From Flavobacteriaceae bacterium PRS1 (GTDB lineage: Bacteria; Bacteroidota; Bacteroidia; Flavobacteriales; Flavobacteriaceae): 64,000 bases of DNA. This document shows positions 1-64,000 of the stretch, piece by piece (positions within the stretch are counted from its first letter, which is position 1; each line of letters begins with the position of its first letter). The notes beneath the pieces were generated by a model, which searched no databases, was not told the origin of the DNA, and worked only from the letters and a program-made list of their open reading frames with translations. Where the stretch lies: contig RDRZ01000005.1 of NCBI GenBank assembly GCA_003709165.1, positions 1 through 64,000 of the forward strand, written 5' to 3'. Both the position numbers and the translations under genes were made by a program.

Positions 1-123
1 AAATATGCACGTTTTTTCTTTTATTTATTCTCTAAATCTAACCGCTAAACGGGTTAAACATAATTATTTGTTATATCTACTAGTAGAATAAGAAAAGACA
101 TAAAAGCTTCTCTTATCTGTAGG

Positions 124-1236
124 TTGACATATGTGAAAGAAAGAAAACAATTTGCTACTGGACTATTTATAAATCCCAACAACTGGAACAGTAAACAACA
201 ACTAGTAAAACCACCAGAGCCTGATAGTGACTATATCAACAACCAATTAAGCCTTATTAAAACTAAAATTAATAGGGCTTTTTTAATGCTTCAATTTCAA
301 GAAATAAGCTTTACTGTAATAGACATTTACAGCCTCTATAAGGGCGAGAAATCAACCAGAGATTACAGTGTAATTGAATACTTTGAACGTTACTTAAACA
401 AGCTTAAAAAGCTCATAAACATTGATATTAAGCTTACTACATGGAAGAAATTTGAGTATGTAAAAAAACATGTGCAATCCTTCATAAAATGGCAATATAA
501 ATCATCAGATTATCCATTAAAAGACTTGAAATTACAGTTTTTAAGTGATTTTGAATTTTATCTCAAAACAGAGAAACACATTGGGCAAATAACTATTAAT
601 AAGATTATCCAACGATTTAGAAAACCTATTAAAATTACTGTTGCAGAAGGCTATTTAGACAGAGACCCATTTATGTTACATAAATCTAAATCTGTTAGAA
701 CAGAAGTAGTGTTTTTATCTCCAGAAGAATTGCAAAAGTTTGAAGAATATGAGATTTCACAGCCTAGATTACAATTTATTCAAGATTTGTTCATTTTTTC
801 ATGTTACACGGGATTACCATATAATGAGTTAATGCATCTAGAACAGAAACATATTGTAAAAGGATTTGATGGCAATCTATGGATACAAATGAAACGTGAG
901 AAAACATCTAAAGAATTATCTATTCCATTGTTACCTAAAGCGGAAGTAATTTTAAATAGATATGATGGTGAAGTTTTTGTATTTCCAAGAATTAGCAACC
1001 AACGTTATAATTCATATTTAAAGGAAATAGCAGCTATTGTAGGTATTGAAAAGAAGTTAACAACGCACATGGCTAGAAAGACTTTTGCTAGTACAGTTTT
1101 GTTATATAATGACGCACCTATGGAGATTGTTAGTAAGCTGTTAGGACATAGTAGTATGAAAGTAACACAAGATAGTTATGGTAAAATAGTTGAGAAGAAG
1201 ATTAGTGAAGAGATGAGTAGGTTGAAGGGGAGGTGA
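124..1236 (+). CDS. Tyrosine recombinase (integrase), 5' end uncertain
   Basis: Site-specific recombinase of the Bacteroidetes phage-integrase class, acting on DNA as a tetramer to move an island. Numbered from the TTG at 124, an arm-binding domain covers about residues 1-30, a SAM-like core-binding domain about 85-185, and the catalytic domain about 195-370. Visible catalytic residues are H315 and R318 (HMARKT), H342 (LLGHSS) and the nucleophile Y352 (QDSYGKI). The first catalytic Arg is absent (CYTGLPYNEL), as known for many Bacteroidetes integrases such as IntDOT. The frame stays open upstream to a TAA at 61-63 and reads integrase-like residues (SRIRKDIKASLICRLTY), but contains no ATG or GTG. 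The true start is therefore lost or non-canonical, and the gene may be 5' damaged. Pieces of the same 3' end recur near 25.6 and 32.0 kb. Confidence 0.88.
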   Translation: MTYVKERKQFATGLFINPNNWNSKQQLVKPPEPDSDYINNQLSLIKTKINRAFLMLQFQEISFTVIDIYSLYKGEKSTRDYSVIEYFERYLNKLKKLINIDIKLTTWKKFEYVKKHVQSFIKWQYKSSDYPLKDLKLQFLSDFEFYLKTEKHIGQITINKIIQRFRKPIKITVAEGYLDRDPFMLHKSKSVRTEVVFLSPEELQKFEEYEISQPRLQFIQDLFIFSCYTGLPYNELMHLEQKHIVKGFDGNLWIQMKREKTSKELSIPLLPKAEVILNRYDGEVFVFPRISNQRYNSYLKEIAAIVGIEKKLTTHMARKTFASTVLLYNDAPMEIVSKLLGHSSMKVTQDSYGKIVEKKISEEMSRLKGR

Positions 1237-1364
1237 TGTTTGTAGCAATAACCTGTTAAAAAGTTATTTTAATGGTCTTTAGTATTAATCATAATTGATT
1301 TATAGGTTTTTATAAATTCTTTTTAGCTATACTTTCTCTAATTTTGTATACTTTTAAGCTGTAT

Positions 1365-2801
1365 ATGAATATTAATAAACAATATATATGGCTTATCTGT
1401 TTTTCGATCTTTGTCCTAGCTTGTACAAAGAATGATAATTCGGAGCTTGACCTTCCGCCTTCAGAGAATGAAGCGAAGGAACTTACTATTTTTCATATTA
1501 ATGATCAGCATGGAAGACTGGAAAATTTTGCAAAAATTAAACATATAATAGACAAAGAAAAACAGCAGACCAACGTGCTGTTTGTTTGTGCAGGAGATGT
1601 TTTTTCAGGTAATCCGGTGGTTGATAATCACGATGAAAAAGGTTTTCCGATGATTGATCTCATGAATATGGTGGGAGTAGATGTTTCTGTTATAGGAAAT
1701 CACGAATATGATTATGGCGAGTCTATACTAAAGGATCGAATAGAACAGTCACAATTTACCTGGATATGTGCTAATGTCGATATGGTTGATTCGGTAATTT
1801 CTCAGCCGGAAGCATATACTACAGTTAGCATTGACGGATTGAAGATTTCTTTTTTAGGCTTAGTTGAAACCTTTGGGAGCGATCAGGAAATAATTCCGTC
1901 AACACATCCATGGCGGGTTGAAAATTTGAGCTTCTCAAATTATCAGGACGTAATTACAAATTACGCAGATCTTAAAAATACGGAGAATGCCGACCTTTTT
2001 ATTGCTTTAACACATCTTGGGAATAGTTCCGATATTGATATCGCGAATTCATATCCTTATTTTGATCTTATTATAGGGGGGCATACTCATAGTATAAGTA
2101 ATCAGACCGTAAACGGCACTCCTTTGTTACGTGGTGGTTCTAATCTTGCCTATTTGGGAAAAATTGAATTATCGATTAAAGACAAGGCTATTGAAAGTAT
2201 GCAATACGAGTTGATAAATCTAAACGTATATCCTGATATTGACGATGATATTGAATCTATAGTTGATACTTATAATATTTCAGCGGATTTGGATGAGGTT
2301 ATCGGTTTTTCAGAAGCCTTTCATTCCATAGCACAGGTTGGCTTTTTTTATACAGACGCTCTCAGGAATGAAATGAATGTTGACTTAACCTTTCAAAATA
2401 CAGGAGGGATAAGAAATACGTTGGATGCAGGCAATATAACTAAACGAGAGATTTATACAATAGATCCGTTTAACAATGGAAGTGTTAGCTACGATATGAC
2501 AGTGGGCAATATAAAAACCTTTCTTAGAGAAACTAATCAAGGTGTTTATTATTCCGGAATGACTATCGAAAGAAATGGGAATGTTATTGAAATACGCAAC
2601 AACCAAAACCAATTGTTGAGTGATAATACTACCATTTCCTTAGGACTGAACGATTATATACCGGCGGTATACAACAACTATTTTATACAAACACATACTA
2701 ATTTACCATATACAACAGCCGAGGCGATTATTAGCTTTTTAGAGAACAGCCAAACACCGGTAAATTACACCCTATACACTAATTTTTTCCAATATCAATA
2801 A
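1365..2801 (+). CDS. 5'-nucleotidase/UshA-family metallophosphatase lipoprotein
   Basis: Exported phosphoesterase of the calcineurin-like 5'-nucleotidase family, likely hydrolysing nucleotides or similar phosphoesters in the periplasm. The chosen ATG at 1365 gives MNINKQYIWLICFSIFVLAC, a lipoprotein signal with lipobox LAC; a TTG seven codons upstream is possible but would put charged residues in front. Dimetal motifs appear in order: FHINDQHG, AGDVFSG, GNHEYDYG, LTHLG and GGHTHS. The C-terminal 5'-nucleotidase substrate domain follows (QNTGGIRNTLDAG). The length of 478 aa fits the family. It stands alone downstream of the integrase and uses more G and C than its neighbours, which suggests separate origin. 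Confidence 0.85.
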   Translation: MNINKQYIWLICFSIFVLACTKNDNSELDLPPSENEAKELTIFHINDQHGRLENFAKIKHIIDKEKQQTNVLFVCAGDVFSGNPVVDNHDEKGFPMIDLMNMVGVDVSVIGNHEYDYGESILKDRIEQSQFTWICANVDMVDSVISQPEAYTTVSIDGLKISFLGLVETFGSDQEIIPSTHPWRVENLSFSNYQDVITNYADLKNTENADLFIALTHLGNSSDIDIANSYPYFDLIIGGHTHSISNQTVNGTPLLRGGSNLAYLGKIELSIKDKAIESMQYELINLNVYPDIDDDIESIVDTYNISADLDEVIGFSEAFHSIAQVGFFYTDALRNEMNVDLTFQNTGGIRNTLDAGNITKREIYTIDPFNNGSVSYDMTVGNIKTFLRETNQGVYYSGMTIERNGNVIEIRNNQNQLLSDNTTISLGLNDYIPAVYNNYFIQTHTNLPYTTAEAIISFLENSQTPVNYTLYTNFFQYQ

Positions 2802-2894
2802 TAAGCTGGTGAAAAAAGATAATTTTTCACATAATATTTTTTAAAAATCTATATATAGACAATTAACTATTCTAAATAACTTGACAAGTTGACG

Positions 2895-2930
2895 GTCAAG
2901 TTGTCAACTTTTTATTGGAATTTAAGGAAG
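2895..2930 (+). repeat. Palindromic intergenic repeat, copy 1 of 3
   Basis: The core is AAGTTG-T-CAACTT followed by a T-run, ATTGGAATTT and a purine stretch. Related copies lie at 31948-31986 and 33240-33273. In this copy a second, nearly inverted half (TTGACAAGTTGA from 2881) precedes it, making a ~27-bp imperfect palindrome. A protein-binding site or a scar of recombination are both possible. Confidence 0.7.
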
Positions 2931-2941
2931 GGATATTTAGG

Positions 2942-3172
2942 CTATATTTTGAAATCAAATAATTCTGCTACATCAAGATCCATAGCTTTAGCAAGAACAT
3001 AAACAGTAGAAATTGTAGTATTAACCTCTCCACGTTCTATTCTACCAACTTGAGAAAGTGGTATATCAGCATCATTGGCTAGTTCTTCTTGTGTTAAACA
3101 AGCATTTTTTCTTAAGGAAACTAGACTTTTACCAAAAGCAATTGTAAACTCTTTGTTCTTTACATTAATCAC
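2942..3172 (-). CDS. XRE-family helix-turn-helix regulator
   Basis: Small DNA-binding repressor of 76 aa made almost only of one HTH_3 (Cro/CI) domain. The recognition region reads LTQEELANDADIPLSQVGRI, followed by ERGEVNTTISTVYVLAKAMDL, a typical helix 4-5 ending. There is no effector domain. It is divergent from the secreted-protein gene at 3251, and the 78-bp gap contains a GCATGTATGC inverted repeat (3209-3218) that could be its operator. Such regulators commonly control islands or restriction and defence genes; the DUF1998 fragment downstream fits that, but the link is inference. Confidence 0.85.
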   Translation of the reverse strand: MINVKNKEFTIAFGKSLVSLRKNACLTQEELANDADIPLSQVGRIERGEVNTTISTVYVLAKAMDLDVAELFDFKI

Positions 3173-3250
3173 AAAATAAAAGTCTACAAAACTTATACAA
3201 TTTATAGATGCATGTATGCGTTATTTTATTAACTTTATGAAACTTAAACA

Positions 3251-3679
3251 ATGAAGAGAATCACAACATTAACAATTGTATTGTTACTTTACATAACAAC
3301 AATAAAATCACAAACATTTTATGTTGAATATTTATATAATCCTTCAAGAGGGAATTGTATTGAAGAAAAGTATCAAATTCAATTTAAGCCAGACATTTAT
3401 TATCGGATAGATTTATTAAATCAAGATAAAAAACACTTAAAAGTAAAAGAAGTTACTAATAATTTAGATGAGGTTAATAGAGTACTGAGAATTGATAATA
3501 TGAAAATTACATCTGCTCAGCTAGATTTTTCAAGAGTAGTACCAATAGATGCAGATGCGGAAAATACACATCCTAAAAATATTTTCAGAATTTCAAACAA
3601 TCAAGTTCTGGCTTATCCTGTAGTTGAAAGTTTTGGCGAAGGCATTTTCTTCTCCTTCAATGTTGAGTTAATTAATTAA
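3251..3679 (+). CDS. Secreted hypothetical protein
   Basis: I do not recognise this family. The 142-aa product starts with a clear Sec signal (MKRITTLTIVLLLYITTIKS, cleaved before QTF), so it should be periplasmic or outer-membrane associated. The rest is hydrophilic with a beta-rich look (YQIQFKPDIYYRIDLL) and resembles the start of GLPGLI-type or other flavobacterial repeat proteins only vaguely. It ends with INstop directly before the open frame of the DUF1998 fragment, suggesting that a junction lies at about 3680. It could be a truncated form of a longer secreted protein. Confidence 0.6.
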   Translation: MKRITTLTIVLLLYITTIKSQTFYVEYLYNPSRGNCIEEKYQIQFKPDIYYRIDLLNQDKKHLKVKEVTNNLDEVNRVLRIDNMKITSAQLDFSRVVPIDADAENTHPKNIFRISNNQVLAYPVVESFGEGIFFSFNVELIN

Positions 3680-4213
3680 TTTTGTAAAAACAATAGTTTA
3701 ATAGAAGAAATTCAAATTCATTTAGCTGCTTTACAAATAACAGCTAATGCTTTTAATAAAGGAGCTGTTGATTTTGCAAATATTATGAATTGGCAAATGT
3801 ATTTAGTTCATACATTCTCTCATTTAATAATGAGAGAATTGGAATTTAGATGCGGTTACCCAACCTCCTCTTTATCAGAAAGAATTTATGTTTTCAATGA
3901 TGACAAATATAAAATGTATGGCTGTTTAATATATACAGCAGAAGGTGCTGAAGGAAGTATGGGTGGACTAATAGCGCAAACAAGACCTCAAAATTTAAAT
4001 AACTTAATAAAAAGCGCTATAAAAAGAGCTACAATTTGTAATAGCGACCCATTGTGCTGGGAGTCTGAAGGTCAAGGATTATTTAATTTAAATTTTGCAT
4101 CTTGTTTCTCTTGTAGTTTAGTTAGTGAAACCTCTTGTGAGTATAGAAATTTGTATTTAGATCGAAAAATACTCGTAGATTTAGAAAACGGCTTTTTTAA
4201 AGATATTCTATAG
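3680..4213 (+). pseudogene. DUF1998 (DrmB-like) C-terminal fragment
   Basis: The open frame runs from a stop at 3677-3679 to 4213; the first ATG is at 3785, but recognisable sequence starts before it (LAALQITANAFNKGAVDFAN). The product matches the end of the DUF1998 domain of DrmB/MrfB-type proteins: VHTFSHLIMRELEFRCGY, an aspartate/glycine segment EGSMGGL, then a zinc-type Cys set DPLCWE, CFSCSLVSETSC, and the hallmark NLYLDR. Full-length relatives are about 500-700 aa, so only the last ~178 codons remain. DrmB is a core protein of DISARM anti-phage defence and related helicase systems; no helicase partner is left here. It ends at TAG, overlapping the next GTG start by one base (TAGTG), so it was once translationally coupled. 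Confidence 0.75.
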
Positions 4214-4638
4214 TGAGTTTTTATAATAATAATAAATATTATATCATACAAAATCTCCAAGTTGGAATGAGGGGTCTTTCTTTAGAAGAAAGGCAAATTA
4301 AGTACAATTCTTTTAGCCCAGAGATTCGAAAAAGAATTTATCAATATTACCTTAAAAATATTGTTGATTCAACCGTGGTTAATACGACTGAATTAAATTC
4401 TCTTTACAATAAACTCTTTGAATTTGTTGGTGATTTTGAATTGGAATATATAATTGCTAATTTATTTTTTGAAACTAATTTTACTAATATAGCATTTTAC
4501 TTAAAGAACAATACTGTTGCTTTTAACAATCTAATCGTTTCACCATTTGAACCATTCACTTTTAAATGGCTTATGTATTTGTACTTAAATGAATCTGATT
4601 TCTTTCAATCTTCATTTTTTGAATTTGTTAATTTGTAG
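4213..4638 (+). CDS. Hypothetical protein, probable 5' half of a frameshifted gene
   Basis: The 141-aa product has no recognised domain and is rich in aromatic residues and helices (FVGDFELEYIIANLFFETNF). It starts at GTG overlapping the stop of the DUF1998 fragment, so it belongs to the same former operon and is plausibly a defence partner. It ends in FFQSSFFEFVNL. The next open frame overlaps it in the -1/+1 phase across a run of six T (about 4614-4619), which points to an indel joining both into one ~360-aa protein. Confidence 0.5.
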   Translation: MSFYNNNKYYIIQNLQVGMRGLSLEERQIKYNSFSPEIRKRIYQYYLKNIVDSTVVNTTELNSLYNKLFEFVGDFELEYIIANLFFETNFTNIAFYLKNNTVAFNNLIVSPFEPFTFKWLMYLYLNESDFFQSSFFEFVNL

Positions 4639-5302
4639 TAATACCAATTTGACAACACGGGATTTAGAAGTTAGCACAAGAACAGGAAATCCAGTTTTTG
4701 AGTTCGTACATAAATATCCTCAGTGGTTAATGAATAATTTGATTGGTTCAGAAGACATAAATAAACTAGTATTTATTCATCTATTGATTATTAAATTGTT
4801 TAATTTAAATTCAATTTTTATTAGTCACGAAAACACAAACGCTTTTGCTATTATATTTCTATATGACTTATCAAAATATTACAATGAGAAAATTAATCTT
4901 GGTGAATCTCCAAGACTTAGTTTGTTTTATTCAAAAACAAATGGAATTATAGATTCTTTTTTTATCAAAGATTTTATTTCAAAAACCCCAATTTTAGATT
5001 TAAGTGAGAAATCATATTATACTAAAGGGTTTTATTTGACCCGTGATAAGTTTCTAAAACTTGTTGAAGAGGCCGAAATTCTTAATAATGACTTTTCTGA
5101 TGAACCCTTTAGTGATTTATTTGTGTTATATTTTAGCATTAGTCTTTCGGCTAAACAAAAAATAATTAAAGAGATAATAAATAAAATTAAGCGCTTAGAG
5201 TTTCCAAAGCAGGAAGATTTAACAATTCTAAATCAATTTACTGGAGTGAAAGCATTTGACGAAATCAACCCCCTTGTTTATCGTAAACTTTATCTATATT
5301 AA
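4589..5302 (+). CDS. Hypothetical protein, probable 3' half of a frameshifted gene
   Basis: The open frame of 237 codons is of unknown family. The real sequence likely begins around 4640 (SNTNLTTRDLEVSTRTGNPV), because the first 15 residues read through the end of the upstream frame. The body is mostly helical and hydrophilic with no signal peptide or membrane segment, so it is probably cytosolic. Its position directly behind a DrmB-like fragment suggests that it belonged to a defence operon. The 135-bp repeat copy A starts 29 bp after its stop. Confidence 0.5.
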   Translation: MNLISFNLHFLNLLICSNTNLTTRDLEVSTRTGNPVFEFVHKYPQWLMNNLIGSEDINKLVFIHLLIIKLFNLNSIFISHENTNAFAIIFLYDLSKYYNEKINLGESPRLSLFYSKTNGIIDSFFIKDFISKTPILDLSEKSYYTKGFYLTRDKFLKLVEEAEILNNDFSDEPFSDLFVLYFSISLSAKQKIIKEIINKIKRLEFPKQEDLTILNQFTGVKAFDEINPLVYRKLYLY

Positions 5303-5330
5303 TAAATTTTTTAAGAGCGAGTTTTCTAAT

Positions 5331-5465
5331 CGATTCTCAAACCTTTATACATCTACACTACTCCATATTACTATTTTGAAAGATAAATAGTTAGCTAATT
5401 ACTCCGTATTACTCCACAACACTCCACATTACTATACAATAGATGAGTACATGTGGGACCACAAT
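5331..5465 (+). repeat. Attachment-site-like ~135-bp repeat, copy A
   Basis: The repeat begins CTCAAACCTTTATACATC and contains several direct motifs of the form TACTCCnnATTACT and CACTCCACATTACTATAC. It ends in GTACATGTGGGACCACA, where TGTGG-GA-CCACA is an inverted repeat. Copies B and C lie at 5985-6122 and 21265-21405. Several direct arm-like motifs plus one dyad core is the layout of a tyrosine recombinase attachment site; that reading is inference. Confidence 0.8.
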
Positions 5466-5487
5466 TAAATAAAAGCATTAAGAGATT

Positions 5488-5886
5488 TTATCTTTTATTG
5501 CCTTTTTTGTTTACCATCCATTTTTTCACATTTAGGTAGGTACTAACGATAAGCGCTAAAAAGAATATTACAATGGTACATATATCAACCAATTCAGTTG
5601 ATAGATTAACATTTGTAAGCTTTAGTAAAAGAAAATGGATATATGAAGTACTCATATTTTGATAACCAAGTATTTCACGTACTTGCCAGTGCCAATCGGT
5701 ACAAATACAATAACCCCAACCAAACCAAATTCCAAGTATGAACCATGAAAATGCTGTGAGAGATAATGAGATAAAATTTATAAAACGCCATCTAGGAATA
5801 AGCCACCCGAATACATTGAATAGAATAAGAATTGTATGAAATCCAAAAAAGAAAACATCAAGGATCTTGAGTAAAGCTTCTTGCAT
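5488..5886 (-). CDS. DUF2784 family membrane protein
   Basis: Small inner-membrane protein of 132 aa with about four hydrophobic segments (residues ~8-28, 33-55, 72-90 with loop, 100-120) and a basic C-terminus (KKWMVNKKGNKR). The signature WGYCICTDWHWQVREILGY matches the conserved GYCPLTDWHWQ stretch of DUF2784, a family of unknown function common in Flavobacteriia. It is the only gene between repeat copies A and B, on the strand opposite to its neighbours, so it may travel as a cargo gene of a small unit. Confidence 0.75.
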   Translation of the reverse strand: MQEALLKILDVFFFGFHTILILFNVFGWLIPRWRFINFISLSLTAFSWFILGIWFGWGYCICTDWHWQVREILGYQNMSTSYIHFLLLKLTNVNLSTELVDICTIVIFFLALIVSTYLNVKKWMVNKKGNKR

Positions 5887-5984
5887 TTGTTAGGGTTTTT
5901 AATTCCCATTAAAAATAATCAAATAATATAAAGTCTATTTTTGTTTTCATATCTAATAACTCAATAATAAAAAGAAAAGTTATT

Positions 5985-6122
5985 TCAATTGATGCTCAAA
6001 CCTTTATACATCCATACTGCTCCAGATTAAGCTTTCGGAGAAAAAATAATTGCTGATAAACTCCGTATTACTCAACTACACTCCACATTACTATACAACA
6101 TATGGGTATCTACAGGACCACC
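5985..6122 (+). repeat. Attachment-site-like repeat, copy B (left border of D-peptide cluster)
   Basis: It shares TTTCAATTGATGCTCAAACC and the following ATACATCCATACT with copy C and keeps the CTCCGTATTACT and CACTCCACATTACTATAC motifs. The end is degenerate (TATCTACAGGACCACC instead of TACATGTGGGACCACA). It sits 250 bp upstream of the first gene of the cluster. In the rest of the gene-free stretch 5887-6373 I see only a possible promoter. Confidence 0.75.
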
Positions 6123-6281
6123 TTAAATTCGTTGAGAAGCCTATGAATAAAGGGATTGAACAAAGCAATATTTTGACAGCTCAAATATATGCTCAAACTT
6201 ATTTAATTATTTTAATAAAAAGTAACATTGCTTTAATTAAAATCCTAAATCTTAATTTATAGTAAACAGTTTGTAATACGA

Positions 6282-6289
6282 TAGCTTTG
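6282..6289 (+). promoter_or_regulatory. Possible -7 box (TAGCTTTG) for the D-peptide cluster
   Basis: TAGCTTTG matches the Bacteroidetes -7 consensus TAnnTTTG, 85 bp before the first cluster gene. No good -33 TTTG is placed at the right distance, so this is a weak call. Confidence 0.3.
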
Positions 6290-6373
6290 GAAAACAATGA
6301 CCTTTGAACATGACTTTTAGCTGATAACGAGAGATATTTGATTTTTGCTAACTTAGATGCGACAGAAAGCGTT

Positions 6374-7957
6374 ATGAACTTAAAAAATATTCTAAAACTT
6401 ATTGTAATTCTAATTACATTGTTTGGTTGCTCTCAAGAACCAAATTATGATATTCTTATACTAAACGGAGAAATTTATGATGGCTCAGGCAATGATCCTA
6501 TTACAATGGATATAGCCATAAAAGATTCGTTAATTGTAAAAATAGGAGATTTATCATCATTTAAAGCTAAACGTATTATTGATGCCAACGGTTTAGCTGT
6601 CGCTCCTGGTTTTATTGATATGCATGCTCACTTAGACCCTATTCTAGAACTTTCAGAATGTGAAAGTCATATTAGACAAGGTGTAACAACTGCACTAGGA
6701 GGACCTGATGGTTCTAGCCCATGGCCATTAGCTAAATACATGGATACATTAAACCAAATTGGTATTGGAATGAATGTTGCCTATTTAATAGGTCATAATA
6801 CGGTTAGAAAAAACGTAATGAAGCTAGAAAATAGAGCTCCTACAGAAAGTGAGTTAAGTAAAATGAAAGAGCAGATAGCACAAGGTATGAAAGATGGAGC
6901 CTTTGGGATATCAACAGGCTTAAAATATTTACCTGGTGCTTTTTCTAAGGTCAATGAGGTTATAGCTTTATCTAAAGTTGTATCCAAATATGGTGGCATA
7001 TACACTTCTCATTTGCGAGAAGAAGGATTGGGCTTACTAGATGCTGTTGAAGAAGCTATTACGATTTCTCGTGATGCCGACATCCCCGTTGTCCTTACTC
7101 ACCACAAAGTTATAGGTAAGCCTATGTGGGGTAAAAGTGAAAAAACACTACAAATGGTAGATTCAGCTAGAACCTCAGGGTTAAATATTTTAATAGATCA
7201 ATATCCATATAATGCAAGTTATACAAGTATTTCAATTTTAATTCCTAGTTGGGCTCGTGCTGGAGGAAACCAAGCATTTAAAAAAAGAATTTCAGAGCCT
7301 AAGTTAAGAGATAGTATTAAGGCTGAAATAATTTTTAATATTATTAATGATCGTGGAGGAAATGATTTGTCAAGAGTGCAATTTGCAAAAGTTAAATGGA
7401 TGCCAGAACTTGAAGGCAAAACATTAAAATATTGGTGTAAAATTAAGGGGATAGAACCTACTATAGAAAACGGAGCAGATTTAGTAATTGAAGCCCAGAT
7501 AAATGGAGGAGCTTCATGTGTTTTCCATGCTATGGACGAAAAAGATGTAGAACGAATTATGCAGCATCCACAAACTATGATAGCTTCAGACGGCAGACTG
7601 GTTAAACCGGGAATGGGGCATCCTCATCCTAGATGGTACGGTACATTCCCTAGAGTGTTGGGGCACTATGTAAGGGAAAAGAGGATAATTTCATTACCTC
7701 AAGCTATATATAAAATGACAAAGCTACCCGCAATAACATTAGGACTAAAAGACAGAGGACTTATAAAAGAAAAAATGAAGGCTGATATTGTGATTTTTGA
7801 CCCTAAAACAATAAATGATAAAGCCACTTTTGAAAACCCTCATCAATATCCTGAAGGAATTAATTTTGTAATTATAAATGGAGAGATTTCTATAGATAAC
7901 GGAATATTCCAACATTTAAAAGCGGGTGAAGTCCTCAAGAAAAAAATAAACAAATAA
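6374..7957 (+). CDS. D-aminoacylase / N-acyl-D-amino-acid deacylase-like lipoprotein (paralogue 1)
   Basis: Amidohydrolase-superfamily enzyme expected to remove N-acyl groups from D-amino acids. The ATG at 6374 gives MNLKNILKLIVILITLFGCS, a lipoprotein signal (LFGC), so it acts in the periplasm; the frame is open 12 codons further up but without a signal. Family landmarks are the N-terminal urease-like beta strands, FIDMHAHLD (metal HxH), TSHLREEG and VVLTHHKV (metal His), and IASDGR (metal Asp). The position that carries a metal Cys in classic D-aminoacylase (GNCG) is GPDG here. It opens the one-direction cluster and is followed by a paralogue. The 528-aa length fits the family. Confidence 0.85.
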   Translation: MNLKNILKLIVILITLFGCSQEPNYDILILNGEIYDGSGNDPITMDIAIKDSLIVKIGDLSSFKAKRIIDANGLAVAPGFIDMHAHLDPILELSECESHIRQGVTTALGGPDGSSPWPLAKYMDTLNQIGIGMNVAYLIGHNTVRKNVMKLENRAPTESELSKMKEQIAQGMKDGAFGISTGLKYLPGAFSKVNEVIALSKVVSKYGGIYTSHLREEGLGLLDAVEEAITISRDADIPVVLTHHKVIGKPMWGKSEKTLQMVDSARTSGLNILIDQYPYNASYTSISILIPSWARAGGNQAFKKRISEPKLRDSIKAEIIFNIINDRGGNDLSRVQFAKVKWMPELEGKTLKYWCKIKGIEPTIENGADLVIEAQINGGASCVFHAMDEKDVERIMQHPQTMIASDGRLVKPGMGHPHPRWYGTFPRVLGHYVREKRIISLPQAIYKMTKLPAITLGLKDRGLIKEKMKADIVIFDPKTINDKATFENPHQYPEGINFVIINGEISIDNGIFQHLKAGEVLKKKINK

Positions 7958-8066
7958 ATATATTTTGTTAATGGTTTTATTTAGAACATTGGCACATATT
8001 CTTTGTAGCAGAAAAAATGTTAACAGTTGTTTTGAATTCTGAAAAAGTCAAAATGAATTTATTATT

Positions 8067-9620
8067 ATGAAAGCACAAAAAACATTTTTATTTATATTTA
8101 TTATCACCTGTATTTTTTCTTGTTTAAAAAAAAGCATTAAAGTTGATATTCTTATAAAAAATGGAATTGTTTTTAGTGGAATAGATTCAATTCCAAGATA
8201 TGTTTCAATAGCCATTAAAGATGATAAAATTATTTTTATTGGTGACGCAACAAAAACAAAAATTAGTCCGACAAAAACTATTGATGCAAATGGATTAATT
8301 GTTAGCCCTGGATTTATTGATCCACATACACATGCAGATGAAGATTTGGCAGACGCAAAACAATCACACAACCAACCATTTTTATTTCAAGGTGTGACAA
8401 CAGTAGTTGTTGGTAATGATGGTAATAGTCTTTTCCCAACATCAAAGTACAAAGATTTATTTAAAAATAATGGAATTGGTACAAATGCTGTGTTACTTGT
8501 TGGACACGGAACCATAAGGAAGCAAGTCATGGGTAACAGCGATGAATTGGCTACTGATATAGATATTGAAAAAATGCAAAATCTTATTCAGCAAGAAATG
8601 GATGCAGGAGCTTTTGGAATGTCAACGGGCTTATTTTATGCGCCTGGAAGCTATTCAAACACCAAGGAGATAATTGCTTTAGCTAAAATAGTAGCTAAAA
8701 ATGATGGAATATACGACACCCATTTACGTGATGAAAGTTCATTTACAAATGGTTTAATTCCCGCTATTGAAGAAGCGATTGAAATAGGGCGACAAGCAAA
8801 ATTACCCATTCATATTTCTCACATAAAATGTTTGGGTATAGATGTTTGGAATCAAAGTAATGCCGTAATTCAACTAATAGAAAACGCTCAAAAAGAAGGG
8901 ATAGAAATAACAGCCAATCAATATCCTTATGAAGCTTCAGCAACAGGCTTAAAATCAGCTGTTGTACCACGCTGGGCCGAAAGTGGTGGGAAGGATTCTT
9001 TATTCATTAGATATAACAATCCAAAACTTAGAAATAAAATATTAGCAGATACTAAAGCAAATATTACTAGAAGAGGAGGGCCAGATAAGTTATTGATTAT
9101 AAAAGCTGTAGATTCAGCCATAGTTGGAGAAAATTTACTTGAAATTTCAAAGGCATTAAATATTTCACCAGAAGAAGCTGTTTTTAAAATTATTGCTACA
9201 GGATATGTAAAAGTGGCCTCATTCAATATGAATATTAACGATATTACTAATTTCATGAAACAAGATTGGGTAGTTACTGGGTCAGATGGTGGTTCGGGTC
9301 ATCCAAGAAAATATGGAAGTTTTCCTCGTAAATATCGTAAGTATGTAATTGAAGATAAAATTATTGATTTGGCAAGTTTTATAAATAATAGTTCTGCAAA
9401 AACTGCCGAAATCTATAAAATCCCAAATAGAGGAAAATTAATAGAAGGTTATTATGCTGACATCATTATTTTTAATCCTCAAACTTTTAAAGATAAGGCT
9501 GATTACATAGACGCTTTTCAATTTGCTGAAGGGTTAGTATGTAGCATTATCAACGGAAAAATTTCAATTGAAGAAGGAGTTTTTTTAGATGCCATGAACG
9601 GTAAAATTTTAACAAAATGA
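8067..9620 (+). CDS. D-aminoacylase / N-acyl-D-amino-acid deacylase-like lipoprotein (paralogue 2)
   Basis: Second deacylase of 517 aa, clearly related to the preceding one over its whole length (FIDPHTHADEDL, DTHLRDESS, IHISHIK, VTGSDGG). The signal MKAQKTFLFIFIITCIFSC marks another lipoprotein. The metal-Cys position again reads GNDG. Differences near the substrate loops (LFYAPGSYSNTKE against LKYLPGAFSKVNE) suggest a divided substrate range. The stop overlaps the start of the M20 gene (ATGA), so the two are translationally coupled. A TATTCTTTG stretch at 7996-8004 could be a weak internal promoter. Confidence 0.85.
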   Translation: MKAQKTFLFIFIITCIFSCLKKSIKVDILIKNGIVFSGIDSIPRYVSIAIKDDKIIFIGDATKTKISPTKTIDANGLIVSPGFIDPHTHADEDLADAKQSHNQPFLFQGVTTVVVGNDGNSLFPTSKYKDLFKNNGIGTNAVLLVGHGTIRKQVMGNSDELATDIDIEKMQNLIQQEMDAGAFGMSTGLFYAPGSYSNTKEIIALAKIVAKNDGIYDTHLRDESSFTNGLIPAIEEAIEIGRQAKLPIHISHIKCLGIDVWNQSNAVIQLIENAQKEGIEITANQYPYEASATGLKSAVVPRWAESGGKDSLFIRYNNPKLRNKILADTKANITRRGGPDKLLIIKAVDSAIVGENLLEISKALNISPEEAVFKIIATGYVKVASFNMNINDITNFMKQDWVVTGSDGGSGHPRKYGSFPRKYRKYVIEDKIIDLASFINNSSAKTAEIYKIPNRGKLIEGYYADIIIFNPQTFKDKADYIDAFQFAEGLVCSIINGKISIEEGVFLDAMNGKILTK

Positions 9621-10936
9621 TAAATATGAAATCAACAAAATGTTTCTTAATGCTATTCAGTATTTTATTTACTGTATCTATTCAAGCTCAAAAGTTAAGT
9701 AGATTAGAAAAAAAAATAATAGATAGGGTAGATGAAAATTATAATTATAGTATACAACTTCTCGAAAGAGTAGTTAATATAAATAGCGGGACATTAAATC
9801 TAGATGGGGTTAAAAAAGTTGGTGATGTTTTTGCAAAAGAATTTGAAGCAATAGGATTTAATACTACATGGTTTAATATGCCTAAAGAAGTTGGAAGATC
9901 AGGACATTTATTTAGTGAATTAAATAAAGGTAAAGTTAAAGGGAAGAAATTATTACTTATAGGACATTTAGATACAGTATTCGAATCCGATAGCCCTTTT
10001 CAGGAATTCAAAAAAGAAGGAGACATGGTTTATGGCCCAGGTGTTAGTGACATGAAAGGAGGAAATGTTATAATTTATGCAGCTTTGCGTTCGTTATATG
10101 AAGTAGGTGCCCTAAAAAACACTCAAATTATAGTCGCTTTTACAGGTGATGAAGAACGGGTGGGCAACCCCATAAGTATAAGTAGAAAAGATTTAGTTGA
10201 TGCCGCTAAACGAAGCGATATTGCATTAGGATTTGAAGGCGCATCGGGTTTAAATTATGCTACGGTCGCAAGACGAAGTTCGGGAAGTTGGGTGTTGAAA
10301 ACCACAGGGAAACGATCACATTCATCTGGTATTTTTAGTAAAAATGCTGGTGCAGGTGCTATTTTTGAAATGTCTAGGATTTTAAACACATTTTACAACG
10401 AACTTCCTGAAAAAAATCTAACCTTTAATCCGGCAACAATAGTAGCAGGAACTACTGTAAATTTTAATGGCAAAACTTCTAAAGGCACCACTTTTGGAAA
10501 AAGTAATATTATTCCGCAAGCAACCGTCGTTTATGGTGATATTCGATGCTTAACGAACGAACAAATAGAGAATACGATGAATAAAATGAAATCTATAGTA
10601 AATAATAATCATTTACCACTTACAGATGCATCCATTGAATTTCATTTAAAATATCCTCCTATGAAACCAACTCCAGGAAATTACGAAGTTTTAAAGGTAT
10701 TAGAAGACGTTAGCCAAGCCATGGGACAAGGAAAAGTAGAAGCTTTTGACCCTGGTAAAAGAGGAGCAGGCGATATTTCTTTTGTCGCAGAATATGTAGA
10801 CGGGCTTGATGGTTTAGGTACGATAGGAAGTGGCGCTCACTCCCCTAGAGAGCGTATGGATTTAACGCATTTTAAAGTTTTAACAAAAAGAGCAGCCATA
10901 TTAATTTATAGACTTATTAATAAAAAAGAGGAGTAA
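9617..10936 (+). CDS. M20-family metallopeptidase (glutamate carboxypeptidase-like), exported
   Basis: Zinc carboxypeptidase or deacylase of the CPG2/ArgE group that splits a C-terminal amino acid or acyl amide. Two starts are possible: ATG at 9617 (ATGA overlap with the upstream stop) or ATG at 9626, which gives a clean signal peptide MKSTKCFLMLFSILFTVSIQ. Metal motifs are LIGHLDTVF, GPGVSDMKGG, the catalytic TGDEER, LGFEGA, and the last zinc His in GSGAHSPRERMDL. The dimerisation insert lies between about residues 215 and 330. In this cluster it would follow the deacylases, trimming the released peptides. Confidence 0.88.
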   Translation: MINMKSTKCFLMLFSILFTVSIQAQKLSRLEKKIIDRVDENYNYSIQLLERVVNINSGTLNLDGVKKVGDVFAKEFEAIGFNTTWFNMPKEVGRSGHLFSELNKGKVKGKKLLLIGHLDTVFESDSPFQEFKKEGDMVYGPGVSDMKGGNVIIYAALRSLYEVGALKNTQIIVAFTGDEERVGNPISISRKDLVDAAKRSDIALGFEGASGLNYATVARRSSGSWVLKTTGKRSHSSGIFSKNAGAGAIFEMSRILNTFYNELPEKNLTFNPATIVAGTTVNFNGKTSKGTTFGKSNIIPQATVVYGDIRCLTNEQIENTMNKMKSIVNNNHLPLTDASIEFHLKYPPMKPTPGNYEVLKVLEDVSQAMGQGKVEAFDPGKRGAGDISFVAEYVDGLDGLGTIGSGAHSPRERMDLTHFKVLTKRAAILIYRLINKKEE

Positions 10937-10938
10937 AT

Positions 10939-11422
10939 ATGAAATGTCTTAATGATATGTTGCAACTTGGTCATCCTAAATTATATGAAGTTTGTGAACC
11001 TGTTGAAAAATCAGATTTAGTGCATCTTGAAAATTGGGTAAATGACATTGATAATACCACAAAAAAATTAGAGAAGCCTATAATTTTGGCAGAGGCATTG
11101 CTGCCCCACAACTTGGTATAATGAAACGACTAATGTATGTTAATGTAGATAAACCTCTAGTCATAATCAATTCTGAAATTACAAATAAAAGTAAAGCAAT
11201 ATATGAACCGCGGGATGATTGTATGAGTTTTCCTAATTTGTTAGTAAAAGCAAAACTACATCAATCTTTAACATTAACACATAAAGATAAACATTGGCAA
11301 ACCCGAGTTTTAAATTTAAATGAGGATATGTCAGAACTTTTATACATGAATATGACCATTTAGAGGGCATTTTATGTACCATGAGAGCTATAGACAATAA
11401 ATTGTTTAAATGGAGATCATAA
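10939..11422 (+). pseudogene. Peptide-deformylase-like gene, two frameshifts
   Basis: Three successive frames add up to a polypeptide deformylase homologue. The first (from 10939) reads DMLQLGHPKLYEVCEPVEKS. After a shift near 11085 the motif GRGIAAPQLG, equivalent to GxGLAAxQ, continues into MKRLMYVNVDKPLVIINSE and DDCMSFPNLLV (the Cys motif is altered). A second shift at about 11340 is needed to read HEYDHLEGILCTMRAIDNKLFKW, with the metal-binding HExxH. All three deformylase motifs exist but in different frames, so the product cannot be made as is. Homologues of this kind are more divergent than the housekeeping def; a role in processing N-formyl peptides would fit the cluster. Sequencing error is an alternative. 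Confidence 0.8.
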
Positions 11423-11439
11423 AAAATCAATCTCATAGA

Positions 11440-12555
11440 ATGAACCAAGATTACCACGTCATCCATCCAACACATGAGCTTCCAAAAAATGCAACACATA
11501 CTATTTTGCAAAATAATGATGCTTTCATCTATCATAAGTTAATCACATCCTATAAGCCTACACCATTAATCGAACTTAGGTGTTTAGCTCAAAAATTAGA
11601 GGTTAATTCTATTTATGTTAAAGACGAATCATATCGATTTGGGCTAAATGCGTTTAAAGGTTTAGGAGCTTCTTATGCAGTGTATAAAACACTTCAGGAA
11701 CATCCTAATATTTCAACAATGTGTACTGCTACCGATGGTAATCATGGTAAGGCAGTAGCTTGGGCATCGAAACAATTTAATAAAAAAGCCATTGTTTATG
11801 TTCCAAAAAATACTTCAATAAGTCGTATTGAAGCAATTCAAAAAGAAGGTGCACAGGTTGAAAAACTAGATTTAAATTATGATGATACATGTACTTATGC
11901 TAAACAAAGGAGTGAAGCAAATGGTTTGCAGTTGATACAAGATACTGCTTGGGATGGGTATGAAAAAATTCCGGCTTTAATTATGGCTGGTTATTTAACT
12001 TGTCTAAAAGAATTAGAAACCAGTTTACATAAGAATAACGTACCAGATGTCGATATTGTTTTTCTTCAAGTTGGTGTTGGTAGTTGGGCTGCTGCTGCTG
12101 TTTGGTATTATGTAAATAAATATGGTGCAAATCGACCTAAAATAGTACTTGTAGAACCTACCGAATCGGATGGTATGATGGAATCCTTAAAACAAGGGAT
12201 TCGAGTGATTCCTAAAGGAACTCAACAAACTATTATGGCTGGATTAAACTGTGGCATACCCTCTTTAAACGCCTGGGAAATCATAAAGGATAATATTGAT
12301 GCATGCATTAGCATTGAAGATTTCTATGTAGAAAATACCATGAATATATTATACAACCCCAATGGTAGAGATTCTAAAATTATTGCTGGAGAATCGGGCG
12401 CTTCAGGTATGGCTGCATTTTTTAAAATATTAAACGACCCTAAATTAAATTCACTAAAAAAAGAATTAAACATAGATAATAACATAAACCTCTTATTTTT
12501 TAATACTGAAGGAAATACCGATCCAATTAATTTTAATAAAATCATAAATAGTTAA
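11440..12555 (+). CDS. dpaL: Diaminopropionate ammonia-lyase-like PLP enzyme
   Basis: Fold-type II PLP enzyme that converts 2,3-diaminopropionate (D and L forms in known enzymes) to pyruvate and ammonia. Hallmarks are DESYRFGLNAFKGLGASYA with the PLP lysine, ATDGNHGKAVAWA for phosphate binding, QVGVGSWAAA, and GESGASG. There is no signal peptide, so this is the cytosolic member of the cluster. The start at 11440 (MNQDYHVIHPTHE) is preferred; an in-frame ATG at 11410 would overlap the end of the deformylase remnant. Diaminopropionate occurs in several non-ribosomal peptides, which makes this gene a clue to the substrate. Threonine-dehydratase-like activity cannot be excluded. Confidence 0.82.
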   Translation: MNQDYHVIHPTHELPKNATHTILQNNDAFIYHKLITSYKPTPLIELRCLAQKLEVNSIYVKDESYRFGLNAFKGLGASYAVYKTLQEHPNISTMCTATDGNHGKAVAWASKQFNKKAIVYVPKNTSISRIEAIQKEGAQVEKLDLNYDDTCTYAKQRSEANGLQLIQDTAWDGYEKIPALIMAGYLTCLKELETSLHKNNVPDVDIVFLQVGVGSWAAAAVWYYVNKYGANRPKIVLVEPTESDGMMESLKQGIRVIPKGTQQTIMAGLNCGIPSLNAWEIIKDNIDACISIEDFYVENTMNILYNPNGRDSKIIAGESGASGMAAFFKILNDPKLNSLKKELNIDNNINLLFFNTEGNTDPINFNKIINS

Positions 12556-12568
12556 CACCAAAAAAGTC

Positions 12569-13711
12569 ATGCCAAAATTTTTATTTTTTCTCATTACCTT
12601 TTCTTTTTTCTTTAATTGTCAAGCTCAAAATCGATTAAGAGCCAGAGATTTAGGAATAGAACCAGGTATTCTTACCCCTGGGAAACTGAATGCTATTACA
12701 GATGTTAATGGGGTTTCTGTCGGACATAAATCCTTAATAATTGGAGATTCTATAAGGACCGGAGTTACATTAATATTACCACATCAAGGCAATATTTTTC
12801 AAAATAAAGTACCCGCAGCTATCTATGTTGGAAATGGTTTCGGAAAAGCCATAGGCTTTACACAAATAGAGGAATTAGGTAATCTTGAAACGCCAATAGC
12901 ATTAACAAACACTTTAAATTCATTTATAGTTGCTAATGCGTTAATTGATTACACTTTGTCCGTCCCGGGAAATGCAAAAATTCGGTCAGTAAATCCCGTG
13001 GTTGGCGAAACTAATGATGGCTGGTTGAATGATATAAGAGGAAGACATGTACGTAAAAAAGACGTGTTTGAAGCGATTAGCAATGCGTCCACTGGAACAG
13101 TAAAGGAAGGTAATGTTGGTGCTGGTGTTGGTACACGTTGTCTTGGGTTTAAAGGCGGTATTGGAACTTCTTCTAGAGTGTTGCCAAAAGATAAAGGTGG
13201 TTATACAGTTGGTGTCCTTGTGCAAACAAATTTTGGAGGTGTGTTGACTATTAATGGAGCTCCTGTTGGTGTGGAATTGAACAATTATTATATGGCAAAT
13301 GATGTCCCTTACGTGGTGGATGGCTCGTGTATGATTATTATCGCCACTAACGCACCTTTGTCTCATAGAAATCTAAAACGATTGGCTAAACGAACCTATC
13401 TTGCCTTTGGTAAAGTAGGATCATTTTCATCAAATGGCAGTGGTGATTATACCATTGCCTTTAGTACTAATACGGATAATAGAATACCTTACAATGCCAA
13501 GGAGCATGAATTAAAAACTAAAGAAGTGGTTAACGATCACATGTCTCCGTTATTCTTAGCAGCTGTTGAAGCAACAGAAGAAGCTATTTATAATTCGCTG
13601 TTCATGGCAAATGATATGGTTGGACAAAAAGGGAGAATTATAAAGGCCTTACCAGTTGATAAAACCTTAAAAATATTAGATAAATATAATGCAAGAGTAA
13701 AACAAAATTAA
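12569..13711 (+). CDS. P1/DmpA-family (S58) aminopeptidase, exported
   Basis: Self-processing N-terminal nucleophile hydrolase related to DmpA (L-aminopeptidase/D-esterase) and beta-peptidyl aminopeptidases. The signal peptide is MPKFLFFLITFSFFFNCQAQ (the Cys suggests a possible lipoprotein). The conserved start RARDLGIEPGILTPGKLNAI, then GVSVGH and GAGVGTRC, are typical. The autocleavage and nucleophile site is the Gly-Ser in VVDGSCMIIIATNAPL. Relatives accept D-amino-acid amides or beta-amino-acid peptides, which suits the neighbours. It starts 14 bp after the lyase and ends 12 bp before the next gene, so it is within one operon. Confidence 0.87.
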   Translation: MPKFLFFLITFSFFFNCQAQNRLRARDLGIEPGILTPGKLNAITDVNGVSVGHKSLIIGDSIRTGVTLILPHQGNIFQNKVPAAIYVGNGFGKAIGFTQIEELGNLETPIALTNTLNSFIVANALIDYTLSVPGNAKIRSVNPVVGETNDGWLNDIRGRHVRKKDVFEAISNASTGTVKEGNVGAGVGTRCLGFKGGIGTSSRVLPKDKGGYTVGVLVQTNFGGVLTINGAPVGVELNNYYMANDVPYVVDGSCMIIIATNAPLSHRNLKRLAKRTYLAFGKVGSFSSNGSGDYTIAFSTNTDNRIPYNAKEHELKTKEVVNDHMSPLFLAAVEATEEAIYNSLFMANDMVGQKGRIIKALPVDKTLKILDKYNARVKQN

Positions 13712-13722
13712 AATCTAAAGTC

Positions 13723-14803
13723 ATGAAAAAAATAAACACCTTAAAACTTGTTTTTATCTTATTAATTTTAAGTGTAGTAAGTGTTAAAGCCCAAGAATTT
13801 CCTGGAGATGATTGGACTTTCAATAAGTTTCCAGAACAAAATGGATGGAATATTAAAAAACTAAAAGAATATAGAAAATATATTACTGACAGTACTAAAA
13901 TAACAGGATTGGTAATTGTACAAAACGGACAAATTATTTTTAATTATGGCGATATAGAAGAAAACAGTTATATAGCCTCTTGTAGAAAAAGCGTCTTATC
14001 TATGATTTACGGAAAATATGTCCTTAATGGAGAAATTGACCTAACCAAAACAGTATTAGATCTTGGACTTGATGATGTTGGAGGGCTTTTACCCATTGAA
14101 AAAAAAGCTACTATTAAAGATATTATTTCTGCAAGGTCAGGTGTTTACCATAAAGAAGGGTATCCAGGAGGTATGCAAGAATATGCTCCAAAAAGATGCT
14201 CTGTTAAACCAGGAAGTTATTGGCTATATAGCAATTGGGATTTTAATGTTGCAGGTTATGTTTTTGAACAAGAAACAGGTAAAAATATTTATGACGAAGT
14301 TCAGTCACAATTAGCAATACCTTTAGAAATGCAAGATTGGGATAGATCGCTTCAAAACAAAGAAGGAAATACTTCAATATCAAAATATTTAGCCTATCCT
14401 ATGTGGTTTTCCACAAGAGACATGGCAAGATTGGGTTTAATGATGTTACATAATGGAGAATGGAAAAATAAACAAATAATTAATGCCAATTGGGTTAAGG
14501 AGATGATTACCCAAAGGACTAGTCCAGAAGAATTGAATGCTAATGTGCCTGTTTTTAAAAACACAGGTGCTAATTTTGGGTATGGTTATATGTGGTGGTT
14601 ATGGAAAAATAAAGACGAACCAAAACTTAAAGGGGGCATATTCTGCTAAAGGAGCAATGGGTCAAAATATAACCATTTATCCTGCAATGAACGTTGTGCT
14701 GGCTTTTAAGACAAAAGCAGCATATCGCAGAAGAAATTCTTCTCAAATAAGAATTAATTTAGTAAAAAAAGTAACAGAGTTGTTCAATGGTCAAATAAAT
14801 TAA
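13723..14803 (+). pseudogene. Beta-lactamase-fold serine hydrolase, frameshifted near its 3' end
   Basis: Serine hydrolase of the class C beta-lactamase/D-aminopeptidase group with signal MKKINTLKLVFILLILSVVS. The catalytic SxxK is in IASCRKSVLSM and the YxN motif in WLYSNWDFN. The reading frame breaks at a run of five G at 14632-14636; without one G it continues as GAYSAKGAMGQNITIYPAMN and ends VTELFNGQIN at 14803. The frame as sequenced stops early at 14649 and loses the third active-site region. Removal of one base restores a ~360-aa protein, so this is either a recent mutation or an assembly error in a homopolymer. In the cluster it would be a D-peptide or ester hydrolase. Confidence 0.85.
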
Positions 14804-14807
14804 TAAT

Positions 14808-16919
14808 ATGAAAACTTCTATTTTTAAATCAAACCTTAAAATTAATAACTATTTAATATTAATTATTGCTACAATAACGGTATCAGTTAATTTATCTGCT
14901 CAAAATAATTTTACTATAGAACAAGTAATGAGTACTAGTTTTCCGTCAGGGCTTATTACTTCAAGTTCGGGGAATATGGCTGCCTGGATTCAAAATAAAA
15001 ATGGTGTCCGAAATATCTTTATTTCAGATAATGGGCAAATAAAAAAGAAGGTAACTTCTTTTACCAAAGATGATGGGCAAGCTATTGGCAGCTTAATTTT
15101 TGGCCCAGACAATAAGTATTTATTTTTTGTGAAAGGTGGCGCACCAAATCGAAAAGGTGAAATTCCTAATTCACTAAGTTTACCAAATATAACTAAACGC
15201 GAAATATGGCAACTAAATTTAGAAAATAAATCTTTAAAATTAATTTTCGAAGGGTCATCACCCATGCTTTCCCATAATGGAAAAATATTGGTTTTTATAA
15301 CGAAAAAGCAAATTTGGAAAGTAGATTTAACCGCTGAGAAAAAGTCCGAAATGGTTTTTTCAATAAGAGGCAGAATTGGTTCATTGAGATGGTCTCCTGA
15401 TGACTCTAAATTAGCTTTTGTAAGCAGTAGGTCAACACATGCCTATATAGGAGTTTATGATTTTTCAAATAAAAAAATTACCTATTTATCTCCGAGTGTT
15501 GATTATGACAGTAATCCAGTTTGGTCACAAGATGGTAAAAAAATTGCCTATATAAAAACTCCCAGAGAAGCAAATATTTTGCCTTTCATGCCTCGTAGAA
15601 CTGCCTTGCCATGGAGTATCTATGTGGGTAATATAAAAAATGGCTCTTCAAAAGAAATATGGAAAGCAGATGATGGTAATGGAAGTGCGTTTCATTCTAT
15701 TTCTGCATTTAATCAGCTTATGTGGTCGGCAAATAATTTTATTGTTTTTCCTTGGGAAAAAACAGGATGGGTACATCTTTATGTAATTAAATCTGATGGC
15801 TCAAAGCCAAAACAATTAACTTCTGGGGATTCAGAAATTAAATACGCCAGTATATCACACGATAAGAACACGATTGTGTATTCTTCAAATCAAGGAGATA
15901 TAGATAGACATCATATATGGCAAGTTACGATTGCCGATGGCAAAAACAAGCAACTTACAAGTGGTGTTGGTATTGAATGGTCTCCTCAATTTTCAGCAAA
16001 TAAGAAGAAAATATTTCTTATTTCGGCAGGAACAACACGACCAGCTCAACCAGCAATACTCAACAATAGTAAAATCAAATTATTGGAAGCGGTTTCCGAT
16101 TTATCCGAATTTCCTAAAGGCAAACTCGTTGAGCCTAAACAGGTAATATTTACAGCAGCCGATGGTATGCAGATCCACGGTCAACTTTTTCTTCCTCCAA
16201 AAAGGAAAAAAGGAAAAAAATATCCAGCCGTAATTTATACACATGGTGGTTCTCGAAGACAAATGTATCTAGGGTTTCACGACAGAGGGTATTATCATAA
16301 TGCCTATGCTTTCAATCAATTTTTAGCAAGTAAGGGTTATATTGTTTTATCGGTAAACTATAGAAGTGGTATAGGTTATGGAATGGAGTTTCGAGAAGCA
16401 TTGAACTACGGAGCAAGAGGTGCTAGTGAATTTCAAGACGTATTGGGTGCAGGAATTTATTTAAGAAACCGAGTTGATGTCGATGCAAAACGAATAGGTT
16501 TATGGGGAGGTTCGTACGGTGGTTTTTTAACTGCCATGGGACTAGCAAAGGCTTCAAATCTTTTTGCTGCTGGAGTTGACTTGCATGGAGTTCATGATTG
16601 GAATGTTGTTATAAATAATTTTGTTTCAGGTTATGATCCTGCAAAAAGTAAAGAGGCTGCTAAACTAGCATTCGACTCTTCTCCTATAGCATATATAAAA
16701 GATTGGAAATCTCCTGTATTGTTAATTCATGGAGATGACGACAGAAATGTACCTTTTAGTGAAACTGTAGATTTAGTAGAAGCTTTAAGAAAGAATAATA
16801 TTGATTTTGAGCAATTAATTTTTCCTGATGAAGTGCATGGTTTTTTATTGCATTCTAACTGGATAAAAGCCTTTAATGCTTCCTATGACTTTTTTGAAAG
16901 AAAATTAAAAAAGAAATAA
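14808..16919 (+). CDS. S9-family dipeptidyl/acylaminoacyl peptidase, exported
   Basis: Serine peptidase of the prolyl-oligopeptidase clan. An N-terminal signal with a hydrophobic stretch (YLILIIATITVSVNLSAQ) is followed by a WD40-like beta-propeller (about residues 40-420, with LRWSPDDSKLAF and PVWSQDGKKIAY repeats) and a C-terminal alpha/beta hydrolase. The catalytic Ser lies in LWGGSYGGF, the Asp in HGDDDRNVP and the His in DEVHGFLL. The 703-aa length is normal. Relatives release dipeptides or acylated N-terminal residues. It is downstream of the serine hydrolase by 4 bp and upstream of the VanX-like remnant. Confidence 0.9.
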   Translation: MKTSIFKSNLKINNYLILIIATITVSVNLSAQNNFTIEQVMSTSFPSGLITSSSGNMAAWIQNKNGVRNIFISDNGQIKKKVTSFTKDDGQAIGSLIFGPDNKYLFFVKGGAPNRKGEIPNSLSLPNITKREIWQLNLENKSLKLIFEGSSPMLSHNGKILVFITKKQIWKVDLTAEKKSEMVFSIRGRIGSLRWSPDDSKLAFVSSRSTHAYIGVYDFSNKKITYLSPSVDYDSNPVWSQDGKKIAYIKTPREANILPFMPRRTALPWSIYVGNIKNGSSKEIWKADDGNGSAFHSISAFNQLMWSANNFIVFPWEKTGWVHLYVIKSDGSKPKQLTSGDSEIKYASISHDKNTIVYSSNQGDIDRHHIWQVTIADGKNKQLTSGVGIEWSPQFSANKKKIFLISAGTTRPAQPAILNNSKIKLLEAVSDLSEFPKGKLVEPKQVIFTAADGMQIHGQLFLPPKRKKGKKYPAVIYTHGGSRRQMYLGFHDRGYYHNAYAFNQFLASKGYIVLSVNYRSGIGYGMEFREALNYGARGASEFQDVLGAGIYLRNRVDVDAKRIGLWGGSYGGFLTAMGLAKASNLFAAGVDLHGVHDWNVVINNFVSGYDPAKSKEAAKLAFDSSPIAYIKDWKSPVLLIHGDDDRNVPFSETVDLVEALRKNNIDFEQLIFPDEVHGFLLHSNWIKAFNASYDFFERKLKKK

Positions 16920-17553
16920 TTTTAGTTATTGCCACAATTCTATTGGTAACCAATTGTGGGGTTAAATCACCACATGAAAAAGGCACTTTTAAACAATCTG
17001 ATTTAGTGGAACTCATAAAACTTGACTCTACATTCAAATTAGATATTAAATACGCTACAAATAACAAACTTTGTAGGTAAAACCTGTTTACACAGAGGCT
17101 AGGGCTTTTTTACAACGCCCCGCTGCCGAAGCATTGGTTAAAGTGAATAAAGAATTAAGACCACTTGGGTATAGACTACTCATATTTGATGGATATAGAC
17201 CATGGAGCGTAACAAAATTATTTTGGGACATAACTCCAGCAGATAAAAAGAAGTTTGTTGCAGACCCTAAAGAAGGCTCTAAGCATAATAGAGGTTGCGC
17301 AATCGATCTAAGTTTATTTGAAATTTCCAAAGATAGAGAAGTTGCAATGCCAGGAGAGTACGATGAAATGACTGAACGCTCATACCCTGATTACAAAGGA
17401 GGAACAGAAAAGCAACGAAAATTAAGGGATTTACTAAAAGAAAAAATGGAAGACAATGGCTTTAAAGTCTATAAATTTGAATGGTGGCACTTTGACTTTA
17501 ATGATTGGAAATCTTATCGTATAGGAAATATATCTTTCAAGAAAATAAAATAA
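16904..17553 (+). pseudogene. VanX-like D-Ala-D-Ala dipeptidase (M15D), start and frame damaged
   Basis: The catalytic half is intact in the frame covering 17134-17553: GYRLLIFDGYRPW, the zinc motif SKHNRGCAIDLSLF (SxHxxGxAxD), and EWWHFDF with catalytic Glu and zinc His. Upstream, another frame reads a lipoprotein-like start KKEIILVIATILLVTNCG, then KLDSTFKLDIKYATNN; joining it to YTEARAFLQRPAAEALVKVN needs two single-base corrections around 17063-17080. No ATG precedes the signal; the only plausible codon is ATT at 16904, overlapping the S9 stop. VanX-type enzymes cut D,D-dipeptides, a good match to the cluster theme. Confidence 0.8.
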
Positions 17554-17574
17554 TAACCTTTAACTATATAGTAC

Positions 17575-19752
17575 ATGAATCGCATTTATATCCTATTAAT
17601 CCTAATATTAATTTCTTGTTCAAATAAAGAAAAAATCCTAACAGAAACAGAACGTTGGAAACAGCACGCTGCAAATACCGAAATTATTAGAGACGATTTT
17701 GGTGTTCCCCATATTTATGGCAAGACGGATGCAGATGCCGTTTTTGGCTTACTCTATGCACAATGCGAAGATGATTTTAATCGTGTAGAACGCAATTATA
17801 TATTGGCAATAGGTAGGCTTGCCGAAGTGGAAGGTGAAAAATCAATATATAGTGATTTAAGAGCCAGGCTATATATGACTAAAAAAGAAGCTATAGATAA
17901 TTATAATAAAAGCCCGAAATGGTTGAAAGACTTATGCGTGGCATTTGCAGATGGGATTAATTATTACTTAAGTAAGCACCCCGAAGTAAAACCAAAATTA
18001 TTAACTCATTTTGAGCCTTGGATGCCAATGTATTTTAGTGAAGGCTCTATAGGTGGCGATATAGAACGAGTATCCACCAGAAAGATTAAAGAATTCTATG
18101 ATAAATCTAATTCAGATTTGGCAGTAATTAATGATGGATTATTACGGCTAGCAGACAATGAACCCAGAGGGTCAAATGGTATTGCTATTTCAGGCTCACG
18201 TACTGCTTCAGGTAATGCCATGTTACTTATTAACCCACATACCTCGTTCTTTTTTCGTGGAGAAGTACATGTAATTAGTGAAGAAGGGTTAAATGCTTAT
18301 GGAGCAGTAACTTGGGGGCAGTTTTTTGTATATCAAGGATTTAATGAAAAAACGGGATGGATGCACACCTCTACCGGAACCGATATTATTGATGAGTTTG
18401 AAGAAACTATTGAAAAAACTGAAAAAGGATATGCTTATAAATATGGAGATGAGTTAAAAGGCATTATATCCAACCAACTAACCTTAAAATACAAAACAAA
18501 AAACGGATTTAAAGAACGTAATTTCACAACATATCGTACACATCGTGGACCAATAACCCATGCAAATGGAGATAAGTGGGTTACAACAGCTTTAATGTGG
18601 AGCCCAGTAAAAGCTTTGGAGCAATCCTTTCTCAGAACAAAGCAGGCTAATCATAAAGGATTTTATAAGATGATGGATATACGCACCAACTCATCGAATA
18701 ATACGGTTTATGCAGATGCAGATGGAAATATAGCTTACTATCACGGTAACTTTATTCCAAAACGAAATGTCAAATTCGATTATAGAAAACCTGTAGATGG
18801 TAGTAATCCAGAAACCGATTGGAAAGGAGTACACGATTTAAAAGATAATATATTCGTTTTTAATCCTGATAATGGGTGGATTCAAAATTGTAATTCCACA
18901 CCGTTTACTGCTGCAGGAAAAAATAGTCCAAAAAAAGAAGATTATCCGTATTATATGTCCTCTTACCCCGAAAATTATAGAGGTATTCACGCTATCCTAT
19001 TATTGAAGAAATCAAATGATTTAACATTGGACAAATTAATAAAATTAGCATACGACCCATACTTACCAGGTGCAGACCAATTGATTTCAGGCCTATTGGA
19101 GGCTTACGATAAGTCTAATATAACAAATCAAGAAATTAAAGAAGCCTTTTCGTTGTTGAAAAATTGGGATTTTACAGCCACTAAAACATCTATTGAAATG
19201 ACCTTGGCGCAATTTTATTTGAGGGCATATTATAGGTCAGGAAATATTCCTAAAGGACTAAACTCTTTAAATAGAATGAAATATATGAGTTCTGAATCTG
19301 ATTATAAAGAACGTTTAGATATGTTTAATAAGGGGTTAGAACAACTCAAACAAGATTTTGGTTCTTGGAAAACCGAATGGGGTGAATTTAATCGTTACCA
19401 ACGTAATGATGGACGAATAAGACAGCAGTTTAATGATGATTTACCAAGTATTCCCGTTGGAATGGCTTCAGGTTCGTGGGGAGCATTAGCGTCTTTTGGT
19501 GCAAGAAAGGGAAAAAATACAAAGCGACAATACGGGACTTCAGGAAATAGTTTTGTAGCTGTAGTAGAGTTTGGAGACAAAGTAACTGCAAAAACGATGT
19601 TAGCAGGTGGTCAAAGTGGAGACCCAAGTTCTCCTCATTTTGATGACCAATCACAGGGGTATGCAGATTGTGAGTTTAAAACTGTTGCATATTATAGAGA
19701 AGATGTCGAAAAAAGAGCCAAAAGAACATATCACCCAGGAGAAGAAAATTAA
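17575..19752 (+). CDS. Penicillin-acylase-family Ntn hydrolase, lipoprotein
   Basis: Self-processing amidase related to penicillin acylase and acyl-homoserine-lactone acylases such as PvdQ. The ATG at 17575 gives MNRIYILLILILISCS with a lipobox. The alpha chain contains IIRDDFGVPHIYGKTDADAVFGLLYAQCEDDF. The autocatalytic cleavage site and nucleophile are in EPRGSNGIAISG (Gly-Ser), which starts the beta chain at about residue 200. The C-terminal part keeps YGTSGNSFVAVVEFGDKV and GGQSGDPSSPHFDDQ. The 725-aa length fits. It probably deacylates N-acyl peptides or amides; quorum quenching or beta-lactam turnover are alternatives that sequence alone cannot separate. Confidence 0.88.
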   Translation: MNRIYILLILILISCSNKEKILTETERWKQHAANTEIIRDDFGVPHIYGKTDADAVFGLLYAQCEDDFNRVERNYILAIGRLAEVEGEKSIYSDLRARLYMTKKEAIDNYNKSPKWLKDLCVAFADGINYYLSKHPEVKPKLLTHFEPWMPMYFSEGSIGGDIERVSTRKIKEFYDKSNSDLAVINDGLLRLADNEPRGSNGIAISGSRTASGNAMLLINPHTSFFFRGEVHVISEEGLNAYGAVTWGQFFVYQGFNEKTGWMHTSTGTDIIDEFEETIEKTEKGYAYKYGDELKGIISNQLTLKYKTKNGFKERNFTTYRTHRGPITHANGDKWVTTALMWSPVKALEQSFLRTKQANHKGFYKMMDIRTNSSNNTVYADADGNIAYYHGNFIPKRNVKFDYRKPVDGSNPETDWKGVHDLKDNIFVFNPDNGWIQNCNSTPFTAAGKNSPKKEDYPYYMSSYPENYRGIHAILLLKKSNDLTLDKLIKLAYDPYLPGADQLISGLLEAYDKSNITNQEIKEAFSLLKNWDFTATKTSIEMTLAQFYLRAYYRSGNIPKGLNSLNRMKYMSSESDYKERLDMFNKGLEQLKQDFGSWKTEWGEFNRYQRNDGRIRQQFNDDLPSIPVGMASGSWGALASFGARKGKNTKRQYGTSGNSFVAVVEFGDKVTAKTMLAGGQSGDPSSPHFDDQSQGYADCEFKTVAYYREDVEKRAKRTYHPGEEN

Positions 19753-19786
19753 AAATAAGTTTAACAACAATATAAACAATGGTTAT

Positions 19787-20683
19787 ATGAAAAACAATAA
19801 AATATTTACTTTAATAATTCTTTTAACAACCTTATTTACGGTACAAGCACAAAAAAAAATGAAGATATATATATCAGCAGATATGGAAGGGGTAGTAGGC
19901 GCTGTAACAGGTGACCAACTTGGTCCTGGAGGTTTTGAATACGAACGTTTTCGTCATTTTATGACAGCAGAAGTAAATGCTTGTATAGAGGCTGCAAGAG
20001 AAGCTGGTGCAGATGAAATTTTAGTGAGCGATTCACATGGTAATGGTGAAAATATACTAATAGAAAAATTACCTGATGATGTAATGATAGTTCGTTCATG
20101 GCCAAGACCACTTGGCATGATGGAAGGAATTGACGAATCATTTGATGGCGCAATATTTCTTGGTTATCATGCTAGTACAAACAGTAAAGAAGGAGTTAGA
20201 GCACATACCATGTCAAGTGCTAATATTACTTCGGTTAAAATAAATAATATTATTATGCCTGAAGCAGGTATCAATGCCTTAATAGCTGGGCATTTTGGCG
20301 TACCAATTATACTAGTAACAGGCGATGATATTGCTGTAAAGGAAACGCAAAACCTTATTGGCAACATTGAAGGTGCAGTAGTCAAAATGGCAATCAGTTT
20401 TCATGCTGCTAAAACAATGACTCCAGAGGCATCATACAAACTAATTCGTGAAAAAACGAAAGCAGCAATGAAACGTATCAAACAATTTAAGCCCTATACA
20501 CTTAAAGGCCCTTTAACTCTTGAACTTAGTCTAAAAAATTATCGTCCAGTAGAGATGTTGCAATATTACCCTGGAGTAGAACGTATTAGTTCACATACAA
20601 TTCAGTTTGTGGGTAAAGATATTATTGAAATATCTCGATTTTTAAGATTTGTAACAGGGTATAATATTGCTTTAAAACCTTAG
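19787..20683 (+). CDS. M55-family D-aminopeptidase (DppA-like), exported
   Basis: Zinc D-aminopeptidase of the DppA family, which in Bacillus cleaves D-Ala-D-Ala and other D-peptides. The start at 19787 is chosen because it gives a signal peptide MKNNKIFTLIILLTTLFTVQ; the frame is open further up but that part overlaps the acylase gene. Metal motifs are ISADMEGVVG (Asp, Glu), SDSHGNGEN (His), LGYHAS (His) and MPEAGINA (Glu). The 298-aa length is close to the ~270-aa family norm plus signal. It is the last gene of the cluster and its substrate stereochemistry supports the D-peptide interpretation. Confidence 0.9.
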   Translation: MKNNKIFTLIILLTTLFTVQAQKKMKIYISADMEGVVGAVTGDQLGPGGFEYERFRHFMTAEVNACIEAAREAGADEILVSDSHGNGENILIEKLPDDVMIVRSWPRPLGMMEGIDESFDGAIFLGYHASTNSKEGVRAHTMSSANITSVKINNIIMPEAGINALIAGHFGVPIILVTGDDIAVKETQNLIGNIEGAVVKMAISFHAAKTMTPEASYKLIREKTKAAMKRIKQFKPYTLKGPLTLELSLKNYRPVEMLQYYPGVERISSHTIQFVGKDIIEISRFLRFVTGYNIALKP

Positions 20684-20789
20684 ATAATCTATTTATGTGA
20701 TTAAAAATGTTTTTTAATATAGATGAAATTATAGAATGAAATTAAAAGCGATACTTATTGCTTTTAAGCTTAACAACTTTTAGAACGAT

Positions 20790-21083
20790 TTTCAGTCAGA
20801 ATTTTCAAGATAAAAACAGGGCAAATTGTTAATATTAAGATAGAGAATTATCCCGATACGGAGTTTGGTGTTCTTAAAGGTACTGTAAAAGAACATTTCA
20901 CTTAGCCCTGACAAAGACGGCTTATATCTTATTGATGTAGAATTACCACAAAAACTTGTTACCTCTTATAATATAGAAATTGACTTTAAACAAGAAATGC
21001 GAGGTACAGCAGAAATTATTACCGAAAATTTAAGATTAATAGAACGTTTTTTCTATCAGTTCAAGGAGGTTTTAAAAAGATAG
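20790..21083 (+). pseudogene. HlyD-family secretion protein, C-terminal remnant
   Basis: Two frames together read the end of a membrane-fusion protein of the bacteriocin-export type: KTGQIVNIKIENYPDTEFG and VLKGTVKE, then after a frameshift near 20898, LSPDKDGLYLIDVELPQKL and MRGTAEIITENLRLIERFF. The last ~95 codons survive. It marks the decayed right flank of the D-peptide cluster. The gene-free stretch 20684-21608 otherwise holds repeat copy C and a terminator. Confidence 0.7.
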
Positions 21084-21264
21084 ATTCACAGCTATGTAAC
21101 TTGCTAGGTTCTGTCGCATCTGTCAATCAATTATCAAGAAACTTAGTTGAAAACTATTTTTTAATGAACCAATGATATAAGTGACTTGTAGGTTGAACCC
21201 TTTGGTTTTAACAGTTGGTTTTTCTCTTACATTCTAATTATTTCAACTCCTGTAATTGCTCTCT

Positions 21265-21405
21265 TTTTCAATTGATGCTCAAACCTTTATACATCCATAC
21301 TACTCCATATTACTCTTTTCACAATTAAATAGTTGATGATAAACTCTCTATTACTCCACAACACTCCACATTACTATACAACATATGGGTACATGTGGGA
21401 CCACA
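21265..21405 (+). repeat. Attachment-site-like repeat, copy C (right border of D-peptide cluster)
   Basis: Direct copy of the repeat at 5985-6122, identical over the first ~36 bases, with the TACTCCATATTACT and CACTCCACATTACTATAC motifs and the complete end GTACATGTGGGACCACA. Copies B and C enclose 15.3 kb containing the entire D-peptide cluster. Confidence 0.8.
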
Positions 21406-21418
21406 AAACTAACATTTT

Positions 21419-21456
21419 AAAACTCTGAATATCAATTGATTATTCGGAGCTTTTTA
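21419..21456 (+). terminator. Rho-independent terminator
   Basis: Nine-base-pair stem CTCTGAATA/TATTCGGAG (one G-T pair) at 21423-21431 and 21441-21449, with a 9-nt loop and a CTTTTTAT tail. It lies just behind repeat copy C and could end transcription coming from the cluster. Confidence 0.65.
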
Positions 21457-21608
21457 TAGTTTCAAATATATGCTCAACTTAATCCGCCGCAAGTGGTTCA
21501 GTTTATCCGTTTTTTGCTCTAAAGAGGAGAAAATAGAGAAAACCATCTAAGAAATTAGGCGGTTTTAGTATTATTAGAGGCTGTACTTAAATCAAATAAA
21601 CCCATATT

Positions 21609-23273
21609 TTACTTCTCACTTTTCTTAAAATCGGCGTTCATCAACACCCATAAATTAGGATCTAGGATAATTTTTACTGGTTCTGAGTCTACTTTAATTT
21701 TAAAAATATTTGACTTTTCTTTTACTTGAACTACTACTTTTTTTTGCTGTTCTCCTTTAAAATTGATTCTAAGTTCTATTGGCATTTCGAACAAGCTACC
21801 ATCAGTTTGCACTTGGTTGAGAGTAATTAAAACTTGATGTTCTTTAATGTCATATTTCCAATTTCCAGAAAGCACTAGAGTACCAGATTTATATAACCAT
21901 TGTTGAAAAAAGACAGTTAGATCTTTACCTGACACTTCTTCCATTATCCTTTTAAAATCATTAGTTGTAGCATTGGCATCTTGATATTTCTGATAATATA
22001 TTTGAATCCCTTTCCGAAAATTTTCAGTACCAACAATACCCCGTAACATGTGCAAAATCCAGCTTCCTTTTTGATACGTTTGTGAACTGGTGACATTTTT
22101 CATGTTCTTCAAATTGTCATGAACTATTCGGTAATTTGGATTTTTTTCATAAAAAGTATTTACCCTTTCTTGACTTGACTTCAAGCCAGCTAAAAATTGA
22201 TCACGACCATACTCATGTTCAATAAAAAGTAAAGTAAAATAAGTAGCAAACCCTTCGCTTAACCAAACATCATCCCAGTCATATTCTGTTACAGCGTTGC
22301 CAAACCACTGATGTGCAATTTCATGAATGACAACATTACGCCATCGAATACTTCTTTTTCCTGTGACAGAGTTAGCGCCATATAAAATTGCAGAGGCAGC
22401 TTCCATTCCTCCTCCAACACTGTTAGATTGTATGTTTGCTAATTTTTCATACGAAAATGGTCCAACATAATTACTGTAAAACTCCAGCGCCTTTTTTGTT
22501 GGCTCAGCGAAATCATAAAAACCAGCATCTCTATCTTGACGATATACCCAAGTTTCAATGGATTTACCATCAAATGTATCTACATATTGTACAGCAAAGT
22601 CGGCAGCACCAAGTACAAATAACCATGGGGCAATTGGTACAGATTGTTTCCAATGCGTAAGCCGTTTTCCATCAGGAAGGTTTGTTTCTTCAACTTTTAA
22701 TCCGTTAGAAACCACTTGATAGTGATTAGGAGCAGTAACTATAAATTCACACATGGCCTTATCGTAAGGATGATCGACAGTGGCAAGCCAATGCCGCGCC
22801 TTGTTTGGCCAATTGTCACTAAAAAAAGTACGATCTCCATATTTATTCTTACCAATTTTAAGTCCACTGGCAGGAATTCCCTTATATACTATTATAAATT
22901 TGCTTCGTTGGTTAAGTGAAGAAGGGGAAGGAAGTTTTATATTCAAAACATCATTTTCATGACTATAACTCAACGCTTTTCCATTTGATGAAACACGACT
23001 CACAACCATGCCTTTATTATTTAGTTCTTGTGAAGCATTTATTAAATCCAATCTTAAATTTTGAACTCCAGCACCACGAAAACGAATATCAACAGTTAAC
23101 TCACAGACAATTTCATCAGTTTCATCGGATAGTTCAATTTTAAACGCATAGTTAATGACATCAATTTTTGGGTTTTTAGGATAACCATCTGTAAAGGTAA
23201 ATACTTTAGCATAGTTACTTGTAACCATTAATAAACAAATCAGTACTTGCATTCTATTTTTTAATGTTCTCAT
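21609..23273 (-). CDS. M1-family metallo-aminopeptidase, exported
   Basis: Zinc aminopeptidase of the M1 (PepN/LTA4H) family in a short form of 554 aa. A signal peptide covers about residues 1-22 (MQVLICLLMVTSNYAK). The family exopeptidase motif reads GGGMEAAS (GxMEN-like), and the zinc motif is HEIAHQWFGNAVTEYDWDD with the third ligand in LSEGFATYF. The C-terminal ERAP1-like domain of long forms is missing, as usual for exported Bacteroidetes versions. It is transcribed with the downstream-oriented M24 peptidase partner (34 bp gap), outside the repeats but next to the D-peptide cluster, extending the peptidase-rich zone. Confidence 0.9.
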   Translation of the reverse strand: MRTLKNRMQVLICLLMVTSNYAKVFTFTDGYPKNPKIDVINYAFKIELSDETDEIVCELTVDIRFRGAGVQNLRLDLINASQELNNKGMVVSRVSSNGKALSYSHENDVLNIKLPSPSSLNQRSKFIIVYKGIPASGLKIGKNKYGDRTFFSDNWPNKARHWLATVDHPYDKAMCEFIVTAPNHYQVVSNGLKVEETNLPDGKRLTHWKQSVPIAPWLFVLGAADFAVQYVDTFDGKSIETWVYRQDRDAGFYDFAEPTKKALEFYSNYVGPFSYEKLANIQSNSVGGGMEAASAILYGANSVTGKRSIRWRNVVIHEIAHQWFGNAVTEYDWDDVWLSEGFATYFTLLFIEHEYGRDQFLAGLKSSQERVNTFYEKNPNYRIVHDNLKNMKNVTSSQTYQKGSWILHMLRGIVGTENFRKGIQIYYQKYQDANATTNDFKRIMEEVSGKDLTVFFQQWLYKSGTLVLSGNWKYDIKEHQVLITLNQVQTDGSLFEMPIELRINFKGEQQKKVVVQVKEKSNIFKIKVDSEPVKIILDPNLWVLMNADFKKSEK

Positions 23274-23306
23274 ATATATTTAGTTTGTTAAAAGTATAAT
23301 TACAAA

Positions 23307-24761
23307 TTAATCGTTAAGAGGTAAGGATTTTACCGGACGAAATTCAGTCAGCCCTTTTTCTTTAATGGTTCGTTCAACATCTTCTATTTTTGAAGGCACA
23401 AATGCGCTCAGATTTTCAACACCAGTTTTCGTTACAACAGCAACATCTTCTATACGAATATAGAGCCTCTCTTCAGGAATCCATATCATTGGGTCGATCG
23501 TAAAGACCATTCCCTCTTGTAATGTAATTCCCTGAACTCTACCCACATCATGTACTGCCATACCTACTGGGTGTTGAAAATGACCTCGAAAAGTCAGTCC
23601 TTTTTGTACGGCTTTTAAATGAGCTGGTTTCACAAAGGATTTACCAATAAGGTATTTTTTCATGTCTGCGGCGGCATTTTTAAGCACGTCATTTGAAGTG
23701 ACGCCTGGCTTGATATAATGGAATAAGGCATCTCTATATGCTACAATAAATTCGTACAATGCCGACTGTTCTTCACTAAATTTTCCATTCACAGGCCAGA
23801 TTCGCGTGACATCACTAGTGTAATAATTATAATCCGGGGCATAATCCATGAGTACAAAATCTCCATCATTCAACACATCTGTTTTATGGAAATAATGTCC
23901 CATATAAGCGTTTGTGCCTCCTCCAATAATAGAAGGGTAACCATCTCCTTGTGCATCGTGTTGATAGAAAATATACTTTGCAGCAGCATCCAGTTGATAT
24001 TCATAAACTCCAGGTTTGGTAGATCTCATGGCTTCCATAATTGCTAAACCAGCTATTTCAGTAGCTATACGAATGATTTCTATTTCTTTCGGACTTTTTA
24101 TCAATCGCATTGCGTCTAAAATTGGGGAGAGATCCCGAATTTCAAACTGTGGAAATCGTTCCATTATCAAATTTTTGAATCGTGCCTCTCTGGTGGATTG
24201 CGAATCCCATTGATCAGAGGTCGCTCGTGCTTGTCCGTGCAAAATTTCGTCTCGACTATCGTTTCCTGTTTCTGCGGGACTTAAGGGAGTATATAAGTAA
24301 GGGGCCCCTCTATTTATCAATCCTGTACCGACCAGATCATTTGCTAAAAACTCCAACCCTCGAACACGTTCTACTCCAGTAAGTTTTTTAACCAAATCAG
24401 CATCTTCAGCAGACAGTATTTTCCCTTGACTGCGTTCACGCCCTTCATTTCTATGTGGTAAATAAATGCTGCTTGTTTTGTTCTTCCCATTCAGCAATAA
24501 ATAGGCATGTTCTGATTCTAAGCCGCACAAATAATAAAATGTATTGGTTTGTCGAAACACTTTAAAGCCTGCTACGCTCGCAGCACCTTGAATCAAGGCA
24601 ATAGAATTATTTCCAATGGCTTCAAATATTTTTGATCTCCTCTCTTGAAATTCTTCAATAGAGAAGTCAGTTTGAAAATAATGTTTTTCTTGCGCAAAAC
24701 TTGTTAGCTGGGTGACAAATAGTAAACACAGAGTGAAAAATGATGCCTTTTTAAGTATCAT
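23307..24761 (-). CDS. Xaa-Pro aminopeptidase (M24B), exported
   Basis: Creatinase-fold dimetal peptidase that releases the residue before proline. The signal peptide is MILKKASFFTLCLLFVTQLT, cleaved near SFAQ. The N-terminal aminopeptidase P domain (about residues 30-170) precedes the pita-bread domain with metal ligands in MDYAPDYNYYTSDVTRIWP (two Asp), HPVGMAVHDVG (His), and the two Glu of EGMVFTIDPMIW and RIEDVAVVT. The 484-aa length is normal. It is first in a two-gene unit with the M1 aminopeptidase, so both may be co-expressed for peptide scavenging. Confidence 0.9.
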   Translation of the reverse strand: MILKKASFFTLCLLFVTQLTSFAQEKHYFQTDFSIEEFQERRSKIFEAIGNNSIALIQGAASVAGFKVFRQTNTFYYLCGLESEHAYLLLNGKNKTSSIYLPHRNEGRERSQGKILSAEDADLVKKLTGVERVRGLEFLANDLVGTGLINRGAPYLYTPLSPAETGNDSRDEILHGQARATSDQWDSQSTREARFKNLIMERFPQFEIRDLSPILDAMRLIKSPKEIEIIRIATEIAGLAIMEAMRSTKPGVYEYQLDAAAKYIFYQHDAQGDGYPSIIGGGTNAYMGHYFHKTDVLNDGDFVLMDYAPDYNYYTSDVTRIWPVNGKFSEEQSALYEFIVAYRDALFHYIKPGVTSNDVLKNAAADMKKYLIGKSFVKPAHLKAVQKGLTFRGHFQHPVGMAVHDVGRVQGITLQEGMVFTIDPMIWIPEERLYIRIEDVAVVTKTGVENLSAFVPSKIEDVERTIKEKGLTEFRPVKSLPLND

Positions 24762-24908
24762 AATGTATAATTTGATTGGTTAATTTTAATCCTATTTGGT
24801 AAGTCCAAGATTTATAGCAATTTAAGAATAATTTTTAATTTATTACGCCAATGGAAATGACCTAAACAACAGCATCTATATGGAGTTTACACACGAAACT
24901 GTTGATCA

Positions 24909-25028
24909 TCAATTTCTACTTAACCAGGCCAATCTAAACATGACAACTGAAGTGTAAATTATAACCATAATTACCACCCATCTAAGTGTATTAAGATCCA
25001 GTGATTTTACTACAAACGCTGCAATTAA
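24909..25028 (-). pseudogene. TauE/SafE-type permease, C-terminal remnant
   Basis: A 39-codon open stretch reads AAFVVKSLDLNTLRWVVIMV and IIYTSVVMFRLAW before a stop, which looks like the last helix of a sulfite-exporter TauE/SafE permease. No other part of the gene is present. The rest of 24762-25028 shows nothing recognisable. Confidence 0.35.
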
Positions 25029-25415
25029 TTATTCCATAAGCCTTAATTGTTGTTGATCCTGCAACCACTGCAATGCGACTTCACGTTCATTGAAAATCTT
25101 AATTTTCCAATTGATTTCTCTTGGGACTTGAATTAGGCTTTTTGTAGTTAATTCAGTTATATTACTATAAGAGACCACTGCCATTGCATTAATATCTGTA
25201 AGAGTAGCAAGATGTTGTTGAGCTTCGAAAGTATAGGTATAAGAATTCAACTTGTTGATTAATAATGAAAAAAGACACTTCATTTTATTAATTAAAAACT
25301 CGTGGTATTCCGCCACCATTTCTAAGTTAAACTCTACCCTATCATTGACAATAACTTCTGCAATATCTTCTTGAAGAAGTGTTATTTCACCAAATGAAAG
25401 TTTATGTGTTATCAT
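25029..25415 (-). CDS. STAS/SpoIIAA-like protein
   Basis: Cytosolic 128-aa protein resembling a flavobacterial SpoIIAA/STAS-like family of unknown function, typically starting KLSF(C)xIxLL. Conserved-looking parts are FGEITLLQEDIAEVIVNDRV, EYHEFLINKM, LINKLNSYTYTFEAQ, and the C-terminal PREINWKIKIFNEREVALQW. There is no signal or membrane segment. Such domains often bind lipids or act in anti-anti-sigma switches, but no partner kinase is nearby. Confidence 0.65.
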   Translation of the reverse strand: MITHKLSFGEITLLQEDIAEVIVNDRVEFNLEMVAEYHEFLINKMKCLFSLLINKLNSYTYTFEAQQHLATLTDINAMAVVSYSNITELTTKSLIQVPREINWKIKIFNEREVALQWLQDQQQLRLME

Positions 25416-25540
25416 AATTTTTTTGAAAATTCTCTTTTTGATTCTGCTCTAAAGCTACAATAATTCAATTACTTTTTGTTGCGGGATAACCGTAATATTT
25501 ATGTTTATTATTCTTATAAAATGCGAAAAATCTTTTTCTT

Positions 25541-25703
25541 CTCTTCTTGCGAGAAGTTTATCCCGAGAGAAGCCGAGGGGAGTCCAAGAGGGGGAACTTA
25601 ATAAAAATTGACCATTCAAGTATGAAAATAACTTAAGATAGTTGAAAAGAAGATTAGTGAGGAGATGGAGAGGCTGAAGGGGAGGTAGTTCTCGCAAGAA
25701 GAG
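25541..25703. repeat. 163-bp segment with 15-bp perfect inverted ends
   Basis: CTCTTCTTGCGAGAA at 25541-25555 is the exact reverse complement of 25689-25703. The segment contains a CCGAGAGAAGCCGAGGGG stretch and the integrase 3' remnant. It resembles a MITE-like unit or a chance hairpin formed by insertion. The rest of the gap 25416-25959 shows nothing else besides the duplicated leader at its end. Confidence 0.55.
25607..25688 (+). pseudogene. Integrase 3'-end remnant 1
   Basis: This reads DHSSMKIT, stop, DS, then EKKISEEMERLKGR, stop; it matches the C-terminus of the integrase at 124-1236. Relative to that gene a 14-base stretch between two ATAGTT direct repeats (TATGGTAAAATAGT region) is deleted, removing the codons around the catalytic Tyr. 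Confidence 0.8.
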
Positions 25704-25896
25704 GAGCAAAAGAAGTCAACTTATGAAAACAGATTGGGGTTTTATTACTATTATTCTTTCCCCACTTCAAAATAAAATATTTAATAGTCTTTATTTCAAC
25801 AAGTTATTTTTTTGTATATTTGGTCAGATTAAACCAAATATCTTTATACGAATTTACTTTCATAAGTAAACATAAGCCTCATTTTATTTTGCATTT

Positions 25897-25968
25897 TAAA
25901 CCCTGAATTTCAGGTAAGGTATAATGCCCAAGATATTTAACTAACTAAAACCAATTAAAATGAAAAAA
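25897..25968 (+). repeat. 72-bp duplicated leader, copy 1
   Basis: Identical to 28009-28080. It covers the 63 bp before the start codon and ATGAAAAAA itself, with an inverted repeat CCTGAA-T-TTCAGG and the stretch AACTAACTAAAACCAATTAA. Two unrelated exported proteins thus share the same 5' untranslated region. Confidence 0.9.
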
Positions 25969-27816
25969 TATCTTCTTCTAATCCTAGGGTTATTAATATT
26001 TACATGTTCAGATGATTCTTCATCAACTGATCCTTCTGGAGATAATACTGGAGATAATACTGGAGGAAATAACAATGAACCTCCAGAGATTGAAATTACT
26101 GGGCAATGGTATATCTCAGGAACTAGTAGATCTACTGCGGATTATTTTAACAAACGAAAAAACAATAATATTAAGAGTGTTATTTCTACAAATAATTCTC
26201 TTGATGTTGGTGTTGTTAGTATTGATTCACCAATAACTGGAGAACTTACGGCCACTGAAACTATAACTGTTACTATAGGGAATTTTGGAACAGAAGAAGC
26301 TTCAAATTTTGATCTTTTATATAAAATTGCTTATGGTGATGAAGATTATGGCGATGACATAACATAGACTTTCTCAGGGACAATAGCCTCTGAAGCTACA
26401 GCGCAATATAGTTTTACCACAACAGCAGATTTATCACAACTTGGTCAATGGCATATTTTTGCAGATACTGAAATGGAATCAGATGAAGATACGGATAGTG
26501 ATGTTTTTCAAACATATGTTAATAGTTTAAACTATTCATCTGTATGTGATGTTCATTCAATAATATTTGAAGAAGACGGTTCTTATAGTCTATACACTAA
26601 TAATGAAGAGGGTATTTGTAATTACGTAATTTTTGGAACCTATGTTCTAGATGAAGAAGAAAGTACCGTCACATTATATGTAGAATATGAGAATAATACT
26701 CCGATTGTTTTAGGTACAATAGAAGATGTACAGGTTGAAAATGGAGAGTTTTCTGGAACCATTAATTTTGATGACTTATGTGTTCAAGTAGTAGATGGTT
26801 ATGAAGAAGCTGATTATACAGAATCATTAACCTATATACCCGATGATAATTTAGAACAATGGTTAGTAAATGAAGGTCTTGACAATAGTATGGATGACTA
26901 TATGCTTACTTCTAATGCTCAACAAGTAGGGGGAATATCAATTGGGGCTGATGATGCATGTTATGATGAAAATGGAGATATCATTTGTGCATGGGAAGAT
27001 TATATGAATTATGAAACTAGATTTTCAAATAGACTAACTAATCTTGCAGGTATTGAGGCATTTCCAAATTTACAAATCTTAAATTTAACAGGAAATGATT
27101 TAGACAGCATCAATATTACTGAAAATAGTCAACTAAAGTCTTTATACTTAAATTTTAATAGCTTTTATAAGATTGATACTAGCGGAAATCCCAATTTAGA
27201 GGATATTTCTTTGGATAATAATAAAATCATACCAGAATTAGATTTTTCTCAGAACTCATCAATGAAAATTCTAGCAATACCTAATATAGCATTGGGTGGA
27301 ATGTCAGGATACATAGGGCCTGGAGGTTATTTTGATTTATCAAATTTAACTCAACTTGAGTTCTTAAGTCTTGGTAACAATAATCTTACTTCTGTTGATT
27401 TATCAAATTTAACTCAACTTGAGGTCTTAAGTTTTGGTAACAATAATCTTACTTCTGTTGATATTTCTGATAATAACAATCTCCAGACACTACAACTAGG
27501 AGGAAATAATATTTCAGAAATTGATATAAGTCATTTAGTTTCATTAACAGAATTTGATATATCTCAAAGTCCTATAACTTCATTAGATTTGTCTTCAAAT
27601 ACTCAATTATATGAGTTGGGTCTTTATGGTTGTGACCTACAAGGAACATTAGATCTTTCCATGATGGAGAATCTTATGAAATTTGGTGCAAATGGTAATC
27701 CTAATTTAACTTGTATTAAAGTAAATCAGACTCAATTAGATAATATAAATAATGGAGCTCCAGATTTTAATTGGAATTATGATAATATTGTTACAATTTC
27801 CCTAGATTGTGAGTAG
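25960..27816 (+). pseudogene. Leucine-rich-repeat lipoprotein interrupted by an in-frame amber codon
   Basis: One frame runs from ATG 25960 to 27816 except for TAG at 26365-26367. The start is MKKYLLLILGLLIFTCSDDS, a lipoprotein signal with a Ser/Asp/Asn-rich linker. A CARDB-like segment follows (TETITVTIGNFGTEEASNF to TFSGTIASEATAQYSF), broken by the TAG, probably from GAG. After about residue 300 come leucine-rich repeats (LTNLAGIEAFPNLQILNLTG) with two nearly identical neighbouring units of 21 aa (LSNLTQLEFLSLGNNNLTSV) at 27340-27465. As read, only a 135-aa fragment is made from the first start; a product from ATG 26473 would lack a signal. It was a surface adhesion or binding protein. Confidence 0.8.
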
Positions 27817-27817
27817 A

Positions 27818-27868
27818 TGAGCCAATGAGGAAAATTGAACTCGTGACCTCTTCCTTACCAAAGAAAGG
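27818..27868 (-). pseudogene. tRNA-Thr(GGT) 3'-half remnant
   Basis: On the minus strand the segment reads an anticodon-loop-like CTTTGGTAAGG, a variable region GAGGTCACG, a T-loop AGTTCAATT and an acceptor end CATTGGCTCA, in tRNA order. The 5' half is absent and the T-stem is mismatched. A 3' tRNA piece is what island insertion or excision at a tRNA leaves behind. Confidence 0.5.
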
Positions 27869-27885
27869 AATGTAAAAGTTGTTTC

Positions 27886-28008
27886 TAGATAATTAATCAG
27901 TAATGGTATTTTAAAAGATTCGTCATAAATAAATCTCTTATCAAACCATCCATGTTCACCAAGATAAAAGCCTTGATCTGATGTATATACTACTATTGTA
28001 TTTTCATC
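27886..28008 (-). pseudogene. Sulfatase internal fragment
   Basis: The minus strand reads [20 protein letters not shown] then [19 protein letters not shown], a highly conserved formylglycine-sulfatase stretch ([16 protein letters not shown]). Only ~40 codons remain and the N-terminal Cys/Ser motif is absent. It abuts the duplicated leader at 28009, so the duplication may have cut this gene. Confidence 0.75.
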
Positions 28009-28080
28009 TAAACCCTGAATTTCAGGTAAGGTATAATGCCCAAGATATTTAACTAACTAAAACCAATTAAAATGAAAAAA
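28009..28080 (+). repeat. 72-bp duplicated leader, copy 2
   Basis: Exact copy of 25897-25968, placed the same way directly before an ATGAAAAAA start. The minus-strand sulfatase frame can be followed a few codons into it (TLPEIQ), hinting that this copy is the older one. Confidence 0.9.
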
Positions 28081-29001
28081 AGTATAATTATTTTTATGAT
28101 GATGTTTACTATCATTACTTATTCCCAAAAGAAAAAGAATGGAACAGTTTATATTGACCATCCAGCTATAACTGTTGTAGAAGTAATGCAACAAGCTATG
28201 ATAGCTAGTGATGCAGATAAAGTTGCAACTTATTTAGCTGACGACTTTAAATCTTTTAACGGGGTCAATACAAACCCAAATAACAAAGGACGAAACAGAG
28301 AAGATTTTTTAAAACGAGTTTCTACATTTAAAGACTTTGTTAATTATGCAAGTTTAAAACGCACAAATGGAGCTTATCCTGATGCTTTGGAGTATAAAGA
28401 TGATGAAGATGGTTTATGGGTACAAACTTGGGATAGTTTTAAAGGAGTTCATGCTGTAACTGGAGTAAAACTAGATGGACCTGTACACCGATTATTTAGA
28501 CTAAATGATGATAATAAAATTGTTTCTATGATTACTTATAGTAGCACTACTAATGGAGAAATTGGAAGAAGTTTTAGTACAAGAACTAATGGAACTATTT
28601 ATAAAAATCATGATAATATTAATACCGCAAGAAAAGTGATTAGAGCATTTGAAAATAGTGATTTTGACAAAGCCTATAGCTTTTTTACTGATGATGCACG
28701 ATTTAGTAATAGTGAAACCCCTAGAGGTGAAGCTTTAACTTTGACTGAATATAAAGAAAGTATCAAAAAAATTAGGGAAACTTCGGACGTGGAGAGTTTT
28801 GATATGAATGGTTATCCAGATTATTTAAATTATGAATTTAGAAATGCCAAAGTAGTACAGTCTTGGTGGACTATTAGATTAATTAGAAAATCTGATGGTA
28901 AAAAGTTTGAATTACCAATCTTGTATATTCATGATTTTAATGATGATGGTAAAATAACAAGATCTTCGGCATATTATAGTTCTAAAGTATTAGAAGACTA
29001 A
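28072..29001 (+). CDS. Exported protein with two SnoaL/NTF2-like domains
   Basis: The 309-aa product has a signal peptide MKKSIIIFMMMFTIITYSQ and two repeats of a SnoaL-like fold. The first (about residues 30-150) contains VVEVMQQAMIASDADKVATY, YLADDF and WVQTWDSFKGVHAVTG. The second (about 175-300) contains RKVIRAFENSDFDKAYSFFT, DDARF and VVQSWWTIRLIRKSDG. Such domains bind small hydrophobic ligands or act as isomerases; catalytic residues cannot be assigned. It shares the upstream 72 bp with the LRR lipoprotein, so both could be regulated alike. Confidence 0.75.
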   Translation: MKKSIIIFMMMFTIITYSQKKKNGTVYIDHPAITVVEVMQQAMIASDADKVATYLADDFKSFNGVNTNPNNKGRNREDFLKRVSTFKDFVNYASLKRTNGAYPDALEYKDDEDGLWVQTWDSFKGVHAVTGVKLDGPVHRLFRLNDDNKIVSMITYSSTTNGEIGRSFSTRTNGTIYKNHDNINTARKVIRAFENSDFDKAYSFFTDDARFSNSETPRGEALTLTEYKESIKKIRETSDVESFDMNGYPDYLNYEFRNAKVVQSWWTIRLIRKSDGKKFELPILYIHDFNDDGKITRSSAYYSSKVLED

Positions 29002-29200
29002 ATTTATTTGATACTACTTTTAAATTATAAAGAAGCTGTCTGTAAAGATGGCTTTTTTAGTTTTTAGAGGTTTGAAATATTCTTGTTATATTTAAAAAAT
29101 CATCCTAACAATAGCTAATCATGATTAACTTCTTTAGAAAAAAATTCTAAAACTTACTATTGATAGAAAACTATACTAATAGAAACTCGAAATTGAATAA

Positions 29201-29764
29201 TTGAACCAAATGAAAAATTTATCATCTAACATTGTATCGGTTGTCATCCTTAATTGTATTAAACAAAATTTTCAATTAGAATATGAAGATTGGGAAAAAC
29301 GAATTGGCAAAGAAATAAAATATTTTGAAGGTTTTATAGCAATATCTAACAAAAAACTAGAAGGTGTAAATAATGAGTATTTTACTATATTTCAGTTTGA
29401 TACACCATATAATTTGAATAAATGGCAAAATTCAAACACCCTTAAAAGGTTTTTAAATGAGATGAAAAAATATACTCTATCCGAATCTAAAGTCAGACAA
29501 CATGAAGGATTGGAAATATTCTTTGATAAAACACAAACAACTATTTCATCTACACCTTTTTATAAAAAGGTAGTTATTGGAGTTATTGCTGTATATCCAT
29601 TAATAATAGTGGTAGATAAATTATATCAGTGGCTTAATCCTTGGGCAGAAAGTATTCCTTTTGAGTTAGGATTGTTTTTTCAGGTTATTGTAATTTCTGT
29701 TTTAATGACCTATCCAGTAATGCCTATTTTAACAAGGGTTTTTTGTAAATGGTTGGTTAATTAA
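29201..29764 (+). CDS. ABM-superfamily (COG3224-type) membrane protein
   Basis: The 187-aa protein has an N-terminal antibiotic-biosynthesis-monooxygenase-like ferredoxin fold (about residues 10-110: YEDWEKRIGKEIKYFEGFIA, FQFDTPYNLNKWQNS) followed by two transmembrane segments (about 124-142 and 158-180). This architecture is that of COG3224, whose function is unknown. The start at 29201 or the ATG three codons on (29210) are equally possible. It stands alone and converges with the kinase fusion gene, with only 11 bp between them. Confidence 0.7.
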   Translation: MNQMKNLSSNIVSVVILNCIKQNFQLEYEDWEKRIGKEIKYFEGFIAISNKKLEGVNNEYFTIFQFDTPYNLNKWQNSNTLKRFLNEMKKYTLSESKVRQHEGLEIFFDKTQTTISSTPFYKKVVIGVIAVYPLIIVVDKLYQWLNPWAESIPFELGLFFQVIVISVLMTYPVMPILTRVFCKWLVN

Positions 29765-29775
29765 AAAGTGTCATA

Positions 29776-31563
29776 TTAATAATGAGAAGTTCTGATTACA
29801 GGTTGAAAAAAATCTTTTCTTTTCGCACAAACCATATCAGCTACACAGGAAGAACAAACAGGATCAGTCATTTCTGGACACCTTTTCCTAGACATAAAAA
29901 AGAACCAATCTACTGCACCCATGGATTGACCTGACAAGTTAGGTAACATGTTAACCGCTTTATATATTTCATATCTTACATCCCATTCATCTTGAACCGA
30001 AACTAATTGCCTGCTGTGTAATTTTTGTTTTAAAATTTTGTCTTCAATATCCACTAACCCTAAACGTAAACTTGCTCTCATACAATGGTAGTCTACAACC
30101 GGAGGGAGCATTTCAATATCAGCAAAACGAATAAATTTTTCTGGACGTTGTTCCAAAATTAAAGCAAGTAGCGCACTTTTTTTTCTCAATGGATCTTCTC
30201 TGTAACCACCTATCCTATCTATTAATTCAAAAAATCTTTTTAAAGGAAGTTCCGATTGCTTAACATCGTCAATAATTGATTTAGGTGTCCAACCTAACTC
30301 CAGCATTGTTTTTCCATAAGCTTGTGCCATATCAACATGTAACTGCAATGCAGGCATTACATTAAATCCGTTATCCGATTTAAATAAATTCTCCATTTCT
30401 TCTATGGTTACATTTGCTTGACGTTGTGGTGAAAAAAAATCTGGATCAATGTCTATTTTTTTTAAGTAGGCTTTAAAAAGATAGAATGCTCCTTTTAATT
30501 GTTCTCCTGAAACAGTTTCTATTAACGGTTTGAAGTAACGCTCATTTTTATGCGACCAAAAGCTAAATTGTTGCAATGTTGTTACAAAAAAATAATCTAA
30601 TGTTACGGGATGATTTTTTGGTGGCAAAGTGATGTCATCAATAAAAGGAAAAGAAAATACTTCAGGAGTTTTTGAGATGAGATCTGCAATTTTTTTCAAT
30701 CTCTTATGATTAATACTCACTCTTTTTGTATCAAAATTAATTGTGCTTATATCAATCAATAATTTTTCTGGCCCAATACCTGTCACCATGTTTGAAGCCA
30801 GAAATACACCATGTCTGGCAGCCATTACAGGATGGTGTCCAGAGGCTATTTTTGTAAGCGTAGCTCCACAAAAAGTATCACCTGCGCCAGTTGGGTCTAC
30901 TTGATGAACACGTGGTGAATTGATTGTAGCAACATGTGTCCCTTGGTTAATAATTACGCCGTTTTTACCAGCAGTAATAAAAGTGATTTTTGCATTTAAT
31001 ATCTTATTATCCTTTTCATATTTATTAATCAAATCTGATTCATAATTATTCATAAAAAAAAAATCAACGGCACTTTTTATCTTTATCACTTCATAAGGTT
31101 CATTTTCAGCCATTGGTTTGGCTGTCCCGGCAGAAATTCTTTTTGCACCTCGTTCTCTACAAGCAATTACAAATTTCATTTGTTGTTTTGTACTACCTAA
31201 AGGGACAATATGAACTATATCAAATTCACTTAAATCATCAGGTAAAATAATAGGGTCTAAGTCAGCCTCCGATCCAAAATAAGCTTCTTTATAAATAGTG
31301 TTTGAGTCAGATTGAATAATATGAAAATGAGGAAGTTGTTCTTGCGAAATTGACGGACCTATCCACTTCATCTTCTTTTCAACAAAAGCTAATTTTAAGG
31401 GGATCTCTATTGGTTTTGGAGCAAATAAAGTAACTTCTGCACCTGATTGTATGGCACCTAAAGCAGTATAAAGTCCTGCACCACCAGCTACTTGTTGCGA
31501 AATGTTATTAACATCAATTAGATCTATAGACGGAGATCCTATAATTAAAATAGATGGAGTCAT
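29776..31563 (-). CDS. PfkB-family kinase fused to HhH-GPD/4Fe-4S glycosylase-like domain
   Basis: The 595-aa fusion has two parts. Residues 1-~275 form a ribokinase-like sugar/nucleoside kinase: GGAG at 27-30 and the catalytic motif DPTGAGDTF at 223-231 with base Asp229. Residues ~320-595 resemble an endonuclease III/MutY-type glycosylase: PPVVDYHCMRASLRLGLV at 487-504 corresponds to the VDTHVxRvxxRLGL motif and keeps its catalytic Asp (D491). Four cysteines at 562, 570, 573 and 579 form C-x7-C-x2-C-x5-C, close to the C-x6-C-x2-C-x5-C iron-sulfur loop of that superfamily. A plausible role is salvage or repair of a modified nucleoside, with base release and sugar phosphorylation on one chain. 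That function is inference; a kinase call alone is secure. Confidence 0.8.
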   Translation of the reverse strand: MTPSILIIGSPSIDLIDVNNISQQVAGGAGLYTALGAIQSGAEVTLFAPKPIEIPLKLAFVEKKMKWIGPSISQEQLPHFHIIQSDSNTIYKEAYFGSEADLDPIILPDDLSEFDIVHIVPLGSTKQQMKFVIACRERGAKRISAGTAKPMAENEPYEVIKIKSAVDFFFMNNYESDLINKYEKDNKILNAKITFITAGKNGVIINQGTHVATINSPRVHQVDPTGAGDTFCGATLTKIASGHHPVMAARHGVFLASNMVTGIGPEKLLIDISTINFDTKRVSINHKRLKKIADLISKTPEVFSFPFIDDITLPPKNHPVTLDYFFVTTLQQFSFWSHKNERYFKPLIETVSGEQLKGAFYLFKAYLKKIDIDPDFFSPQRQANVTIEEMENLFKSDNGFNVMPALQLHVDMAQAYGKTMLELGWTPKSIIDDVKQSELPLKRFFELIDRIGGYREDPLRKKSALLALILEQRPEKFIRFADIEMLPPVVDYHCMRASLRLGLVDIEDKILKQKLHSRQLVSVQDEWDVRYEIYKAVNMLPNLSGQSMGAVDWFFFMSRKRCPEMTDPVCSSCVADMVCAKRKDFFQPVIRTSHY

Positions 31564-31947
31564 TATTTTTAAACATTTGATTTTTAATTATTGTAATTTA
31601 CAATATTCTACAAAAATTACAATTAATTTTTAAGAAAGGGATTTAATTCCAATCATTTCCCTGATTACATCATAAACTATAAATATCCATCACATATGAA
31701 AGTCATGAATATCACTCTGAATGGATCTGTTAGGGAGGCTTATACAGGGCATATATGATTAAAGGTCTGATAGGAAAACATTTTGGACATCCGCCTATAC
31801 CATCATTCATTGATTGAAAAAGAAAGCCAAAAGTTTTAATCAATAATTGACCAAATTCTGAAAATAACGAAAAGCTAACAAAGAACTGAGTTAAAACAAG
31901 TCTTTTTACTAATATGACAGTGGTTGATATAGCCTTAACAGCATGAC

Positions 31948-31986
31948 GTCAAGTTGTCAACTTTTTTATTGGAATTTAGGGAGGGG
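31948..31986 (+). repeat. Palindromic intergenic repeat, copy 2 of 3
   Basis: GTCAAGTTGTCAACTT followed by a T-run, ATTGGAATTTAGGGAGGGG. It ends exactly where the second integrase remnant begins. The stretch 31564-31947 before it shows no gene or structure that I can name. Confidence 0.7.
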
Positions 31987-32129
31987 TGTTATTATACAAT
32001 GATGCACCAATGGAGATAGTAAGTAAACTGTTAGGGCATTCAAATATGAAAATAACACAGGATAGTTATGGTAAAATAGTGCAGAAGAAAATTAGTTTAG
32101 AGATGGAGAGGTTGAAGGGAAGTGTTTAG
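31986..32129 (+). pseudogene. Integrase 3'-end remnant 2
   Basis: An open stretch of 47 codons reads LLYNDAPMEIVSKLLGHSNM then KITQDSYGKIVQKKISLEME, ending RLKGSV. It matches the last ~45 residues of the integrase at 124-1236 and includes the catalytic His and Tyr. Everything upstream of it is missing. Confidence 0.85.
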
Positions 32130-32209
32130 AACGGTTTGCGAATGGTGTTGTAGCATCCCCAAGGGAGCTATGGACTATACATAGTGTTGTGTGTTCGTTT
32201 TTTACTTTA

Positions 32210-33124
32210 TTAGTCATTGCTTCCAAGAAAATATATTGGGTGAATAGGTAACATGTTTTTTTGTTCATCATCAAGTTTTGAATAGTATTCGGTCCATAAT
32301 GATACTAACCTATCAAAGCCTATAAGCTCAATGTGTTCTCTCGAATTCCTTGCTTCTTTTTCGGCTGGTTTAGAAAAGTCCCCTGAAGTCACAAAAATCC
32401 CTACATCAGAAGTTCTTTTTAGTGTCCCTGCTAATTTTTGAATTTCATCTGACGATATTGAACTGCTTGGTCTATGTTTTACTTGAACTATTATTCTTGG
32501 TTGAGTTGTTCCAAGTGGGTCATTATATGCAATAATATCAATTCCACCATCAGGTCCTCGCTTTGCCACATCTGATATATGGTAACCCATGGAGTTTAAT
32601 AAAGCTGCAACTAAATCTTGAAATTCATAAGGATTTTTTCGAAGAATAAAGTTTCTAATTCCAGTTATTGCATTTTCTTCTAACTGGTCAATTATTGCTT
32701 GTTGAGCTTGTCCTTTGTCCGTTTGAATTTCCGGCAAATCATCATCTTCATCCTTAGAATTACCTTCCTTTTTTCTCTTAGCATCCCATTCTCGATATAT
32801 CTTAATAGCTGTACTTAGCAACTTTTCTGAACCTAATTTAATTGCTTCTTCACCTTCATTTGTTAAAATCCAAAGACCTTTGTTCTTTCTTAAAAATCCA
32901 GCTTTCATACAATCAATAGTATAAAAATGCAAAATCGATTCCCATCTTATATATCCAGTCTTTTCATACCTATGTTTTTCGTATTCGTTAAAATCAACTG
33001 ATTCACGTATTTTATCAACAACATCTTTCCCTCTTAACTCACCACCATTCTCCTTTAGAATATTAAAGGCAGTATAAATTGTTTTTTCCGCTATTATTTT
33101 TGATTTGGATTTTCCTTTACCCAT
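32210..33124 (-). CDS. mrr: Mrr-type restriction endonuclease
   Basis: Type IV-like nuclease that cuts modified foreign DNA. The N-terminal ~110 residues form the Mrr winged-helix domain (GYIRWESILHFYTIDCMKAG, WILTNEGEEAI). A charged linker precedes the PD-(D/E)xK catalytic domain: YEFQDLVAALLNSMGY, GPDGGIDIIA with D196, and IVQVKHR with Q214 and K216, then VGIFVTSGDFSKPAEKEA. The 304-aa length equals E. coli Mrr. It is divergent from umuD, and a 16-bp dyad lies in the shared upstream region. It sits next to integrase debris, so it is probably acquired. Confidence 0.88.
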   Translation of the reverse strand: MGKGKSKSKIIAEKTIYTAFNILKENGGELRGKDVVDKIRESVDFNEYEKHRYEKTGYIRWESILHFYTIDCMKAGFLRKNKGLWILTNEGEEAIKLGSEKLLSTAIKIYREWDAKRKKEGNSKDEDDDLPEIQTDKGQAQQAIIDQLEENAITGIRNFILRKNPYEFQDLVAALLNSMGYHISDVAKRGPDGGIDIIAYNDPLGTTQPRIIVQVKHRPSSSISSDEIQKLAGTLKRTSDVGIFVTSGDFSKPAEKEARNSREHIELIGFDRLVSLWTEYYSKLDDEQKNMLPIHPIYFLGSND

Positions 33125-33167
33125 TTTTAATTATTCTTAAATTAAGTGGTTCATTCTAATTACACAC

Positions 33168-33183
33168 AACATACGTGTATGTT
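33168..33183. promoter_or_regulatory. Dyad AACATAC-GT-GTATGTT between mrr and umuD
   Basis: Perfect 7-bp arms with a 2-bp centre, 44 bp upstream of mrr and 126 bp upstream of umuD. It is a candidate operator for one or both divergent genes, possibly an SOS-type site; no regulator can be assigned from sequence. Confidence 0.4.
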
Positions 33184-33239
33184 CATCTCTATTATATATA
33201 AACAAATCTAATGAAAAATTACTTGTCAAACTTATCAAA

Positions 33240-33273
33240 GTCAAGTTGTCAACTTTTTATTGAAATTTAGGAT
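33240..33273 (+). repeat. Palindromic intergenic repeat, copy 3 of 3
   Basis: GTCAAGTTGTCAACTT, T-run, ATTGAAATTTAGGA, located 35 bp before the umuD start, so here it overlaps the probable promoter region. A TAACTTTG -7-like box follows at 33294-33301. Confidence 0.65.
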
Positions 33274-33308
33274 AAAGAAATATTAAACTTTTATAACTTT
33301 GTTGTATT

Positions 33309-33758
33309 ATGAAGTTAAGAAGCCTCTATACTACCAAAACTATTGAATTCTACAGATCAAATCATGCAACAAAATTAAAACTTCCTTTTGTTTCTAACGG
33401 CATTAGTGCAGGTTTTCCATCTCCAGCAGATGACTTTTTAGATATTAATATTGACCTTAATAAACACCTTATAAAAAACCCAAGTACAACATTTTATGGC
33501 AGAGTAAAAGGTGATTCTTTAAAAGATGCTGGTATTCATGATGGTGATTTGCTAATTGTAGATAAAAGTTTAGAGCCAACTAATGGGAAAATAGCGGTTT
33601 GTTTTATAGATGGTGAGTTTACAGTTAAGCGTATCAAAATTGAAAAAGATATTGTTTGGCTAATTGCTGAAAACAAAGACTATCCACCTATTAAAGTTAC
33701 CAAAGACAATGATTTTGTGATTTGGGGAATTGTTATCAACGTTATTAAATACTTGTAA
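33309..33758 (+). CDS. umuD: UmuD-like S24 autoprotease subunit of DNA polymerase V
   Basis: LexA/UmuD-fold protein of 149 aa. The self-cleavage site Ala-Gly is in [13 protein letters not shown], the nucleophile Ser in [11 protein letters not shown] and the general-base Lys in [11 protein letters not shown]. After damage-induced cleavage, UmuD' pairs with UmuC. Its stop overlaps the umuC start (TAATG), so translation is coupled. The conserved [19 protein letters not shown] stretch confirms the family. Confidence 0.92.
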
Positions 33759-35017
33759 TGTTTGCACTTGTAGATTGCAATAATTTTTATGCCTCTTGTG
33801 AGAGAGTGTTTAATCCTTCATTAAATGATAAACCAATTGTGGTATTATCCAATAATGATGGCTGTGTTATTGCAAGGTCTAATGAAGCCAAAGCATTGGG
33901 TATTCCTATGGGAGCTCCTGCATTTGAATTTGAAAAGGATTTTATAAAACATAGCATAAAAGTATTCTCTTCTAATTATCCACTTTATGGAGATATGAGC
34001 AGTAGAGTTATGAATCTATTAAGAGAGTACACTCCAGATGTAGAGATTTATAGCATAGATGAAGCATTTCTAAAGTTTGATGGGTTTAAACTTTACGACC
34101 TAAAAACTATTGGTGATGAAATGCAAAAGAGAGTAACTAAAGGAACTGGAATACCTATCAGTGTTGGTTTTGCTCCAACAAAAGCATTAGCAAAAGTAGC
34201 CAATAGGATAGCCAAGAAGTTTCCTAAGATTACTAATAGCGTTTATGTAATAGATGATGAAAAGAAGCGTGTAAAAGCTTTAAAATGGCTTAAAATAGAA
34301 GATGTCTGGGGTGTTGGCAGACAGCATTCTAAACGCTTAAATAATATAGGAGTTGTAAATGCATATCAGTTTACAAAACTCTCAGATTACTGGGTGAGAA
34401 AGCATATGTCTGTAGTTGGTTTAAGACTAAAACATGATTTACAAGGGATACCTACTTTAGATTTGGAAACACCAGCCAATAAGAAAATGATTGCCACTAC
34501 AAGGGCATTTGAAAAAATGCATTATAAGTTTGAAGATGTTAGTGAGAGGGTAGGAACCTTTGCCATTTCTTGTGCTGAAAAATTAAGAAGACAAAAAAGC
34601 CATTGTAATGCTATATTGGTATTTCTGCATACTAATGGACATAGAAAGGATTTAGCACAATACGGAAGAAATATTGTTATAAAAACAGATTACCCAACCA
34701 ACTCATCTTTTGATTTAAACAAGTATGCACAATTAGGATTAAAAGCTATATTTAAAAAAGGATATCATTACAAAAAAGCAGGCGTTATAGTTATGGGCTT
34801 AACACCAAAGGGACAAAGCCAACTAGCCTTATTTAAAAAGCCAAATCCAAAGCATATACCAATAATGAAAATTGTTGATAGGATGAATAAGGCTTATGGC
34901 AATAACAAGATTAAGTTTGGATCACAATCTTTAGGCAGACAATGGAAAATGAAGCAAGAAAAACTATCTCCAAGATATTCTACAAATCTAAATGAGATAA
35001 TTACCATTAATGTATAA
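33758..35017 (+). CDS. umuC: UmuC-like Y-family DNA polymerase
   Basis: Translesion polymerase of 419 aa, the catalytic part of Pol V. The N-terminal [20 protein letters not shown] contains the first metal Asp; [10 protein letters not shown] holds the second acidic pair (DE). The palm/thumb follow with [20 protein letters not shown], then the little finger from about residue 240. The C-terminal UmuC DUF4113 region is present ([20 protein letters not shown]). It is coupled to umuD and followed 38 bp on by a SRAP gene. Confidence 0.93.
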
Positions 35018-35055
35018 CTGCATTTTTATTAACTTTAAGGCTCTAAATTAATAAT

Positions 35056-35793
35056 ATGTGCTTTCACACAAGTCAAACCAAAAAAGTAGTAGAATTAAAA
35101 CACAGATTTAATGTAAATCTTTATGATGATGAGTTAAGAGATGACTTTGATATACCATCTTATCATTTAAATGGTTTTGTACATCCTGATATGCTCCTGA
35201 TACCACAGGAAGAGCCATCTATATTAACAATAGGTAGATGGGGAATTGCTCCATCAAAAACACAACCTGAAGACTTAAGTAATTATTATAAAGATGCTAC
35301 AAGATTTGGTGGTGGACTTAATGCACAATCTGAAAAACTATTTAACCATTTTATATATAAACATTCAGCCCTAACCAAAAGATGTTTAATTCCAGTAACT
35401 GGATTTTATGAGCCACACGAATACAAGTCTAAAAAATATCCTTATTACATTCACAGAACAGATAATGAAGCTTTAGCACTTGCAGGACTATACACACACA
35501 TTGGTGAATATGTTACATTTACTATTCTTACAAAAGATGCATCTCCTATGTTTGCAGAAATACATAACAAAAGAAAAAGACAACCCATTATTCTAAAACA
35601 AGAGTTTGAGAAGGAATGGTTAAGAGATGATTTAAATGAAAACTGTATAAAAGAATTAATCAACTTACAATTTAATGATGAAGAATTAGAAGCTTACACA
35701 GTAAGCAGAGATTTATTTAGTCCTAAAATTATTAGTGACATAAAATCTATTACAAATAATATCAAATATCCTGAATTAGTAACACTATTTTAA
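35056..35793 (+). CDS. SRAP domain protein (HMCES/YedK family)
   Basis: This family protects abasic sites in single-stranded DNA by forming a covalent link through Cys2. The start MCFHTSQTKK puts Cys at position 2 once Met is removed. Other landmarks are GGLNAQSEKLFN, PVTGFYEPHEY (active-site Glu) and AEIHNKRKRQPIIL, corresponding to the HxRMP His motif. The length of 245 aa is typical. Lying directly behind umuDC, it forms an abasic-site and lesion-bypass cassette likely induced by DNA damage. Confidence 0.88.
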   Translation: MCFHTSQTKKVVELKHRFNVNLYDDELRDDFDIPSYHLNGFVHPDMLLIPQEEPSILTIGRWGIAPSKTQPEDLSNYYKDATRFGGGLNAQSEKLFNHFIYKHSALTKRCLIPVTGFYEPHEYKSKKYPYYIHRTDNEALALAGLYTHIGEYVTFTILTKDASPMFAEIHNKRKRQPIILKQEFEKEWLRDDLNENCIKELINLQFNDEELEAYTVSRDLFSPKIISDIKSITNNIKYPELVTLF

Positions 35794-35914
35794 TGATATA
35801 TATAGAAAATTAAAAATGAACTGAGAATAGGTACAATGTTTTATCTTAACCTTTTAAAAATAGGGTTTTAGAATTTCTATCCTAAATTATCTAACTTTTT
35901 TAGAAAAACTCCGT

Positions 35915-35922
35915 TATCTTTG
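35915..35922 (+). promoter_or_regulatory. Bacteroidetes -7 promoter box (TATCTTTG)
   Basis: TATCTTTG matches TAnnTTTG. It lies in the 248-bp gene-free stretch before the small exported protein at 36042, giving a leader of about 115 nt. No strong -33 box is visible. Confidence 0.45.
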
Positions 35923-36041
35923 TGTTAGATTTTAAGACTGATTAATAGCATTTCGTCGATTTTTATGCGCTTCATGGATTTTTTTTCATCGAAAAACACG
36001 TTAATTATTTTGTTAACTCGCTTTTTTATACATTTCGCAAA

Positions 36042-36239
36042 ATGAGAATACAAAACAAAAGAAAATTTGCCTCAATCTTATTTGTTTTAATAAGTTTTGT
36101 ATGCACAGCTCAGTTAGGCGGAAACCCTCCGCCTCCTATACCACCACCTGTAGGATTGCCGATAGATGGTGCGGTTGTTTTTGTTTTGGTGCTTGGTATT
36201 TTGTACGGCATTAAAAAAAGATTAGAGCTTATAAAGTAA
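36042..36239 (+). CDS. Small exported proline-rich protein with C-terminal anchor
   Basis: The 65-aa product has a signal peptide (RKFASILFVLISFVCTAQ), a proline run (GGNPPPPIPPPVGLPIDG) and a single C-terminal hydrophobic helix (AVVFVLVLGILYG) ended by KKRLELIK. The PID-G-hydrophobic-YGxKK ending recurs at the C-terminus of many flavobacterial exported proteins and looks like a sorting tail. Here the tail is nearly the whole mature protein. Its function is unknown. Confidence 0.65.
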   Translation: MRIQNKRKFASILFVLISFVCTAQLGGNPPPPIPPPVGLPIDGAVVFVLVLGILYGIKKRLELIK

Positions 36240-36256
36240 GCCAACCCTAATCTTTT
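36216..36256. terminator. Bidirectional terminator between convergent genes
   Basis: AAAAGATTAG at 36216-36225 pairs with CTAATCTTTT at 36247-36256; flanking A and T runs allow termination in both directions. It overlaps the 3' end of the small protein gene and the stop of ribE. Confidence 0.65.
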
Positions 36257-36837
36257 AATTCATTTAATTTTGCAACATACTTTCCTATAACATCAAATTC
36301 TATGTTTACAATCGAATCAAGTTTAATTGAATTAAAATTTGTGTTTTCGTGAGTATAAGGTATTATCGCTACGCTAAAAGTGTTTTTTCCAGAATTAACA
36401 ACAGTTAAGCTAACACCATTAATAGTTACAGAACCTTTTTCAATAGTAATATTTCCTAAACCTGAATTGTACTTAAATGAGTACATCCAGTTTCCATTAT
36501 TTTCTTGAATATTTATGCACGAAGCGGTTTGGTCAATATGTCCTTGCACGATATGTCCATCAAGTCTATCGCCAAGTTTCAATGCTCTTTCAAGATTAAT
36601 GACATCATTATTCATCAAACTTCCAAGATTAGTTTTGTTTAATGTTTCTTTAATAGCTGTAACTGTATATTCATCATTTTTAATGTCGATAATTGTTAAA
36701 CAGGCACCATTATGTGACACACTCTGATCTATTTTTAATTCAGAAGTAATTTTACTTTTAATAGTGATGTGTAGGTTGTCCAACTCGCGTTTTAAATGAG
36801 TAACTACACCTAAATCTTCTATTATTCCGGTAAACAT
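36247..36837 (-). CDS. ribE: Riboflavin synthase alpha chain
   Basis: Catalyses dismutation of two 6,7-dimethyl-8-ribityllumazine molecules to riboflavin. The 196-aa protein shows the two homologous lumazine-binding barrels: MFTGIIEDLGVV and VSHNGACLTI in the first, GHIVQGHIDQTA and GSVTINGVSLTVV in the second. The start MFTGI is invariant in the family and fixes the ATG. It is divergent from pdxA with a 66-bp gap. Confidence 0.95.
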   Translation of the reverse strand: MFTGIIEDLGVVTHLKRELDNLHITIKSKITSELKIDQSVSHNGACLTIIDIKNDEYTVTAIKETLNKTNLGSLMNNDVINLERALKLGDRLDGHIVQGHIDQTASCINIQENNGNWMYSFKYNSGLGNITIEKGSVTINGVSLTVVNSGKNTFSVAIIPYTHENTNFNSIKLDSIVNIEFDVIGKYVAKLNELKD

Positions 36838-36903
36838 AATATTGTCTGTTTATTTAATTAAATTTGTAACATCAAAGTTACGAACATAACCCATCATTTT
36901 TTA

Positions 36904-37950
36904 ATGAGACATGAAGAAAAAATAAAAGTTGGCATTTCTATAGGTGATCTTAATGGTATTGGAGGAGAAATTATAATTAAACTTTTTGAAGATAATAGAA
37001 TTTTAGATTTTTTCACACCAATTATTTTTGCATCAGTAAAGACTATTTATTTTTTAAAAAAATATTTTAAAAGTACTTTTAATTTTATAGGAATTCACAA
37101 TATTACTCAAGTTCAGCACGGGAAAGTAAATATTATTAATGTATGGAATGAAGAAGTAAAAATTGAATTTGGAGAAGAAAACCTTAAAATTGGTGAATAT
37201 GCTATTAAATCTCTGGTAGCTGCAACAGAAGCATTAAAGACTGGAAAAGTAGATATTTTAGTAACAGCTCCTATAAATAAGCATAATATTCAATCTGAAA
37301 AATTTAATTTTCCAGGGCATACAGATTATTTAGCTAAAGAATTAGAAGGCAATAGTTTAATGTTTATGGTAACAGATACTTTAAAAGTTGGTCTTCTTAC
37401 AGACCATGTTCCTGTTAAAGATATTTCTTCTAATATAACAGAAGAACTAATCGAATCTAAAATTGATACCGTTTATAATTCTCTAATGAAGGATTTTGGA
37501 ATACGAAAACCTAAAATTGCAGTTTTAGGAATTAATCCACATACAGGAGATAATGGTGTAATAGGAAATGAAGACGACACTATTTTGCGACCAACGCTTA
37601 AAAAAATCAGGGAAAGCGGTAAGTTGGTTTTTGGACCTTATGCTGCCGATAGTTTTTTTGGATCAAAGAATTATAAAAATTTTGACGCTATTATTGCCGC
37701 TTACCACGACCAAGGCTTAATTCCTTTTAAGACATTGTCCTTTGGAAACGGTGTTAATTTTACAGCGGGATTAAATAAAGTGAGAACATCTCCCGATCAT
37801 GGCACAGCTTACGAAATTGCTGGAAAAGGGATAGCTGATATAAGCTCATTTAGAGAAGCAATATTTACAGGTGTTAGTATTTTTAAAATGAGGAAGATAC
37901 ATGAAGAATTGAATGCACATGTTTTAAAAAAGCAAACAAAAAAGATATAA
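36904..37950 (+). CDS. pdxA: 4-hydroxythreonine-4-phosphate dehydrogenase
   Basis: NAD-dependent enzyme of the DXP-dependent pyridoxal phosphate pathway. The 348-aa sequence carries the family motifs VGISIGDLNGIGGEII, LVTAPINKHNI, FPGHTDYLAKEL with the metal His, LGINPHTGDNGVIG and IAAYHDQGLIPFK with another metal His. The length is normal. It precedes the DUF177-rpmF-fab operon, which has its own promoter. Confidence 0.95.
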   Translation: MRHEEKIKVGISIGDLNGIGGEIIIKLFEDNRILDFFTPIIFASVKTIYFLKKYFKSTFNFIGIHNITQVQHGKVNIINVWNEEVKIEFGEENLKIGEYAIKSLVAATEALKTGKVDILVTAPINKHNIQSEKFNFPGHTDYLAKELEGNSLMFMVTDTLKVGLLTDHVPVKDISSNITEELIESKIDTVYNSLMKDFGIRKPKIAVLGINPHTGDNGVIGNEDDTILRPTLKKIRESGKLVFGPYAADSFFGSKNYKNFDAIIAAYHDQGLIPFKTLSFGNGVNFTAGLNKVRTSPDHGTAYEIAGKGIADISSFREAIFTGVSIFKMRKIHEELNAHVLKKQTKKI

Positions 37951-37968
37951 ACATTTTTTGTTTATATC
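37944..37968 (+). terminator. Hairpin at the end of pdxA
   Basis: GATATAAACA/TGTTTATATC forms a perfect 10-bp stem around a T5 loop and overlaps the pdxA stop. No T-run follows, so it may be a weak terminator or a 3' stabiliser. Confidence 0.45.
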
Positions 37969-37992
37969 CATTATAAGGTAAATAAAATTTTA

Positions 37993-38000
37993 TATATTTG
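37993..38000 (+). promoter_or_regulatory. Bacteroidetes -7 box (TATATTTG) of the DUF177-rpmF operon
   Basis: TATATTTG fits TAnnTTTG and lies 20 bp before the ATG at 38020, so the transcript would have a very short leader. The -33 element is poor. Confidence 0.55.
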
Positions 38001-38019
38001 CACGCTCGAAATAATTGTG

Positions 38020-38562
38020 ATGATGAAGCCTTTGAAAGAGTATATAATACAATTTGTAGGATTAAAATTAGGAGAGCATTGTTTTGAGTATAAGATAGAT
38101 AAAAAGTTCTTTGAGTTTTTTGAATTTAATGAGTTTAATGGAGTAAATGTAAATATTAGGGTTGTTTTAAATAAAAAACCAACACTTTTAGAATTACATT
38201 TTAAAGCAATAGGTACAGTTAATGTTTTTTGCGACTTAACTAACGAACCTTATAATCAAGAAATTGAGAATAGCTTTGATTTGGTTGTTAATTATGGGGA
38301 TGATTATAATGATGAGAATGAAGAAATTTTAATTATTCCTCATTCTGAATACGAAATTAATATTGTTCAGTACATTTATGAACTAATTGTGCTTTCAATG
38401 CCATCTCGAAGAATACATCCTGGAATTGAAGATGGAACATTAAAATCAGAAATACTTGATAAATTAGAAGAGTTAAGCCCAAATAGCTCAAAAAATAAAA
38501 AAACATCACAGGATATAGATCCTCGTTGGAATACATTAAAGAAATTATTAACGGATAAATAA
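38020..38562 (+). CDS. DUF177 (YceD-like) protein
   Basis: The ~180-aa acidic protein of the YceD/DUF177 family is nearly always encoded just before rpmF and is linked to 23S rRNA or ribosome assembly. Typical parts are [20 protein letters not shown] (with the conserved Cys-Asp-Leu), an acidic stretch [27 protein letters not shown] and the ending [13 protein letters not shown] 38017, ATG 38020 and ATG 38023 are adjacent possible starts. The rpmF start follows 8 bp downstream. Confidence 0.9.
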
Positions 38563-38569
38563 TATTAAT

Positions 38570-38773
38570 ATGGCACATCCTAAAAGAAAAATCTCTAAAA
38601 CTAGAAGAGACAAAAGAAGAACTCACTATAAGGCAACAGTACCTCAAATTGCTACGTGTCCAACAACTGGGGAAGCGCACCTATACCACAGAGCTCACTG
38701 GCACGAAGGAAAACTTTATTACAGAGGTCAGGTTTTAATCGATAATACTGAAAAAGAAGAAAATTTAGCATAA
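38570..38773 (+). CDS. rpmF: 50S ribosomal protein L32
   Basis: Small basic ribosomal protein of 67 aa. The start [20 protein letters not shown] is diagnostic. [17 protein letters not shown] corresponds to the L32 zinc region but keeps only one Cys, so it is the zinc-independent form common in this group. It is in the operon behind DUF177 and is followed by a terminator. Confidence 0.97.
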
Positions 38774-38793
38774 GTATTATGCAGGCATAATTT

Positions 38794-38822
38794 AAAACGT
38801 TCATAAGTGAGCGTTTTTTTTA
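38794..38822 (+). terminator. Rho-independent terminator after rpmF
   Basis: AAAACGTTCA/TGAGCGTTTT forms a 10-bp stem with one G-T pair, a TAAG loop and a long T tail. It separates rpmF from fabH, which must then have its own promoter in the 130-bp AT-rich gap. Confidence 0.8.
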
Positions 38823-38951
38823 TGAAAATTTTTTTAAAAGTCAAAAACTACCTATTTTGCCCAATATTTGAACAAAACATAGCATTTTAGTTGATTTTTT
38901 GACGTTTTTTGTCAATTTTGACCAATTTTTGTTCAAACCAAAAAAAGATAT

Positions 38952-39947
38952 ATGAGTAAAATCTCAGCAGCAATTACAGCTGTAGGCAAATATGTGCCAG
39001 ATTATGTATTAACCAACCAAATATTGGAAACGATGGTTGATACTAACGATGAATGGATTACTTCACGAACAGGTATCAAAGAACGTAGAATTCTAAAAGG
39101 AAAAAATAAAGGCACATCATTTTTAGCTATAAATGCGGCTAAAAACTTATTGAGCAAAACGAATGTAGATCCCAAAGAGATAGAACTTGTAATTGTTGCT
39201 ACAGCAACACCAGACATGCAGGCTGCTCCTACTTCAGTATATGTTGCAACTCAAATTGGGGCAACCAATGCTTTTGGATATGATTTGATTGCTGCATGTT
39301 CCAGTTTTTTATATGCGATATCTACAGCATCAAGCTATATAGAATCTGTAAAATACAAAAAAGTGCTTGTAATAGGAGCAGACATGAACTCTTCAATGAT
39401 AGATTATTCGGACAGGACGACATGTATCATCTTTGGCGATGGAGCAGGTGCTGTTTTATTAGAACCAAATGAGGAAGGTTTAGGCATACAAGACGAGTAT
39501 TTAAGAAGCGATGGAATAGGAAGGGAATTTTTACAAGTCCCGGCTGGAGGATCGATTGAACCAGCAACCGAACAAACTATAAAAGACAAAAAACATTTTA
39601 TATTTCAAGACGGAAGAACAGTTTTTAAATGGGCTGTGTCAAATATGGCAGACGTTTGTTTAAAAATACTTGAAAAAAACAATTTAACAATTAATGATAT
39701 CAATTGGCTTACAGTACATCAAGCAAATAAACGTATAATTGATGCTACAGCAAAAAGATTAGAGTTTCCTACAGAAAGGGTTATGACCAATATTGAAAAA
39801 TATGGAAATACAACATCAGCTACAATACCCCTTTTATTAAGCGATTATGAAAAGCAGTTAAAAAAAGGAGATAATATAATCATGGCTGCATTTGGAGGAG
39901 GTTTTACTTGGGGCTCAATTTATTTAAAATGGGCGTACAACTCATAA
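38952..39947 (+). CDS. fabH: 3-oxoacyl-ACP synthase III
   Basis: Initiates fatty-acid synthesis by condensing an acyl-CoA with malonyl-ACP. The 331-aa protein shows the start AAITAVGKYVPDYVLTNQ, the catalytic Cys in DLIAACSSFLYA, His in TVHQANKRI and Asn in YGNTTSATIP, plus the C-terminal AFGGGFTWGS. The order fabH-accB-accC places malonyl-CoA supply beside its consumer. The upstream region contains related blocks CCCAATATTTGAACAAAA and ACCAATTTTTGTTCAAAC that could serve in control. Confidence 0.95.
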   Translation: MSKISAAITAVGKYVPDYVLTNQILETMVDTNDEWITSRTGIKERRILKGKNKGTSFLAINAAKNLLSKTNVDPKEIELVIVATATPDMQAAPTSVYVATQIGATNAFGYDLIAACSSFLYAISTASSYIESVKYKKVLVIGADMNSSMIDYSDRTTCIIFGDGAGAVLLEPNEEGLGIQDEYLRSDGIGREFLQVPAGGSIEPATEQTIKDKKHFIFQDGRTVFKWAVSNMADVCLKILEKNNLTINDINWLTVHQANKRIIDATAKRLEFPTERVMTNIEKYGNTTSATIPLLLSDYEKQLKKGDNIIMAAFGGGFTWGSIYLKWAYNS

Positions 39948-39978
39948 TATTACAACTAATTAATTTAAACAACTGATT

Positions 39979-40458
39979 ATGAATTTAAAAGACATTCAAA
40001 ATTTAATCAAGTTTGTTGCTAAATCAGGAGCAACTGAGGTTAAACTTGAAATGGATGATGTGAAAATCACCATTAGAACAGGAGATTCTGTAAAAACAGT
40101 AGTACAACAAGTTCCAGTTGTTCCGCAAATGCCACAAATAGCACATCCACAATCGGTTATTGCGCCTAATGTAACAACAAATGTTCCGACTGAAACACCG
40201 CCTAAAGATGATTCTAAATACATCACAATAAAATCTCCAATAATAGGAACTTTTCATAGAAAACCATCTCCAGACAAACCATTGTTTGTAGAAGTAGGAC
40301 AAACTATTGCAGAAGGAGATGTGCTTTGTGTTATTGAGGCAATGAAACTTTTCAACGAAATAGAATCAGAAGTTTCCGGAAAAATTGTAAAAATACTCGT
40401 TGACGATTCTTCTCCAGTCGAATTCGACCAACCATTATTTTTAGTAGATCCGTCGTAA
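39979..40458 (+). CDS. accB: Biotin carboxyl carrier protein of acetyl-CoA carboxylase
   Basis: Carries the biotin arm of acetyl-CoA carboxylase. The 159-aa protein has a short N-terminal helix region, a Pro/Thr/Val-rich flexible linker (about residues 45-75) and the biotinyl domain with the biotinylated Lys in VIEAMKLFNEIES. The thumb and the conserved GTFHRKPSPDKP are present. It lies 31 bp behind fabH and 82 bp before accC. Confidence 0.96.
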   Translation: MNLKDIQNLIKFVAKSGATEVKLEMDDVKITIRTGDSVKTVVQQVPVVPQMPQIAHPQSVIAPNVTTNVPTETPPKDDSKYITIKSPIIGTFHRKPSPDKPLFVEVGQTIAEGDVLCVIEAMKLFNEIESEVSGKIVKILVDDSSPVEFDQPLFLVDPS

Positions 40459-40540
40459 TATAAATCCCAACTTTCAATTTCCAAATACCAAAGTTATTTT
40501 TTGGAATTTGTTTTTTGAATATTGAAAATCTGAAGAATTT

Positions 40541-41896
40541 ATGTTTAAAAAAATACTTATAGCAAACAGAGGAGAAATAGCGCTACGCATTATTAGAACT
40601 TGTAGAGAAATGGGAATTAAATCGGTTGCAGTCTATTCTACTGCAGACGCCGAAAGCCTTCATGTTAAGTTTGCCGATGAAGCAGTTTGTATAGGACCTG
40701 CTCCAAGTAGTGAATCCTATTTAAAAAAGGCAAATATTATTGCTGCTGCCGAAATTACCAATGCGGACGCAATTCATCCTGGATATGGTTTCTTATCTGA
40801 AAACGCAAGATTTTCAAAAATTTGTGAAGAGCATAAAATAAAGTTTATTGGAGCTTCTGCAGAAATGATTAACAAAATGGGAGATAAGGCTTCAGCAAAA
40901 GCAACTATGAAAAAAGCAGGAGTGCCATGCATATCAGGAAGCGATGGCATTATTGAAAATTTTGAAGATTGCAAAAAAACAGCTAAAAAAACAGGATATC
41001 CAGTTATGCTAAAAGCTACTGCAGGCGGTGGTGGTAAAGGGATGCGAGCAGTTTGGAAGCCAGAAGACTTAAAAGACGCCTGGGATTCAGCAAGACAAGA
41101 GTCTAAAGCGGCATTTGGGAACGACGATATGTATATGGAGAAATTGATTGAAGAACCTCGACATATCGAAATTCAAATTATAGGCGATTCCAGAGGGAAA
41201 GCATGCCATTTATCCGAAAGAGATTGTTCGGTACAACGACGTCACCAAAAATTAAGCGAAGAAGCGCCATCCCCATTCATGACTAGTTCTCTTCGTAATA
41301 AAATGGGAAAAGCCGCCATAAAAGCTGCTGAATTTATTAAATATGAAGGCGCAGGAACTGTAGAATTTTTAGTTGATAAAAACAGAAAATTCTTTTTCAT
41401 GGAAATGAACACTCGTATTCAAGTAGAGCACCCAATAACCGAACAAGTTATAGGCATAGATTTAATACGAGAGCAAATATTAGTAGCAGCAGGCGTACCA
41501 ATATCAGGTAAAAATTATTTACCAAACATGCATTCAATAGAATGTAGAATTAATGCCGAAGACCCTTTTAACGATTTTAGACCTTCTCCAGGAAAAATAG
41601 TAACACTACATGCTCCAGGAGGGCATGGCGTACGGTTAGATACACATGTTTATGGAGGTTATACGATTCCGCCAAATTACGATTCAATGATTGCGAAATT
41701 AATTACAACAGCACAAACACGTGAAGAAGCAATTAACAAAATGAAACGCGCTCTTGACGAGTTTGTTATTGAAGGTGTTAAGACTACTATTCCGTTTCAT
41801 CAGCAATTAATGAATCATCCGGATTATGTAGCTGGAAATTATACTACTAAATTTATGGAAGATTTTGTAATGGCGCCTCCAAAAGGCAGGCTGTAG
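40541..41896 (+). CDS. accC: Biotin carboxylase subunit of acetyl-CoA carboxylase
   Basis: ATP-grasp enzyme that carboxylates the AccB biotin. The 451-aa protein begins [20 protein letters not shown] and contains the glycine-rich ATP loop [26 protein letters not shown], the catalytic [15 protein letters not shown] and the C-terminal [20 protein letters not shown]. The length is standard. It closes the fabH-accB-accC unit. The following 261 bp holds no gene, only the palindrome described next. Confidence 0.97.
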
Positions 41897-42110
41897 GCTA
41901 TATCTTTTGGTTCACAAAAGGATGACGCTTCCATACTTAACACAAATAATGATTATTAAAAGTGTTTTTCATTAAATAATTAATACTTTTATAACATGTT
42001 AGAAAAAATAATAAATAACATTTCTGAAATGCCTTGGGTACTAATCCCAGGATTATAAGTACCTCTTCTAATCTATCTTAGACAATTTTTCAATTTTTCA
42101 ATAATTATAA

Positions 42111-42142
42111 TTATTGTAATCTCAGCGCTGAGATTACAATAA
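42111..42142. promoter_or_regulatory. Perfect 32-bp palindrome upstream of the amine-oxidation operon
   Basis: The left half TTATTGTAATCTCAGC is followed without spacer by its exact reverse complement. It ends 15 bp before the ATG of the first operon gene. There is no T-run behind it, so it is not a standard terminator. It may be an operator for a dimeric regulator or a 5' hairpin hiding the ribosome site. Nothing else notable was seen in 41897-42110. Confidence 0.8.
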
Positions 42143-42157
42143 CTTTAACTTAGATAT

Positions 42158-43360
42158 ATGCCTATACAAACACCATTTCATCCGAGAACCTCAGAACACA
42201 ACAAAGCTCTTGATTGGAAGGATTGGGCAGGCTATTTTGCTGCCAATTCATACAATGTGGTTTCTGATTTCGAATATTATGCTTTTAGACATTCTGCAGG
42301 ATTAGTCGATATTACACCGCTTTTTAAATATAAAATTACCGGTAAGGATGCGTCGATGTTTCTGTCTCGCATTATTGTAAAGGATATCAGTAAGTTGAAG
42401 TTGAATCAGGCAACTTACTGTTGCTGGTGTGACGATAGGGGTATGGTCATAGATGATGGTACTGTTATGCGCTTCGGCGAGAATGAATATTTTTTGACGG
42501 CTGCAGACCCTTCATATTCATGGTTTTCAAGATTTATTAAAAAACTGGATGTCCATATTGAAGATATTACCGATAGTTTTTGTGGATTAGCTTTGCAAGG
42601 TCCTACGTCTAGAGACATTCTCAAAAACATGTGTGATGCCGATCTAGATAGTATGAAATTTTTCTGGACCACTGATGCAAATTCAGAGGGATTTAAATTT
42701 AAAATTTCACGTACAGGATATACGGGAGATCTAGGCTATGAATTATGGGTTAAAAATGAAGATGCATTGAATTTGTTTGATGCAATTTGGAAGGCAGGAC
42801 AGGATTATAATATTAGAATGGCTGGAATTGCCGCCTTGGATATTGCAAGGCTAGAAGCGGGTTTAATTATGAATGGTGTTGATTATCACGGCTCATTACA
42901 TGCCCTAATTCCTGAACAAATGAGTTCTCCTTATGAACTTGGACTAGGATGGACAGTCAATTTAGACCGAAAGCCATTTATGGGGCAAAGAGCCTTAAAG
43001 AAAGAAAAGAAGAACGGATCTCGATGGGCAACGGTTGGAATTGATATCAATTGGCCTGACTTAGAAAAATTGTATAAAAAACATGGACTGCCACCACACA
43101 TACAGGCTGGTGCCTGGCGACATTCTGTACCAATATACCATAAGCAACAAAAATCCAAACAAATTGGGTATGCGACTAGCGGAACATGGTCACCAATATT
43201 AAAAAAGAATATAGCTCTTGCTACCATAGAAATAGATTATGCCAAATCAGGTACTGAAGTTAATTTTGAAGTAATGGTGGAGCATCATAGAGAATTGGTA
43301 CGAGCCATTGTTGGCAAACCTCAATTTTTCAATCCAAAAAGAAAACGGGCAATCCTTTAA
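42158..43360 (+). CDS. GcvT-like aminomethyltransferase / folate-dependent demethylase
   Basis: The 400-aa member of the GcvT/DmdA family transfers one-carbon units to tetrahydrofolate. Family landmarks are AFRHSAGLVDITPLFKYKIT, GMVIDDGTVMRF, CGLALQGPTSRDIL, SRTGYTGDLGYELW, AGIAALDIARLEAG and PYELGLGWTV; the C-terminal barrel follows from about residue 290. It is the first gene of an operon with two flavoproteins and a Rieske oxygenase, where it would accept the C1 unit released by demethylation. It overlaps nothing upstream; a 32-bp palindrome lies just before it. Sarcosine-oxidase- or DmdA-like activity are alternatives to glycine cleavage, since no gcvP/gcvH is near. Confidence 0.85.
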   Translation: MPIQTPFHPRTSEHNKALDWKDWAGYFAANSYNVVSDFEYYAFRHSAGLVDITPLFKYKITGKDASMFLSRIIVKDISKLKLNQATYCCWCDDRGMVIDDGTVMRFGENEYFLTAADPSYSWFSRFIKKLDVHIEDITDSFCGLALQGPTSRDILKNMCDADLDSMKFFWTTDANSEGFKFKISRTGYTGDLGYELWVKNEDALNLFDAIWKAGQDYNIRMAGIAALDIARLEAGLIMNGVDYHGSLHALIPEQMSSPYELGLGWTVNLDRKPFMGQRALKKEKKNGSRWATVGIDINWPDLEKLYKKHGLPPHIQAGAWRHSVPIYHKQQKSKQIGYATSGTWSPILKKNIALATIEIDYAKSGTEVNFEVMVEHHRELVRAIVGKPQFFNPKRKRAIL

Positions 43361-43370
43361 AAATAAAACA

Positions 43371-44963
43371 ATGAGCAAAAAATACGATGCAATAATAATT
43401 GGCGGAGGTCATAACGGATTGATTAATGCCGCATATTTGGCCAAAGCAGGCAAGAAGGTTTTAGTATTAGAAAAAAGATATGTTCTTGGAGGTGCAGCCG
43501 TTTCAGAAGAAATTCATCCAGGATTTACTTTTTCGGTGTGTAGTTATGTTGTGAGTTTATTTCGACCACATATTATTAGGGAGTTAAGCCTTGTAAAACA
43601 TGGGTATGATATCATACCTATGGATGCTTCATATCAACCACTTCCAGATGGTGATATTGGGCTCTGTAAATGGGGAGACGCTGCTAAAACAAGAAGAGAA
43701 ATTGCACGATTCAGTAAAAAAGATTCAGAAGTTTATGGTGAGTTTAATAAAGTAATGACTCATATGGCTAAATTGGCTAAAGAGGTTATAGATCATCCAG
43801 CGCCTGATGTAGCTTCCATCAACCCAAAAGAGCTCTCGTCATTGTTGAGAATGGGTAAGGTTTTTAAAAATTTAGGGTCTGAATTACTTCAGATGAATAC
43901 TAAGCTGTTAACTATGAGTAGTGCTGATTTTCTTGATCTCTGGTTTGAATCTGAAATTTTAAAAGGTCCATTGGCCGTAAGCGGGATTATTGGAACATTT
44001 TTAGGCGTCCGTTCACCAGGTACTGCTTACGTTTTACTTCATCATTATATGGGTGAATTGGATGGTTCATTTCGATCTTGGGGCTTTTCAAAAGGAGGAA
44101 CAGGAGGCGTAAGTAATGCATGTGCGGATGCTGCACGAAGTTTTGGAGCCGAAATTAGAACGAATGTAAGTGTGTCTAACGTTAAAATTGTAAACGGAAA
44201 GGCAATGGGAGTTCTTTTGGCTAATGGAGATGAAATAGATTCTAAAATAGTTGTTTCAAACCTGGATCCTAACCGAACCTATTTAAAAATGATTGGGGAA
44301 GACAATCTTTCGTCTGATATTACCAAAGAGATCAAAAGATTTAAAATGAGAGGCAGTTCAGGAAAAGTCAATTTTGCCCTCAATGGTGTCCCCAATTTCT
44401 GTAGGAAGCGAAAAGGGCTTGAGTACATGAAGGGTGATATTGCAATTGTTCCTAATGTTGATTATGCAGAGAAAGCCTACGACCAGGCAAAGTATGGTGA
44501 GTTTTCAGAAAGACCTTTTATTAATATCGTAGTCCCTTCACTCACAGATCCAACATTGGCACCTCCAGGGAAACACGTGATGTCTTGTTTTGTACAATAT
44601 GCGCCATTTTATATTAAAGAAGGGCCTGAATATTGGCCAAAACTGTCTGATAAATTTGGTGATGCTGTTCAAGAAACCATTAAAGAATACGTGCCAGATA
44701 TTGATAGTTTAGTAGAGCATAGGCAAGTAGTTACTCCATGGGATATGCAAGAAACGTTTGGACTTACAGAAGGCAATATATTTCAAGGGGAGCTTACTTT
44801 AGAACAACTATTATTTCAAAGACCAATATCTGGGTATGCCAAATATAAAACCCCTATACGAAATTTATGGATGTCCGGTTCGGGCACCCATCCAGGAGGA
44901 GGCATTATGGGCTCTGGAGGTGAACTTTCGGCAAAATCAATCTTAAAAGAAAAAGCAATATGA
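43371..44963 (+). CDS. PYROXD2/phytoene-desaturase-like FAD oxidoreductase 1
   Basis: Flavoprotein of ~530 aa in the amine-oxidase/CrtI superfamily. The N-terminal dinucleotide fold is AIIIGGGHNGLINAAYLAKA with KVLVLEKRYVLGGAAVSEE; the C-terminal FAD motif is LWMSGSGTHPGGGIMGSGGE. The start at 43371 (MSKKYDA) is chosen because the fold begins immediately; the frame is open further up within the GcvT-like gene. The last codons overlap the next start (ATGAG). There are no carotenoid genes nearby, so a role in amine or betaine oxidation fits the operon better than carotenoid desaturation. Confidence 0.85.
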   Translation: MSKKYDAIIIGGGHNGLINAAYLAKAGKKVLVLEKRYVLGGAAVSEEIHPGFTFSVCSYVVSLFRPHIIRELSLVKHGYDIIPMDASYQPLPDGDIGLCKWGDAAKTRREIARFSKKDSEVYGEFNKVMTHMAKLAKEVIDHPAPDVASINPKELSSLLRMGKVFKNLGSELLQMNTKLLTMSSADFLDLWFESEILKGPLAVSGIIGTFLGVRSPGTAYVLLHHYMGELDGSFRSWGFSKGGTGGVSNACADAARSFGAEIRTNVSVSNVKIVNGKAMGVLLANGDEIDSKIVVSNLDPNRTYLKMIGEDNLSSDITKEIKRFKMRGSSGKVNFALNGVPNFCRKRKGLEYMKGDIAIVPNVDYAEKAYDQAKYGEFSERPFINIVVPSLTDPTLAPPGKHVMSCFVQYAPFYIKEGPEYWPKLSDKFGDAVQETIKEYVPDIDSLVEHRQVVTPWDMQETFGLTEGNIFQGELTLEQLLFQRPISGYAKYKTPIRNLWMSGSGTHPGGGIMGSGGELSAKSILKEKAI

Positions 44964-46504
44964 GTAAGTATGATATAATAGTAATTGGAGGAGGTCACAA
45001 TGGGCTAACTACTGCAACGATTCTTGCTAAAAAGGGAAAGAAAGTTCTTGTTGTTGAGAAAAGAAATGTATTGGGTGGTATTGCTGCAGGAGAAGAATTT
45101 TATCCAGGTTATTCAACTACTGGATTATTACATGATACCAGCGGTGTAAGACCACAAGTTGTTAAGGCCCTTCAACTTGAAAAATATGGATTGGTAATTG
45201 AGAATAATCGTGCAGATGTGACAATTTTATCTAAGGATGGGAAGAGTGTTAATATACAATCAGATGTAAATGCAACAGCCGAAACGATCAGTAATTTTTC
45301 TAAAAATGATGCCGAAGCCTACAAAGCATACCAAGAGTTTCTTAAAAAAATTAGCAAAGTCATTAATGATTTGATGGAGAACCCACCGCCAAATATCAAC
45401 ATTGAAAATTTAACTATGGCCAGTTTGGTAGTATTGGCTAAAAAAGGGATGATGCTCAAAGGGTTGGGTAATAAGACTATGATGGAATTGCTCAAAGTAG
45501 CACCCATGAGTGTGGCAGATTTTTTAAATGAAAAATTCGAAACAGATTTTCTTAAAGCTGGAATTGCTGCTCCTGCAATTTACGGATCCTATGCTGGCCC
45601 TTGGTCGGCATATTCTACTATTAACCTAATGCTTTGGGAATGTGCTTCTAGAAGTTATATTAAAGGTGGCCCACAAGCACTTGTAGATGCATTGCTAAAG
45701 GCAGCAATTCAAGCTGGTGTCGAAATTCATACTGGAGCCGAAGTTGAAAAAATCTTATTGGATACTGATGGAGTTGTTAAAGGAGTAAAACTAGTTGGTG
45801 GTGAAGAAATTCTCTCTACAAAAGTTGCTGCATCCTGTACACCAAAAGAAACCTTTCTGAATTTGTTTGATGATTTTGAACTTGAATATGAGCTTGACTA
45901 TTGGATTGACAAAATACGAAGTAGAGGAACAACAGCAAAGGTTAATCTAGCTATAAACACATTGGTTCAATTAAACGACCAAACTGTTGAATTTGCCAGA
46001 ACAGGAAATTCATTTGATGAAATGGAAAAAGCTTTTGATCCTGTGAAATATAAGGAAGTGACCGATGCACCATTCTTGGATATTCATATTCCTACTTACA
46101 ACAATCCTTCGTTGGCACCTGATGGTCATAGTGTTGTTTCAGTACAGGTTCATCAAATTCCTTATAATTTTGAAGCTGGCTGGTCAGAAGAGGCTAAAAA
46201 GAAATTAGGTGAAGATGTCCTTAAAGAACTTGACATATATTCAACAGGGCTATCTAAATCTGTAGTAGGCATGGAAGTCCTTTCCCCTGCGGATTTCGAA
46301 GAGAGATATACACTAACAGAAGGGCATATTTATCACGGAGAACATTTTGTAGATCAATTAATTACCCGTCCAATTCCAGCATGTTCAAGATATACTACAC
46401 CAGTTTCTGGTTTGTATCTTTGTGGTAGTGGATCACATCCAGGAGGAGGAATTACGTGTATGCCAGGATATTTATCGGCAAAAATGATTCTGAAAAACAA
46501 TTGA
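44960..46504 (+). CDS. PYROXD2/phytoene-desaturase-like FAD oxidoreductase 2
   Basis: Second flavoprotein of 514 aa, paralogous to the preceding one: DIIVIGGGHNGLTTATILAK, KVLVVEKRNVLGGIAAGEEF and the C-terminal YLCGSGSHPGGGITCMPGYL. The 4-bp overlap with the upstream gene (ATGA) implies coupled translation and probably a stable stoichiometry, perhaps a heterodimer. In the middle the two paralogues differ most, consistent with different substrates or with one being a structural partner. Carotenoid chemistry is possible but unsupported by context. Confidence 0.85.
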   Translation: MSKYDIIVIGGGHNGLTTATILAKKGKKVLVVEKRNVLGGIAAGEEFYPGYSTTGLLHDTSGVRPQVVKALQLEKYGLVIENNRADVTILSKDGKSVNIQSDVNATAETISNFSKNDAEAYKAYQEFLKKISKVINDLMENPPPNINIENLTMASLVVLAKKGMMLKGLGNKTMMELLKVAPMSVADFLNEKFETDFLKAGIAAPAIYGSYAGPWSAYSTINLMLWECASRSYIKGGPQALVDALLKAAIQAGVEIHTGAEVEKILLDTDGVVKGVKLVGGEEILSTKVAASCTPKETFLNLFDDFELEYELDYWIDKIRSRGTTAKVNLAINTLVQLNDQTVEFARTGNSFDEMEKAFDPVKYKEVTDAPFLDIHIPTYNNPSLAPDGHSVVSVQVHQIPYNFEAGWSEEAKKKLGEDVLKELDIYSTGLSKSVVGMEVLSPADFEERYTLTEGHIYHGEHFVDQLITRPIPACSRYTTPVSGLYLCGSGSHPGGGITCMPGYLSAKMILKNN

Positions 46505-46548
46505 GATTGTAGAAGGTTAAGGTATTAATTAACGAAAAGTCTGTAACT

Positions 46549-47700
46549 ATGGAAAAAAGAAAATTTAAAAAGAGAGGAATTAATTTCCCCATAATTGATG
46601 GCACAAGGACTTTACCAGGAAAGTATTATCATAGCAAAGAAATTTATCAGGAAGAAGTAGAAAAAATTTTCTATAAGTTTTGGATCTATGCATGTCGTGC
46701 AGAAGAAATTCCTTCAGTTGGCGATTACAAACTTATTGAAGTAGTCGATGAGAGTCTTATTTTGGTAAGAGACAAATCTAATGAAATCAAGGCATTGTTT
46801 AATGTTTGCAGGCACAGGGGAACACGACTTTGTGTTGAGCCAACAGGAGTTTTTAAATCCAAATCCATACAATGCCCTTATCATGCTTGGACTTACGGAC
46901 TAGATGGCAAGCTTTTAAGTGCTCCCCTGATGAAAGAGGGTTCTGGATTTAAAAAGGACAAATGTGCACTTCATCAAGCCAAAGTACAGGTTTGGGAAGG
47001 GTTTGTATTTATAAACTTAAATAGGAATCCAGTTCCCTTTGAAAATCAAATGGAAGTGCTTATCGGAAAATTTTCTGATTGGAGATTAAGTGAATTAAGA
47101 ATTGCTCATCATATAAAATACGAATTAAATTGTAACTGGAAACTAATACTTCAGAATTATCAAGAATGTTACCATTGTCCAGGCGTACATCCGTTGCTTT
47201 CAGAGCTTACTCCAGTTCAGTCAGCTCAGCACGATTCTAGTAAGGGAGCCGTAATAGGTGGATATATGGATCTTACTAAAGAAAGAGGAAGTATGACTAT
47301 GGATGGAAATGCAGCGGCTCCTCCTGTTTGTGACGTTTCTGGAGACGATTTGCAGAGAATATATTATTATTCAATTTTTCCAAATATGCTGCTTACGCCG
47401 CATCCAGATTTTGTATTATTCCATCATATTATACCGCTAGGACCTGGCAAAATAATTAATGATTGCTATTGGCTTTTTCGTCCAGAAATAATCAACGATC
47501 CAAAAGCACAAGCAGGAATAAAATCTGCTGTTGATTTTTGGGATTTGACCAATAAGCAAGATTGGAAAGTATGTGAACAAATGCAAACAGGCACTAAATC
47601 AGCACGATTTACAAGAGGATACTATTCTGGACGGGAAGATGTTCTTCACCAATTAGATCTTGAATTGCTCAAAGCACTTGGTCATGATAAACTGGATTAA
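46549..47700 (+). CDS. Rieske non-heme iron oxygenase, alpha subunit
   Basis: Oxygenase of 383 aa in the ring-hydroxylating/quaternary-amine demethylase family. The Rieske cluster is C87-x-H89 (NVCRHRGTRL) and C109-x2-H112 (QCPYHAWTYG). The mononuclear iron site is NYQECYHCPGVH with H209 and H214; E206 occupies the position next to the usual electron-bridge residue. The overall pattern is closer to choline monooxygenase and GbcA-type betaine demethylases than to aromatic dioxygenases. No ferredoxin reductase is encoded here. Being last in the operon with a GcvT-like protein and two flavoproteins, it probably removes a methyl group from a methylated amine. Confidence 0.87.
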   Translation: MEKRKFKKRGINFPIIDGTRTLPGKYYHSKEIYQEEVEKIFYKFWIYACRAEEIPSVGDYKLIEVVDESLILVRDKSNEIKALFNVCRHRGTRLCVEPTGVFKSKSIQCPYHAWTYGLDGKLLSAPLMKEGSGFKKDKCALHQAKVQVWEGFVFINLNRNPVPFENQMEVLIGKFSDWRLSELRIAHHIKYELNCNWKLILQNYQECYHCPGVHPLLSELTPVQSAQHDSSKGAVIGGYMDLTKERGSMTMDGNAAAPPVCDVSGDDLQRIYYYSIFPNMLLTPHPDFVLFHHIIPLGPGKIINDCYWLFRPEIINDPKAQAGIKSAVDFWDLTNKQDWKVCEQMQTGTKSARFTRGYYSGREDVLHQLDLELLKALGHDKLD

Positions 47701-47748
47701 ACAATCTGGTTTTCTGAATTCAAAATATTTAAAAGGATATTAAAATAT

Positions 47749-49830
47749 TTAATCTTTTAGCATTTCTTTAGTTTTACTTGGCAACACTTCAAATCCCATA
47801 TTGTAAAAAGCAAAGGCAAAAATATCGGCATATAGTTCAATAATTTTGCTCACTGGAGTTCCTGCGCCATGACCTGCATCAGTTTCTATTCTAATTAAAA
47901 CAGGACTATTTCCAGCTTGCTTACTTTGAAGTTCTGCTGCAAATTTAAAACTATGTGCTGGCACAACTCTATCATCGTGATCTCCTGTTGTGATTAAAGT
48001 AGCTGGATATTGCATACCATCTTTAACATTGTGTACTGGTGAATAGCCTAATAAATAATTAAACATTTCTTTACTCTCTTCAGCCGTTCCGTAGTCATAA
48101 GCCCAACCTGCACCCGCGGTAAATGTGTGATATCGCAGCATATCTAAAACACCTACAGCTGGAAGTGCTACTTTCATTAAATCTGGACGTTGCACCAATG
48201 TTGCACCAACTAATAACCCACCATTAGAGCCACCTCTTATAGCAAGATATTCCGAAGAAGTATATTTGTTGTCTATTAAATATTCGGCAGCGGCAATAAA
48301 ATCATCAAATACGTTTTGTTTTTTTAGTTTGGTTCCTGCGTCGTGCCACACTTTACCATATTCGCCACCACCACGTAAATTAGGTACAGCATAAATACCA
48401 CCTTGTTCCATCCAAACGGCATTTGTGATACTAAAAGATGGGTTTAAGCTAATATTGAAACCTCCATAACCATAAAGAATGGTTGGGTTTTTACCATTTA
48501 ACTCAATGCCTTTTTTATGTGTAATAATCATAGGTATTTTAGTGCCATCTTTAGAGTTATAAAACACTTGTTTACTTACATAGTCATCACTATTAAACTC
48601 AATAGAAGGTTTCCAGTATAATTCAGATTTTCCTGTTTCTATATCGTATTTATAGATACTTGAAGGCGTGTTATAATTTGTAAACGAATAATAGTCTATT
48701 TTATCTTCTTTTTTTCCCCCGAAACCATTTGCGTTTCCAACACCTGGCAATTTAATATCTCGAATAAAGCTACCATTGTAGTCGTATTGTTTCACTTTAG
48801 AAACAGCATCAACCATATATTCAGTAAAGAAATAACCTCCTCCAATTGAAGGTGATAAAACGTGTTCGGTTTCAGGAATAAAATCCATCCAATTTTCTGG
48901 AGTAGGATTAGACACATCAACTGTTACAATTTTTTTGTTTGGAGCATTTAAATTTGTAACCAGGTAAAGTTTGCTTCCAACATTATCTATAATAAAAGTA
49001 TCGCTATTAGTATGATCTAAAATTGTTACTAATGGGCTATTAGGTATAGATAAATCTTTAATATATAGTTTGTTTCCAGAAGTTGAAACCCTTGGCGCAA
49101 TAATAAGATAATTATCATCTTCGGTAACAGTACCATAAATATAGCGATGTTTTTCCTTTTCTATTCCGCCAAAAATTAAAATATCTTCTGTCTGTTTTGT
49201 TCCTGTTTTGTGATAGTAAACCTTGTGTTGATCGGTTTTTGCAGAGAGTTCACTTCCTTTTGGCTTGTCGTAACTTGAGTAATAAAAACCTTCGTTTTTA
49301 TACCAAGACATACCACTGAATTTAATATCTACCAAAGTGTCTTCAACGATTGTTTTAGTTACGGTATTCATAACCAAAACTTTTCTCCAATCACTGCCAC
49401 CTTCAGAAATACTATATGCTAAAGTTTTACCATCTTTGGAAAAACTCATACCACCTAACGAAATTGTTCCGTCTTCTGAAAACGTATTTGGGTCTAAAAA
49501 CACTTCAGCAGTTTTAGAATCTCCACCTTTTGTGTATCTATAAATAACATATTGATTTTGAAGCCCATCATTTTTGTAGAAGTAACTATAGTCACCTTCA
49601 TTAAAGGGAGCGCCTACTTTTTCGTAATTCCAAAGTTTTTCTAAGCGCTGTTTAAGCTCTTCTCTAAAAGGGATATTATCTAAATAACCAAAAGTAGTTT
49701 CGTTTTGATTTTTAACCCAAGCTTCGGTTTCTGCACTTCTATCGTATTCTAACCAACGATATGGATCTCTTACATCTGTACCAAAATAATTTGTAACAGT
49801 ATCTACTTTTTTAGTTTCAGGATAATTCAC
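47749..49830 (-). CDS. Prolyl oligopeptidase (S9A), probable lipoprotein
   Basis: Serine endopeptidase that cuts after proline in short peptides. The 693-aa part from GTG 49830 has the propeller (about residues 75-400) and hydrolase domains with Ser in [12 protein letters not shown], Asp in GDHDDRVVP and His in [19 protein letters not shown] marks the N-terminus. In the same frame upstream to about 49935 there is a lipoprotein signal ([17 protein letters not shown]) but no ATG, GTG or TTG; ATT at 49933-49935 is the only start-like codon before a stop. The true protein is thus probably ~725 aa with an unusual or mutated start. It converges with the Rieske gene. Confidence 0.88.
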
Positions 49831-49967
49831 AGTAATGGATTGCGTTTTAGTTTTTTCGTCTTGTTTACAGGAAAAAAGAAATAGTATTAGGATGAGAGAA
49901 ATTACGAGATTCTTCGTTTTGAATTTTTTAAGAATTTTTTAAAGATACTATAAAACAAAGAAAGAAT

Positions 49968-50957
49968 TTAAACCAAGTTGTTTTCTACTAAATACTCTGC
50001 AATTTGAATGGTATTTGTAGCAGCTCCTTTGCGAAGGTTATCACTCACAATCCAAAGGTTTAACGAATTTGGTTGCGATTCATCGCGTCGTATTCTGCCA
50101 ACAAAAACATCATCTTTTCCATGCGCATAAATTGGCATTGGATATACATTAATATCGGGATTGTCCTGTACGGTTACACCAGAAGTATCATTTAATAAGG
50201 CTCTTATATCAGTGATTTCAAAATCAGTTTCAAATTCAATATTAACAGATTCGCTGTGACCACCAGATGTTGGAATTCTTACAGCAGTAGCTGTTACAGC
50301 TATGGTTTTATCGTCAAGAATTTTTTGAGTTTCTCGCACTAGTTTCATCTCTTCTTTGGTATAACCATTATCTTCAAACACGTCACAATGTGGCAAAGCA
50401 TTTTGATGAATAGGATAAGGATAAGCCATTTCCCCTTTAATACCAGCAAGTTCATTTTCTAACTGTTTAACAGCTTTTACTCCTGTACCAGAAATGGATT
50501 GATAGGTCGAAACTACAATGCGCTTAATTTTATATTTTTTGTGTAATGGAGCTAAAACCATCACCATTTGTATCGTTGAGCAATTCGGATTCGCTATTAT
50601 TTTATCTTCTCTCGTAAGTTGATTTGCATTAATTTCAGGAACAACTAATTTTATATTTTGATACATTCGCCAAGCCGAAGAATTATCGATAACAGTTGTT
50701 CCAACTTCGGAGAATTTTGGAGCCCATTCCAGAGAAATGCTTGCTCCGGCAGAAAACAAAGCAATATTTGGAGACATTGAAACAGCAGTTTCAAGACCAA
50801 CTACTTTATGATCTTTGTTTTTAAATAAAATTATTTTCCCAACAGATTTTTCTGAAGCAACAAGAATTAATTCAGTTATAGAAAAATTACGTTCTGCAAG
50901 AACTTTAAGCATAACTTCGCCTACCATCCCAGTGGCTCCAACTACAGCTATTTTCAT
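49968..50957 (-). CDS. asd: Aspartate-semialdehyde dehydrogenase
   Basis: NADPH-dependent reduction of aspartyl phosphate to aspartate semialdehyde for Lys, Thr, Met and peptidoglycan precursors. The start at 50957 (MKIAVVGATGMVGEVML) puts the Rossmann motif at the N-terminus; the frame is open eight codons further up. The catalytic Cys is in IIANPNCSTIQMVM and the substrate-binding residues in TSGGHSESVNIEF. The ~329-aa length is standard. It is part of the conserved tdk-alr-mscL-asd order, here with mscL broken. Confidence 0.95.
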   Translation of the reverse strand: MKIAVVGATGMVGEVMLKVLAERNFSITELILVASEKSVGKIILFKNKDHKVVGLETAVSMSPNIALFSAGASISLEWAPKFSEVGTTVIDNSSAWRMYQNIKLVVPEINANQLTREDKIIANPNCSTIQMVMVLAPLHKKYKIKRIVVSTYQSISGTGVKAVKQLENELAGIKGEMAYPYPIHQNALPHCDVFEDNGYTKEEMKLVRETQKILDDKTIAVTATAVRIPTSGGHSESVNIEFETDFEITDIRALLNDTSGVTVQDNPDINVYPMPIYAHGKDDVFVGRIRRDESQPNSLNLWIVSDNLRKGAATNTIQIAEYLVENNLV

Positions 50958-51088
50958 TTTTATATTATGATTAAAAAACAAAAGTAATTATTTATTCATT
51001 TTGGAAGTTTAAAAACATAAATAAAAAAAATTCTAATACAAAGTGATTTAGTTAATAAAAGATGTAGTGTGGGAAATACTAAACAAAA

Positions 51089-51214
51089 TTATTTCATCAA
51101 TAAATCTCTAATTTTTGCAAGTAAATCATTGCCTGTAGGTTCTGCTGGTGGAACTTCTTCATCAGGAGCTTTAGTTTTGTTATATGCCTTAACAATTAAA
51201 AATATAAATATCAT
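51089..51214 (-). pseudogene. mscL: mscL 3' remnant (mechanosensitive channel)
   Basis: A 41-codon frame reads MIFIFLIVKAYNKTKAPDEE then VPPAEPTGNDLLAKIRDLLM, the end of the second membrane helix and the cytosolic helix of MscL. The pore-forming first helix, periplasmic loop and most of the second helix (about 95 codons) are missing. It lies between alr and asd, exactly where flavobacteria carry mscL, so an internal deletion removed its 5' part, leaving 14 bp to alr. Confidence 0.8.
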
Positions 51215-51228
51215 ATAGCACTAAATAA

Positions 51229-52335
51229 TTATTTGATTATTAAGCGTTTAATACGTTGAGAAATGGCTGTAATTATTTCGTAAGAAATGGATTTAGTGGC
51301 TGCAGCAAAATTTTCGGCAGACGTATGTTCTCCAAAAATTATGACTTCATCTCCTTCATTACAATCTATATTAGTAATATTAACCATAAGCATATCCATA
51401 CATACATTTCCAATAATTGGTGCTTGTTTTCCATTAATAATTACAAAACCGTTTCCATTTCCATATTGTCTGACAATACCATCAGCATGACCAATAGGTA
51501 TTGTTGCTGTTTTTTGAAAGGATTTGCTTTTATATGCTCGGTTATAGCCTACAGTTTCATCTTTTTCAATAAGATGAATTTGTGAAATCACAGATTTTAA
51601 AGTTGCTATTGGTCTAAAATTTTTATTTTCTATTGAAGAGTTTCCGAAGCCATATAAACCAATACCACATCTAACCATATCTAAATGTGCTTCAGGATAA
51701 TTTAATATTCCAGAGGTATTGCAAATATGAAGTATGAGTTTGTAACCAATCTTACCCTCAAATGCTTTAGTGATAGTTTTAAAACTTTCAATCTGGTTTA
51801 AAGTAAAATAGGTTTCATTCAAATCTTCGCTTGCTGCTAAATGAGAAAAAAGAGATTTCACTTTTATAACATTAGTTTCATTCACTTTTGAAACAATATA
51901 ATCCACATCGTTTTTTCCAAACCCTAGCCGGTTTAATCCTGTATTAAATTTAATATGGATAGGATAGTCTTTCTGATTTTTTTCAGAAGCAATACTGACA
52001 AACTCGTTCAGGACTTTTGCACTATATAAACTCGGTTCTAAACAATTATCAATAAGAGATTTAAAGTTTATAGGTTGAGGGTGTAATACTAAAATGGGTT
52101 TTGTAATTCTTGCTTTTCGTAAAACAACCCCTTCGCTTGTATAAGCAACAGCAAAATAATCAACATCAAGATCTTGAAGATATTTAGCAACAACACAAGC
52201 ATCGCTTCCATATCCAAAAGCCTTTACAACTACCATTAGTTTAGTGCTGTTATTGATTTTAGATGTTATATACTCGAAATTGTGCCGAAGTGCTTTTAAA
52301 TTTATTTCAAGTATAGTTTCGTGTGCTTTAGGCAT
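51229..52335 (-). CDS. alr: Alanine racemase
   Basis: PLP enzyme making D-alanine for peptidoglycan. The 368-aa protein contains the PLP lysine in [15 protein letters not shown] and the catalytic Tyr of the other subunit in [11 protein letters not shown], with [16 protein letters not shown] and [12 protein letters not shown] in the C-terminal barrel. The start overlaps the 3' end of tdk by 8 bp, so they are cotranscribed. D-alanine supply here is housekeeping and not visibly tied to the D-peptide cluster. Confidence 0.95.
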
Positions 52336-52975
52336 TTGTACTTTTCGCTTTAGCAGGAACTTCTATAGCATCATTAACTTTAATATTACGGACTTTGTCA
52401 CGTAGCATAACTTTGTAATAAGCTGCTCGACTTAAAGGTTCGTACTCATCAACTTCGCCCAGTAATACAAGAGCATCGCTTTTTCCTTTTCTGTAACTGT
52501 ATTGTGCCAGATTACCAGTTCTTGTGCAAACTGCGTGTACCTTAGTTACATATTCGGCAGTTGCCATTAAAGCAGGCATTGGACCAAAAGGATTTCCTTT
52601 AAAATCCATATCGAGACCAGCAACAATAACCCGAATACCTTTATTGGCCAAATCGTTACAAACACGTACAATCTCATCATCAAAAAATTGGGCTTCATCA
52701 ATACCAACCACGTCGCAACCATCAGCTAAAATCGGAATATTTGCAGCCGAAGGAAGAGAAGTTGATGGAATCTCATTTTCGTCGTGAGACACAACTTTGT
52801 CTTCATCGAAACGCACATCAATTGCTGGCTTAAAAATTTCTACTTTTTGCCTTGCAAATTTGGCGCGTTTAAGCCGACGTATCAATTCTTCTGTTTTACC
52901 AGAGAACATAGAACCGCAAATTACTTCAATCCAACCAAATTGTTCTTTCTGATTTACTGTATTTTCAAGAAACAT
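52328..52975 (-). CDS. tdk: Thymidine kinase
   Basis: Type II thymidine kinase of 215 aa that salvages thymidine. The P-loop is [18 protein letters not shown], the catalytic and Mg region [15 protein letters not shown], the lasso and zinc region [16 protein letters not shown]; the second Cys pair of the zinc site is partly absent. It is the first gene of the tdk-alr unit and divergent from the conserved hypothetical at 53085. Confidence 0.94.
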
Positions 52976-53084
52976 TTTGTAATTTTAACACTAAAACAAA
53001 GCGAATATTCGTTTGTATAAAGGTGATGTAAATGTATTAAAAAACAAAACCCTAAATTGGATTAAATTTAAAAATTTTAAACAG

Positions 53085-53828
53085 ATGAAAAAGAAGTTAG
53101 AATCAGAATTAATTAGTATTGCTAACAGGATTCTTAAATTAAAAGGAAAAGAGGATGTTATTAAAATGCATACCGAAGTTACTGCTCTTTATGAAAAGTT
53201 GACGACCTTAAAGTTTGCTCATGAGAATTTTGAAGACGATATACCAATAATTGGTCGAGATTCTTCTTTTTTTGAAATGCTCGATGAAGCGTTTAATAAT
53301 AAAGTAAGCGATATTATTGAAGTCGATGACAAAACATATATTAATGTAGATGAAAATGATGATGATATTATGGAGCCGGTTATCGAGAAAATAAAGGATA
53401 TGGTAGCACAAATGCCTTTTGAGACAGAAGAAGTAGATGTAATTTTTGAAGAAGCTATTCCGAAACCCCAATTTCATAAGAATAATCTTGAAGAACTTAC
53501 GGAAGGTTTTTCTGAAACGCCTGTTTTTGAGCCTGTTTCAAAATCAGAAAACGAATCAATAAAGGATAATAAAAAATCGCTCAATGATAAATTAAAAAGG
53601 AAAGATTTGGTTGTAGATTTAAATGACAGACTAGCCTTTATAAAACATCTTTTTAATGGCAAAAGCAAAGATTACGAACGTGTAATATCACAAATTAGCA
53701 CATCCAATTCTTTTAAAGAAGCAACTCATTTAATTCAAGAGATTATTAAACCAGATTATAACGGTTGGACTGGAAAAGAAGAATACGAAGAACGTTTTAT
53801 GGAACTAATTGAAAGCAAGTTTAGCTAA
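53085..53828 (+). CDS. Conserved flavobacterial hypothetical protein
   Basis: The 247-aa acidic cytosolic protein starts at MKKKLESELISIANRILKLK (an earlier in-frame start at 53013 lacks support). Helical N-terminus (about residues 1-50), a low-complexity acidic middle (FETEEVDVIFEE, SKSENESIKDNKKS) and a compact C-terminus DLNDRLAFIKHLFNGKSKDY ... YNGWTGKEEYEERF. The family is widespread beside tdk and rsmI in Flavobacteriaceae as I recall, with no known function. Confidence 0.7.
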   Translation: MKKKLESELISIANRILKLKGKEDVIKMHTEVTALYEKLTTLKFAHENFEDDIPIIGRDSSFFEMLDEAFNNKVSDIIEVDDKTYINVDENDDDIMEPVIEKIKDMVAQMPFETEEVDVIFEEAIPKPQFHKNNLEELTEGFSETPVFEPVSKSENESIKDNKKSLNDKLKRKDLVVDLNDRLAFIKHLFNGKSKDYERVISQISTSNSFKEATHLIQEIIKPDYNGWTGKEEYEERFMELIESKFS

Positions 53829-53848
53829 AAGTTTTCGAGCACGTATAA

Positions 53849-54198
53849 ATGAAAGTTTATAAAATAATTTATTGGGCAGCCACAATTTTTTTGTGCTTAT
53901 TGATGCTATATTCTTCATCGATGTATTTTACCAAAACCGAAATGGTAAAAGATTTTTTTGAAAGCTTAGGTTACCCAACTTATATTGTTATTCCGTTAGC
54001 AGTTGCAAAAACATTAGGAGTAATTATAATTTTATGGCGTAAAAGTATTTGGCTAACCGAATGGGCTTATCAGGGTTTTTCTTTGATATGGTGTTAGCCA
54101 GTTTTGCACACTATTTTGAAAATCAAGGTATAGGATTGTCGGTTTATGGTTTAATTTTGCTAATAATTTCATACTACTTGGGTAAAACAGTTAGGTAA
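53849..54198 (+). pseudogene. DoxX-like membrane protein, frameshifted
   Basis: The first frame (53849-54097) has a membrane helix WAATIFLCLLMLYSSSMYF, then YPTYIVIPLAVAKTLGVIII and LWRKSIWLTEWAYQG. A one-base loss near 54072 (TAT-CAGGG where TATGCAGGG is expected) shifts the frame; the continuation FFFDMVLASFAHYFENQ and YGLILLIISYYLGKTVR runs to the stop at 54198. With one base restored it is a normal four-helix DoxX_2 protein of ~116 aa. Confidence 0.75.
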
Positions 54199-54201
54199 TA
54201 A

Positions 54202-54873
54202 ATGAATAAACTTTATATAGTTCCTACACCAATAGGAAACTTAGAAGACATTACTTTAAGAGCTATTAAGGTTTTAAAGGAAGTCGATTTAATTCTTGCT
54301 GAAGACACTCGTACTTCTGGAAAACTACTGAAACATTTTGAGATTAGTACTCAAATGCAATCACACCATATGCACAACGAGCATAAAACTGTTGATGCGA
54401 TTATTCAAAAATTGAAAAGCGGAATTCCAATAGCTTTAATTAGTGACGCTGGAACTCCAGCAATTTCCGATCCAGGATTTTTACTAATACGCGCTTGTGT
54501 AGAACATAATATTGAAGTCGATTGCCTTCCGGGTGCAACAGCTTTTGTGCCTGCTTTAGTAAACTCAGGATTACCAAATAATAAATTTGTGTTTGAAGGA
54601 TTTCTTCCGGTAAAAAAAGGGAGACAAACAAGATTAAAACTATTAGCTCAAGAAACCAGAACCATAATCTTTTACGAATCACCACATAAACTCATTAAAA
54701 CCCTTGCTCATTTTTGTAAATATTTTGGCGAAGACAGACCAATTTCAGTATCGAGAGAGTTAACAAAACTCTATGAAGAAACCATTAGAGGGACAGCAAA
54801 AGAAATTTTGGAACACTACACAAATAAACCACCAAAAGGTGAGATTGTAATTGTTGTTGCTGGTAGAAAGTGA
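54202..54873 (+). CDS. rsmI: 16S rRNA (cytidine-1402-2'-O)-methyltransferase
   Basis: SAM-dependent enzyme methylating C1402 in the ribosomal P site. The 223-aa tetrapyrrole-methylase fold begins LYIVPTPIGNLEDITLRAIK and contains AEDTRTSGKLLKHF, ALISDAGTPAISDPG, PGATAFVPALVNSGLP and FYESPHKLIKTL. It lacks the C-terminal extension of the E. coli protein, as in other flavobacteria. It starts 3 bp after the DoxX-like gene. Confidence 0.95.
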   Translation: MNKLYIVPTPIGNLEDITLRAIKVLKEVDLILAEDTRTSGKLLKHFEISTQMQSHHMHNEHKTVDAIIQKLKSGIPIALISDAGTPAISDPGFLLIRACVEHNIEVDCLPGATAFVPALVNSGLPNNKFVFEGFLPVKKGRQTRLKLLAQETRTIIFYESPHKLIKTLAHFCKYFGEDRPISVSRELTKLYEETIRGTAKEILEHYTNKPPKGEIVIVVAGRK

Positions 54874-54911
54874 TTTGTTTATCCTATAATTGTTTTTACT
54901 CATTAACAATA

Positions 54912-57350
54912 TTATCTATCCGTGTTTTCTCTACTTACCATTCTAATTTCATTATAGGTAAATTTATCGTCAATCTTATTTTTTAATTCTGAGACGCTTT
55001 CAAAGCTTATGTTTTTTATGAGTTTTTTAAGTTCCAGATATTTTTCTTTAGGCATCAAGTCTGTAACTTTTAATTTTCCTGCATTTACAAACTTTATAAG
55101 ATGTGATTCTATGGTACCGATAACCAAACCGCGTTTTTTAGAAATTTCTGGAATGGTCAAACCTTCTTTAAAAAACTGAAATGAAATTAAATGCGTCTCT
55201 CCTTTTTTTGGAGCTGTATTTTCTGTCGCATCTTCTTGAGGTTCAATATCATTTTGTTCACAATATCTTTGAATAGCTTCCAGAATTACATCGCCATATT
55301 TTTGTATTCTTACTTTACCCATTCCGTTTATTGCTTGAAGTTGTTTGGTTGTTGTTGGCAATAATTCACACATTTCGTACAATGATTTTTGAGTAAAAAC
55401 CTGATAATGTTCTACATCTAATTCTTCAGCAAAAGCACCACGTAAGCCTCGCAATGCAGCAAATAAAACAGGATGTTTTGTTGTGGCAGTATATTCTTTT
55501 TTAACAGGAACAGCTTTGCTTTTTTGCAAGATTGCTTTTGCTCGTAATTCTAAATATTTGGTAGTTGAAAAGGCTTCTTTTAGTCCGTAAAGGCAAAACA
55601 ACTTATTTGTTAAGTGTTCGTCAAGTAGTTGTAACTGTTTTTTGAAATCTTTTTCAACAGCTTTATTTTCGGTCGAATATGTAAGTTTATCTAAAGGGGT
55701 TTTAATTTTTTCTTCTGTATGTTTTATAAAATATACCAACGCTTTTTTAATTCGCTCTTGAATAACACTATCTTTTTCTGGCACTAAAACATCTGCATAT
55801 AAATTTTTTAATTGAATTCCAAAACTATTACTAATCTGTAGTAATTTAGTAATCCCTTCATCTTTAATGCTTGTTAATGGCTCAATGATATGTCCTTGCA
55901 AACTGGTTTTATTGTTGTAATAAATGTCTATCAGGCGTTTTACAGGATATAAAAAGACATAAAAATCGAACAACTCTTTAATAAGGTTAAGCTGAAAATT
56001 TTTCTGTGATTCATTTAATGTATCTACATTAGGCTGATTTTCTTCTACATTTTTATTGAAAGAAATCACTCTGGTATCGCTAATAATACTTGTTGCGCTA
56101 ATCGGGCTTTTTAGCACAATTCCTTCAAGAGTTCTGCATCGACTTAAAGCAACGTAAGTTTGTCCGTGAGTAAAAGATGCTTTGGTATCAATAATTGCTT
56201 TTTCAAAAGTTAAGCCTTGACTTTTATGGATGGTAATTGCCCAAGCCAATCGGAGTGGAATTTGTGAAAAAGAACCTGTAATATGTTCTGAAATCTCTTT
56301 GGTGTCTTGATTAATGGAATAGTTTACATTCTCCCAAGTTTCAGCAGTAGTTACAATATCTTCATCATCTTCTGGACAAGACACGAAAGCCTCATCTTTA
56401 GACAAGGACACAATTTTACCAATTTTACCATTAAAATATCTTTTTTCGTGCGAGCTGTCATTCTTAATAAACATCACTTGAGCACCTACTTTTAGTTCTA
56501 ATTTTTCGTGAGTAGGAAAAGAGTATTCAGGAAATTTGCCTTCTACTTCAGCTTTAAAGATTACAGATTTACTTTTTATTTTTTTTAACTCCTCAAGATT
56601 CATATCATTAGCTCTGTTGTTATGAGTTGTTAAAGTTATAAATCCGTCGTCTTTATCTGGCTTAAAATCCGGAAGGTATCGTGCGTTTAAATCGTCAGCC
56701 GATTTTTGAGAGAGTTTATTATTTCTAATCTCGTTAAGTATTTTGATAAATTTCAGATTATCTTGCCTGTAAATATGCTTCAATTCAATATTTATGACAT
56801 TGCATTGCTTAAAAGCCTTACTACTAAAAAAATACGGTGTTGTGTAGTAGGGATTTAACAACTGCCATTCGTTATCTTTTACTACTGGCGCCAGTTGTTG
56901 CAAGTCGCCAATCATTAGCACTTGTACGCCTCCAAAAACTTTATTTCTGTCTTTATAACGCCGTAAAACCTGATCGATACCATCTAGCAAATCGGCACGA
57001 ACCATACTAATTTCGTCAATAATTAATAGGTCTAAAGAGCGAATGACATCTATTTTATTTTTGCTAAATTTTCGTTGAAAATTAGTCTCTTTAGTTGCAG
57101 CTTTCAACAGTGATTCTTCGGGTAGAATTGGACCAAAAGGCAGCTGAAAAAAGGAATGGATGGTTACGCCTTTGGCATTAATTGCAGCAACACCAGTTGG
57201 AGCTACAACAACTAATCGTTTTAAAGATTCGGCTTTTATAATATGTAAAAAAGTCGTTTTTCCTGTACCTGCTTTTCCTGTTAAAAAAATAGACCTGTCC
57301 GTTTTATTAACAAAATCCCAAGCCAATTCGAGTTGTATGTTTTTAGACAT
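54912..57350 (-). CDS. PIF1-like DNA helicase with HRDC and HTH domains
   Basis: SF1B helicase of 812 aa likely acting on G-quadruplexes or stalled forks. Walker A is LTGKAGTGKTTFL, GVAAINAKGVTIHSFF marks the PIF1 family, Walker B is LIIDEISMVRADLL, and the C-terminal motif VI region reads TFEKAIIDTKASFTHGQTYV-ALSRCR. A HRDC domain (about residues 640-705: KSLYEMCELLPTTTKQLQAI) and a C-terminal HTH_40-type wing (SFQFFKEGLTIPEISKKRGL) follow. The combination resembles RecQ accessory domains attached to a PIF1 motor. Confidence 0.9.
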   Translation of the reverse strand: MSKNIQLELAWDFVNKTDRSIFLTGKAGTGKTTFLHIIKAESLKRLVVVAPTGVAAINAKGVTIHSFFQLPFGPILPEESLLKAATKETNFQRKFSKNKIDVIRSLDLLIIDEISMVRADLLDGIDQVLRRYKDRNKVFGGVQVLMIGDLQQLAPVVKDNEWQLLNPYYTTPYFFSSKAFKQCNVINIELKHIYRQDNLKFIKILNEIRNNKLSQKSADDLNARYLPDFKPDKDDGFITLTTHNNRANDMNLEELKKIKSKSVIFKAEVEGKFPEYSFPTHEKLELKVGAQVMFIKNDSSHEKRYFNGKIGKIVSLSKDEAFVSCPEDDEDIVTTAETWENVNYSINQDTKEISEHITGSFSQIPLRLAWAITIHKSQGLTFEKAIIDTKASFTHGQTYVALSRCRTLEGIVLKSPISATSIISDTRVISFNKNVEENQPNVDTLNESQKNFQLNLIKELFDFYVFLYPVKRLIDIYYNNKTSLQGHIIEPLTSIKDEGITKLLQISNSFGIQLKNLYADVLVPEKDSVIQERIKKALVYFIKHTEEKIKTPLDKLTYSTENKAVEKDFKKQLQLLDEHLTNKLFCLYGLKEAFSTTKYLELRAKAILQKSKAVPVKKEYTATTKHPVLFAALRGLRGAFAEELDVEHYQVFTQKSLYEMCELLPTTTKQLQAINGMGKVRIQKYGDVILEAIQRYCEQNDIEPQEDATENTAPKKGETHLISFQFFKEGLTIPEISKKRGLVIGTIESHLIKFVNAGKLKVTDLMPKEKYLELKKLIKNISFESVSELKNKIDDKFTYNEIRMVSRENTDR

Positions 57351-57454
57351 CTATCACAAGCACTTTATTTATAGGTGTTTCTTTTTAACTATATTATCCA
57401 AAGTTATTATTCGTTTATTCATAGCAAAAAAATCAAAAATCGTCAATCAAAAAT

Positions 57455-58045
57455 CTAACCATGTTTTCCTTTTTCCCAACCATGTTTTCCTAAGTATTTC
57501 TCGCCACTTTCAACAGCGCCTTCTTCTATTGAAGTTCCCATTGAATCATTCCAACGGTTAAGATAACCAAACATAGAAATTACACCAAGCATTTCTACAA
57601 TTTCGCCTTCGTCCCAATACTTGTATAATTCTTCTTTAATCTTTTCATCGACTGAATTTGGTATTTGCGAAGCAGCTAAAGAAAAATTAAGTGCTGCACG
57701 CTCGGCTTCCGAAAAAGCAGGATGTGTTCTGTATTCCCAAATATTATCTAATTGTTCTTGTTCTGCTCCATAACGTTCGGCAGCTCTAATTGCATGTGCT
57801 TGACAATATCTGCAACCAGAGGAATTACTGCTTACCCAGGCAATCATACGTTTTAAGGCTGAAGTTACACGACCCTCATTTACCATAACAGCTTTATTTA
57901 AGTTGATAAACGCTTTACTAATTGCAGGACGGCGCTGCATGGTAAGTACCGAATTTGGACAGAATCCAAGTGTTTCATTAAAGAATTCTGCGAGTTCTTG
58001 AGTCTCTTTATTATAGTCTGCTGATAAAGGTGTTACTAAAGGCAT
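57455..58045 (-). CDS. Carboxymuconolactone decarboxylase / AhpD-like protein
   Basis: The 196-aa all-helical protein of the CMD family has an AhpD-type redox motif CRYCQAHAIRA, so it is likely a peroxidase-related thiol protein. The start at 58045 (MPLVTPLSADYNKETQEL) is chosen; a longer frame reaching 58303 merely reads antisense to the OsmC gene. Two CMD helical repeats surround residues 55-165. The gene is divergent from the OsmC-like gene (67 bp between starts), another thiol-redox protein, suggesting a shared oxidative-stress setting. Confidence 0.82.
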   Translation of the reverse strand: MPLVTPLSADYNKETQELAEFFNETLGFCPNSVLTMQRRPAISKAFINLNKAVMVNEGRVTSALKRMIAWVSSNSSGCRYCQAHAIRAAERYGAEQEQLDNIWEYRTHPAFSEAERAALNFSLAASQIPNSVDEKIKEELYKYWDEGEIVEMLGVISMFGYLNRWNDSMGTSIEEGAVESGEKYLGKHGWEKGKHG

Positions 58046-58112
58046 TTTATTATATTTTATAAGTTTATTATTGGTATTTTTGAATGAACAAGAAACAAAA
58101 AATTCTTTAAAT

Positions 58113-58535
58113 ATGTCGAATATAGTTACAACACATTGGAAAGGCGGAATGCAATTCGAGTCTGACAATCCGAGTGGAAAAACCGTTGTTATGGACACTA
58201 ATGTAGAGGGAAGTGACACACGTTTTGGCTTATCACCAAAAGCAATGATGCTTTCAGCTATTGCTGGTTGTTCAGGAATAGATATTGTACCACTACTTGA
58301 CAAAATGAGAGTTGTGATTGATGATTTTAAAATGGTGATAAAAGGAGAACTTACTGATGAACATCCAAAATATTATCATAGAGTAACCGTTGATTATCAT
58401 TTTTATGGTAAAGAGTTAAACGAAATAAAAATAAAAAAAGCAGTTGACTTGTCTGTAGAAAAATATTGTGGTGTTATGGAAATGTTTCGTCGCTTTGCTG
58501 AAATAAAAACGAATATTCACATTCATAATAAATAG
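58113..58535 (+). CDS. OsmC-family protein
   Basis: The 140-aa Ohr/OsmC-fold protein reduces organic peroxides through two cysteines in classical members. The start MSNIVTTHWKGGMQFES at 58113 fits the fold. The two conserved Cys are in SAIAGCSGIDIVPLLDKM and VEKYCGVMEMF. It resembles YhfA-type OsmC proteins more than Ohr. It is followed 36 bp on by recJ and divergent from the AhpD-like gene. Confidence 0.88.
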   Translation: MSNIVTTHWKGGMQFESDNPSGKTVVMDTNVEGSDTRFGLSPKAMMLSAIAGCSGIDIVPLLDKMRVVIDDFKMVIKGELTDEHPKYYHRVTVDYHFYGKELNEIKIKKAVDLSVEKYCGVMEMFRRFAEIKTNIHIHNK

Positions 58536-58571
58536 AGCAAATTTTCCCTTTAGGGAAATTAAAAGTGGCGT

Positions 58572-60263
58572 ATGCGTTGGACATTAAAACCAAAACCTGA
58601 AGTTAGAAAAGTAGAAGACATACAAAAAGCACTTCAAATAGATGCTGTTACTGCAACGCTGTTAATACAACGTGGTATTGAAACTTACGAAGAAGCTAAA
58701 ACCTTTTTTCGCCCAAGTTTAAGTGATTTACACGATCCGTTCTTGATGAAAGACATGGATAAAGCCGTTGAAAGAATTGAGAAATCAATAGCGAACAACG
58801 AAAACATTTTGGTCTATGGAGATTATGATGTTGATGGCACAACGGCTGTGTCACTACTGTCTTCTTATTTAAAAACTAAAACAGAAAATGTTGCGACCTA
58901 TATTCCTGATCGTTATGATGAAGGTTATGGCATTTCGTATAAAGGTATAGATTTTGCATACGATAACGATTTCTCATTAATTATTGCATTAGATTGTGGT
59001 ATAAAAGCCATCGATAAGGTAGCTTATGCCAAAGAAAAAGGCATTGATTTTATTATTTGCGACCATCACAGACCTGGAAATGAAATTCCGGATGCTATTG
59101 CAGTTTTAGACCCAAAACGAGCCGATTGTAATTATCCTTATAAAGAGTTATGCGGTTGTGGTGTTGGGTTTAAACTCGTTCAGGCATTAGCTTCAAAAGA
59201 AGGCAAAACAATTGAAGATTTAGTTGAATATCTGGATTTAGTTGCTACGGCAATTGGAGCAGATATTGTTCCTATAACTGGAGAAAATAGAGTTTTGGCT
59301 TATTTTGGCTTACAAGTAATAAACGAAAACCCAAGAATGGGTTTTAAAGCTATTATTCAACACATAAAAAAGGATAAGCTCACTATTACAGATGTTGTTT
59401 TTATAATAGCGCCTCGCATTAATGCTGCAGGGCGGATGAAACATGGTAATCATGCAGTAACCCTATTAACCGAAACCGATTATAATCTCGCAGTACAATA
59501 CGCTATTGATATCAACCAATTTAATACAGACAGACGTGAAGCGGATAAACGAATTACTCAAGAAGCTATTAATCAAATTGAAGAACAAAAAGAACAGGAA
59601 CGGTTTACTACTGTTGTTTACAATGAAACTTGGCATAAAGGTGTTATTGGTATTGTGGCTTCTCGACTCATAGAAACCTATTACAGGCCAACGCTTGTGT
59701 TTACTAAAAGCGGAAATAAATTAGCAGCTTCAGCACGTTCGGTAAAAGGCTTTGATGTTTACAATGCGTTGGAAGCATGTAGTGAGCATATCGAACAATT
59801 TGGAGGACATAAATATGCTGCAGGATTAACTTTAAAAGAAGATCAATATGATGCTTTTAAGCAAAAATTTGAAGAGGTAGTTTCAGCTACAATAGAAAAA
59901 CACATGCTTACTCCTGAAATAAGTATTGATTCAGAAATTAATTTAAACAGCATTACACCAAAATTTCATAGGATATTAAAACAGTTAGCACCTTTTGGAC
60001 CTGGGAATATGACACCGGTTTTTATCACAGAAAATTTAAAAGATTCTGGTTATGGTAAATGTGTCGGGGAGGATGATAAACATTTGCGTATAACTGTTAC
60101 ACAAAACGGAAACGATAAAATTGTTGGTTTAGGTTTTGGTTTAGGCAATAAATTAGAGCTTATTTCAAACAGAAAATCCTTTAAAGCCGTCTATTCTATT
60201 GATGAAAACTATTGGAATGGAAAAACAAGTTTACAATTGAAGTTAAGAGATATTAAAAACTAA
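58572..60263 (+). CDS. recJ: Single-stranded-DNA-specific exonuclease RecJ
   Basis: The 5'-3' ssDNA exonuclease for recombination and mismatch repair has 563 aa. DHH-family motifs are ILVYGDYDVDGTTAVSLL, IALDCGIKAIDKVAY, FIICDHHRPGNEIPDAIAVL, and DLVATAIGADIVPI; the DHHA1 part carries GVIGIVASRLIE and EQFGGHKYAAGLTL, and the OB-like end is KQLAPFGPGNMTPVF. The length is typical. Confidence 0.95.
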   Translation: MRWTLKPKPEVRKVEDIQKALQIDAVTATLLIQRGIETYEEAKTFFRPSLSDLHDPFLMKDMDKAVERIEKSIANNENILVYGDYDVDGTTAVSLLSSYLKTKTENVATYIPDRYDEGYGISYKGIDFAYDNDFSLIIALDCGIKAIDKVAYAKEKGIDFIICDHHRPGNEIPDAIAVLDPKRADCNYPYKELCGCGVGFKLVQALASKEGKTIEDLVEYLDLVATAIGADIVPITGENRVLAYFGLQVINENPRMGFKAIIQHIKKDKLTITDVVFIIAPRINAAGRMKHGNHAVTLLTETDYNLAVQYAIDINQFNTDRREADKRITQEAINQIEEQKEQERFTTVVYNETWHKGVIGIVASRLIETYYRPTLVFTKSGNKLAASARSVKGFDVYNALEACSEHIEQFGGHKYAAGLTLKEDQYDAFKQKFEEVVSATIEKHMLTPEISIDSEINLNSITPKFHRILKQLAPFGPGNMTPVFITENLKDSGYGKCVGEDDKHLRITVTQNGNDKIVGLGFGLGNKLELISNRKSFKAVYSIDENYWNGKTSLQLKLRDIKN

Positions 60264-60284
60264 AAAATATTGTTATTCTTGTGA

Positions 60285-60320
60285 AAGCAGGAATCCATAA
60301 TGCTAAATAGATTCCTGCTT
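60285..60320. repeat. REP-like inverted repeat
   Basis: AAGCAGGAATC/GATTCCTGCTT forms an 11-bp perfect stem around a 14-nt loop, preceded by TTGTTATTCTTGTG. This resembles the dispersed GTCATTCC-TGC-GCAGGAATC family found in many bacterial genomes. It sits between recJ and the MFS gene and may also act as an mRNA hairpin. Confidence 0.6.
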
Positions 60321-60334
60321 ACGTAGGAAGTAAT

Positions 60335-61603
60335 ATGAAAAAAAAAGACCCTTATGCAGCATTACGGTTTAAAGAATTCAACATCTTTTTATTAGTTCGG
60401 TTTGTGCTTGTTTTTGGCTGGTCAATGCAATTTATTGTAATTGAATGGCAAGTGTATTCTCTAACCAAAGATCCTTTATCTCTAGGTATTATAGGGTTAA
60501 TGGAAATTATTCCAGCCTTATCAATGGCGTTATTTGCAGGTCATATTGTAGATCAAAGCGAAAAACGAAATTTATTGGCAAAATGTATTGCAGCTTTTTC
60601 ATTAATTAGTTTAGGTCTGTTTTTACTCACTTGGCCAAAAATTGTTTCCGATTGGTCAACAAACACCATTTTATATTCTATTTACGGCTTGGTGTTTTTT
60701 GGAGGGTTTTTACGTGCGTTTTTCGGACCAACCATTTTTTCTTTAGTCGCATTATTAGTGCCTAAAAGAGTATATCCAAATGCGGCAACCTGGAATAGCT
60801 CTACCTGGCAAATGGCTACTGTTCTGGGACCTGCTTTTGCAGGATTTTCAATACATTGGATTGGCGTACATTGGTCTTTATGTATCATCTTTGGATTAGT
60901 AATTTTATCGTTTATTATTTTATTTCAAATACCTAAAAAACCAATATTAAACCCAAAAATTGGCGAGCCAGTAATGCAAAGCTTAAAAGAAGGGTTGAAA
61001 TTTGTGTTTAAAACCAAAGCTATTCTTGGAGCTATTACATTAGACATGGTTGCTGTTCTTTTTGGTGGAGCAGTAGCCTTGTTGCCAATTTTTGCGATGG
61101 ATATTTTAAAAGTTGGTTCAGAAGGTTTTGGCGTATTAAGAGCAGCTCCAGCAGTTGGGGCTTTTCTTACCATGTTGATTACGGCGTATATACCAATAAG
61201 TAAAAATGCTGGAATGAAGTTGTTAGTAGCAATTTTTGGCTTTGGAGTTTGTATTATTGTGTTTGGACTATCTTCTATATTTTGGATTTCGGTTGTAGCC
61301 TTATTTTTTAGTGGTGTAACCGATGGTGTTTCTATGGTAATACGTCAAACTATTTTACAATTAAAAACACCCGATCATATGAGAGGTCGTGTAGCTTCGG
61401 TAAACTCTATGTTTATTGGGTCTTCTAACGAACTTGGTGCTTTTGAAAGCGGCTTAACAGCAAAACTTATGGGAACAGTTACTGCTGTTGTTTTTGGAGG
61501 AACCATGACATTGATTACGGTTATAACTACAGGAATTGTATCGCCTTCATTTAGGAAACTGGACTTAACAAAAGATTTGGAAGCACATGAAAAAGAGGAT
61601 TAA
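60335..61603 (+). CDS. MFS transporter (EntS/MFS_3-like)
   Basis: The 422-aa inner-membrane carrier has about 12 hydrophobic segments. The N-terminal half shows FVLVFGWSMQFIVIEWQVYS and the MFS loop GHIVDQSEKRNLLAK; RAFFGPTIFSLVALLVP and the second-half RQTILQLKTPDHMRGRVASV are typical of the MFS_3 (EntS) group. The substrate is unknown; homologues export siderophores or drugs. Its last four bases overlap the convergent lpxH gene. Confidence 0.85.
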   Translation: MKKKDPYAALRFKEFNIFLLVRFVLVFGWSMQFIVIEWQVYSLTKDPLSLGIIGLMEIIPALSMALFAGHIVDQSEKRNLLAKCIAAFSLISLGLFLLTWPKIVSDWSTNTILYSIYGLVFFGGFLRAFFGPTIFSLVALLVPKRVYPNAATWNSSTWQMATVLGPAFAGFSIHWIGVHWSLCIIFGLVILSFIILFQIPKKPILNPKIGEPVMQSLKEGLKFVFKTKAILGAITLDMVAVLFGGAVALLPIFAMDILKVGSEGFGVLRAAPAVGAFLTMLITAYIPISKNAGMKLLVAIFGFGVCIIVFGLSSIFWISVVALFFSGVTDGVSMVIRQTILQLKTPDHMRGRVASVNSMFIGSSNELGAFESGLTAKLMGTVTAVVFGGTMTLITVITTGIVSPSFRKLDLTKDLEAHEKED

Positions 61604-62352
61604 TATTTTTTCAGTTCAAATTTTTCTCCGTCAAAAACACCATAAGTGTAATAAGAAATCCAATCGCCAAGATTAATGTATTTAGAATTGTTGTCTAACT
61701 CGATTTCTAAAGGAAGGTGTCTGTGACCAAACACAAAATAATCACGATGTTTTTCTTTCAGTTTTTTTCTGCAGTATTGCGCCAACCATTCGTTTTCTTC
61801 GCCCAAAAACACAGCATCATCATCACCAGAAATTAATTTATTTTTCACAGAAAGGTATTGTGCAATTCGCATACCTAAATCGGGATGAAACCATTTGAAC
61901 AACCATTTAAAAACAAAACTTGTAAATATTTTTTTCATGCGTTTATAGCCTTTGTCTCCTGGTCCAAGACCGTCACCATGTGCAATAAAAAATGTTTTGT
62001 CGTTAAACGTAAACTCTTTAGGTTTATGATAAACAGGAATATTTAGTTCTTCTTCAAAATAGCCATTCATCCAAAGGTCATGATTGCCTACAAAATAATA
62101 TATTGGAATTCCAGAATCGGAAATTTCTGCAAGTTTTCCCAAAACTCTTGTAAAGCCTTTGGGTACAACGGTTTTATATTCGAACCAAAAATTGAATAAG
62201 TCGCCTAATAGAAAAATAACAGCCGCATCGTTTTTCACTTCATCTAACCAAGCAACGAATTTTTTTTCTCGTGGGCGGGATTGCTCTAAAGTTGGTGCTC
62301 CAAGATGATTATCGGAAGCAAAGTATATTTTTTTTCCTTGTGGAATTTGCAT
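61600..62352 (-). CDS. lpxH: UDP-2,3-diacylglucosamine diphosphatase
   Basis: Calcineurin-fold hydrolase of lipid A biosynthesis, splitting UDP-diacylglucosamine to lipid X. The 250-aa protein has the dimetal motifs FASDNHLGAP, FLLGDLFNFW, YFVGNHDLWM, IAHGDGLGPGDKGYK and FGHRHLPLE. It belongs to the Bacteroidetes LpxH branch. It is divergently located from nothing and convergent with the MFS gene. queD lies 97 bp upstream on the same strand. Confidence 0.9.
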   Translation of the reverse strand: MQIPQGKKIYFASDNHLGAPTLEQSRPREKKFVAWLDEVKNDAAVIFLLGDLFNFWFEYKTVVPKGFTRVLGKLAEISDSGIPIYYFVGNHDLWMNGYFEEELNIPVYHKPKEFTFNDKTFFIAHGDGLGPGDKGYKRMKKIFTSFVFKWLFKWFHPDLGMRIAQYLSVKNKLISGDDDAVFLGEENEWLAQYCRKKLKEKHRDYFVFGHRHLPLEIELDNNSKYINLGDWISYYTYGVFDGEKFELKKY

Positions 62353-62449
62353 GTGTAAATATAATAGGAAATAATGTTATTTTAAACATATTTCAAAATT
62401 GAACTCAATATATCAGGATACTGAAAACAAGTTCAGCAAAACAAAGAAG

Positions 62450-62899
62450 TTAATTATCATCCGCATGCCATTCGGCATAAGAAGTTTCAGTCTCTTGTAG
62501 TTTTAAAGAATTTAGCTTAATATTTTCTGGCAATCGTTTTTTTATTTTTTCGGCGAAATCGATAATCATCATTTCACTTGTTGGTTGATAATCTACTAAT
62601 AACACATTATGTCCTCTGTCTTTTAATATTTTAGCGAGTTCTACATGTGGCGTGTTTTTATTAAATACAGTAGCGTGGTCAAAAACATTTACGATTTCTT
62701 CTTTTACAATTTTTTTAAGGTCAGTAAAATCGATAACCATCCCAAATTTGACATTATTAGAATCTGTAATTGGATTGCCAATAACAGTAACGGCAAGTTT
62801 GTAACTGTGACCATGCACGTTTCTACATTTCCCGTCGTAACCATAAAGCGCATGACCAGTTTCGAAAGAAAATTGTTTTGTAATACGAATGTTGCTCAT
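62450..62899 (-). CDS. queD: 6-carboxytetrahydropterin synthase
   Basis: QueD makes 6-carboxytetrahydropterin for queuosine/7-deazaguanine synthesis. The 149-aa protein has the zinc His in FSFETGHALYGYDG and NVHGHSYKL, the catalytic Cys replaced context KCRNVHGHS (Cys three before the zinc His pair), and Glu/His in VFDHATVFN and LQETETSYAEWH. The start at 62899 (MSNIRITKQF) is preferred over 62908. There are no other queuosine genes in the window. Confidence 0.9.
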   Translation of the reverse strand: MSNIRITKQFSFETGHALYGYDGKCRNVHGHSYKLAVTVIGNPITDSNNVKFGMVIDFTDLKKIVKEEIVNVFDHATVFNKNTPHVELAKILKDRGHNVLLVDYQPTSEMMIIDFAEKIKKRLPENIKLNSLKLQETETSYAEWHADDN

Positions 62900-63084
62900 T
62901 ATTATCATGTTTATTTTTTGTTATCGACACAAAGTTAAAGCTTTTGCCAAACAGGCGAAAAATAGTTGTCTAAACTTTATGATTTTATAACCTCATCAAT
63001 ATATAAATAAGAGGTGCTGATAATCATTTTTAATGTTTATTTTTGCATTAAATTTTATGTGAATTTAGCGTTTAATCTTTTATT

Positions 63085-63879
63085 ATGAAGAATATTTTAG
63101 TTCCTGTTGGATCGTCCAAAAATGTGGTAAGCCATTTGCAATATTCTGTAGATTTTGCAAAAACCTTTGATGCAAAAGTTTTTGTTGTACAAGTTTATAA
63201 TGTGTTTACTAAAGCAGGGACTATAATTAATGTAGATTCTATTTTAGAACGCGAAAGTAAAGCGTTTTTAAATAATTTGGTTTCTCAAATTAAAACTAAT
63301 GGTGTTGAAGTAATTACAAGAACGTTTAAAGGCGACTTAATTGACACTTTAGAATTAATAACCAAAAAATCTAAAATTGATTTATTTTTGATTGAACCCA
63401 GAACAAATTCTGTTAAAGAAGAGGTTTTTTTAGGAAAAACGTCTGGGAGAATTATAAAGCACACTGAAATCCCAGCTCTAATTGTGCCTGAAGGATATGT
63501 TTTTAAACCAATTACTAACATATTAATGGCAGTGAAGTCGGCAATCATAAGAAAGAAAAACGTATTAAGCCCACTTGCTAAAGTTAAAGAGAGTTTTAAT
63601 GCAACGGTACATTTGTTATTGGTTAAAACCCCTTATTATAATGAAGGCGATTTTGAAGTTAATGAGGAATTGTCAGGTTTAATTACGAATACTTTCCATA
63701 CTGAAAATGCAACAACGTTTAAAGGTGTTTTAGAACATTACAAATCTAACAATCCCAATATGTTGTGTGTAGTACGACGCAAACGCGGGTTTTTTACTAA
63801 AAAGTGGGAAAAGAATGTAATTTTAAAGAAAGATTTTCACAGTTCTATTCCTGTATTGGTATTGAGTGGGATGAAATAA
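63085..63879 (+). CDS. Universal stress protein with two USP domains
   Basis: The 264-aa cytosolic protein has a recognisable N-terminal USP domain (MKNILVPVGSSKNVVSHLQY, then FLGKTSGRIIKHTEIPALIV at its end) and a shorter, more divergent second one (VFKPITNILMAVKSAIIRKK to SSIPVLVLSGM). The usual ATP loop G-x2-G-x9-G(S/T) appears as FLGKTSGRII only in shortened form. It is single-gene. The last 120 bp of the window behind it contain no gene start that I can support. Confidence 0.8.
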   Translation: MKNILVPVGSSKNVVSHLQYSVDFAKTFDAKVFVVQVYNVFTKAGTIINVDSILERESKAFLNNLVSQIKTNGVEVITRTFKGDLIDTLELITKKSKIDLFLIEPRTNSVKEEVFLGKTSGRIIKHTEIPALIVPEGYVFKPITNILMAVKSAIIRKKNVLSPLAKVKESFNATVHLLLVKTPYYNEGDFEVNEELSGLITNTFHTENATTFKGVLEHYKSNNPNMLCVVRRKRGFFTKKWEKNVILKKDFHSSIPVLVLSGMK

Positions 63880-64000
63880 ATTTTGGGCATTAGCACCACC
63901 TGAATGAATTCATTCGGGCAGCGTTTTTTAATTAAAACAAAGTGTATTTTGTTTATATAATTTATAGTAAAAAGTTTAACAGGAACTATGTAGGTTTATC

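Follow-up and report, generated by a model that had tools for sequence, protein, structure and literature searches.

Qng1 (DUF2419; Pfam Q_salvage, PF10343) is a queuine-releasing glycosidase for which queuosine-5'-monophosphate is the primary substrate and in which D298 and W302 have been named as active-site residues (PMC11592518). Two of its variants appear in the titles of PDB entries, K199C in 7u5a and D231N in 7ulc, the latter complexed with queuosine-5'-monophosphate. In the indirect salvage by QueK and QueL, queuine is freed from queuosine and turned back into preQ1 by QueL (PMC11130926; PMC11570991); the hosts are bacteria that contain TGT and QueA and lack preQ0 synthesis, and QueK and Qng1 come from unrelated protein families. 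The pairing of a kinase with a glycosidase is known from pseudouridine metabolism, where metazoa, amoebozoa and fungi have fusions of the PfkB kinase PsuK to PsuG, the enzyme that splits pseudouridine monophosphate (PMC9247573).

Here, we describe a bacterial gene in which a PfkB nucleoside-kinase-like domain is joined to a Qng1-like glycosidase domain. It lies in DNA from Flavobacteriaceae bacterium PRS1 (GCA_003709165.1, contig RDRZ01000005.1, positions 1 to 64,000 of the forward strand), and this whole stretch of 64,000 nucleotides is referred to as the window. A check of the open reading frames of the window confirmed the gene at 29776-31563 on the minus strand, encoding 595 amino acids. 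Its features are as follows.

29776..31563, minus strand: whole fused gene, 595 amino acids, PfkB nucleoside-kinase-like domain, Qng1-like glycosidase domain and C-terminal Cys loop
30709..31563, minus strand: PfkB/ribokinase-fold kinase domain, residues 1-285 (Pfam PfkB and fold match)
31468..31485, minus strand: PfkB di-glycine motif GGAGLY, residues 27-32, kept in all aligned relatives that bear the domain
30871..30897, minus strand: PfkB motif DPTGAGDTF at residues 223-231; Asp229 is the presumed catalytic residue (alignment)
29896..30708, minus strand: Qng1/DUF2419-like glycosidase domain, residues 286-556 (PF10343, profiles and fold)
30556..30567, minus strand: F-x-F-W motif, residues 333-336, common to canonical Qng1 (alignment)
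30181..30183, minus strand: Lys461, aligned with the Qng1 catalytic-site Lys199 that is mutated in 7u5a
30064..30093, minus strand: DYHCMRASLR, residues 491-500, with Asp491 aligned with the Qng1 Asp231 that is mutated in 7ulc
29908..29910, minus strand: Asp552, aligned with the Qng1 active-site Asp298 (residue role from PMC11592518)
29827..29880, minus strand: Cys loop C562-x7-C570-x2-C573-x5-C579, predicted 4Fe-4S ligands, EndoIII/MutY-like (alignment and weak profile match)
29779..29826, minus strand: conserved tail at the C-terminus, which ends in FQPVIRTSHY; its last residue, Tyr595, is also present in canonical Qng1 (alignment)

The initial annotation, made from the DNA alone, had proposed a fusion of a kinase with an HhH-GPD-like glycosidase carrying a Cys loop, and this architecture was borne out by Pfam, by the fold and by the motifs. 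The motif DPTGAGDTF that it had placed in the N-terminal half is present at residues 223-231, as are, in the C-terminal half, PPVVDYHCMRASLRLGLV (residues 487-504 of the fusion protein) and the C-x7-C-x2-C-x5-C pattern (C562 to C579). With the whole protein as the query, Pfam returned PfkB with an E-value of 6.8e-13 and Q_salvage (PF10343) over residues 317-529 with an E-value of 9.8e-10, both above the Pfam curated cut-offs; the C-terminal part alone matched PF10343 with an E-value of 1.1e-10 and 42 bits against a cut-off of 25, and in some relatives, such as L112, the PF10343 score falls under the cut-off. An AlphaFold2 model of the fusion, built from an alignment of 22 relatives, had a mean pLDDT of 89.5 and a pTM of 0.91, and the separately modelled C-terminal domain a pLDDT of 91.5. 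In the 22 relatives, the di-glycine motif, GAG[DE], K461, D491, H493, R496, R500 and the four Cys residues are invariant or near-invariant. A false open reading frame or chance motifs are ruled out by the conservation of the fusion across phyla.

The N-terminal half has the profile, the GAGD catalytic motif and the di-glycine motif of a PfkB kinase. In a Foldseek search of the PDB, the top match of the kinase domain was the nucleoside kinase from M. jannaschii (2c49), and the first 50 matches also included the nucleoside kinases from C. tepidum (3kd6) and B. thailandensis (BthNK) together with many ribokinases, which suggests a nucleoside as the substrate of the modelled domain. GAGD is intact in the window protein and is found in 17 of 21 aligned fusions, with GAGE in the other four, all from Anaerolineaceae (L009-L012), and N172 and E175 are near-invariant in the alignment. 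One relative, L089 (genome G545), has no kinase and comprises only the glycosidase domain; this protein and the GAGE sequences may reflect decay of the kinase within one lineage.

Judging from sequence profiles and the predicted fold, the nearest known relative of the C-terminal domain is Qng1/DUF2419, followed by EndoIII and MutY. In the PDB fold search, matches 1-11 were all Qng1 entries, with E-values of 1e-9 to 3e-7 and TM-scores of 0.71-0.75, and were followed directly by EndoIII (E-value 8e-4), then by MutY and, lower down, by OGG1 and AGOG. A fold unrelated to HhH-GPD, which the initial annotation had named as the outcome that would speak against it, was thus not what was found. A profile combining the domain with a related stand-alone group retrieved Qng1 structures from the PDB with a best E-value of 3.3e-13, its sole other match being EndoIII, with an E-value of 0.45, exactly across the Cys loop; a profile-profile comparison of the domain with canonical Qng1 gave 2.4e-9. 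The identity to Qng1 over the fold alignment is only about 14-19%. Pfam HhH-GPD was absent from the matches to the fusion protein listed up to an E-value of 10. The resemblance to EndoIII seen in the initial annotation holds for the HhH-GPD-related fold and in part for the Cys loop, whereas EndoIII as the main tie was wrong, and orthology to EndoIII or MutY is rejected since Qng1 ranks first by both sequence and fold.

The fusion shares with Qng1 (PF10343; 7u07, 7u91, 7ulc and 7ugk) the fold, the F-x-F-W motif and the final Tyr, as well as the positions of K199, D231 and D298. In the alignments, K199 and D231 correspond to K461 and D491, which are invariant in all relatives, and D298 corresponds to the invariant D552, while W302 is replaced by F556; catalysis thus looks conserved. 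The base pocket may differ from that of canonical Qng1. The putative pocket residues D69, N72 and H53, which are conserved in canonical Qng1 but are not known as family-defining, are replaced by T329 and Q332, both lying just upstream of the F-x-F-W motif, and by a gap, so that the base may not be queuine. Canonical Qng1 also differs from the fusion in having neither the PfkB domain nor the Cys loop.

The four cysteines of this loop, C562, C570, C573 and C579, are invariant in the 22 aligned relatives and in every complete relative, in line with what the initial annotation had expected of orthologues; the distant stand-alone group, too, has Cys without exception at these four positions, whereas canonical Qng1 lacks them. 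In EndoIII, the cluster loop has the pattern C-x6-C-x2-C-x5-C, from which the C-x7-C-x2-C-x5-C loop of the fusion differs by one residue. The loop comes after the final helix of the common fold, as does the cluster loop of EndoIII and MutY. By analogy with these enzymes, the loop probably holds a structural 4Fe-4S cluster. That the four cysteines instead bind zinc or are redox-active, which would be compatible with the function proposed below, seems unlikely to us: the metal is invisible from sequence and the spacing is one residue off the EndoIII pattern, against which stand the invariance of the cysteines, their EndoIII/MutY-like position and the weak profile match over the loop. The stand-alone group comprises proteins of ~345 amino acids (L087, L090-L098, L118, L127 and L128), is related to the C-terminal domain with a profile E-value of 1.4e-29 and has eight invariant Cys residues near the C-terminus; single members show weak Pfam matches to HhH-GPD, DUF2400 and AGOG.

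We propose that the fusion is a bifunctional salvage enzyme, a nucleoside kinase and nucleotide N-glycosidase, with conversion of queuosine to queuine as the most likely reaction, a proposal that we regard as having about an even chance of being correct. Because the substrate of Qng1 is queuosine-5'-monophosphate, a kinase within the same polypeptide would provide the glycosidase with its substrate, starting from the free nucleoside. The PfkB domain would transfer a phosphate from ATP to the 5'-OH of its substrate, a modified nucleoside that is most likely queuosine, and so yield queuosine-5'-monophosphate, and the Qng1-like domain, through the Lys461/Asp491 pair, would then hydrolyse the N-glycosidic bond to release the base, queuine, and ribose-5-phosphate. 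In most hosts, queuine would first need to be turned into preQ1 by a putative QueL-type lyase, after which a preQ1-type TGT and QueA would rebuild queuosine. PsuK and PsuG offer a parallel in logic, since a PfkB nucleoside kinase yields a 5'-monophosphate that is split by a dedicated glycosidase and natural fusions exist; unlike the glycosidase of the fusion, PsuG is a member of another protein family and acts on a C-C glycosidic bond. The initial annotation had raised two-step processing of a modified nucleoside as a possibility and was right to do so; Qng1 is nearest by HMM, by PDB sequence and by fold. This two-step mechanism is better supported than queuosine as the substrate.

The queuosine genes of the hosts bear on the pathway. 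In 26 host genomes, TGT and QueA were each found in 21, and 24 gave no strong QueC match, the exceptions being G298 and G718; neither TGT nor QueA was found in G529. Every such absence is bounded by genome completeness (84.65% for G000). All 19 main host TGTs that were read have the pocket GGL[A/S]VGE, which we take to be that of a preQ1-type TGT; direct insertion of free queuine by the host TGT is then probably impossible. The hosts can finish queuosine from preQ1 but apparently cannot make preQ0, and the combination of TGT and QueA without QueC fits the indirect route from queuine to preQ1 by QueL; the fusion thus resembles the QueK/QueL system in its proposed pathway position and in its hosts. 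Two controls downgrade the absence of QueC to weak evidence: none of 40 fusion-free genomes from the class to which the Anaerolineaceae-branch host G299 belongs had QueC, and in Neomarinimicrobiota it was found in one of seven fusion hosts versus 21 of 39 fusion-free genomes (p = 0.098, phylogeny ignored). The idea that the fusion stands in for the entire de novo pathway is rejected, as QueA and TGT are present in most hosts. Canonical Qng1 accompanies the fusion in three hosts (G486, G539 and G373), and in the first two (L188 and L189) it adjoins a TGT with the pocket GGSLGK, not GGLxVGE, which might be that expected of a queuine-using TGT. Genomes of the Anaerolineaceae branch that have the fusion or its form without the kinase encode a further TGT, whose pocket reads GGWPLD (L163-L167 in G299, G300, G301, G302 and G545); it was considered as a queuine TGT, and its pocket is unusual and its adjoining genes do not look queuosine-related.

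Several of these observations speak against the proposal: the changes at D69, N72 and H53, the canonical Qng1 of three hosts, the preQ1-type pocket of the main host TGTs, the GAGE motif of Anaerolineaceae and the kinase-less L089. The first two, together with QueA and a preQ1-type TGT in most hosts and the lack of both in G529, also favour a kinase and glycosidase that act in turn on another modified purine or 7-deazapurine nucleoside, in RNA-nucleoside catabolism or detoxification. We consider this a real possibility, if a somewhat doubtful one, because Qng1 is the only characterised family that the domain most resembles, the catalytic Lys and Asp and F-x-F-W are kept, and no conserved neighbouring gene indicates another substrate. 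GAGE and L089 could also mean that the glycosidase alone is active, next to a PfkB-like half that has degenerated as a kinase and merely binds a nucleoside or nucleotide. This appears improbable for the window protein, in which the di-glycine motif and GAGD are both intact, as they are in the 16 other aligned fusions outside Anaerolineaceae. The alignment also has N172 and E175 as near-invariant residues, and the confident kinase model matches active nucleoside kinases.

The fusion could also be an EndoIII/MutY-type DNA base-excision enzyme or a damaged-DNA sensor with an attached kinase, the sensor having been suggested in the initial annotation. The fusion has in common with EndoIII and MutY the fold superfamily, the Asp of a VDxH-like motif and a C-terminal four-Cys loop, these enzymes come next after Qng1 in the fold ranking, the loop weakly matches that of EndoIII, and a cassette with UmuD/UmuC-like and SRAP genes lies nearby in the window. 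Unlike them, the fusion has a kinase, which is nucleoside-kinase-like, lacks a Pfam HhH-GPD match and has an x7-x2-x5 instead of an x6-x2-x5 loop; the E-values of Qng1 are better by several orders of magnitude, and the repair-like neighbours are missing from L005, a near-identical fusion, and are not conserved elsewhere. The damaged-DNA sensor is therefore unsupported, and a role in DNA repair altogether is highly improbable.

Relatives of the fusion come from Chloroflexota (Anaerolineaceae among them), Neomarinimicrobiota and a single proteobacterial MAG; the profile search found it in one of 345 sampled Bacteroidota, the genome of the window itself, and in one of 398 sampled genomes of the proteobacterial phylum. 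The flavobacterial host probably acquired the gene laterally, as suggested by its rarity in Bacteroidota and by the tree, in which the proteobacterial sequence and two from Neomarinimicrobiota form a group with the window protein (100/99). L005 lies in a second Flavobacteriales MAG and is flanked by the same genes, for a 187-amino-acid protein, riboflavin synthase and PdxA, indicating a shared flavobacterial gene context. Between the fusion and riboflavin synthase, the window has at 32210-35793 genes for an Mrr-type restriction endonuclease, a UmuD-like peptidase, a UmuC-like polymerase and an SRAP protein, all missing from the otherwise syntenic L005 and unconserved at the other loci. No gene neighbourhood is conserved across lineages, conservation being limited to close relatives. 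In three related Chloroflexota genomes (L084, L173 and L174), a large open reading frame near the fusion has a 2Fe-2S-like N-terminus and by eye resembles molybdenum hydroxylases. A mobile or viral origin was rejected: there was no relative on a viral contig, no plasmid match, no PADLOC match and no viral fold match with an E-value below 0.001.

In conclusion, the fusion may supply the still-missing 'queuosine kinase': a pathway figure from 2024 shows a possible phosphorylation only by dashed arrows (PMC11130926), and a kinase on the same chain is a direct candidate for the step ahead of Qng1. In the literature covered, no such fusion, no queuosine kinase and no Cys-loop or iron-sulfur Qng1 was found, and an earlier mention elsewhere is possible. 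We tentatively suggest that the fusion is the founder of a clade of bacterial enzymes able to convert queuosine to queuine on their own. These would combine an undescribed queuosine kinase with an iron-sulfur Qng1, replace QueK in indirect salvage and, with the stand-alone Cys-rich group, preserve an ancestral connection of queuine salvage to EndoIII-type DNA glycosylases. The fusion would link queuosine-salvage enzymes with iron-sulfur DNA-repair enzymes; canonical Qng1 lacks the Cys loop that the fusion and the stand-alone group have, a pattern that suggests how an enzyme of nucleotide salvage and the Fe-S DNA-repair glycosylases are related. If the proposal is correct, the fusion gene would be a marker of a queuosine recycling route in bacteria that are known mostly from metagenomes.
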